Source: an uncultured Flammeovirgaceae bacterium (GTDB lineage Bacteria > Bacteroidota > Bacteroidia > Cytophagales > MED-G16). Taken from it: 35,387 nt of DNA. Positions 1-35,387 of the stretch are shown here, piece by piece. The stretch lies in NCBI GenBank assembly GCA_913046795.1, contig CAJWTC010000007.1, positions 1-35,387 of the forward strand. Direction: 5' to 3'. The notes under the pieces were generated by a model. The model did no database searches, had not been told where the DNA came from, and worked only from the letters and a program-made list of their open reading frames with translations. The number at the start of each line of letters is the position of its first letter. Positions within the stretch are counted from its first letter, which is position 1. The position numbers and the translations under genes were made by a program.

Positions 1-2
1 AT

Positions 3-1907
3 ATGGGGTCATTAGGAAATGATCTCATAGGTATAAGTATAGACACATATGGTGATGGAAGAAATAATGTTTTTATAGGTTCCAACCCCTTAGGGTCACA
101 AATAGATGTAAGAATACTGAACAGTTTGACAGATGAAGGAAGATATGACTTAGCATATGATCTTGAGTATGAATCAGTTGGTGTTATAGGTGATAATGAA
201 TATTTTGTGGAGCTTAAAATTCCTTTTTCATCAATTTCCTTCTCAAATAATAAAATACAAAAATGGAAATTTAGTTTTGTGAGAAGATATCTAGATTATG
301 CTATTTCTACCAGTAAAGATGATAGGAATAATTCATGTATCACATGTCAATTAAATGATTTTATTGTTTTTGATAAATTTAGAGTTGATAAGAAGTTCGA
401 TCTTTTACCATATATATCATCAAATTTAGTTGGGAATAAAGATGATAATTCAAGGGGCATGAATTATGATAAAATAAAACCAAATTTTGGTGTAGGAATT
501 AATGCAGAATTATCAAAAACCTTATCTCTGGAGTTAACTATAAATCCTGATTTTTCACAAGTAGAAGCAGATGTTACAAAAATTGATGCTAACTCTGCAT
601 ATTCATTAAGTTATCCAGAGAAAAGACCATTTTTTAATAATGGAGTAGATATATTAAAATTAAATTCAAGAGATCTTCAACCATTTTATTCTAGATCTAT
701 AAACGATCCCTTATATGCTCTTAAAATGTTAAATCAGGGAGAAAATTCTAGATTTTTATTTTTATCATCAATAGATAGAAATTCACCGTACTTGATCGCT
801 GGAAATGACCAATCTTACTTTGGTGAAGGAGGAAGGAGTTTAATTAATATTTTAAGGTACCAACATTTGCTTGGGAAAGGTTCTAAAATAGGGATATTAT
901 CATCTAGTAGAGTTTATGAGAATGGAGGATATGGTAACTTATTTGGAGTTGATGGTCTGATCCAAATTTCTAATAATATTAGGTTCGCTTTTGATATTCT
1001 TAAAAACTTTAATCTAGAACCAAATAGTAACTGGATTGATTCTGACGATTATTTTGGAGCAAGAACTATAAACCTAGACGGGGAAAAATTCAATGGAACC
1101 GGAATTTCATTAGGTATTACTCGAAAAACTGAAAGATGGACAACTTATATAGGTTATAAACATATAGACCCGAGCTACAGGGCAGATGTTGGTTTTGCTG
1201 TAAAAAACGATAGAAAATGGATTACCCTTCTTCAATCTCATAATAAATTTTGGGATAATGGCTTTATAAAGACAGCTTCTTTTACTGTCAAGAAAGATAT
1301 TCTGTATGATTTCACTAATAACCTTGATGTAATGTCTCTTGACGGAAGCATAAAAACTACATTTAAGGGAAATACTGAGTTTTCATATTACTATGATTAT
1401 GATTTTATTACAAATTACCTAGGAGTTGATTATAAAAACTACGGAACTAGTAGATTGGGCTTTAGTACTAAACCCATTGAGTTATTTAATTTTATATCAA
1501 ATATAAGATTTGGAAAAGATATTGCTTTCAATTCTGATAATCCAGAGATTGGGAGAGAACTTGATTTATATTTTAATTTAACTTTTCAAATTACTGATAA
1601 CTTCTCAATATCAAATATTTTTAATAAATCTAGACTTAAAAATTTAACTGATAATACATATTATTTTGATGGTTTAATTTATAGAGTAGACACTAAATAT
1701 CAATTCTCTAAAACAGTTGGCATTAGGTTAACATCAGAGATAAATTCTTTTAATAATTCTCTCTTCTTTCAACCACTTTTTGAGTGGGTTCCTAACCCAT
1801 TCACTATCTTCTATATCGGAGGAAATCAAAATTTCTTGAAAGAAGAAAAATATGGTTTGGATAATTCTCAAGTCTTCATAAAATTTCAGTACTTAATTAA
1901 CCTCTAA
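3..1907 (+). CDS. DUF5916-type outer-membrane beta-barrel protein, 5'-truncated
   Basis: The frame is open from the window edge, so the ATG at 3 is probably internal and the true N-terminus lies upstream. The first ~110 residues look like the end of a CBM9-like beta-sandwich (GISIDTYGDGRNN, then the ELKIPFSSI segment). The remainder is rich in aromatic, alternating strands and ends in a short barrel-like strand (QVFIKFQYLINL). The segment DFSQVEADVTKIDAN followed by PEKRPFF is characteristic of DUF5916 proteins, which are usually about 700-850 residues, so roughly 100-200 residues are missing. Proteins of this family are Bacteroidota envelope proteins of unknown substrate, often found near peptidases or amidohydrolases. 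The next gene starts 32 nt downstream on the same strand. The family call is good; the function is unknown. Confidence 0.8.
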   Translation: MGSLGNDLIGISIDTYGDGRNNVFIGSNPLGSQIDVRILNSLTDEGRYDLAYDLEYESVGVIGDNEYFVELKIPFSSISFSNNKIQKWKFSFVRRYLDYAISTSKDDRNNSCITCQLNDFIVFDKFRVDKKFDLLPYISSNLVGNKDDNSRGMNYDKIKPNFGVGINAELSKTLSLELTINPDFSQVEADVTKIDANSAYSLSYPEKRPFFNNGVDILKLNSRDLQPFYSRSINDPLYALKMLNQGENSRFLFLSSIDRNSPYLIAGNDQSYFGEGGRSLINILRYQHLLGKGSKIGILSSSRVYENGGYGNLFGVDGLIQISNNIRFAFDILKNFNLEPNSNWIDSDDYFGARTINLDGEKFNGTGISLGITRKTERWTTYIGYKHIDPSYRADVGFAVKNDRKWITLLQSHNKFWDNGFIKTASFTVKKDILYDFTNNLDVMSLDGSIKTTFKGNTEFSYYYDYDFITNYLGVDYKNYGTSRLGFSTKPIELFNFISNIRFGKDIAFNSDNPEIGRELDLYFNLTFQITDNFSISNIFNKSRLKNLTDNTYYFDGLIYRVDTKYQFSKTVGIRLTSEINSFNNSLFFQPLFEWVPNPFTIFYIGGNQNFLKEEKYGLDNSQVFIKFQYLINL

Positions 1908-1939
1908 AACAATTTAATCGAAGTATCGTTATATTTAGT

Positions 1940-2431
1940 GTGAACATTACTGACAAAAACAAAAGGAGAAAATTCCTTAAGAATGCCGGATCAACTGCAA
2001 TATTTGCTACCCTTGGAACATCATTCTTTACAAGTTGTGATACAAGTGAAGACACATCAGCTCCTATTACACCACCACCTAACGAAACAGAAACTGGTAA
2101 TGGATTTACAGTAGATGGTAATATTTATACTTTTGATCTTACTCATTCATCTTTTTCTGGACTTTCATCTGAAGGTGGTTGGAAGAGATTTGATCAAGGT
2201 GGAATGTTATTGGTTAATGTTGGTCAAAATATAATAAGAGCTTTTAATAGTGCTTGTCCTCATGCTGGTTGCAGAACAAGTTGGGGATACACCAACAACA
2301 ATTTAAGATGTGGATGCCACGGTGCATTATTTAATAATCAGGGGACAATTTTAAGTGGTCCAGGGGGTACTGGTGATCTAAATTCTTACACCGCCGTACT
2401 TCAAGATGATATATTAACTGTTACAAAGTAA
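1940..2431 (+). CDS. Tat-exported Rieske [2Fe-2S] lipoprotein
   Basis: The 163-residue protein has a twin-arginine motif (RRKFLK, residues 9-14) followed by a hydrophobic stretch and a lipobox-like TSC ending at Cys33, so export as a folded Tat lipoprotein is likely. A Rieske centre is complete: C106-P-H108-A-G-C111 and C124-G-C126-H127-G. By family knowledge C106, H108, C124 and H127 bind the cluster and C111-C126 form the stabilising disulfide. A Thr/Pro-rich linker (residues 35-52) separates the anchor from the domain. The start codon is GTG; no ATG in frame would keep the Tat motif. Stand-alone Rieske lipoproteins of this kind are common in Bacteroidota and their electron partner is usually unknown. 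No bc1 or oxygenase subunit is nearby. Confidence 0.88.
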   Translation: MNITDKNKRRKFLKNAGSTAIFATLGTSFFTSCDTSEDTSAPITPPPNETETGNGFTVDGNIYTFDLTHSSFSGLSSEGGWKRFDQGGMLLVNVGQNIIRAFNSACPHAGCRTSWGYTNNNLRCGCHGALFNNQGTILSGPGGTGDLNSYTAVLQDDILTVTK

Positions 2432-2435
2432 TAAT

Positions 2436-2993
2436 TTATATCTTAATCTGAGTGCCTTCCTTATAGTAGACTTCTTTTTCTAGCTTACCATCTCTTGAAT
2501 AAATTCTCATATATCCATTTTGTACTCCATTTTTTGTCTCAGTTTCATCTGATAGTGAACCATCCCCATAATAATTTTTTTGTAAGCCATCTCTTACACC
2601 ATTTTTAAAATTCCATTCTCTTTTTAATCTACCATTTTTATAATAAGATTTTGATAATCCATTTCTGACTAGTTTTTTATCAAAGATTTCCTCACTCTCT
2701 ACTTTTCCACTCTTATAAAATCTTCTAACAGATATTTGACTTGCTCCATATTTCCATTCACTTTGAACATTTCCAGATGAATAAAACAATTCCGTTAATA
2801 TCTTAAATCCATCTTTGTATGATACCTTTACTCTTACGTTTTCATTTTCATCAAAATCTACTGCAATACCCGTAAAAACTTTATTATTATGGTAAGCTAC
2901 ATTATCAATGTTTTTGATGTCATTAACGCTTACAGGATTTTCACAGCCTATAAACAAAGAAATTAGAATTAGGTATATAAAATTTTTATACAT
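2436..2993 (-). CDS. YwqK/MORN_2-repeat lipoprotein
   Basis: This 185-residue protein has a lipoprotein signal (LISLFIGC, Cys17) and a run of MORN_2-type repeats of about 22-24 residues, such as NGLSKSYYKNGRLKREWNF, DGLQKNYYGDGSLSDETE and NGYMRIYSRDGKLEKEVYY. Such proteins are commonly labelled 'YwqK family antitoxin' by similarity, but no toxin gene is adjacent, so an envelope scaffold or structural role is at least as likely. Its 3' end faces the Rieske gene with only 4 nt between the stop codons. It diverges from the membrane microprotein and TonB receptor across a 78-nt spacer that must hold both promoters. Confidence 0.75.
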   Translation of the reverse strand: MYKNFIYLILISLFIGCENPVSVNDIKNIDNVAYHNNKVFTGIAVDFDENENVRVKVSYKDGFKILTELFYSSGNVQSEWKYGASQISVRRFYKSGKVESEEIFDKKLVRNGLSKSYYKNGRLKREWNFKNGVRDGLQKNYYGDGSLSDETETKNGVQNGYMRIYSRDGKLEKEVYYKEGTQIKI

Positions 2994-3071
2994 TTTATTA
3001 ATTCAATTTACTTTCAATTTAAGAGTTATTATTTTATTTAAAAATAAGAATGAAAATAATTAAATTGTTGA

Positions 3072-3251
3072 ATGAATTTGAGTTTATTCAATCTTGGAAT
3101 TATTTTTTTTGTCATGTGGATGATATATTTTTCTTTAGGAGCATTTGCCAGCATGACTGAAGATAAACTCCTCCTAAACATTTTTCGATCATTTAAGTAT
3201 ATAATAGGTATTATTTCAATTATTTTGATAATCCTTTATATATTTTATTGA
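3072..3251 (+). CDS. 59-residue two-helix membrane protein coupled to the TonB receptor
   Basis: An uninterrupted ATG-to-TGA frame encodes a 59-residue protein with two hydrophobic helices: about residues 4-26 (NLGIIFFVMWMIYFSLGAF) and 43-59 (YIIGIISIILIILYIFY). A short charged loop containing TEDK and FRS separates them. Its TGA stop (3249-3251) shares its A with the ATG of the TonB receptor at 3251, an arrangement typical of translationally coupled genes. Start: the ATG at 3072 is the first in frame. I do not recognise a family. The coupling and the clean hydrophobic pattern argue that it is real, although AT-rich DNA can produce hydrophobic frames by chance. Confidence 0.55.
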   Translation: MNLSLFNLGIIFFVMWMIYFSLGAFASMTEDKLLLNIFRSFKYIIGIISIILIILYIFY

Positions 3252-5461
3252 TGAAAAAAATTATATTAAACTTACTATTATTTAGTTTACCATCCTTTAT
3301 TTTCTCACAATCTATTAGTGTCAAGATCTTAGATAAAATTGATGGAACTTCTATTGAAAATATAAAAGTAGAATCTGAAAATGAAGTTTTTTTTACTGAT
3401 AAAAATGGCTTAATATTTTTTGATGAGGAATTGCTACCAATTGAATTGCAAATAAACGATTTCAGATACTATCCAAAAAAAATTAAATTCAATCAATCAA
3501 AAAGTTTAGAAATAGGACTTACTCATAAAGGCTTTATTCTTGATGATATCATAATTAATTCTAATTTTAATTCAAAAAAATTAAAAAACAACAATACTTC
3601 GGCTGCTATTCTTGATGATATTGAATTCAGAAAAAATGAGGGGGAGTTTCTGATTAACTCTCTTAATCAAATTACAGGAGTATATTCGCATTCAGCAGGC
3701 TACAATACCAATAGAATTACTATCAGAGGTATGGGATCAAGGTCACCATATTCAACAAATAAGATAAAATCATATCTTAATAATATCCCTCTCTCAAATG
3801 GAGTTGGAGAAACAACAATTGAAGATTTTGGAATTGAAATATTAGACCAAATTGAAATAAATAAGGGCCCAAACTCAAGTATCTATGGTTCTGGTCTTGG
3901 AGGTAATATTATACTTAAAACCTCTAAAAGTTTTGAAAAAACAGTTAAGGTAAAATCCATCTTTAAATCTTTTAATACTTATCAGAATAGCATCTCTGTA
4001 TCTAAAAAGATCAACAGATTAAGCTTACTAATTAACTTTGAAAGAATAAAAAGCGATGGCTACAGGGATAATAATACTTATAATAATAATAGAATTTTCG
4101 TAACTGTAGATTATGACATAAACGACTATTACGGAATAGACTTTATTTATTTTACAAATTCAGCTGATGCTCTTATACCTTCCTCACTTAGTTTAGAAAA
4201 TTATATTAATAATCCATCAAGTGCTGCGTTTTCCTGGAGAAATGTTCAAGGTGGAGAGGATTATAATAGATCAGTATCTGGTTTAACATTCAATTCAAAT
4301 AAAGATAAATATTCATCAAGCACTACATTTTTTTATAAGACGTTTAGCAATGATGAAAATAGACCATTTAATTACTTAATTGAGGACAGTGATTCATTTG
4401 GTTTTAGACATATTGGTAAATTTAAATTAACTCCATTTGACTTAAGTTACGGTCTTGAGTATTCTAATGAAAGTTATCTATTCAGTACTTGGGATGAATA
4501 TGGTAGTGCAAACCAATCACTAATATCTCAGCAATCACAAGACAGAAAAAACTCTAATTTCTTTATACAGGTTGACAAATCGTTCCAAAATTCTTTTTTG
4601 ACTTTTGGAATTGGATCTAATAAAATTAATTACGATTGGATTGATGAGACTGAAGCAAGTTCCTTAAGTTATAACACAAAAACCATTATATCTCCAAGAT
4701 TATCCTACAATCATAATTTGGATAATATTTCAATATTCGGAAATATAAGTCACGGTTTTTCTTCCCCTAATATAGATGAGACTCTCGATGATAATGGAAT
4801 AGTAAACCCAGATATTAAACCCGAAACTGGGTGGAATTATGAATTAGGTTTTATTGGAACAATAAATAAAAACAAACTTTCATATAACCTTAATCTCTAT
4901 TATATGGATATAAAAAATTTACTAGTAGCACAAAGGACAAGTTTCGATACTTTTACAGGAGTAAACGCTGGTAGAACACATCATCCTGGCTTAGAAGCAA
5001 CAATAAATTTTCCATTACTTAGAAGTCAAAACTTAACCATTACTTCATCTAATAGTTTTTCTAAATATTGGTATATCTTCAAAGATTTTAATAATAGAGG
5101 AACTGACTATTCTAAAAATAAATTAACGGGCGTACCTTCCCATTCTTTATTCTCTAAAATTAAGTTTGATTTAAAAAATTATCTAGCACAAATTTCATTT
5201 CAAAATGTTGGAAAAATACCTATGAATGATTCAAATGAACTATTTACAGATTCTTACTCTGTCATTGATTTAAAATTATCGAGACTTTATTCTTTAAAAA
5301 ATTTAGGGATCAATATATCAACAGGCATAAATAATTTATTTGATAAAAGATATGCATCTGGTGTTGTGATAAATGCTAGAGGATTTGGGGGAAGAGACCC
5401 AAGATTTTATTACCCCGGGTTACCAAGAAATTATTATATATCTTTATCTATAAGCATTTAG
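3251..5461 (+). CDS. TonB-dependent outer-membrane receptor
   Basis: The 736-residue precursor has a signal peptide (MKKIILNLLLFSLPSFIFSQ). A carboxypeptidase-regulatory-like beta-sandwich follows (~20-95), typical of Bacteroidota receptors. The plug domain (~110-225) contains ITIRGMGSRSPYS and IEINKGPNSSIYGSGLGGNI. The 22-strand barrel ends in PRNYYISLSISI, with GINNLFDKRYASG just before. The length and the lack of a partnering SusD gene suggest a siderophore, metal or vitamin receptor rather than a SusC-type glycan importer; the substrate is not visible. The start is the ATG at 3251, because the TTG one codon earlier adds nothing and the ATG overlaps the preceding stop. The next gene begins 5 nt after the stop, so the three genes are probably one transcript. 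Confidence 0.88.
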   Translation: MKKIILNLLLFSLPSFIFSQSISVKILDKIDGTSIENIKVESENEVFFTDKNGLIFFDEELLPIELQINDFRYYPKKIKFNQSKSLEIGLTHKGFILDDIIINSNFNSKKLKNNNTSAAILDDIEFRKNEGEFLINSLNQITGVYSHSAGYNTNRITIRGMGSRSPYSTNKIKSYLNNIPLSNGVGETTIEDFGIEILDQIEINKGPNSSIYGSGLGGNIILKTSKSFEKTVKVKSIFKSFNTYQNSISVSKKINRLSLLINFERIKSDGYRDNNTYNNNRIFVTVDYDINDYYGIDFIYFTNSADALIPSSLSLENYINNPSSAAFSWRNVQGGEDYNRSVSGLTFNSNKDKYSSSTTFFYKTFSNDENRPFNYLIEDSDSFGFRHIGKFKLTPFDLSYGLEYSNESYLFSTWDEYGSANQSLISQQSQDRKNSNFFIQVDKSFQNSFLTFGIGSNKINYDWIDETEASSLSYNTKTIISPRLSYNHNLDNISIFGNISHGFSSPNIDETLDDNGIVNPDIKPETGWNYELGFIGTINKNKLSYNLNLYYMDIKNLLVAQRTSFDTFTGVNAGRTHHPGLEATINFPLLRSQNLTITSSNSFSKYWYIFKDFNNRGTDYSKNKLTGVPSHSLFSKIKFDLKNYLAQISFQNVGKIPMNDSNELFTDSYSVIDLKLSRLYSLKNLGINISTGINNLFDKRYASGVVINARGFGGRDPRFYYPGLPRNYYISLSISI

Positions 5462-5466
5462 ATAAA

Positions 5467-6177
5467 TTGGATATAAAGAGAATAAAGTCTTACGGTTTAG
5501 AGTCACTAGTAATATTATTTAGTATAGTACTATCATTTTATATTGAGGGAAGAAGAGATCTCTCAGAAAAGAACTCAAATAAAAACAAGCTAATCACTGA
5601 TCTAATAAATACTATTAATGAAGATCTTAAGCAACTTGAATACATAAAGTCGGAGATGAATAGGTCATCTAAAATAATAAATGAAATTCAAGGTGATATT
5701 TCTTCTAAAAATAAAAACCTAACAGAAAAGGAGATAATAGATAGACTTACTCTAACAAATGTTTCATATTCTTATTTTGCACAGAAAGGCATTTTCAATC
5801 AGTTAATTGCCACTGGAAGTTTTGAATTGATTGAGAAACAAGAACTTAAACTTCTGCTACTGAAAATATATAATCATCAGAATGATAGAAATAATGCTAT
5901 TTCCATATTAATTGATAACTTCTCAATAGACTTCCTAAATCAAATTTACTCCAAATTTAGAATTGATATAAATCAAAATAACATGGAAGGAGAAATTTAT
6001 GGAGTAAAACAACTTACTGATTATAAATTTAATGAAGAATATTACTTTTCAGATGAATTCTTTGGGTTACTAACAAGAGCAGAAATATATGTTAATAACT
6101 ACTCTAGGCTCATAAATGATATTAGTGAAAACCTAAACCAAGCAAAAATTTACGCTGAATATGAAATCAATGATTAA
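5467..6177 (+). CDS. DUF6090-like membrane-anchored coiled-coil protein
   Basis: The 236-residue protein has one N-terminal membrane helix (LESLVILFSIVLSFYIEG), followed by a long helical, charged region (~30-75) and a mixed C-terminal half. The pattern of helix, then 'xxIxxWNE/GRRD', then a heptad-rich segment resembles the DUF6090 family of flavobacteria, but the match is by eye. Translation appears to start at a TTG 5 nt after the TonB receptor stop, because no ATG is available before the membrane helix. It is probably in the receptor's operon. Its stop overlaps the stop of the convergent repeat protein in the palindrome TTAA. The function is unknown; an envelope accessory to the receptor is an inference from position only. 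Confidence 0.6.
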   Translation: MDIKRIKSYGLESLVILFSIVLSFYIEGRRDLSEKNSNKNKLITDLINTINEDLKQLEYIKSEMNRSSKIINEIQGDISSKNKNLTEKEIIDRLTLTNVSYSYFAQKGIFNQLIATGSFELIEKQELKLLLLKIYNHQNDRNNAISILIDNFSIDFLNQIYSKFRIDINQNNMEGEIYGVKQLTDYKFNEEYYFSDEFFGLLTRAEIYVNNYSRLINDISENLNQAKIYAEYEIND

Positions 6178-6506
6178 AATAAAAATTGTTTCTTAGACTT
6201 ATTTTTCCATCCAGCCTGAGACTTATATTCTACAAAAAATATATTTAAGTCAGCCTGAGACTTATACTCTACAAAATAAATTTTTTTATCAGCTTGTGAT
6301 TTATAATTAACAAAATGCCAAAGGCCTTGATTTCCTTTTACCTCAGATAAATAATCTAATTTAAATACTAATAAATCAGCCTGGGATCTATAATCCGTAA
6401 CAAATACATTTATGTCAGCCTGAGATTTATAATCAACACTAAATATTTTTTGACTAAATAAGGAATTACTAAAAAATAACAGATATAATAATATTATAAC
6501 TCTCAA
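6174..6506 (-). CDS. Secreted YKSQAD-repeat protein (DUF6150-like)
   Basis: After a signal peptide (MRVIILLYLLFFSNSLFSQ) the 110-residue protein is almost wholly repeats of about 13 residues beginning with [DEN]Y[KR]SQAD. There are five good copies (DYKSQAD, DYRSQAD, NYKSQAD, EYKSQAD and a final EYKSQAG). One degenerate central unit (DYLSEVKG) carries an insertion with GLWHFV. Each unit alternates a polar turn with a hydrophobic strand (for example LNIFFV), which suggests a small beta-rich repeat fold. The pattern matches what I know as DUF6150, a family with no established function. It lies 11 nt downstream of the coiled-coil gene on the same strand and probably shares its transcript. The C-terminus is very basic (KNKSKKQFLF). 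Confidence 0.7.
   Translation of the reverse strand: MRVIILLYLLFFSNSLFSQKIFSVDYKSQADINVFVTDYRSQADLLVFKLDYLSEVKGNQGLWHFVNYKSQADKKIYFVEYKSQADLNIFFVEYKSQAGWKNKSKKQFLF
6204..6446 (-). repeat. Tandem ~39-bp coding repeats in the YKSQAD protein
   Basis: The sequence 'tcagcctgagacttata' or a close variant recurs near 6210, 6250 and 6415. Weaker copies lie near 6290 (tcagcttgtgatttata) and 6375 (tcagcctgggatctata). The spacing is about 39 bp, with one longer interval where the degenerate protein unit sits. The repeats are in frame and encode YKSQAD. They point to growth of the gene by internal duplication rather than to a CRISPR array, because the intervals are coding and not unique spacers. Confidence 0.75.
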
Positions 6507-6517
6507 AATATTATAAT

Positions 6518-6760
6518 TTATTTTTCTTCTAGAGATGACATAATTGAGAAAGTCATAGTGTTCGCAGATTTAGCATACTTTAACGCCTCTCTTGTCTCTT
6601 TTTTTATTTCTTCTAATTCAAAAGAAGTATACTCTAATCTTGTAGAAATATCGTTTAATTTATCTCTAGTCTCGTAGTTTTGATAAGCTAAAATTAATAG
6701 ACCAAAAAAAGTTAGATTTTGGAAATTAAAATAGCTTCTATTTCTTAAAAAGTTTTTCAT
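6518..6760 (-). CDS. Small membrane-anchored coiled-coil protein
   Basis: The 80-residue protein has a hydrophobic segment (FQNLTFFGLLILAYQNY, ~13-29). A highly charged, heptad-like helix follows (RDKLNDISTRLEYTSFELEE, continuing to ~65). The shape, one membrane helix plus one coiled coil, suggests an oligomerising membrane adaptor. No family is recognised. It precedes the YKSQAD-repeat gene by 11 nt. A 135-nt spacer separates it from the divergent gene at 6896, and that spacer must contain promoters in both directions; no clear consensus box is visible there. Confidence 0.55.
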   Translation of the reverse strand: MKNFLRNRSYFNFQNLTFFGLLILAYQNYETRDKLNDISTRLEYTSFELEEIKKETREALKYAKSANTMTFSIMSSLEEK

Positions 6761-6895
6761 ATTTAAAATATATTGATGTGTTTATTTATTAGTTATTAGA
6801 TTTTTTAATCAAATTTTCGAACTAAAAATAGATAAAATATATTAGTAAGTTAATATCTTAAAATAGAATTAAATTTAATATATTAAAATAAAAAA

Positions 6896-7222
6896 ATGAT
6901 TAAGTATACCCTACCTGCATTATTTTTAATTTTTTCAAATATAAGTTTTGAAAATAATTTAAAAGGTCTTTGGAAATCAACTGATGATAATTTAGTTCAA
7001 TATCTTGAGTTTAGTGATGATGGATCTTTAACAGAGATAATACAAAATCAGACATTAAATTATAAATATAAAAAAACCGATAAGTTTATTGAGATAGAAT
7101 TAGAAAATGGAAGCTTAATTGAAAGTTCATTTTATATAGTTTCAGATACACTAACTATTCAATATTTTGAAAATGGTAAATCAATTACGAATAAATACGT
7201 TAGAAAAAAAATAGCTCTTTGA
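6896..7222 (+). CDS. Small secreted lipocalin-like protein
   Basis: The 108-residue protein has a signal peptide (roughly MIKYTLPALFLIFSNISF) and a mature part with the order GLWKSTDDN, LEFSDDGSL, LNYKYKKTDKFIEIELENGS and DTLTIQYFENGK. This recurring 'GxW...fxxdG...yxxxxdxixi...dtLxl' pattern is common in small lipocalin-like and DUF-type beta-barrel proteins of Bacteroidota. No ligand can be inferred. The stop TGA directly abuts the ATG of the 40-residue basic gene, and the M20 peptidase follows, so it opens a three-gene operon. Confidence 0.6.
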   Translation: MIKYTLPALFLIFSNISFENNLKGLWKSTDDNLVQYLEFSDDGSLTEIIQNQTLNYKYKKTDKFIEIELENGSLIESSFYIVSDTLTIQYFENGKSITNKYVRKKIAL

Positions 7223-7345
7223 ATGAAGAAAAAAAGAGAAGAATCAAAAGGTCAATTAGCACAAATTATAAGAAGAAAGAATCTTACTAAAGTAAAACCT
7301 TCAGGTAAAATCTATAAAAGATCAAAAAAGATAGCAGATGAGTAA
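7223..7345 (+). CDS. 40-residue highly basic microprotein
   Basis: The frame begins with ATG directly after the preceding TGA and ends with a TAA that overlaps the M20 peptidase start by 8 nt. The product (starting MKKKREESKGQLAQIIRR and ending KKIADE) has about 15 Lys/Arg in 40 residues and no hydrophobic segment, so it is probably cytoplasmic and able to bind nucleic acid or ribosomes. The exact fit between two tightly packed genes, with zero gap on one side and a short overlap on the other, supports translation. I do not recognise the family. It could also be a leader peptide for the peptidase gene. Confidence 0.55.
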   Translation: MKKKREESKGQLAQIIRRKNLTKVKPSGKIYKRSKKIADE

Positions 7346-8870
7346 AATTTATTTTTTTATTTTTTTATTTTTTTCTAATCCGCTTTTCTCCCAGAGTAGA
7401 GATAAAATAAATAAAATTACAAAGGAAGTAATTCAGAATAACTGGGAAAGATTTTTTGATATGCTCTCAATCCCAAATGATGGTTACGACTCTCCCAATA
7501 TTGAGAGAAATATAAAGTGGTGTGAAAATACATTCTCAGATCTTGGTTTTAAAGTAGAGAGAGTTATTGCTAAGAGTACCAGTCCATCAATGCCTAACCA
7601 TCCACTATTAATTGCAAATAAATTTATATCTAAGGATTATAAAACTGTCCTAATTTACTTTCATATGGATGGACAACCTGTCGATCCAAAAAAATGGAAT
7701 CAAGATGATCCTTTTATTCCAATACTTTCTGAATATGTCTCTGATAATTGGATAGAGATTGACAGGAATAAAATTAAAGAAGACCCAGACCCAGATTGGA
7801 GGATTTTTGGAAGATCAACTAGTGACGATAAGGGACCTCCTATGATGTTAGTCAATGCTCTAGAAACCCTAGAAAAGTTAAATAAAAAACCAAAATTTAA
7901 TATAAAGTTAATTATTGATTTTCAAGAGGAAATGGGATCTCCAACTGTAGTGAGCGCAGTATCTCTTCATAAAGAAAAACTAAAGTCAGATTTCCTATTA
8001 ATTATTGATGGTCCCAGACACCCATCTAATAAACCTACACTAACATTTGGAGCTAGAGGAATAAGTAGAATAACTCTAACATCCTACGGCCCAATTAAAC
8101 CTCAACATAGTGGTCACTTTGGAAATTACGCTCCAAATCCTGCAATGAATTTATCAAAAGTTCTTTCCTCAATGAAAGATTATGATGGTAGAGTTGTAAT
8201 TCCTGGATTCTATGATGGAGTAACGTTCAGTGATGAAATTAAATTAGTAATGGATGCAGTTCCAGACGATGAAGTTCAGATTAAAAAAGAACTAATGATA
8301 TCGTCTGCTGATAAAGTTGGAAAAAACTATCAGGAAGCTATACAGTTTCCTTCTTTAAATATAAGGGGATTACAATCAGGATGGGTTAGGAAAGAAGTTA
8401 GAACAATTGTTCCAGATATGGCAATAGCTGAGATTGATGTAAGACTTGTAAAAGAAAGTAATCCCAAAAGATTATTAAACTTAATAAAGGAACATATTAT
8501 TAGTGAAGGTGCTTACGTGATAGAAGATCGAGAACCTTCATCTATTGAGAGGTTAACTCAGAAAAATATAATTAGGTTTGATTCTAAAATCAGTTATTTA
8601 GCTTATAGGACCGAGATAGATTCACCTATAGGAAACTGGGCATCCAGAGCTTTAAAAAAAGCTTTTAAAGAAGAACCTATTAAGAAGAGAACATCAGGTG
8701 GATCAATTCCTATATCTCCTTTTGTTACTACACTAAACGTACCTGCTCTTACCTATCCATCCGTAAATAAAGATAATAATCAACATAGCCCTAATGAAAA
8801 TATTAGAGTAGGAAATTTTATTGATGGTACCTTAGGAATGGTTTATCTTCTTTTAGAAGAAATTAATTAA
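7338..8870 (+). CDS. Secreted M20-family metallopeptidase (dipeptidase/carboxypeptidase)
   Basis: The 510-residue precursor has a signal peptide (MSKIYFFIFLFFSNPLFSQ). The M20 di-zinc signatures are present: FHMDGQP with H109 and D111, GRSTSDDKGP (bridging Asp at 163/164), and FQEEMGSP with the Glu197/198 pair of general base and ligand. A dimerisation/lid domain containing GARGISRITL follows, and the last metal-binding His is probably in the C-terminal NNQHSP segment. The family hydrolyses dipeptides or C-terminal residues. With the signal peptide it should act in the periplasm. It ends the operon started at 6896, and its stop codon overlaps that of the convergent PspC gene (TTAA). Confidence 0.88.
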   Translation: MSKIYFFIFLFFSNPLFSQSRDKINKITKEVIQNNWERFFDMLSIPNDGYDSPNIERNIKWCENTFSDLGFKVERVIAKSTSPSMPNHPLLIANKFISKDYKTVLIYFHMDGQPVDPKKWNQDDPFIPILSEYVSDNWIEIDRNKIKEDPDPDWRIFGRSTSDDKGPPMMLVNALETLEKLNKKPKFNIKLIIDFQEEMGSPTVVSAVSLHKEKLKSDFLLIIDGPRHPSNKPTLTFGARGISRITLTSYGPIKPQHSGHFGNYAPNPAMNLSKVLSSMKDYDGRVVIPGFYDGVTFSDEIKLVMDAVPDDEVQIKKELMISSADKVGKNYQEAIQFPSLNIRGLQSGWVRKEVRTIVPDMAIAEIDVRLVKESNPKRLLNLIKEHIISEGAYVIEDREPSSIERLTQKNIIRFDSKISYLAYRTEIDSPIGNWASRALKKAFKEEPIKKRTSGGSIPISPFVTTLNVPALTYPSVNKDNNQHSPNENIRVGNFIDGTLGMVYLLLEEIN

Positions 8871-9049
8871 TATCTATCAGGGATTATTATCCATGCTACA
8901 AGATAAATGAATATACCTCCACCAAATAAAAAAAACATTGCAATAAATAATAGTCTAAAAATTACTGGATCAGTCTGAAAATACTCTCCAAAACCTTCAC
9001 AAACACCACCAAATATTCCATTATAACTATCTCTTACTATTCTTCTCAT
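8867..9049 (-). CDS. PspC-domain membrane protein
   Basis: The 60-residue protein is a complete PspC domain. Its N-terminal amphipathic part has GIFGGVCEGFGEYFQTDP, and one strongly hydrophobic helix runs from about 30 to 56, ending with AWIIIPDRY. Small stand-alone PspC proteins are common in Bacteroidota. In proteobacteria PspC senses membrane stress, but no pspA or pspF partner is visible here. It lies 1 nt downstream of the beta-barrel gene on the same strand, which suggests co-transcription with an outer-membrane protein. Confidence 0.9.
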   Translation of the reverse strand: MRRIVRDSYNGIFGGVCEGFGEYFQTDPVIFRLLFIAMFFLFGGGIFIYLVAWIIIPDRY

Positions 9050-9050
9050 A

Positions 9051-9683
9051 TTATTCTAATTTAGAAAAAAAGTAATTAAATCTCACTTGAGTGTTTAGGT
9101 TTCTCACTGAATTACCTAGACCTCCAGCAGGTCTAATATTTAATATTCCATAAGAAATAATAATTCCTAAACTAAAATCATTTTTATTAAATGATACTCC
9201 ACCTTGAGCTCCTAAATCAAATGGTTTCAATACATCTGAAAAATCATTTCCAATTTGTCCATAAACTTTAGATGAAGAAATATTATTTTTTATGTATTCT
9301 TTTAATGCAATTCCAAGATATGGACCCATCTCAAAAGCAAGATCATTAGAAGAATAGTATTTAAGTCTAAAGGGAATCTCCAAATACTTTGAGTATGACC
9401 TAACTCTAACTCCCATCTGATTCATAGTGAAACCTTTAGTAGAGTAGTTAGCTTCAATTACTAAACTGTAATCATCATCAACAAAATATTCAGAAAGAAT
9501 ACCAACTGCCAACCCAGGTAGAAATCCCTTACCTAGATTAAATTCTTCAGAAGAATTTGAGGAAGTGATTGTTGACAAATTAATTCCAGTTTTAAATGCC
9601 AACTTAATTTTGTCCGTATAACCCTTAAATTGAGAAAAAAATAAAAGTATTATTAAATAAAACTTTATTTTTGAACTTATCAT
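9051..9683 (-). CDS. PorT-type outer-membrane beta-barrel protein
   Basis: The 210-residue precursor has a signal sequence and alternating amphipathic strands typical of the small 'outer membrane protein beta-barrel' (OMP_b-brl) family. Examples are KTGINLSTI near the mature N-terminus, GFLPGLAVGILSEYF, LVIEANYSTKGF, YLEIPFRLKYY, FEMGPYLGIALKEY and a last strand NTQVRFNYFF. Family members are about 190-240 residues and form 8-stranded barrels; their function is generally unknown. It is followed by pspC after 1 nt. Only 29 nt separate its start from the divergent MBL-fold gene, a very short space for two promoters. Confidence 0.75.
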   Translation of the reverse strand: MISSKIKFYLIILLFFSQFKGYTDKIKLAFKTGINLSTITSSNSSEEFNLGKGFLPGLAVGILSEYFVDDDYSLVIEANYSTKGFTMNQMGVRVRSYSKYLEIPFRLKYYSSNDLAFEMGPYLGIALKEYIKNNISSSKVYGQIGNDFSDVLKPFDLGAQGGVSFNKNDFSLGIIISYGILNIRPAGGLGNSVRNLNTQVRFNYFFSKLE

Positions 9684-9712
9684 ATTAATAATTTAATAAA
9701 TATTATCACATA

Positions 9713-10477
9713 ATGCTATCTGTAAAAAGACTTAATCTTGATTCTTCATGGCTCATTGATTTTGATTCAAAAAGTTTCGTTGTAGATCCGTGGCTTATAG
9801 GATCTGAAATTGATGGCTTTAAATGGCTTAACGAAGCCTGGCACATTAAAGATCCCGTTAAAATAAAGGACTTACCTGACTTTAAATTTTTGATGGTATC
9901 ACAAAATTATGAGGATCACTGCCACATAGAAACTCTAAAAAATATATCTGAAAAAAAGCCAATAATAGCTACAGATCTAGCTTATAAAAAAATAAAAAAA
10001 CAATTTCCTAGTAGAAGTATAACTTTACTTGAAGAGAATAAAAAAATAAAATTTGAAGGACTTACTTTCATATCATTAAGACCGGATAAAATCTTAGATC
10101 CTATTTATTATGCTGTAGTAATAATTAATCAAAATAATGAAGCCATCTTCTATGCACCACATGGTTTTGTTTTAAGTAAAGAACAACTAGCTTTAATTAA
10201 AAATCTTGATATAAGTTTACTTATAACAACATTTACTCATTTCCAAATACCAAAGATTATGGGTGGTGATGTAAATCCAGGAATGGATAATGTATATGAA
10301 CTATACAATCAACTTTCTCCTAGAAATACAATAAATACCCACGACGAAGAGAAAAAAGCTAAAGGATTAGTTTCAGCTCTCGCTAAAATAGAATATCCTG
10401 ACTATGATACAATTGAGTCAGATAATAATATTAACTTTATTAGAATAGATAACTACTCTAAAACAAAGATTAAGTGA
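9713..10477 (+). CDS. MBL-fold protein with an atypical metal motif
   Basis: The 254-residue protein has the order of a metallo-beta-lactamase fold: WLIDFDSKSFVVDPWL near the N-terminus, a central turn LMVSQNYEDHCHIETL (61-76), then IFYAPHGF and NTINTHDEE. The canonical HxHxDH is altered: the first two His are Gln64 and Tyr66, while Asp68 and His69 remain and His71 follows. A similar 'SQxxxDHxHxxTL' signature occurs, as I recall, in a cyanobacterial and plant subgroup of this fold. Metal binding may therefore use one site only. There is no signal peptide, so it is cytoplasmic. The next gene starts with GTG overlapping its stop by 4 nt. Confidence 0.75.
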   Translation: MLSVKRLNLDSSWLIDFDSKSFVVDPWLIGSEIDGFKWLNEAWHIKDPVKIKDLPDFKFLMVSQNYEDHCHIETLKNISEKKPIIATDLAYKKIKKQFPSRSITLLEENKKIKFEGLTFISLRPDKILDPIYYAVVIINQNNEAIFYAPHGFVLSKEQLALIKNLDISLLITTFTHFQIPKIMGGDVNPGMDNVYELYNQLSPRNTINTHDEEKKAKGLVSALAKIEYPDYDTIESDNNINFIRIDNYSKTKIK

Positions 10478-10872
10478 TATTAAAATTTATTATTCTTTTT
10501 ATCTCAACACTTAACTTAAAAGATGAAATACCCTTAGGTGAACTGGTTGGCAATTGGGATAGAGTATGCATTGAGAATGATGCCTTAGGTTTTCAAGTGT
10601 CCCACTGTAATTTCTTTGGAGATAAAAAAATGTATATAAATGAATGGAATTATATTGAAATGACATTTAAAAATGGTGAGAGGCGCTTTTATGATTTTAA
10701 ATTAGAGGGTGATAAAATTAAAATATTTTATAAGTACAGAGAAAATATTGAGAGTCTTATAAGTGTCAATGGTGATACACTTAAAATCGAATCAAATAAA
10801 GTATATAACGAAATGATGAACAGAAAATATGACGCAAATATCAATAGAATTTATTTTGTTAGATCTGATTAG
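10474..10872 (+). CDS. Small secreted lipocalin-like protein
   Basis: The 132-residue protein starts with GTG at 10474, overlapping the previous stop (GTGA), and has a hydrophobic N-terminus (MILKFIILFISTLNL). The mature part begins with GELVGNWDRVC, followed by alternating strands (EMTFKNGERRFYDFKLEGDK, ISVNGDTLKIES). The GxW-strand-turn pattern again suggests a lipocalin-like barrel, as in the gene at 6896, but no family is certain. It contains two cysteines (in RVC and VSHC) in the mature part that could pair. Translational coupling ties it to the MBL-fold gene. Its stop overlaps the stop of the convergent PAQR gene. Confidence 0.55.
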   Translation: MILKFIILFISTLNLKDEIPLGELVGNWDRVCIENDALGFQVSHCNFFGDKKMYINEWNYIEMTFKNGERRFYDFKLEGDKIKIFYKYRENIESLISVNGDTLKIESNKVYNEMMNRKYDANINRIYFVRSD

Positions 10873-11516
10873 ATTATAGAATCCATCAAAAAAAAATGAG
10901 AAATTGAGCCTAAAAGAACAAATATATGCCATATGACATGGTTATATTTCAGTTGATCCATCGAATAAAATACAGCTCCAACAGAGTATAAAATTCCACC
11001 AATTACCATTAAAATTATTTCATGATTTGTAAATGAAACCAATACTGTTTTAAAGTCAATGACTATTAACCAACCCATTATTAGATAAAATATAAGGGAT
11101 AGGTTTTTAAAATAATTAAAGAAAAATACTTTATGAATGACACCAATAATGGCCATAGACCATATTATAATAAGTATTATATCACCTATGAAACTATTAA
11201 TATTTAGAAGTATAGGAGGAGTATATGAACCTGCAATTAATAAATAAATACTAACATGATCTAACTTCTGAAGAGAGTTTGAATGCTTATTATCAATAAA
11301 ATAATGATAAAGACTTGATGACATATACATGAAAGTAAGGGAGGCTCCATAAACCACAGCACAAAAAAGTTTATTTGCCATTTGAGAATCAATTGATTTA
11401 TTTACAAGTAAAATCATACCAATTAAACTCATCAGTAATCCAAAAAAATGACTTAAGAAATTATATTTCTTCTCATTATCGGATTCTATTCTATCTTTTG
11501 AAAGATTATCAATCAT
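10869..11516 (-). CDS. Hemolysin III / PAQR-family membrane protein
   Basis: The 215-residue protein has about seven transmembrane helices and the conserved PAQR/YqfA marks. They are SSSLYH (His71) in helix 2, LDHVSIYLLIAGSYTP (Asp86-His87), and a C-terminal set of histidines in HVIWHIFVLLGSISHF. These residues form a metal site in the family, and eukaryotic homologues act as ceramidase-like receptors. Bacterial members (TrhA/hemolysin III) affect membrane energetics or lipids, and the name hemolysin should not be taken as a virulence claim. It is probably monocistronic. A 98-nt spacer separates it from the divergent mmsA operon. Confidence 0.88.
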   Translation of the reverse strand: MIDNLSKDRIESDNEKKYNFLSHFFGLLMSLIGMILLVNKSIDSQMANKLFCAVVYGASLTFMYMSSSLYHYFIDNKHSNSLQKLDHVSIYLLIAGSYTPPILLNINSFIGDIILIIIWSMAIIGVIHKVFFFNYFKNLSLIFYLIMGWLIVIDFKTVLVSFTNHEIILMVIGGILYSVGAVFYSMDQLKYNHVIWHIFVLLGSISHFFLMDSII

Positions 11517-11614
11517 GATCAGTTATTAAATATCTATTTATATATATTTATATATTAAGATAGTTGTACTTTATTTGAAAATTAAAAAAATATATCAATA
11601 TTGTTAATTAATAA

Positions 11615-13066
11615 ATGAATAAGAAAATTGAAAACTTTATTGATGGAGATTTTATAGAATCAGGTGGTAACTCTATACCTGTTTGGAATCCGCAAGAAGG
11701 CAAAATAATAGCTGAGGTAAACGATTCATCCTCAAATGATCTTAAAATAGCAGTCAAAGCTGCTAAGTCAGCATATATAGGTTGGTCTAATAAAACTCTT
11801 AAAGAAAGAACTGAAATATTTTATGAGTTTAGGAACCAGCTAATAGATAATTTAAATCCTCTATCTGAGTCAATCTGTGAAGAAAATGGAAAAACTTTTC
11901 AAGAAGCAAAAGCAGAAGTATTAAAAGGAATTGAACTTACTGAGTTTGCGTGTTCGATGCCACAAATTATAAATGATGAAATACAAGAAGTAAGTAGAGG
12001 TGTGGAATGTAGATCATCTCATGAGCCTTTAGGTGTAGTTTCTTCAATAACTCCTTTCAACTTCCCAATTATGGTACCTATGTGGACAATACCTAATGCC
12101 TTGATACTTGGAAATTGTATGATATTAAAACCATCAGAACAGACCCCAATTGGTTCTCAAAATATTGCTCAATTACTTAAAAGATCTGGATTACCTGATG
12201 GAGTATTTAACGTAGTAAATGGAGGTAAAGAAATAGTAGAATCAATATGTGATCACCCAGATATTTCTGCCGTTTCATTTGTTGGATCTACAAAAATTGC
12301 AAAAATTGTTTATAAGAGATCTACAAATAATTTAAAGAGATGCCTAGCACTTGGTGGTGCTAAAAATCATTTAATTGTACTACCAGACGCAGATGAAGAG
12401 ATGGCATCAAACGACATATTAGCATCTATGTCAGGGTGTTCAGGTCAAAGGTGCATGGCAGCTTCAGCGATGGTTGGAGTGGGTGATATTGATTCTATAG
12501 TAAAAAAAATGGTAGAAAGTGCTGAAAAAATAGTTCCTGGTAAAAATTTAGGGTCAGTTATTTCAGAAGATGCATTAAAGAGAATTGAAAGATACATAGA
12601 TGAGGCTGAAAAAGATGGGGCTAAAATAATTTTAGACGGAAGGAATTTTAAAGTTAAAGGAAAAGAAAAAGGATATTTTATAGGGCCAACTATAATTGAT
12701 TATGTATCTCCAAATATGAAAATTGCGAAAGAAGAAGTTTTTGGTCCAGTTTTGGCAATAATGAGAACAAACGAGGTAGATGAAGCAATAAAAATTGAGA
12801 ATAGGTCAAGTTACGGGAATGCCTCCTCAGTATATACACAAGATGGTAGATTAGCTGATTATATTTCTGAAAGAGTGAGCGCTGGAATGATTGGAGTAAA
12901 TATTGGTGTCCCTGTTCCTAGAGAACCGTTCTCTTTTGGTGGTTGGAATAATTCAAGGTTTGGCGTAGGAGATATTACTGGAAAAAGTTCTATAAATTTT
13001 TGGACAAGGCTAAAGAAGAGAACAACTAAGTGGAACAAGGGAGCAAAAAGAAATTGGATGAGTTAA
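11615..13066 (+). CDS. mmsA: (Methyl)malonate-semialdehyde dehydrogenase, CoA-acylating
   Basis: The 483-residue enzyme matches the MmsA/IolA branch of the aldehyde dehydrogenases: SRGVECRSSHEPLGVVSSIT (127-146), FNFPIMVPMW (Asn149), LKPSEQTP (171-178) and SGCSGQRCMA with catalytic Cys280. Arginines in SRGV and GQRC correspond to the residues that bind the carboxylate of the semialdehyde in the family. The reaction is (methyl)malonate semialdehyde + CoA + NAD+ to acetyl- or propionyl-CoA + CO2 + NADH, in the cytoplasm. It heads a five-gene operon; the aminotransferase starts 4 nt after its stop. In this context malonate semialdehyde from beta-alanine, or methylmalonate semialdehyde from 3-aminoisobutyrate, is the likely substrate. 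Valine or inositol routes lack partner genes here. Confidence 0.88.
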   Translation: MNKKIENFIDGDFIESGGNSIPVWNPQEGKIIAEVNDSSSNDLKIAVKAAKSAYIGWSNKTLKERTEIFYEFRNQLIDNLNPLSESICEENGKTFQEAKAEVLKGIELTEFACSMPQIINDEIQEVSRGVECRSSHEPLGVVSSITPFNFPIMVPMWTIPNALILGNCMILKPSEQTPIGSQNIAQLLKRSGLPDGVFNVVNGGKEIVESICDHPDISAVSFVGSTKIAKIVYKRSTNNLKRCLALGGAKNHLIVLPDADEEMASNDILASMSGCSGQRCMAASAMVGVGDIDSIVKKMVESAEKIVPGKNLGSVISEDALKRIERYIDEAEKDGAKIILDGRNFKVKGKEKGYFIGPTIIDYVSPNMKIAKEEVFGPVLAIMRTNEVDEAIKIENRSSYGNASSVYTQDGRLADYISERVSAGMIGVNIGVPVPREPFSFGGWNNSRFGVGDITGKSSINFWTRLKKRTTKWNKGAKRNWMS

Positions 13067-13070
13067 AAAA

Positions 13071-14396
13071 ATGAATACTAAAAAATATAATCTAGAAAAT
13101 ACAATTTTTGCTTGGTCAAATCAAAAAGGATTGAACCCAATACATGTAAAAAAAGCTAAAGGTGTTCATATTTATGACGATAATGATAAAAGATATATAG
13201 ACTTCTCGTCTCAGCTAATGAATGTGAATGTTGGACACGGAAGAGAAGAAGTTACAGAAGCTGTAAGAAAACAGATGGAAAAGTTAAGTTATGTAAGTCC
13301 ACCATTCACTACTGACTCCAGAGGATTACTAGGGAAAAAACTTGCAGACATAACGCCATCCAATATTAACAAAACATTCTTCACATTAGGAGGTGCAGAA
13401 TCAAATGAGAATGCTATTATATTAGCAAGACTTTATACTCAAAAACATAAAATAATAACTCATTATAGGTCTTATCATGGAGCGACAATAGGATCAGTTT
13501 CTGCTGGTGGAGACCCCAGAAAGAATGAGATCGATAGTCAACAAGTTCCTAACTTCATACATGTTGAAAATCCATACTACTACAGATGCCCTTGGTACTC
13601 CAGTAGCTTTGAGGAGTGTGGTGATAGAGCAATTAAAAATTTAGAGAAAACCATTCATTACGAAGGTGCTAATAATATTGCCGCCATTATGATGGAGGGT
13701 GAATCTGGAACATCGGGTTGTATAAAATATCCTCCTCTTTATTTAAAAAAAGTTGAAGAATTATGTAAAAAATATGATTTATTACTAATCATTGATGAGG
13801 TTATGAGTGGTTTTTGTAGAACTGGTAAGTGGTTTGGATATGACAACCATTCTATAAAACCTGATATTATCACAATAGCTAAAGGAGTTACATCTGGATA
13901 TATACCTTTAGGAGGGGTAATGGTGTCAGATGAGATTATAAATTCATTCAATGATAAATTTTTACCTCTTGGCCTGACTTACTCGGCACACTCTGTAGCT
14001 TGTGCTGCCGCTGTCTCGGTACTTGATATCTATGAAAATGAGAATGTAATAGAAAATGTTAATAAAATTGGCTCGTATACTGATAAAAAAGTTGAAGAGT
14101 TAATGATTAAACACCCTTCTATTGGAGACTGGAGAAATACAGGGATGCTAGGATGTATAGAGCTTGTTAAAAATAAAAAAAATAAAGACCCCCTAGCTCC
14201 ATTTAATGCAAATCCTAAGCAAATGGAAGACATGAACAAAGTTGTAAGAAAATTAAGAGATGAGGGTATGTTCACCTATACTAAATGGAATTATATTTTC
14301 ATAGCACCACCACTAACATCTTCAGAAGAAGATATTGATGAGGGTATAGATATAATGTCAAAGGCTCTAAAAGTAGCAGATGAATTTTGTTATTGA
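13071..14396 (+). CDS. Class III PLP-dependent omega-amino-acid aminotransferase
   Basis: The 441-residue protein has the class III plan: DFSSQLMNVNVGHG (45-58), GGAESNENAIILAR (107-120), YRSYHGAT (132-139), LLLIIDEVMSGFCRTGKWF (with Asp242) and the Schiff-base lysine Lys271 in IITIAKGVTSGYIPLGGV. An extra Cys-containing stretch, NPYYYRCPWYSS, is like that of the taurine/beta-alanine:pyruvate transaminase group. It should convert an omega-amino acid and an oxo-acid (pyruvate or 2-oxoglutarate) to a semialdehyde and an amino acid. Adjacent mmsA makes beta-alanine or 3-aminoisobutyrate the most economical substrate. Taurine is an alternative by family similarity, but no sulfoacetaldehyde enzyme is nearby. 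It is 4 nt after mmsA and 3 nt before the symporter. Confidence 0.85.
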   Translation: MNTKKYNLENTIFAWSNQKGLNPIHVKKAKGVHIYDDNDKRYIDFSSQLMNVNVGHGREEVTEAVRKQMEKLSYVSPPFTTDSRGLLGKKLADITPSNINKTFFTLGGAESNENAIILARLYTQKHKIITHYRSYHGATIGSVSAGGDPRKNEIDSQQVPNFIHVENPYYYRCPWYSSSFEECGDRAIKNLEKTIHYEGANNIAAIMMEGESGTSGCIKYPPLYLKKVEELCKKYDLLLIIDEVMSGFCRTGKWFGYDNHSIKPDIITIAKGVTSGYIPLGGVMVSDEIINSFNDKFLPLGLTYSAHSVACAAAVSVLDIYENENVIENVNKIGSYTDKKVEELMIKHPSIGDWRNTGMLGCIELVKNKKNKDPLAPFNANPKQMEDMNKVVRKLRDEGMFTYTKWNYIFIAPPLTSSEEDIDEGIDIMSKALKVADEFCY

Positions 14397-14399
14397 TAG

Positions 14400-15911
14400 A
14401 TGGAGACTAAACTAATAATTTTATTTCTCTATTTTCTAATTCTTTTCTTTATCGGTTGGCACTCATCTAAAAGAGTAAAAAATATAAAAGATTATTATGT
14501 TGGAGGAAAGAAATTAGGTTTTTGGGTTGTAGCCTTTTCAACTAGAGCTACTGGTGAATCAGCATGGCTTTTACTTGGTCTAACTGGATTAGGTGCTGTT
14601 GTTGGAGTTAGTGCCTTTTGGGTTGTAATTGGAGAAGTTTTAGGAGTTTTAGGAGCTTGGTTTTTCATGGCCAAAAAATTTAAAAAACTTACCGATAAAT
14701 ATAAATCTATAACTATTACTGATTATTTGGTTTCTAGACTAAAGTCAAAGACAAATCATTTAAGGTACTTATCATCCGTCTTCCTAACTTTCTTCATAAT
14801 AATATATGTAAGTGCACAAATTGATGCTACAGGATCAGCTTTTGAAGCTTTTATGGGTTGGAATTATTTTACAGGTGCTATTTTAGGTTATTTTATAGTT
14901 TTAGCCTATGTCGTATTTGGTGGATTCATAGCTGTAGCGTGGTCTGATCTAATTCAGGGAAGTCTGATGTTTTTGGCTCTAGTTATACTACCAGTAATTG
15001 GCTATTACTCTTTTAACGGCGAATTTGAAATAATAGAAGGTCTAGGTAGAATAGATGGATCATTAATTTCACCTTGGGGATCAGGTGGATTTAATCTGTT
15101 AAATCTATCAACAATTATTGGATATCTGTGCATTGGATTAGCCTTTTTAGGTTCTCCACAAATTTTTGTTAGGTTTATGTCAATAAAAAATGAAGAAGAA
15201 ATTAATAAAGGGAGATGGGTTGCTGTTTTATTTACTTTGATAACTGATTCTTGTGCAGTTTTAATTGGTATGATGGCAAGGTATTTCTTTACAGAAAATG
15301 GTGTTGAAGTTGAAGGAGTACTTGGTAATAATGGACAAAATTCATTAATAATGATGGTTGAAAGTTTATTACCCTTATTATTTATAGGATTTTATATGGC
15401 AGTAGTACTTGCTGCGATAATGTCAACAGTAGACTCCCTCCTTGTTCTTGCATCTAGTGCATTTGCAAGAGATATCTATCAAAATATTTATAATCCAAAA
15501 GTGGAGATAAATAAATTAACACTAATTTCTAAATTGACAACATTTATTATGGCATCGTTTGCATTATTTGTTGCTATAACAGTTGCAAATTTAACTCCAG
15601 AAAGGACAATATTTTGGTTTGTTTTAGTTGGTTTTCATGGAATTGCTGCTAGTTTTTGTCCTACTATAATTCTTTCTCTTTTTTGGAAGGGTCTTTCAGA
15701 AAAAGGAGCAATTGCGTCCATGATAGTAGGCTTTCTTGGTGTACTGATTTTTAAATTCATTGTACCAAGTATTGAGCCTTACGGTATTTATTTTAATAAT
15801 ATTGCTGAGTTAGCCCCTGCTCTATTGTTAGGATTACTTACAGGGTATATATTCTCCATACTTTACCCAAACCCTGAATTAAAAAAGGAACTAGATGAAA
15901 TCTCTAAATAA
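14400..15911 (+). CDS. SSS-family sodium:solute symporter
   Basis: The 503-residue protein has about 13 hydrophobic helices and the SSS/SLC5 hallmarks: an N-terminal IKDYYVGGKKLGFWVVAFS, TRATGESAWLLLG (helix 1 break, sodium-site region), SITITDYLVSRL, YVVFGGFIAVAWSDLIQG and MSTVDSLLVLASSAFARDIY. The overall pattern is closest to the PutP-like proline/amino-acid branch. It lacks the DUF4212 partner used by the second symporter of this window. It follows the aminotransferase after 3 nt and precedes the amidohydrolase by 17 nt. The operon position predicts that it imports the amino acid consumed by the aminotransferase, which is an inference. Confidence 0.87.
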   Translation: METKLIILFLYFLILFFIGWHSSKRVKNIKDYYVGGKKLGFWVVAFSTRATGESAWLLLGLTGLGAVVGVSAFWVVIGEVLGVLGAWFFMAKKFKKLTDKYKSITITDYLVSRLKSKTNHLRYLSSVFLTFFIIIYVSAQIDATGSAFEAFMGWNYFTGAILGYFIVLAYVVFGGFIAVAWSDLIQGSLMFLALVILPVIGYYSFNGEFEIIEGLGRIDGSLISPWGSGGFNLLNLSTIIGYLCIGLAFLGSPQIFVRFMSIKNEEEINKGRWVAVLFTLITDSCAVLIGMMARYFFTENGVEVEGVLGNNGQNSLIMMVESLLPLLFIGFYMAVVLAAIMSTVDSLLVLASSAFARDIYQNIYNPKVEINKLTLISKLTTFIMASFALFVAITVANLTPERTIFWFVLVGFHGIAASFCPTIILSLFWKGLSEKGAIASMIVGFLGVLIFKFIVPSIEPYGIYFNNIAELAPALLLGLLTGYIFSILYPNPELKKELDEISK

Positions 15912-15928
15912 ATATTATATTTAAAGAA

Positions 15929-17584
15929 ATGAAAAAGTTTACAAGAAGAGATTTTGTGGCATCATTACCTCCTTTAGCATTAATGTCGTGTTATTCAGAA
16001 AAAGCTGATATAATATTATATAATGCAGATATTTTAACTGTAAATCCTAATCATCCATCAGCTGAAGCTATTGCAATTAGTGGTGACAAAATTATTGGCA
16101 TCGGAAGTAACGATGACATAATGAATCTTAGTTCAGCATACACTAAAAAAATTAATGTGGGTGGAAAAGTTATAACGCCAGGATTTATTGACGCCCACTC
16201 ACACCCTGCTGGTGCAGGAAGATCACATCTAAGAAATGTGGATTGTGATCTAAGATCTATAGAAGAAATTAAAAATGCAATCTTTGAAAGGTCCAAAAAA
16301 ACACCTAAAGGAGAATGGATTAGTGGATTTAAATATGATGACACTAAGACAAAAGAGAAAAGATATATTAATAATATAGACCTTGACGAGGTATCTCCAG
16401 ATCACCCAGTAATTATAACCCATAGAGGGGGCCATACTGCATATGTAAATTCATTAGCTCTTAAAATAGCTGGAATAGATGAAAATACGCCTGATCCAAA
16501 AGGTGGTAATATTGAAAGAGATTCTGAGACAGGAAGTTTAAATGGGAGACTACTAGAAACTGCTACTTATCTAGTTGAAAAGTTTATACCTAATAAATTT
16601 ACTAGAGCTGATTACCAGGCTGGAGTAAAGCTAATATCCGATATGTTATCAAAATCTGGTATAACGTCTGTAACTGATGCCGGAACTGGAGTAAAATCAC
16701 TTCAGAGCTTTGAAGATGCCTACCATAGTGGAGAACTAAAAACAAGAGTTTATTGTATGATAAGAGGTTATGCTTTTGATGAAGTGAATGATTCAGGAAA
16801 AAAGACTGGGTATGGAGATGAATGGGTAAAAATAGGTGGATTAAAGCTAGTATGCGATGGTTCTATATCAGAGAGAACTGCTAGATTGTCTGAGCCATAT
16901 ATTGGAAGGCCAGATTATTATGGAATAATTATTAATAATGAAGATGAAATATTTGAGCAGGCAATTAAAGCACATTTAAATGACTGGCAAATTGGAGTTC
17001 ACGCAAATGGAGACGTTGGCATTGATATAACTTTAAAAGTATTTGAAAGACTTCAAAAAGAGAAGAATAGAGTTGATCCAAGGTTTAGAATAGAACACTG
17101 TACAATTATCAATGATTCATTAGTTCAGAGGATCAAAGACCTGGAAGTAATACCAAATCCATTCTCTACCTATGTTTATTTTCATGGAGAAAAAATGAAA
17201 GAATATGGAAAAGAAAGGTTAGAAAATATGTTTGCTGTCAAAAGTTTTATTGATGCTGGAATTCCTGTGACTCAAACATCTGATTATCCTCCTGGACCTT
17301 TTGAGCCGATGATGGCTATTCAGTCTAGTGTCACAAGAACTGACTATACAGGTGAGGTATGGGGGCCAAGTCAAAAAATAAGTGTTGAGGAGGCAATAAA
17401 AGTTGCTACAATCAATGGTGCTTATGCATCATACGAAGAAAATATAAAAGGATCTCTCGAGATTGGTAAACTAGCTGACTTAGTTATATTAGGTAAAGAT
17501 CCAAGAAAAACTGATCCTATGAAAATTATAGATATACCTATTGAAAGAACTATGGTAGGAGGAAAATGGTCTTATGAATCTTAA
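15929..17584 (+). CDS. Exported YtcJ-like amidohydrolase (Amidohydro_3), Tat lipoprotein
   Basis: The 551-residue protein has a twin-arginine motif (TRRDFVA, 5-11) and a lipobox LMSC with Cys21, so it is probably an envelope lipoprotein. The TIM-barrel metal motif is complete: DAHSHP with His90 and His92, His358 in GVHANGD, His390 in RIEHC and Asp452 in QTSDYPPGP. Lys306 in GGLKLVCDGS sits where some members carry a carboxylated lysine. A small beta-sandwich formed by both termini (DIILYNADILTVNP; LADLVILGKDPR) frames the barrel. The family hydrolyses amide or imide bonds in N-acylated or formylated compounds. Placed between the importer and the propeller gene, it may release the amine that is then imported. 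Confidence 0.83.
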   Translation: MKKFTRRDFVASLPPLALMSCYSEKADIILYNADILTVNPNHPSAEAIAISGDKIIGIGSNDDIMNLSSAYTKKINVGGKVITPGFIDAHSHPAGAGRSHLRNVDCDLRSIEEIKNAIFERSKKTPKGEWISGFKYDDTKTKEKRYINNIDLDEVSPDHPVIITHRGGHTAYVNSLALKIAGIDENTPDPKGGNIERDSETGSLNGRLLETATYLVEKFIPNKFTRADYQAGVKLISDMLSKSGITSVTDAGTGVKSLQSFEDAYHSGELKTRVYCMIRGYAFDEVNDSGKKTGYGDEWVKIGGLKLVCDGSISERTARLSEPYIGRPDYYGIIINNEDEIFEQAIKAHLNDWQIGVHANGDVGIDITLKVFERLQKEKNRVDPRFRIEHCTIINDSLVQRIKDLEVIPNPFSTYVYFHGEKMKEYGKERLENMFAVKSFIDAGIPVTQTSDYPPGPFEPMMAIQSSVTRTDYTGEVWGPSQKISVEEAIKVATINGAYASYEENIKGSLEIGKLADLVILGKDPRKTDPMKIIDIPIERTMVGGKWSYES

Positions 17585-20489
17585 AGTTGTAAAATTTATT
17601 TCTTTTATAGCATTAACTTTTGCTTTTACATCGAATATATCAGCTCAAGATGATGGAATCACATCTGATTTAAGATGGAGGAATATTGGTCCTGCTAATA
17701 TGATGGGAAGGATAGCAGCAATCGATGCAAGTAATACCGACTACAGGAAGGTACTTATTGCGTCTGCATCTGGTGGAGTATTTAAGTCAAATAATGGAGG
17801 TATTACTTGGGAAAGTATTTTTGATAATTATGGAGCTGGATCAATTGGTTCCGTAAAATTTGATCAAAATAATTTAAACACCATATGGGTAGGGACTGGA
17901 GAATCAGCTAATAGAAATTCAAGCGCGTGGGGTGACGGTATATACAAGTCGGTTGATGGGGGTAAGTCATTTAAAAATATGGGTCTTAAATCAACACATC
18001 AGATTGCAGAGATTGAAATTCACCCTAATAACCCAGATATTGTTTATGCTGCTGCAATAGGTCATCTTTGGGGCTATTCTGGTAAAAGAGGTCTATTTAG
18101 AACTGATGATGGTGGAATGACATGGGATAGAGTACTAGGTGGTTTACCTAATGATGGAAAGACAGGATGTACAGAAATAATCTTCCATCCAGAAAATCCA
18201 GATATTATGTTTGCTGGTTTTTATCACCGGTTAAGACAACCAGCTAGTTTTATTAGTGGTGGAGAGCAGGGAGGTTTGTTTAAAAGTTCTGATGGAGGAA
18301 ATACATGGAGGAAAATTACTGAAGGACTAGCAAAGGGGAAAAGTGGTATGATAGACATATCAATTCATTTAAATAATCCTGATATAATGGTTATGGCATA
18401 TGAAGCTGATGAGAATCTTCCTGAAGATGAGCCTGGAACAGGTGTATATATTTCTTATGATCAGGGTGAAACATGGAAATTTTTATTAAAACATGCTGTA
18501 AGACCATTCTATCATGGTCAAATTGAAATAGATCCAATTGACCCTAATAATATCTACGTAGTATCGAGAGGGTTTATGATATCAAATGATGGTGGAAAAA
18601 GTTTTTCATCCAGAAGATGGCGAACAGATGGAGGAGATGACCATGACATGTGGATTGCCCCAAATGATAATAAAATAATGTACCTAGCTACTGATCAAGG
18701 TTCAAGATTATCAGTTGATGGAGGAGTCAGCTGGTTATCTCATAATAATATGGCAATAGGTCAATATTATGCTATTGGAGTTGACATGAGAGATCCGTAT
18801 CATATTGGAGGAGGTCTCCAAGATAATGGATTGTGGATGACTCCTAGTAATAGCAGAGAGTACAGAGGAATTTTAAATATGCACAGTACATGGATTGCAG
18901 AAGGAGATGGGTTTCATACACAAATAGATCCCGATGACTGGAGGACAGTTTATACTGTAAATCATGTAGGGTTTGTTGCCAGACAAAATATTGAAACAAG
19001 AGAGTATAGTTTTATAACACCAACTCCAGAAACAATTTCAAATTTTAAACAATTTGTAGATTACAATTACGACGAGACAAGAAATAAATATACTATTGAT
19101 CCAGGTGAACATTGGTTCTTTAGAGAGAGGCCAGAGAGACCTCTCCTACCACCACAATTTAGATTTAATTGGAGCAGTCCATTTATAATATCTTCTCATA
19201 ATTCAAAAAAAGTTTTATTTGGTTCAAACCATTTATTTCAATCTTATAACAGAGGTGATAATTGGAAAATTATTAGTCCTGATCTGACTACCAATGATAA
19301 AAAGTTAAGAAATACTTCAGATGGAGGGGGATTAACAAATAGTAATACTGGTGGTGAGAATCACTTTACAATAATAACCATAAGTGATACACCAATTGAT
19401 ACTTTATCGATCTGGGTTGGTACTGACGATGGAAATGTTCAGGTAACAAGAAATAATGGAGATAGCTGGGATAACGTGAAGATGAATATTAAAGGAGTAC
19501 CTGATAAAATATGGGTTAGTAGAGTTGAGGCATCAAAGCATGTAAAAGGAAGGGCATATGTCTCCTTTGATAATCACAGATTTGATGACAATAAACCTTA
19601 TGTTTTTGTTACAGAGGATTACGGAAAAACTTGGAAGAATATTAGCTCAAACCTACCAATAGATTATTCTGTATATGTTATAAAAGAGGATCCTATTGAT
19701 AAAAAATTACTTTTTGTTGGAACCGAAAAGTCAGTGTACTTTAGCAATAACAGAGGTTTGTCTTGGGAAAAACTTGGAAGTAATTTACCGACAGTTGCAA
19801 TTCATGACCTAGTAATTCATCCGAGAGATGGAGATTTAATTGTTGGAACTCACGGAAGGAGTATTTGGATCTTAGATGATATATCACCACTTAGATTTTT
19901 AAATGAAGAAAATGATAACCTTCTTCCAACGAGGGTATCTACTAAATGGGTAAAAATAAATAAAGGGAGAAAACAACCTTTTTTTGAATTTAGAGGTAAA
20001 AATCCACCCTATGGGTCAATAATTAATTATTTTAGTACAACTAATACAAAAGGTGAGTTGATAATATCAAAAGATGAATCTGAATCGAATCAAAATGCTC
20101 CTAGTTTCAGAAAGTCTATAGAAATAAATAAAGGGATAAATAGATTCATTTGGCCTTTTACATTAAAAAGGACAGAAGAGGAATTAATTAATTACAGAGA
20201 TAAATTCATTGGCATAAAAGATTCTTTCAAAGAAATTGTAGTTGATAAAAAAGAACTAAATTCTTATAATTTTAAAGATCAAAAATCTTTCAGTGACATA
20301 AATAAACTAAGAAAGAAATTCCTAGATAATTATGGTATGTATGCTAATGGAAAGAAAATATTTGGGGATAAATTATATAATGAATTTGATATCGAGAAAG
20401 GAATATATAATGTTATGATTCGCCTTGATAATGGAGATAATTTTAAAGATAAAATTATTGTGAGAGAGGACCCATTAAAATCTAATTAA
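17574..20489 (+). CDS. Exported VPS10/sortilin-like BNR propeller protein
   Basis: The 971-residue precursor has a signal peptide (ending near SNISAQ) and at least eleven Asp-box motifs of the type S-x-D/N-x-G-x-T/S-W. They include SNNGGITW, SVDGGKSF, TDDGGMTW, SSDGGNTW, SYDQGETW, SNDGGKSF, SVDGGVSW, SYNRGDNW, TRNNGDSW, TEDYGKTW and SNNRGLSW. These define one or two beta-propellers. The C-terminal ~170 residues have no such motif and end in a beta-rich domain. Proteins like this are frequent beside peptidases and amidohydrolases in marine Bacteroidota; whether they bind or cleave substrate is not established. Sialidase activity is not supported, since the catalytic set of that family is not evident. 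The start overlaps the amidohydrolase end by 11 nt. Confidence 0.8.
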   Translation: MNLKVVKFISFIALTFAFTSNISAQDDGITSDLRWRNIGPANMMGRIAAIDASNTDYRKVLIASASGGVFKSNNGGITWESIFDNYGAGSIGSVKFDQNNLNTIWVGTGESANRNSSAWGDGIYKSVDGGKSFKNMGLKSTHQIAEIEIHPNNPDIVYAAAIGHLWGYSGKRGLFRTDDGGMTWDRVLGGLPNDGKTGCTEIIFHPENPDIMFAGFYHRLRQPASFISGGEQGGLFKSSDGGNTWRKITEGLAKGKSGMIDISIHLNNPDIMVMAYEADENLPEDEPGTGVYISYDQGETWKFLLKHAVRPFYHGQIEIDPIDPNNIYVVSRGFMISNDGGKSFSSRRWRTDGGDDHDMWIAPNDNKIMYLATDQGSRLSVDGGVSWLSHNNMAIGQYYAIGVDMRDPYHIGGGLQDNGLWMTPSNSREYRGILNMHSTWIAEGDGFHTQIDPDDWRTVYTVNHVGFVARQNIETREYSFITPTPETISNFKQFVDYNYDETRNKYTIDPGEHWFFRERPERPLLPPQFRFNWSSPFIISSHNSKKVLFGSNHLFQSYNRGDNWKIISPDLTTNDKKLRNTSDGGGLTNSNTGGENHFTIITISDTPIDTLSIWVGTDDGNVQVTRNNGDSWDNVKMNIKGVPDKIWVSRVEASKHVKGRAYVSFDNHRFDDNKPYVFVTEDYGKTWKNISSNLPIDYSVYVIKEDPIDKKLLFVGTEKSVYFSNNRGLSWEKLGSNLPTVAIHDLVIHPRDGDLIVGTHGRSIWILDDISPLRFLNEENDNLLPTRVSTKWVKINKGRKQPFFEFRGKNPPYGSIINYFSTTNTKGELIISKDESESNQNAPSFRKSIEINKGINRFIWPFTLKRTEEELINYRDKFIGIKDSFKEIVVDKKELNSYNFKDQKSFSDINKLRKKFLDNYGMYANGKKIFGDKLYNEFDIEKGIYNVMIRLDNGDNFKDKIIVREDPLKSN

Positions 20490-22614
20490 TCTCTCCGCTT
20501 GCTAGCCTTGATAAAAAATCAGCAGTTGACTTATTAACCCTCATCTGATTCTCAAACATCATGAAATGATGAGTATCGTCAACAATAACCATTGTCTCCA
20601 TATAAACATCTGTATTTCTTAACCTTTGAACCAAATCTGTACTCTGTTTAAAATATACATTTCTGTCATCATCAGCATGAATAATTAGTACCGGTGACTT
20701 CCATGTGTTCACATCTGCAATAGGAGATGATTCCCAAGCGGTTTCTCTTGCTAATTCATAATCCGGAGCTTTCTCATAGTTAATAGAGTTTAGATATCCG
20801 TATAGAGTTCTATCATGTACACCATGAATATCAACTCCACCAGAGAATAATTGAGAATCTCTACCAAGTGCCATAGCAGTTAGATAACCTCCATAACTAC
20901 CACCATATACATATATCCTATCATTATCTATATGATTTTGATCTTTAAGCCATAACCCAGCTGCTTTTACGTCTTTGTACTCTGAAGCACCCCTAGTACC
21001 TCCATCAATTGGATTATGAAATTCATATCCATACCCAATTCCTAGTCTATAATTAACTGATATTACAACAAAATCCTTACTTGCTAAATATTGGTTTAGA
21101 GCATAAGCATTTGAGTAGTAAGATGAATAATGCCAACCTAATAACATTTGTCGAGGAGGCCCACCGTGAATATATATTATAGCTGGTTTATTTTTTTTAT
21201 TATCGTTCTTCTCAAATTTTGTAGCATAAACTTGAATACCATCTGTTGATTTAAATTTTATTTGTGTTGGTATTACCATTTTTTCTGAAGGAAAATCATC
21301 AGGAATTCTATTTTGAGCTAATATTTTCTTTTCATTTGTACCTAAATCTAAAATAGTAGGAAGAGGCGGCCTAGTTGAGGTGGCACTTATATAAGCCACA
21401 TATCTCAAATCACCAGTTACTAATGGAGTCCACTCCAGACCGATACCATTAGTAAGAACTTTCATATCTGACTTATCAACTGATACTTTAACGATATGTC
21501 TTCTGTCTATATCATACTTATCATCCCCCGTATTTGCAGTAAATACGAGTGATTTTTTATCAGGAGATAATTTTATGTACTCACACATAAAATCACCAGG
21601 AGTTAATAATAGAGCCTTCCCTCCATTTTCAGATATAGAGTATAGATGTTGCCATCCATCGTGGTAAGATAAAAATACAATCCTATTGGTTGCCCAGTGT
21701 AAATTTGTTCCTCCCTGAGTCCGTGGGTAAGAACCCCTTAAAGTTTTAGGGGCTGTCCATAACTCTTTACTTTCCAATGAGTTTATATCTGTCTTCACTA
21801 TTTTCCATGGGTTATGTTTCCTACCTAAAATAGAGCTAGGTTTGCCTGCAGCACCTGGTTGTCTTATGTAAACAATTTCTTTCCCGTCTGGTGACCATCT
21901 TGGAGAAGTATCTCTGTCGAAAGATGGGTTTATCCATTTAATACTTTTTTCAGAGAGGTTCGATAGCATTCCTCCTGAAGCTAAATTAGCAGCCTCATAA
22001 ATTCCAATAAAAGATCTGTCACCTCTATATGAAACAAATGCTATTTTTGATCCGTCAGGGGACCATGAATGAGACCCGTTTCTTCCTCTTGAATGAAATA
22101 TTTTCTTAGGATCACCTTCACCATCTATAGTCGATATCCATATCTGTCCATCTTTAATATATGCAATTTCATTACTAAGTGGTGAAATAACTGGATTTAT
22201 TCCCTCATCAATCATTATTGGATCACCACCTTTAAAAGGCACACTCCAAATCTGAACCTTCGGGGGGTCAGGATTAAAAGTCGGATTAACTGGAAGATCA
22301 TCATCCCAATTAGAACCAAAGTCACCTCCCCTTATGTATACTACCCAATTACCGTCAGAAGAAATAGAAACACTTGAAAGCTCTTGACCTGTATCATCCA
22401 TGTAGGAGGTCAATCTTCTAGCAATAAATGTTGGTCCTTCAGCAACATATATGTTTCTCTTTCCTTGCTCATCAAATGCCCAGGAAATTCTTGAGGAATT
22501 AGAGGAACCAGTCAACTCATTAGGGAAAGGATATGATTTTATTTGATCCAGACTAAATTCTTCCTGAGAGAAACAAGAAAATGAGAGGAAAAATAAAAGA
22601 ATAAATAATCTCAT
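20482..22614 (-). CDS. S9-family prolyl oligopeptidase/dipeptidyl peptidase
   Basis: The 710-residue precursor has a signal peptide (MRLFILLFFLSFSCFS). An N-terminal propeller of TolB/WD-like repeats (SHSWSPDGSKIAFVSYRG, SPRWSPDGKEIVYIRQ) is followed by an alpha/beta-hydrolase domain from about 440. The catalytic triad is visible: Ser573 in GGSYGG, an Asp at about 650 in HADDDRNV, and His at about 682 in DDTHHF. The oxyanion strand is IIYIHGGPP. Family members cleave after proline or at the N-terminus of short peptides in the periplasm. The gene lies 3 nt downstream of the S10 carboxypeptidase, so the two act as a pair on opposite ends of peptides. Its 3' end overlaps the convergent propeller gene by 8 nt. 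Confidence 0.9.
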   Translation of the reverse strand: MRLFILLFFLSFSCFSQEEFSLDQIKSYPFPNELTGSSNSSRISWAFDEQGKRNIYVAEGPTFIARRLTSYMDDTGQELSSVSISSDGNWVVYIRGGDFGSNWDDDLPVNPTFNPDPPKVQIWSVPFKGGDPIMIDEGINPVISPLSNEIAYIKDGQIWISTIDGEGDPKKIFHSRGRNGSHSWSPDGSKIAFVSYRGDRSFIGIYEAANLASGGMLSNLSEKSIKWINPSFDRDTSPRWSPDGKEIVYIRQPGAAGKPSSILGRKHNPWKIVKTDINSLESKELWTAPKTLRGSYPRTQGGTNLHWATNRIVFLSYHDGWQHLYSISENGGKALLLTPGDFMCEYIKLSPDKKSLVFTANTGDDKYDIDRRHIVKVSVDKSDMKVLTNGIGLEWTPLVTGDLRYVAYISATSTRPPLPTILDLGTNEKKILAQNRIPDDFPSEKMVIPTQIKFKSTDGIQVYATKFEKNDNKKNKPAIIYIHGGPPRQMLLGWHYSSYYSNAYALNQYLASKDFVVISVNYRLGIGYGYEFHNPIDGGTRGASEYKDVKAAGLWLKDQNHIDNDRIYVYGGSYGGYLTAMALGRDSQLFSGGVDIHGVHDRTLYGYLNSINYEKAPDYELARETAWESSPIADVNTWKSPVLIIHADDDRNVYFKQSTDLVQRLRNTDVYMETMVIVDDTHHFMMFENQMRVNKSTADFLSRLASGEIN

Positions 22615-22617
22615 ATA

Positions 22618-24093
22618 TTAATATTTAGCCGGAGATGTTGGGATAGTATTCTTAATGAAATCTCTAATATCATCGTTAGAGTTTTTAAGATCTTCTCTCC
22701 TCAAATACATCATGTGACCACTCTCATAACCTTTAAATGATAACCTATCCTTCATCTTACCACTTGGATCAATATGCCACATAGTATATTTTGCATCAAA
22801 ATATTGTGTTGCTCCATCGTAATATCCTGATTGTATCATCACGTTAAGAAATGGATTTTTTGCCATAGCCTGCCTTAGGTTATCACCTGTTCTGTCATTA
22901 TCTCTATTCCAAGGCCTAACGTTCCCCCAGACATTATAGTTCATATTTGTCTTATAATTTAATTCGTTGTTAAGATAATACTGCATTGCAGGAGTAAAAG
23001 CATGATCCCACGCGTCAAGTTCAGGATAACTTCCAACTGATACTCCAGAGTTTTTCTTATCAATACCTCTGTACCTAGAATCAAGTCTTCCAAGAATAAA
23101 CCCTTCATCATTAAGTAATTGTTTCCAAAAATATTGATCTGTAACATCCAGATTATTATCTAAGAAGTCTCTTTCAGAAAGTCCTGAGTATTTTGCTGCA
23201 ACTTTTGCAATTTCAGATCTTTTCTCATCAGAAATTGAATTTCCAAGTGTAATTGCTGGTAAAAATTGTTCTACTGTAAATGTTTCTACCTCTGCCAAAA
23301 GATCTAAAAGCTTCTTTTCTTGCAAATCATCTCCCAACTTGTCATGATACCAAGCTGTAGCGGCAAAATATGGTAGCCTGAGAGCTGAACCTACTGGACC
23401 ATCTCTGTCTATTCCTAATCCGGTAGGAGAAACTAATATTACTCCATTAAGATAAGTTGTATGGTAACGACTTTGTAACTCAAGAGCAAGTCCTGAACAC
23501 CTGGTAGTACCATAACTCTCACCAATCAGGTATTTTGGAGATATCCACCTATTATATTTATTTATAAAATCTTCAATCCACTGAGCTAAATATTTTATAT
23601 CTGAGTTAACTCCAAAAAAGTTAGATCTGTCATAATCTTTATCAAGTATTCTTGAAAGTCCTACATTTACAGGATTGACATAGACAATATCAGCGACATC
23701 AATTATAGAATAGGGATTATCTTTTATACCATATGGTTGAATTGGGAAACCTTCATCATCAATATTTAGAGTTCTTGGGCTAGTATATCCCATGTGCATC
23801 CAGATTGAAGCTGCTCCAGGTCCACCATTAAATGAAAAGAATATTGGTCTGTTCTTTACATCCTTCACGTCAGATCTCTTATAATATGTATAAAACAAGG
23901 TTGCGACAGCTTTGTCATCATCACTCCACACCGGTAGTGTTCCAGCAGTAGCTGAGTAAGGAATTCTAGTCCCATCTACTGTTACAAAGTGATTAGTTAC
24001 AACAGAACTTTCAGCTTCTATACTTCTAGTTACCTGCGATAAAAGATTATTACTAAAAAGGGAAATTAAGGTTATTATAATAAAGTTTTTCAT
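22618..24093 (-). CDS. S10-family serine carboxypeptidase, exported
   Basis: The 491-residue precursor starts best at the ATG at 24093, which gives the signal peptide MKNFIIITLISLFSNNLLSQ. A TTG 21 nt upstream would add residues in front of it and sits in a terminator stem. S10 motifs are FNGGPGAAS (88-96), GESYGT with Ser193, SGYYDG (Asp426) and ESGHMMY (His460), completing the triad. Members remove C-terminal residues from peptides, often at acidic pH. It is followed after 3 nt by the S9 peptidase on the same strand. Its start codon is only about 10 nt beyond a strong intrinsic-type hairpin. Confidence 0.88.
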   Translation of the reverse strand: MKNFIIITLISLFSNNLLSQVTRSIEAESSVVTNHFVTVDGTRIPYSATAGTLPVWSDDDKAVATLFYTYYKRSDVKDVKNRPIFFSFNGGPGAASIWMHMGYTSPRTLNIDDEGFPIQPYGIKDNPYSIIDVADIVYVNPVNVGLSRILDKDYDRSNFFGVNSDIKYLAQWIEDFINKYNRWISPKYLIGESYGTTRCSGLALELQSRYHTTYLNGVILVSPTGLGIDRDGPVGSALRLPYFAATAWYHDKLGDDLQEKKLLDLLAEVETFTVEQFLPAITLGNSISDEKRSEIAKVAAKYSGLSERDFLDNNLDVTDQYFWKQLLNDEGFILGRLDSRYRGIDKKNSGVSVGSYPELDAWDHAFTPAMQYYLNNELNYKTNMNYNVWGNVRPWNRDNDRTGDNLRQAMAKNPFLNVMIQSGYYDGATQYFDAKYTMWHIDPSGKMKDRLSFKGYESGHMMYLRREDLKNSNDDIRDFIKNTIPTSPAKY

Positions 24094-24100
24094 GATATAA

Positions 24101-24128
24101 TTAAAAAAGGCCAAACATAGTTGGCCTT
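24101..24128 (-). terminator. Intrinsic terminator after the 24154-24600 gene
   Basis: Read on the minus strand, a perfect 8-bp stem (AAGGCCAA / TTGGCCTT) with a 6-nt loop CTATGT is followed by six T, two of them within the stem. It lies 26 nt after the stop of the membrane-protein gene and ends about 8-10 nt before the ATG of the S10 peptidase. The loop-stem side also contains TATGTTTG, a match to the Bacteroidota -7 box TAnnTTTG, but no -33 TTG is found at the usual spacing. Confidence 0.85.
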
Positions 24129-24153
24129 AATTTAATAATAATTTTGAAATAAA

Positions 24154-24600
24154 TTATTTCAAATCCATTTTTCCAGATAATGTTTTTAAAATAGCCATCA
24201 ACATCATGAGCGAATATATTGCATGGTATCCACCAATAATAGTAGGAACAACAGGATCAGTTAAAATAATAAAAGCAAATGATGCATTTATTACTAAAAT
24301 CGTAGACTGAACTTTTAAAGACCACGTTTTTTGGACAGAATCTTTGTTAGGACTTAGAAAGCCACCTAAAGGAATTGATATAATTGCCTGACAAACAAAA
24401 ATTATTATTGTAACAAAACTAAAGTAATCCTGAGGATCTTCTAAAAATAATCCCAATCTATGTGATATAGGTATAAGAGAGTATAAGAAAACGCCACCCA
24501 AGGCATATTTCCTATCCTTTGCTATTGCTAAACCATAGATACTAATAGCAAGACATATACCACCAAGTATGGTTGGTATTAATAATTCATTAACTTCCAT
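24154..24600 (-). CDS. Small multi-pass membrane protein of unknown function
   Basis: The 148-residue protein has about four to five hydrophobic segments (7-25, 34-46, 58-80, ~97-115 and 118-138) with short polar loops such as AKDRKY, LEDPQDYF and SPNKDSVQKTW. I do not recognise a conserved family. A terminator follows immediately, so it is probably monocistronic. It diverges across an 89-nt AT-rich spacer from the nuclease/glycosylase pair. No partner gene suggests a role. Confidence 0.6.
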   Translation of the reverse strand: MEVNELLIPTILGGICLAISIYGLAIAKDRKYALGGVFLYSLIPISHRLGLFLEDPQDYFSFVTIIIFVCQAIISIPLGGFLSPNKDSVQKTWSLKVQSTILVINASFAFIILTDPVVPTIIGGYHAIYSLMMLMAILKTLSGKMDLK

Positions 24601-24689
24601 TTTTCTATATTTTAAGTTATAAATTAAATATAATTTTTTTTTAATTAAATAAAACTTATGATTGTTAAAATTCTATCATATTTTTAAAT

Positions 24690-25427
24690 ATGAGTCTATT
24701 AGAAGAAAAAAACTCCAATAAAAGAGATCTAAGAGTTGAGTTCAATGAAAAAAATCATAGTTATATGATTGATTCTAAAAATAAGGCAATATCTGTTACA
24801 CAATTAATTCAAAAGTTTTTTCCAAAATTTGATAAGGAATTTTGGGCAAATAAAGAAAGTATAAAAACAGGAAAATCTAAAAGTGATATATTAAAAGGCT
24901 GGGAAGATCTTGGGGAAAAAGCAAGAAATTTAGGAACAGAACTTCATGAACAAATTGAAAAATACTATAATAAATTAGAATATATTAAATCAAGAGAACT
25001 AGAAAAGTTTTTTAGTTTCCATACAAAACATATAGAGAATAAGTACAAACCGTACAGAACTGAATGGAGAGTTTTTGATGAGGATAAAAACATTGCCGGG
25101 ACAATAGATATGGTATATGAGAAAGACAACGGGGAGCTTTTTATTTTTGACTGGAAAAGAAGTAAAAAAATTATAAATTCTGATGGTTCAGTTGAGAAAA
25201 AAAATCCATTTGAAAATGGTCTTGAAGGCCTAAGTCATCTTCCATCTAGTGATTATGTAAAGTATTGTCTTCAACAAAATATCTATAAAAGTATTTTAGA
25301 GAAAAAATATGAAAAAAAAATATCAAGTATGAATCTACTTATTCTTCATCCGCACTTTGAAAATTATCATATAGTACAAGTAGAAGATTTTAAGAATGAA
25401 ACTCAATACCTTTTAGAATCAATTTAA
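24690..25427 (+). CDS. PD-(D/E)XK-family nuclease (RecB/Cas4/MGME1-like)
   Basis: The 245-residue protein carries the motifs of RecB-type exonucleases in order: GTELHEQIEKYY with His86 (the 'GTxxH' motif), Glu125 in RTEWRVF, GTIDMV with Asp140, FDWKRSK with Asp154 and Lys156, and a helix QQNIYKS with Gln195/196 and Tyr199. The N-terminal ~45 residues (FNEKNHSYMIDSKNKAISVT) form a small beta-rich cap like that of MGME1-type nucleases. No Fe-S cysteine cluster as in Cas4 or AddB is present. The predicted role is single-strand DNA exonuclease in the cytoplasm. The AlkA-like glycosylase gene starts 2 nt after the stop, which implies a shared repair task. Confidence 0.75.
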   Translation: MSLLEEKNSNKRDLRVEFNEKNHSYMIDSKNKAISVTQLIQKFFPKFDKEFWANKESIKTGKSKSDILKGWEDLGEKARNLGTELHEQIEKYYNKLEYIKSRELEKFFSFHTKHIENKYKPYRTEWRVFDEDKNIAGTIDMVYEKDNGELFIFDWKRSKKIINSDGSVEKKNPFENGLEGLSHLPSSDYVKYCLQQNIYKSILEKKYEKKISSMNLLILHPHFENYHIVQVEDFKNETQYLLESI

Positions 25428-25429
25428 AA

Positions 25430-26038
25430 ATGGAAAACAAAAATTACTCCAATGCTTTTAGGGGATTAAAAAAGGATAAGGTAATGAAATTTTTAATAAA
25501 AAAATTTGGAGACCAGATTGATATCAAAGACAGATATAATAACAATTATTCTAAGGCAGTGGCTGACTTAATTATTGAACAACAGATAAGTTTTAAGGCT
25601 GCAATATCAATCAAAAAAAAATTTAATGACTTAATTTCAAATTCTAAAAATATATTAGAAATATCAGATGAGGAACTTAAGTCTATTGGAATATCATCAA
25701 GAAAAGTTGAATACATTAAAAATGTTTATAATTTTTTTTATCAAAAAGAAATTGATTTCAATAGCCTAACTGATAAAGATATAATTGATACTTTATGTAA
25801 AATAAAAGGAGTAGGTAGCTGGACAGCACAAATGTTTTTAATTTTTATTTTATTTAGAGAAGATGTTTTCTCAAAAAAGGATTTGGCTTTAATCAACAGC
25901 ATAAAAATTAATTATAATATAAGCATGTTATCAGATAAAAAATTAGACGAACTTATAAAAAGTTGGAAACCTTTTAACTCTATTGCTTCACTCTTATTAT
26001 GGAAGTCTATTGAGGAAAAGCAGTTTTATATAAAATAA
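25430..26038 (+). CDS. HhH-GPD DNA glycosylase (AlkA/3-methyladenine type)
   Basis: The 202-residue protein has a helix-hairpin-helix LCKIKGVGSWTAQMFLIF (122-139) followed by FREDVFSKKDLALINSI, in which Asp151 occupies the catalytic position of AlkA Asp238. Upstream, IIEQQISFKAA (48-58) matches the conserved 'xQQIS' helix of the family. It is shorter than E. coli AlkA (282), lacking the N-terminal TBP-like domain. The expected reaction is removal of alkylated purines from DNA. It follows the PD-(D/E)XK nuclease by 2 nt. The stop abuts the stop of the convergent symporter with no gap. Confidence 0.85.
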   Translation: MENKNYSNAFRGLKKDKVMKFLIKKFGDQIDIKDRYNNNYSKAVADLIIEQQISFKAAISIKKKFNDLISNSKNILEISDEELKSIGISSRKVEYIKNVYNFFYQKEIDFNSLTDKDIIDTLCKIKGVGSWTAQMFLIFILFREDVFSKKDLALINSIKINYNISMLSDKKLDELIKSWKPFNSIASLLLWKSIEEKQFYIK

Positions 26039-27709
26039 CTATTTGGGATACCTTATTTTATCTATCAAATCCATTACATGATTAGGTGGTTTTTTGAAGA
26101 GCATAGAAACGCTGAATGATGTTATGAAATTACATAACATAGCAATGGTACCAAAACCTTCTGGTGATATACCAAACCACCAATCTGATTGAGGTGGTAT
26201 TTCTCCTAACCAACCTAATTTAAATTTCATCATATAATATAACATAACACTAATTCCAACAAGCATACCACTTATAGCACCTTCTTTATTAACTCTTCTA
26301 AAAAATATTCCAAGAATTATAGCAGGGAATATTGATGCTGCAGCTAATCCAAATGCGAGTGCAACAACTGCAGCTACAAAATCTGGTGGGTTATATGCAA
26401 AATAACCAGCAACCAGAACAGCTAAGGTGGCAGATAACCTTGCTACCAATAGTTCATTCTTTTGACTTATGGAAGGGTATAAAGTTTTCTTTATAAGATC
26501 ATTTGATACTGCTGTGGATATTACCAAAAGTAATCCTGCAGCAGTAGATAAGGCGGCAGCTAATCCACCTGCAGCTACCAAAGCTATAACCCATGCAGGT
26601 AAATTTGCAATCTCTGGATTGGCCAGAACCATTATATCATTATTAATATATAATTCATTATCCGATGAGTTTACGTAATTTATTTTTCCATCATTATTTT
26701 TATCTGTGTATTTTATTAAACCAGTATTTTCCCAGTTTTTAAACCATTCTGGCATTGAATTATATTCCTTATTACTTACGGTCTCTATCAAATTAACCTT
26801 AGAAAATACTGAAACTGCAGGTGCTGTAGTGTATAGAATAGTAATGAATAGAAGAGCTAGACCAACTGATTTCCTTGCATCGCTTACTTTTTTGACAGTA
26901 AAAAACCTTACTATAACATGAGGGAGTCCTGCTGTTCCTACCATTAGAGCCATCGTAATGCAGAAAATGTCTACAACTGACTTTGATCCTTTTGTGTATT
27001 CTGTAAAACCTAAATCCTTGGATAATAAATCTAACTTATCCAAAAGATACATTCCTGAACCGTCGTTGACAACTGATCCCATACCTATCTGAGGAACTAT
27101 AATACCTGTCATCTGAAAAGATATAAAAATAGCCGGAACCATAAATGCAAAAATGAGAACACAGTACTGAGCAACTTGAGTGTATGTAATACCTTTCATT
27201 CCACCAAGAACGGCATAGAATAATACTATTACCATTCCTATTACAACTCCGACCTCAAATGAAACTTCTAAAAATCTTGAAAATACAATTCCAACGCCTT
27301 GCATCTGTCCTGCTACGTAGGTAAATGAAACTATCAAAGCACAGAAAACAGCAACTAATCTTGCATAAGTTGAATAGAACCTCTCACCAATAAAGTCCGG
27401 AACAGTAAACTTTCCAAAGTTTCTAAGGTAGGGCGCTACCAATAGAGCAAGTAATACATATCCGCCTGTCCACCCCATCAAGTAAACAGAACCATCGTAC
27501 CCTGAGAAAGCAATAATTCCAGACATCGAAAGAAATGAGGCTGCAGACATCCAGTCTGCTGCTGTTGCCATACCATTTGCTAGAGGAGACACACCTTTAC
27601 CAGCTATATAAAATTCATTAGTAGAGTTTGCTTTTGACCATATTGCTATTCCAATGTAAAGCATAAATGTTAAGCCTACGATTAAATATGTCCAAGTCTG
27701 TACGTCCAT
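26039..27709 (-). CDS. Cation/acetate-type sodium:solute symporter (VC_2705 subfamily)
   Basis: The 556-residue protein has about 13 helices and the ActP-like signature EFYIAGKGVSPLANGMATAA with ADWMSAASFLSM, then GWTGGYVLLALLVAPYLRNFGKF, YVAGQMQGVGIVFSRFLEV and AAGGLAAALSTAAGLLLVIS. An extended loop between helices (~305-360) carries an EF-hand-like stretch DKNNDGKINYVN (336-347), which I recall as a feature of this subfamily. The small DUF4212 gene directly upstream (2 nt) is its usual partner, so the pair forms a two-component uptake system. Acetate and other short monocarboxylates are the substrates suggested by the family; the actual one is unproven. Confidence 0.87.
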   Translation of the reverse strand: MDVQTWTYLIVGLTFMLYIGIAIWSKANSTNEFYIAGKGVSPLANGMATAADWMSAASFLSMSGIIAFSGYDGSVYLMGWTGGYVLLALLVAPYLRNFGKFTVPDFIGERFYSTYARLVAVFCALIVSFTYVAGQMQGVGIVFSRFLEVSFEVGVVIGMVIVLFYAVLGGMKGITYTQVAQYCVLIFAFMVPAIFISFQMTGIIVPQIGMGSVVNDGSGMYLLDKLDLLSKDLGFTEYTKGSKSVVDIFCITMALMVGTAGLPHVIVRFFTVKKVSDARKSVGLALLFITILYTTAPAVSVFSKVNLIETVSNKEYNSMPEWFKNWENTGLIKYTDKNNDGKINYVNSSDNELYINNDIMVLANPEIANLPAWVIALVAAGGLAAALSTAAGLLLVISTAVSNDLIKKTLYPSISQKNELLVARLSATLAVLVAGYFAYNPPDFVAAVVALAFGLAAASIFPAIILGIFFRRVNKEGAISGMLVGISVMLYYMMKFKLGWLGEIPPQSDWWFGISPEGFGTIAMLCNFITSFSVSMLFKKPPNHVMDLIDKIRYPK

Positions 27710-27711
27710 TT

Positions 27712-27969
27712 CTAATCGTTATTTTCTTTTTTATATCTGCTATCAAGTTTATTTATTAATGAGACATAAATAAATATAATGATAACAAAGACATACATTG
27801 AACCTTGTTGAGCAAACCAAAACCCGAGCTTAAATCCACCAAATGAAAAATTGTCTAGATAATCTTTTAGAATTATTGAAAAACAAAAAGATACCAAAAA
27901 CCAGAATGATAGGAGAACTCCTACATACCTCAAATTCTTTTTCCAGTAATTAGATTTTTTGGTATTCAT
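27712..27969 (-). CDS. DUF4212 small subunit of the sodium:solute symporter
   Basis: The 85-residue protein has two transmembrane helices (LRYVGVLLSFWFLVSFCFSI and GSMYVFVIIIFIYVSLINKL) with the conserved FGGFKLGFWFAQQGSM between them. This is the hallmark of DUF4212/TIGR03647, the putative small subunit that accompanies VC_2705-type symporters. The symporter follows after 2 nt. A 46-nt spacer separates its start from the divergent M24 peptidase gene. Confidence 0.92.
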   Translation of the reverse strand: MNTKKSNYWKKNLRYVGVLLSFWFLVSFCFSIILKDYLDNFSFGGFKLGFWFAQQGSMYVFVIIIFIYVSLINKLDSRYKKENND

Positions 27970-28015
27970 TATGATTAGCTAATAAAAATTTATAATTTTT
28001 AGAAAACTTAATTTT

Positions 28016-29347
28016 ATGAAGATAATTAATATAATTCTATTAGTCATATTGTCAAATCAAATTCAATCTCAAAGTATTCTTAACTTAAAGGATAGAGCTC
28101 AAGTAATAAGTGAGATTCAAAAAGACAGATTAGACAATCTCCTACCTAAACTTATGGATGAGACTGGAATCGACATGTGGGTTCTAATTACAAGAGAGTA
28201 CAATGAGGACCCTATAATCAAAACACTGCTCCCACCAACATGGCTCAATGCAAGGAGGAGGACTATCCTTGCATTTCATCATGATAAGGAAAAAAATACT
28301 GTTGAGAAAGTTGCAATAGCCAGATATAATTTTGGGGATAACATACCCTCAATATGGAATAAGGATGAGGAACCAGATCAGATGAATGCACTCGCAAAAT
28401 TCATTGAGAGTAAAAACCCTGAAAAAATCGGATTAAATTATTCTGATCATTTTGCTTTAGCAGATGGAATAGTAAAAACAGATTATGAGCTTTTTATGAA
28501 AAGTATTTCTAATAAAATGGCTAAAAAGATTGTCTCTGCTGAAGAACTTGGGATAAGATGGATAGAGACTAGGACAAAAAAAGAAATGATTATTTATAAT
28601 CAGTTGGTTGAAATCACACATAGTATAATTAGAGATGCTTTCTCAACCAAAGTAATTACACCAGGCGTCACTACAACCGACGACGTTGTTTGGTGGATGA
28701 GAGAGAGGGTAAAACAGTTAGGATTGAAGACTTGGTTCCACCCTACTATTGACGTGCAGAGAAATGAAGTTAGTGATCTATATGCTTTTGATGGAAAATC
28801 AAAGTTTGATATAATAATGCCAGGAGACCTTGTTCATTGTGATTTTGGAGTTACGTATTTAACTCTAAACACAGACTGCCAAGAGCTTGCATATGTATTA
28901 AAACCTAACGAAACAAAAGCCCCAAAATATCTAGAAGATGCGCTAATTGAGGGTAACGAGGTTCAAGACATAATGACTGGACTATTTGAAAAAGGAAAAA
29001 CTGGTAATGAAATTTTAAGTGAAACACTTAGAATTGGAAAAGAAAAAGGATATAAACCTCAAATATATACTCATCCACTTGGAACTTATGGCCACTCAGC
29101 AGGTACAACTATTGGGATGTGGGATTCTCAGGGAGGAGTGCCTTTTAATGGTGATTTTCCTATGAACTACAATACTGTTTATGCAATTGAGCTTAATACT
29201 AAGGTTTTTATTGAAGAGTGGAATAAAGAGATTAGAGTTATGTTAGAGGAAGCTGGAACCTACGAAGAAAGTGGGTTTAGATATGTTAACGGAAGACAAA
29301 CAAAGTTAATACTTATAGGAGATAAGAAAAGACACCTAGGAAACTAA
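28016..29347 (+). CDS. Exported M24-family Xaa-Pro aminopeptidase-like protein
   Basis: The 443-residue precursor has a signal peptide (to about IQSQS). The N-terminal creatinase-like domain (~20-180) contains GIDMWVLITREYNEDP, and the pita-bread domain starts near 185. Metal ligands are present: Asp276 and Asp287 (HCDFGVTYLTLNTD), a His in THPLGTYGH (353 or 360), Glu392 in AIELN and Glu412 in MLEEAG. The enzyme should remove N-terminal residues preceding proline in the periplasm, complementing the S9, S10 and M20 peptidases of this window. It is apparently monocistronic and ends 4 nt before the convergent isomerase stop. Confidence 0.88.
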   Translation: MKIINIILLVILSNQIQSQSILNLKDRAQVISEIQKDRLDNLLPKLMDETGIDMWVLITREYNEDPIIKTLLPPTWLNARRRTILAFHHDKEKNTVEKVAIARYNFGDNIPSIWNKDEEPDQMNALAKFIESKNPEKIGLNYSDHFALADGIVKTDYELFMKSISNKMAKKIVSAEELGIRWIETRTKKEMIIYNQLVEITHSIIRDAFSTKVITPGVTTTDDVVWWMRERVKQLGLKTWFHPTIDVQRNEVSDLYAFDGKSKFDIIMPGDLVHCDFGVTYLTLNTDCQELAYVLKPNETKAPKYLEDALIEGNEVQDIMTGLFEKGKTGNEILSETLRIGKEKGYKPQIYTHPLGTYGHSAGTTIGMWDSQGGVPFNGDFPMNYNTVYAIELNTKVFIEEWNKEIRVMLEEAGTYEESGFRYVNGRQTKLILIGDKKRHLGN

Positions 29348-29351
29348 GGTA

Positions 29352-30257
29352 TTATAAGTCAACAGCTCTATATGCTTCAATAAGAGCTTTTTCACCTTCT
29401 ATACCAGGTATTGAATTTCCATGCTCCATGCCTAATATACCAGTATAATTTTTATTCTTAATAAACTTAAATACATTGCTGTAATTTATTTCACCAGTTA
29501 ATGGTTCTTTTCTTCCAGGGTTATCTCCTATCTGAAAGTAGCCAATTTCATCCCAACAGCTCTCAATATTTGGTATTAGATTTCCCTCTTGAATTTGTTG
29601 ATGGTATATGTCAAATAAAATTTTACAAGATGGGGAGTCAACTGATTTACATATCTGATAAGCTTGAGGGCTTCTACTTAGAAAAAGGCCAGGGTGGTCA
29701 CGAAAGTTTAAAGGTTCTAGTACCATGACTAATCCGTGTGGCTCTAAAATTTCTGATGCTCTTTTTAAAGTCTCAATTACATTAGCTGTCTGGTAAGATA
29801 AATTCTTTCTATGATCTAAAAGGCCAGGAACAACTGTCATCCACTTGGCATTAACTCTTTTGGCAACCTCTACAGAATCACTGATATCTTTGAGAAATTC
29901 TTCTCTGTAACTAGAATCACCACTTGCTAAATTAGGTTTATCCCAATAAATTTTATTAGCTACAAATACACCCATCGACATATTCTTGCTTTCTAGTGCT
30001 TTTGATATCTTATTTTGAGTACTTAAATTTCTACTTTTCATTGAATTATCCTCAAATGCATTAAAACCCATTTCAGCCATAAAATAAATTTGATCAATTA
30101 GATCTGAACCGGCAGAATTTTCGAACATACCAAAGTGAGGTGCATAATTTAGACTAAAATTATCATTTTTTATACTGCTAGAAATGAGCTGAGCTGAAGA
30201 TAAAAAAGGTAGAAATGCTCCAAATGATAATTTTTTAATAAAAGGTCTTCTATCCAT
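29352..30257 (-). CDS. TIM-barrel sugar isomerase/epimerase (hydroxypyruvate isomerase-like)
   Basis: The 301-residue protein begins with an RR-containing signal (MDRRPFIKKLSFGAFLPFLS), probably Tat, and continues with an AP_endonuc_2 TIM barrel. Motifs are YAPHFGMF, LVMVLEPLNFRDHPG with Glu, ILFDIYHQQIQEGN with Asp/His, YFQIGDNPGRKEPLTGEI and ILGMEHGN. This is the set of hydroxypyruvate isomerase/sugar phosphate epimerase proteins that bind a divalent metal through Glu, Asp, His and Glu. Export suggests a non-phosphorylated sugar or polyol. The Gfo/Idh/MocA oxidoreductase gene lies 9 nt upstream on the same strand, and such enzymes often pair with it. Confidence 0.82.
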   Translation of the reverse strand: MDRRPFIKKLSFGAFLPFLSSAQLISSSIKNDNFSLNYAPHFGMFENSAGSDLIDQIYFMAEMGFNAFEDNSMKSRNLSTQNKISKALESKNMSMGVFVANKIYWDKPNLASGDSSYREEFLKDISDSVEVAKRVNAKWMTVVPGLLDHRKNLSYQTANVIETLKRASEILEPHGLVMVLEPLNFRDHPGLFLSRSPQAYQICKSVDSPSCKILFDIYHQQIQEGNLIPNIESCWDEIGYFQIGDNPGRKEPLTGEINYSNVFKFIKNKNYTGILGMEHGNSIPGIEGEKALIEAYRAVDL

Positions 30258-30266
30258 TTATAAGAT

Positions 30267-31577
30267 TTAAATAAATTTAGTAATACCCGGTTTTGGGGAC
30301 TTATACCTTCCTTCCTTGTCAGGCATTATCGGAGGAGTAGAATCCCAATCTAGGTCATCAGGAACTAAGTTTTCTTTTGAATTCATAATCTCTTCCCATG
30401 TTATTTTCTTACCTGTGTAGGTAGCCATTCTTCCCATAATCGCAGCTAGTGTACTTTTAGCTCCGTTAAATGCATCATTTATAACATTACCCTCTCTAAT
30501 TGATGCAAATAATTTGTCGTGTTCTACCTGGTAAGGATTTGCATCTTTGGACGAAGAAACTGGGTATTTATAAATTGTATCTCCATCTAAAGAAGATAAT
30601 TCTCCTTTCCCCAAAGTTACTGAACCTCTTGTACCTTGAAATACTTCATCTACCCTACTTTCTGTTCCCTTCTGGTGTCTACATTGACTTGAAATTACCT
30701 GCCCACCTGGGTAGATAAACTCTACAAAGTGATGATCAAAAATATGTCCATGTTCTTTTCCATTTCTCACCTCTCTTCCTCCCATTCCCTGAGCATACTT
30801 AGGGTAGTCTCCTATAAACCAATTGGCTACGTCTATGTTGTGTATGTGCTGCTCAAGAATATGATCTCCACAAATCCAGTTAAAGTAATACCAATTTCTC
30901 ATCTGATATTCTAACTCCTTTTGATCTGAAGTCCTATTATTTACCCAAACTCCTCCGTCGTTCCAATAGACTTGACCCGAAACCAATTTTCCTATTGCAC
31001 CTGATTTAACTTTTTCGTAAAGATCAAGGTACTTATTCTGATAATGTCTTTGTAATCCAACCACAACATTTAGTCTTTTATCTTTTGCTATTTGAGCAGA
31101 TTTTAAAACTCTCCTCACACCAGTCGCATCAGTAGCTAATGGCTTCTCCATAAAAACATGTTTACCTGTATTCACAGCATATTCAAAATGCAAAGGTCTA
31201 AATCCAGGAGGTGTAGCTAAAATTACCACATCAGATAAATCTATAGCTTTCTTATAAGAGTCAAAGCCAATAAAAATATTCTTCTCTTTGATATTTATTT
31301 TTCTCTTGTCTCCAAAATGTTCTTTAATACCAATTATACTTCTTTCAACCCTATCAGCAAATACATCTGCCATTGCTACAACCTCAATATTATCATCTGC
31401 CTCTAATGCCTGAACAATAGCCCCAGATCCTCTTCCTCCACATCCAACAAGTGAAATCTTTAATTTTTTATTTTCAATTACATTTGCAAAAGCTTCAACT
31501 GGCAATGTCGTAGCAAGTGAGCCTGTAGATATAATAGCCGTCTTCTTAACAAAATTTCTTCTAGATTCTTTTTCCAT
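30267..31577 (-). CDS. Tat-exported Gfo/Idh/MocA-family oxidoreductase
   Basis: The 436-residue protein has a Tat signal (SRRNFVKKTAIISTGSLATT) and a Rossmann motif KISLVGCGGRGSGAIVQAL. AMADVFADR (adenosine-ribose binding) and HVFMEKPLATD with the catalytic-site Lys follow. The C-terminal part contains NWICGDHILEQHIHNIDVANWF, typical of the large secreted Bacteroidota branch of this family (about 430-460 residues). It would oxidise or reduce a sugar derivative with tightly bound NAD(P), exported already folded. The isomerase gene follows after 9 nt. A gene encoding an FGE-fold protein precedes it on the same strand, 32 nt away. Confidence 0.87.
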   Translation of the reverse strand: MEKESRRNFVKKTAIISTGSLATTLPVEAFANVIENKKLKISLVGCGGRGSGAIVQALEADDNIEVVAMADVFADRVERSIIGIKEHFGDKRKINIKEKNIFIGFDSYKKAIDLSDVVILATPPGFRPLHFEYAVNTGKHVFMEKPLATDATGVRRVLKSAQIAKDKRLNVVVGLQRHYQNKYLDLYEKVKSGAIGKLVSGQVYWNDGGVWVNNRTSDQKELEYQMRNWYYFNWICGDHILEQHIHNIDVANWFIGDYPKYAQGMGGREVRNGKEHGHIFDHHFVEFIYPGGQVISSQCRHQKGTESRVDEVFQGTRGSVTLGKGELSSLDGDTIYKYPVSSSKDANPYQVEHDKLFASIREGNVINDAFNGAKSTLAAIMGRMATYTGKKITWEEIMNSKENLVPDDLDWDSTPPIMPDKEGRYKSPKPGITKFI

Positions 31578-31609
31578 AGTTGGTTAGTTTATAGTTTTTA
31601 ATTTAGAGT

Positions 31610-32539
31610 TTAATCTGAATAATTCCAAAACATCTTTTTCAACTTTTGAGATTCTTTGTTAAAAGGTCTAACTATCCTGAAGCCAATATGTGGGGCGTCG
31701 GTATTCCACCATAAACTTTTTGGTATCTGTGGATCTCTCCTCTGAAGTTCCTTAGTTGAGAAACTTCGATAATAACTTTTTAAGTTTGATGACTCGTCGT
31801 CCCAAGAACCTCCTCTGATTACTCTAGGATATTTATTTTCCCCAGATTCAAAAGGATTCTTTTTTCTTTTTTTACTGTAAACATCTTTATTATAAATATC
31901 AGCAGTCCACTCAGCGACATTACCAAGCATGTCATGAAGCCCATAAATATTGGGTTTTTTCTGACCAACCTTTTGATATTTTTCATCAGAATTATATCTA
32001 TTCCAGGCAAAATCATCAATTTTTAAATTATCCATCTCATCTGAGCAAGCATATTCCCATTCTGCCTCAGTTGGTAATCTGTAATAAAAACCTGTTTTTG
32101 ATGATAACCATTCACAAAATTTAGAGGCTGCAAAATGAGTCATATTAACAGCAGGAAAATTATTTTTCCCCATACCAAAACTCATGTCAACATAAGGGGT
32201 TGTGGGACCAGATAAACCATCGATTTTATCGATAAAATCTGCTCTAGAAAAATCACTTTTCTCATCAAAATTTGTCTGATCCATAAATAATTGATAGATA
32301 TCCCAAGTAATTTCAAACTTAGAAATCCAGAAAGAGGATACTTCTACATCATTTGAGGGCGAATAATCATAAGAGTTTAATGTATCCTTTCCCATCCTGA
32401 ATTTACCTTCTGGAATAAAGACCATTTCTATTGAGAGGTCATCCTCAGTTATTATTTGAGTAAAATTATTTTTCTTATTTGATAAATCTTGAAGAGTTAG
32501 GAAAATAGGAAAAAGAAATAAATTAATAAACATGTTCAT
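31610..32539 (-). CDS. Formylglycine-enzyme-fold (SUMF1) protein without catalytic cysteines
   Basis: The 309-residue precursor has a hydrophobic N-terminus and the SUMF1 fold marks: MVFIPEGKFRMG (39-50), FEITWDIYQLF (75-85), PAVNMTHFAASKFCEWLS (129-146), YRLPTEAEWEYA (153-164), LHDMLGNVAEWTAD (201-214) and RVIRGGSWDDES (239-250), ending with HIGFRIVRP. In true formylglycine-generating enzymes RGGSF is followed by a catalytic Cys pair; here the positions are WDDESS, so the oxygenase chemistry is unlikely. No sulfatase gene is near. It is probably a binding or structural envelope protein, as in GldK/GldJ-type relatives. Its transcript may share the tRNA-Asn promoter. Confidence 0.8.
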   Translation of the reverse strand: MNMFINLFLFPIFLTLQDLSNKKNNFTQIITEDDLSIEMVFIPEGKFRMGKDTLNSYDYSPSNDVEVSSFWISKFEITWDIYQLFMDQTNFDEKSDFSRADFIDKIDGLSGPTTPYVDMSFGMGKNNFPAVNMTHFAASKFCEWLSSKTGFYYRLPTEAEWEYACSDEMDNLKIDDFAWNRYNSDEKYQKVGQKKPNIYGLHDMLGNVAEWTADIYNKDVYSKKRKKNPFESGENKYPRVIRGGSWDDESSNLKSYYRSFSTKELQRRDPQIPKSLWWNTDAPHIGFRIVRPFNKESQKLKKMFWNYSD

Positions 32540-32556
32540 TTTGGAAGTACCAAAAT
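32538..32556 (-). promoter_or_regulatory. 19-nt dyad overlapping the start codon of the SUMF1-fold gene
   Basis: A perfect 7-bp inverted repeat (ATTTTGG / CCAAAAT, 5-nt spacer) ends inside the first ATG on the minus strand. It could be an operator or an mRNA hairpin that hides the start codon. The AT-rich context makes chance possible. TATTTTG, one base short of a -7 box, overlaps its upstream arm. Confidence 0.4.
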
Positions 32557-32606
32557 AAAAAGATTTTAATAAATAGAGTAAAAAAGTTTTGAATAAAGAA
32601 AAGAAG

Positions 32607-32680
32607 CGCCTTCTCTAGGACTCGAACCTAGGACCAATAGATTAACAGTCTACTGCTCTAACCAACTGAGCTAAGAAGGC
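32607..32680 (-). tRNA. tRNA-Asn (anticodon GTT)
   Basis: On the minus strand a 74-nt cloverleaf folds fully. The acceptor is GCCTTCT paired with AGAAGGC, and the D-stem is GCTC/GAGC with loop AGTTGGTTA. The anticodon stem GTAGA/TCTAT carries loop CTGTTAA with anticodon GTT. The T-stem is CTAGG/CCTAG with loop TTCGAGT. The unpaired discriminator is G, as expected for asparagine. The 3' CCA is not encoded. The only weak point is an A-T closing pair in the anticodon stem. It lies 67 nt upstream of the SUMF1-fold gene on the same strand. Confidence 0.97.
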
Positions 32681-32691
32681 GTTAAGGACTG

Positions 32692-32723
32692 CAATATTAA
32701 TTTTTCAATAACAATTGTGCAAA
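32692..32723 (-). promoter_or_regulatory. Bacteroidota-type promoter for tRNA-Asn
   Basis: On the minus strand TTTG (complement of 32720-32723) is followed after 20 nt by TAATATTG (complement of 32692-32699). This matches the -33 TTTG / -7 TAnnTTTG consensus with one mismatch. Initiation about 6 nt further would fall just before the mature tRNA 5' end at 32680. Confidence 0.5.
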
Positions 32724-32764
32724 AATATTAGTAAAATAAAATTAAAGTAATAAAAGGCATATAG

Positions 32765-32778
32765 TGCCATAATGACAT
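32765..32778. promoter_or_regulatory. Upstream imperfect dyad of a putative hsp20 operator
   Basis: TGCCATAATGACAT differs at two positions from the perfect dyad at 32806-32819 and lies 41 nt from it, close to four helical turns. A short inverted repeat (GGCA, 5 nt, TGCC) overlaps its left edge. The two sites could be bound by one regulator on the same DNA face. Confidence 0.5.
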
Positions 32779-32804
32779 ATTTATAAAAAATAAAATTTAA
32801 TTAT

Positions 32805-32819
32805 ATGACATAATGTCAT
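32805..32819. promoter_or_regulatory. Perfect dyad upstream of hsp20, putative stress operator
   Basis: ATGACAT-A-ATGTCAT is a perfect 15-nt palindrome with a one-base centre, 77 nt before the hsp20 start codon. It is not the CIRCE element of HrcA. No standard TTG/TAnnTTTG promoter is visible between it and the gene, which suggests that an alternative sigma factor or an activator is needed. The binding protein is unknown. Confidence 0.55.
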
Positions 32820-32895
32820 TAATAAAGTACGAATTTATATATGGTATGATTTTTTCAGATAACTAATGTGATTTTTAATTTAAATTTTTTAATAA

Positions 32896-33312
32896 ATGAG
32901 ACACTTAATTTTAAGACCATCAAACAACCATGTAAAACCATTTATGTTTGATAATTTTTTTGATAATTTTTTTGATAACGGATATGAAAATGATTTTTCA
33001 CCAAAAGTAGATATTGTGGAGAATGAGAAATCTTTTGATTTTAATTTCGCTGTGCCTGGAATGAAAAAAGAAGATCTAAATATTGAAATAGATAAAGGCC
33101 ACCTAACCGTTTCAGGAGAGAGGAAAATTAATAATACAAAAGATAACTACCACTCAATAGAAACTGGGTATGGTAAATTTTCTAGATCATTCCAATTACC
33201 AGAGAATATTAACGAAGAGAAAATTGACGCTAAGCATCAAAACGGCATTCTTAGTATTTCTGTAATGAAGGATCCAAAATCAATAGTTAAAAAAACTATT
33301 AAGATTAAATAA
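32896..33312 (+). CDS. Small heat-shock protein, Hsp20/alpha-crystallin family
   Basis: The 138-residue protein has an alpha-crystallin domain from about 34 to 125. Strands include DIVENEKSFDFNFAVPGMKK, IEIDKGHLTVSGERK and SFQLPENINEEKIDAKHQNG, ending with ILSISVMKDP (the conserved G-I-L), and a C-terminal IxI-type tail (TIKIK). The N-terminal arm is short and contains the tandem FDNF FDNF FDN. The function is ATP-independent holding of unfolded proteins in the cytoplasm. It is monocistronic: a strong terminator follows, and two dyads lie upstream. The protease DegP gene comes next on the same strand. Confidence 0.93.
   Translation: MRHLILRPSNNHVKPFMFDNFFDNFFDNGYENDFSPKVDIVENEKSFDFNFAVPGMKKEDLNIEIDKGHLTVSGERKINNTKDNYHSIETGYGKFSRSFQLPENINEEKIDAKHQNGILSISVMKDPKSIVKKTIKIK
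32948..32979 (+). repeat. Tandem 12-bp repeat encoding FDNF in the Hsp20 N-terminal arm
   Basis: The unit TTTGATAATTTT occurs twice plus a partial third copy (TTTGATAA), with runs of seven T at the junctions. Loss or gain of a unit would keep the frame, whereas slippage in the T7 runs would break it. Each unit adds one aromatic FDNF module to the chaperone's substrate-binding arm. Confidence 0.8.
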
Positions 33313-33333
33313 ATATTATTATAATTGATCACT

Positions 33334-33362
33334 AAAGGGGTGAGTTTACTCACCCTTTTTTT
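33334..33362 (+). terminator. Intrinsic terminator of hsp20
   Basis: The stem AAAGGGGTGAG / CTCACCC plus TTTT, with loop TTTA and one G-T pair, is followed by a run of seven T. It lies about 21 nt after the hsp20 stop. The opposite strand has only three T after the stem, so it acts mainly in the plus direction. Confidence 0.92.
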
Positions 33363-33417
33363 ATGTTAAACATTGTTAATTTAAATAATGAGAAAACATT
33401 TATTTCGTTTCGAAGTA

Positions 33418-33425
33418 TAAATTTG
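33418..33425 (+). promoter_or_regulatory. Candidate -7 box for the DegP gene
   Basis: TAAATTTG fits TAnnTTTG exactly and lies 19 nt before the ATG, but no TTG is found at the usual -33 distance, so the promoter is weak or needs an activator. The call rests on the -7 box alone. Confidence 0.35.
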
Positions 33426-33444
33426 TACAAATAAAATTTTCACG

Positions 33445-34929
33445 ATGAAAGATCTTAAAAATATTCTATATGCAATTATTTTTTCAACTATAGGTGGATT
33501 GGTGTCAGTCACAGGATACGATTACTTCTACCCTAGAAACAATTCAGTGGTTGAAATTAATAATGACCAAATTAAATTTGCAAACTATATCTACGACACA
33601 ACTGATGTTGTAGTTCCTGAAGGTCTGAATTTTATTTATACATCAAAAAAAACAACACCTGCAGTCGTCCACATAAGAACCACCTATGAGGGCAGGACAT
33701 CTTCAATGAGAAGAAGTCCATTTGAAGATATGTTTAGAGATTTTTTTGGTGAAAGATATGAATACAGAGACAGAGAAGCTCCAAAGAGAAGGGGCTCTGG
33801 CTCAGGAGTAATAATGACAGAAGATGGATATATTTTAACAAATAATCATGTTGTAGAGAATGCCACTGAGATCGAAGTACTATTAAATGATAATCGAACA
33901 TTTAAAGCTGAAATTGAAGGCACAGATCCTACTACTGATATTGCAGTTCTAAAAATTGATGCGGAAAATTTAGCTACGGTTGAATTTGGAGATTCAGATA
34001 ACTTAGAGATTGGGGAATGGGTTTTAGCTGTTGGGTCTCCTTTTGAATTTCGGTCGACCGTTACAGCAGGAATAGTGAGTGCTAAAGCAAGAAATATAGG
34101 AATATTAAGAGATAGAAATAATCTTCAAATTGAAGCATTTATTCAGCATCAGGCACCTGTCAACCCAGGTAATTCAGGAGGAGCACTTGTAGATCTTAAA
34201 GGAAACTTGGTTGGAATAAATACAGCGATAGCTACCCCTACAGGAACTTTTGCAGGCTATTCTTTTGCAGTACCTTCAAATCTTGTAAAGAAAGTTTACA
34301 ATGACTTGACAGAATTTGGTGTAGTACAGAGAGCCTTACTTGGTATTACAATATTGGATGTAAATGCTGAGATGGCGGAGGAAAATGACTTACCTGTTGT
34401 GACAGGTGTAATGATAGACAGGGTTAATAGCGGAGGAGCAGCAGATGACGCAGGGCTAGAGTCTGGAGATGTTATTATAGATATTAATGGAGTAGAGATA
34501 AAAAATGTTTCTAATCTACAGGAACAGGTAGCAATTAATAGGCCTGGTGATAAGATAAGAGTAACATATATAAGAGACGGGAAAACAAGCACAACAAATG
34601 CCACTCTCAAAAATACTTTAGGCACAACAGAAGTAGTAGCTTCCGCGAACTCATTCTCAATCGATGGAGCAAAATTTGCAGATGTTCCGAAAGACTTGAA
34701 AGAAAAATTAGAGATTGAAGGAGGAGCTCAAATTTCTGAAATTGAGAATGGAAAGTGGAAAAGTTCTGGAATTACAAAAGGTTTTATTGTGACATCTATA
34801 AATAAAAGAGAAATTTCTGATGTAGAAGATCTTTCATCGACACTATCACAACTCCCAAAAGATGATGGCGTGTTAGTAGAGGGAGTATATCCTAATGGAG
34901 TTAAGGCATACTACGGAATTGGTTGGTAA
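33445..34929 (+). CDS. DegP/HtrA-family periplasmic serine protease
   Basis: The 494-residue protein has an N-terminal hydrophobic segment (ILYAIIFSTIGGLVSVTGY) and a trypsin-like domain (~70-280) with triad His135 (LTNNHVV), Asp165 (TDIAVL) and Ser244 (PGNSGGAL). A PDZ domain follows at about 300-390 (GVMIDRVNSGGAADDAGLESGD, VIIDINGVEIKN) and a second degenerate PDZ to the end. A short disordered linker precedes the core (MRRSPFEDMFRDFF). The segment usually reading QTDAAxNPGNSGG is QHQAPVNPGNSGG here. It degrades or refolds misfolded envelope proteins. Neighbouring hsp20 suggests shared stress use, but each gene has its own transcription signals. Confidence 0.94.
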   Translation: MKDLKNILYAIIFSTIGGLVSVTGYDYFYPRNNSVVEINNDQIKFANYIYDTTDVVVPEGLNFIYTSKKTTPAVVHIRTTYEGRTSSMRRSPFEDMFRDFFGERYEYRDREAPKRRGSGSGVIMTEDGYILTNNHVVENATEIEVLLNDNRTFKAEIEGTDPTTDIAVLKIDAENLATVEFGDSDNLEIGEWVLAVGSPFEFRSTVTAGIVSAKARNIGILRDRNNLQIEAFIQHQAPVNPGNSGGALVDLKGNLVGINTAIATPTGTFAGYSFAVPSNLVKKVYNDLTEFGVVQRALLGITILDVNAEMAEENDLPVVTGVMIDRVNSGGAADDAGLESGDVIIDINGVEIKNVSNLQEQVAINRPGDKIRVTYIRDGKTSTTNATLKNTLGTTEVVASANSFSIDGAKFADVPKDLKEKLEIEGGAQISEIENGKWKSSGITKGFIVTSINKREISDVEDLSSTLSQLPKDDGVLVEGVYPNGVKAYYGIGW

Positions 34930-34952
34930 CTTAGTTTTTATTAGATTTAAAG

Positions 34953-35081
34953 ATGCTTAGAATTTATATTCTTCTTATGTTCATATCAACCTCATGTGGT
35001 TTTGATGACAATCTACCTTGCAGGGCAGATGAGTGTGAAAACAATCCAGAAGAGTTACCAAAATCAGATACAGAAGGATAA
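34953..35081 (+). CDS. 42-residue small lipoprotein
   Basis: The ATG-to-TAA frame 23 nt after the DegP stop encodes a short signal ending in a lipobox (LLMFISTSC, Cys15). The mature part is only 28 residues, acidic, with two further cysteines (Cys23 and Cys28 in PCRADEC) that could form a disulfide. The length is very short for a lipoprotein, but the lipobox is good and the position behind degP suggests co-transcription. No family is recognised. A hairpin follows within 5 nt of the stop. Confidence 0.55.
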   Translation: MLRIYILLMFISTSCGFDDNLPCRADECENNPEELPKSDTEG

Positions 35082-35105
35082 AAAAAACCCTCACGAGTGA
35101 GGGTT
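35080..35105 (-). terminator. Hairpin with a T-tract on the minus strand
   Basis: A 9-bp stem (AACCCTCAC / GTGAGGGTT, loop GA) is preceded on the plus strand by eight A, giving a T8 tail on the minus strand. On the plus strand the tail is TTATATA, so termination of the degP-lipoprotein transcript would be weaker. Both directions are possible. Confidence 0.65.
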
Positions 35106-35168
35106 ATATAGTAAACCAAACCATTAAGATAAATAACATAACGACTCAACTCTTTTTTTGTTACGAAG

Positions 35169-35255
35169 ATGAATAAAGAATTTATAATTAAAGATGATAA
35201 TGGTAAGGTGTACCATCCTAAAAATATTAAAAAAAATTCAAAGAACACATCATAA
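35169..35255 (+). CDS. Possible 28-residue protein, or 5' part of a broken small gene
   Basis: The frame encodes MNKEFIIKDDNGKVYHPKNI and eight more residues to a TAA. It is rich in Lys/Asn and looks like a short beta-turn domain start. The same frame continues after one stop codon into the GTG-started frame at 35280, so a single small gene may have been interrupted. No homologue is recognised. Apart from these frames the last 306 bases hold only the hairpin at 35080-35105 and a GGTAAA/TTTACC dyad. Confidence 0.3.
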   Translation: MNKEFIIKDDNGKVYHPKNIKKNSKNTS

Positions 35256-35279
35256 AACATCACACATTTAGAGGTGAAG

Positions 35280-35360
35280 GTGGACAAGAGTATACATGTT
35301 GAAGAAGGTAAATTTTTTACCATAACTAAATACTTTCTGAAAGACCTTATGAAAATGTGA
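35280..35360 (+). CDS. Possible 26-residue protein, or 3' part of a broken small gene
   Basis: A GTG-started frame (beginning MDKSIHVEEGKFFTITKYFL) runs to TGA at 35360 and is in the same frame as the one ending at 35255. The reading VEEGKFFTITKYFLKDL is compatible with a short beta-hairpin plus helix. GTG AAG GTG at 35274 offers an alternative start. A dyad GGTAAA-TTT-TTTACC (35307-35321) lies inside. Support is low because the frame is short. Confidence 0.22.
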   Translation: MDKSIHVEEGKFFTITKYFLKDLMKM

Positions 35361-35387
35361 TTATATAATTATTAAATAATTAATATA

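Follow-up and report, generated by a model that had tools for sequence, protein, structure and literature searches.

Gene organization of the locus

The window, a stretch of 35,387 nucleotides, corresponds to contig 7 of a 1.23 Mb genome that is 63% complete; among its relatives, those with names are marine MAGs (Marinoscillum sp., Flammeovirgaceae and Rhodothermaeota MED-G19). Five consecutive plus-strand open reading frames encode a dehydrogenase (MmsA), an aminotransferase (AT), a sodium:solute symporter (SSS), an exported amidohydrolase and a β-propeller (Table 1). Their spacing of 4, 3, 17 and -11 nt, as described in the original prediction, agrees with the ORF coordinates. The gene order is kept in same-genus relatives, which argues against a chance cluster. 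The five genes had been read as a single unit; the mmsA-AT-SSS-amidohydrolase core of that unit stands, and both of its boundaries need correction, with the propeller wrongly included and a Peptidase_S58 gene, part of the unit in relatives, omitted. A search for a simple Bacteroidetes-type promoter pattern gave no match ahead of mmsA, S58 or the propeller gene.

Table 1. Features at the locus, with coordinates in the window
Feature	Coordinates	Strand	Remarks
hlyIII-mmsA intergenic region	11517..11614		Peptidase_S58 gene occupies this site in relatives; absent here in the window
mmsA, predicted CoA-acylating (methyl)malonate semialdehyde dehydrogenase	11615..13066	+	TIGR01722; catalytic motifs kept
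Class III aminotransferase (AT), PRK06062 group	13071..14396	+	Orthologous to AT of Bacteroidota pyd clusters
Sodium:solute symporter (SSS), PutP-like	14400..15911	+	PF00474
Putatively exported Amidohydro_3 (YtcJ-like) metallo-amidohydrolase	15929..17584	+	PF07969; Tat-type lipoprotein signal; metal ligands
Asp-box/Sortilin-like β-propeller	17574..20489	+	Sortilin-Vps10/BNR repeats; flanking backbone gene, not a cassette member

Distribution of the cassette among related genomes

Comparison of 15 genomes of the family revealed that AT, mmsA, the amidohydrolase and S58 are present in an identical set of nine; two such 9-of-15 sets would coincide by chance about 1 time in 5000 if kinship is ignored. 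The symporter is kept in every cassette examined. In the remaining six genomes, nothing separates hlyIII from the propeller gene, and S10 comes next, usually with an S9 gene as well (L041-L045); at one empty site (L046) the contig stops within the propeller. The backbone-gene tree places the empty sites at three separate points, and G010 is empty though it is a close sister of the cassette-bearing G012. As the cassette genes lie side by side, one deletion is enough to account for each loss. Joint absence therefore partly reflects linkage, and the pattern marks a unit without by itself establishing shared function. The genes S58-mmsA-AT-SSS-amidohydrolase, lying between hlyIII and the propeller, thus form a cassette that is removable as a unit.

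The propeller occurs, at ~79-85% identity, in every one of the 15 genomes, the six without the cassette genes among them. Since it is kept with hlyIII directly adjoining in cassette-free genomes, it is a backbone gene. Its proposed role in substrate capture is contradicted by this distribution, and the empty-site genomes rule it out as a member of the system, its presence or absence failing to track the other genes. Together with an S10 carboxypeptidase-like gene, likewise found in 15 of 15 genomes, and an S9 gene found in most, it forms a conserved peptidase/propeller block (window positions 17574-24114).

Aminotransferase and MmsA

The AT is a class III enzyme (PF00202) with PRK06062 as its best NCBIfam model (480.8 against a cut-off of 472) and its PLP lysine in the motif IAKGVTSG. 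The closest solved structure by sequence is taurine:2-oxoglutarate aminotransferase (6jix). MmsA scores 514.8 bits against TIGR01722 (cut-off 448.5) and retains the catalytic motifs GQRCMA and GGAKNH; this curated score and the motifs predict CoA-acylating (methyl)malonate semialdehyde dehydrogenase activity. Throughout the group, MmsA carries a Lys, in the helix QRGIE, where the 4zz7 enzyme has Arg.

A search of the phylum beyond the family turned up 19 AT orthologues with 54-64% identity. At 18 of these 19 loci mmsA adjoins the AT gene, and at 16 the AT lies within a reductive pyrimidine (pyd) cluster that includes dihydropyrimidinase (TIGR02033, 601 vs 393). PreA (640 vs 335) is mostly present in these clusters, accompanied by a nitrilase-family enzyme where ureidopropionase would be expected, a PreT-like protein and often an NCS1 permease. 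In the AT tree, the family enzymes cluster together (100/100) and branch with three groups of pyd-cluster ATs (86/93), which places the family AT inside the pyd-cluster clade with moderate support.

The last steps of the reductive pyrimidine pathway comprise a β-alanine aminotransferase and, in some clusters, a malonate semialdehyde dehydrogenase, and pyd clusters carrying PydD and MSDH have been described (PMC7332683). The cassette resembles these clusters in its orthologous AT and MmsA, which are adjacent in the phylum in the order mmsA then AT. It differs in having no dihydropyrimidine dehydrogenase, dihydropyrimidinase, ureidopropionase or NCS1 permease at the locus, and in carrying an S58 peptidase, an SSS symporter and an exported amidohydrolase. 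A bicistronic operon of Pseudomonas sp. AAC encodes a β-alanine aminotransferase and a malonate semialdehyde dehydrogenase that together yield acetyl-CoA (PMC4907197); the same two-step chemistry is proposed for the cassette, whereas that operon, as described, lacks these export and uptake genes.

The AT-MmsA pair had been predicted to convert β-amino acids via semialdehydes to acyl-CoA, a module that gains support from the AT orthologues standing with MmsA in pyd clusters. By this orthology, the AT is a probable β-alanine/3-aminoisobutyrate aminotransferase. Near the C-terminal end of the enzyme, the family alone has a Lys (Lys406) where 19 of 19 outside orthologues keep an Arg, a change that may have shifted the substrate.

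The family genomes yielded no close dihydropyrimidinase: the best matches, in 10 of the 15 genomes, have only 23-28% identity, and the window genome (63% complete) gave no match. At the locus itself, family members show neither PreA/PreT nor ureidopropionase. Given the dihydropyrimidinase result, the AT-MmsA pair appears as the tail of the Pyd pathway without its head, and pyrimidine degradation was rejected for the window's family.

S58 peptidase

In relatives, the S58 gene encodes about 389-402 residues, with 389-390 in those of the same genus, and shares 4-8 nt with mmsA. The window genome lacks it at the hlyIII-mmsA site, and two halves of the gene lie at the ends of contigs C25 (L039:2-628) and C50 (L040:1-621). 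The protein matches DmpA (1b65, E 6e-104) and BapA (3n2w, E 6e-98), keeps the Gly-Ser autocleavage site and bears a Sec-like signal peptide. These features place it in the DmpA/BapA β-aminopeptidase family as a putatively exported enzyme, and it is a cassette member in relatives. DmpA/BapA enzymes of family S58 have been discussed in connection with carnosine (PMC9570944); the present proteins share their sequence family and autocleavage site and differ in being clustered with AT and MmsA, an arrangement for which no published report was found in the open-licence literature.

Independent trios of AT, S58 and mmsA also occur in two other families, f50 (G577, G823) and f34 (G294, G881), at loci L089, L098, L093 and L106, where the AT best fits PRK06062 but falls below its cut-off. 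The other S58 orthologues examined outside the family, some of them on short contigs, have neither AT nor mmsA nearby. Because the trio recurs in two other families, S58 is a strong candidate for the enzyme that releases the β-amino acid and feeds the AT-MmsA pair, and this recurrence is the best evidence for such a role. A tryptophanase-family gene lies next door to the f50 trios (L089, L098).

Amidohydrolase and symporter

The amidohydrolase (Amidohydro_3, PF07969, 313.7) contains an HxH, Lys, His, His, Asp ligand set. The predicted ligands His90, His92, His358, His390 and Asp452 are all found in the sequence, and the set is completed by Lys306, likely the usual carboxylated, bridging lysine. 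An N-terminal RR motif is followed by LMSC, and the lipobox is visible in family orthologues though not in L038; the signal reads as Tat lipoprotein type, suggesting an exported enzyme. Both the RR motif and the metal ligands are invariant in eight orthologues. The AlphaFold model (mean pLDDT 42) was too poor for a structure search.

No relatives at E 1e-140 or better were found outside the family in the phylum sample. Within the order, a single close relative from another family (L038, 59% identity) lies at a contig end, and the available stretch carries no AT. Plasmid-borne relatives are all below 60% identity, at 31-35% among the 20 listed, and are too distant to be informative. Characterized enzymes of the same family include the Bilophila wadsworthia metalloBSH, which cuts taurine-conjugated bile salts and releases taurine (PMC13081902), and a YtcJ-branch enzyme that cuts N-ε-acyl lysine (PMC10699109). 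By analogy, release of an amino acid from an N-acyl or related amide is plausible here. The metalloBSH shares with the cassette enzyme its Pfam family, secretion, a six-residue metal site of the same kind and the logic of supplying an omega-amino acid to a consumer. It differs in its 101 kDa size, its extra C-terminal domain and its gut bile-salt substrate.

The symporter belongs to the SSS family (PF00474, 244 bits) and is PutP-like, but its score of 316.8 against TIGR02121, with a cut-off of 515.5, excludes it from PutP by the curated rule. It probably imports the released amino acid, although that substrate is one we infer.

Inositol genes in sister genera

In two sister genera, iolB, iolC, iolD and iolE follow S58-mmsA and so stand between mmsA and AT (L023:2100-14498; L047:6960-13991; L048). 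Where the contig is long enough, the block also includes iolG, an SSS symporter and a second iolG-like gene. The likeness to a myo-inositol (iol) operon lies in the MmsA orthologue (76-77% identity) that heads the block; the window genus, in contrast, has no iol genes at this locus. Given the position of the block, the sister-genus MmsA probably has a second role as IolA. In pyd clusters mmsA and AT are generally neighbours, which makes insertion of the iol genes between them the simpler reading and deletion of iol in the window genus the less simple one.

The window mmsA is 79-82% identical to same-genus copies and the relocated S58 ~80%, compared with 85-94% for AT, symporter and amidohydrolase. 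This greater divergence suggests that mmsA and S58 of the window genome were replaced by recombination.

Proposed pathway and alternatives

We favor, with reasonable though not high confidence, a cassette for scavenging β-amino acids composed of S58, MmsA, AT, symporter and amidohydrolase. The basis is the protein families, the conserved gene order, joint presence and absence, and the orthology of AT and MmsA with pyd-cluster enzymes; every substrate, release by both exported enzymes and uptake by the symporter are steps that we infer. At the envelope, exported S58 would cut β-alanyl or other β-aminoacyl peptides, and the Tat-exported amidohydrolase would free amino acids of this kind from an N-acyl or related amide. 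The Na+ symporter would import the free β-amino acid, AT would convert β-alanine or 3-aminoisobutyrate to malonate or methylmalonate semialdehyde, and MmsA would convert the semialdehyde to acetyl- or propionyl-CoA. In the window genome, S58 would act from another locus. Counting against the proposal are the linkage behind the joint absence, the Lys406 change of the AT, the symporter score below the PutP cut-off, the low identity of the listed plasmid-borne amidohydrolase relatives and the lack of an AT on the available stretch around L038. S58 enzymes also cut α-peptides, and most S58 orthologues elsewhere stand alone.

These same stand-alone orthologues, and the M20, S9, S10 and M24 peptidases also encoded in the window, fit a more general scavenging of peptides and N-acyl amino acids, with S58 and the amidohydrolase acting on α-peptides or acyl amino acids and AT-MmsA serving only intracellular β-amino acids. 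We regard this account as unlikely, given that S58 overlaps mmsA, shares its phyletic pattern and recurs with AT and MmsA in other families.

Another account, which we consider quite improbable, has the AT using a different omega-amino acid (taurine, GABA or a diamine) freed from an N-acyl conjugate by the amidohydrolase, with MmsA unrelated and serving inositol catabolism. The proximity of AT to 6jix, its Lys406 change, the taurine-releasing secreted Amidohydro_3 enzyme (PMC13081902) and the separation of MmsA from AT by the iol block in sister genera all speak for it. Against it, the AT is close (54-64%) to pyd-cluster ATs that adjoin mmsA, and in same-genus genomes, where the locus lacks iol genes, mmsA still lies 1-4 nt from AT. 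To our knowledge, moreover, neither sulfoacetaldehyde nor succinate semialdehyde is an expected MmsA substrate.

The five-part system as first drawn, in which the propeller would bind substrate for the amidohydrolase, is highly improbable: the two ORFs overlap by 11 nt in the window and the propeller follows the amidohydrolase in cassette genomes, but the propeller is equally kept where the other genes are missing.

Implications

No description of this gene combination was found in the open-licence literature, the individual enzymes being of known kinds. On the β-amino-acid reading, we tentatively suggest, short of holding it probable, that the cassette is a previously undescribed system by which streamlined marine bacteria use β-aminoacyl amides or peptides, the Pyd tail having been recruited behind exported S58 and Amidohydro_3 enzymes of unrelated folds. 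Such a system would imply a natural marine β-aminoacyl pool worth a dedicated cassette and would provide a concrete marine route for using peptide- or amide-bound β-amino acids. It would also give a likely physiological role to some S58 β-aminopeptidases and to one branch of the mostly uncharacterized YtcJ family. A shared MmsA would let related genomes swap upstream pathways (pyrimidine, inositol or β-peptide) around it.

Elsewhere in the window, the ORF at 5467-6177 corresponds to two tandem copies in two relatives (L014:554-1989 and L015:566-2001).
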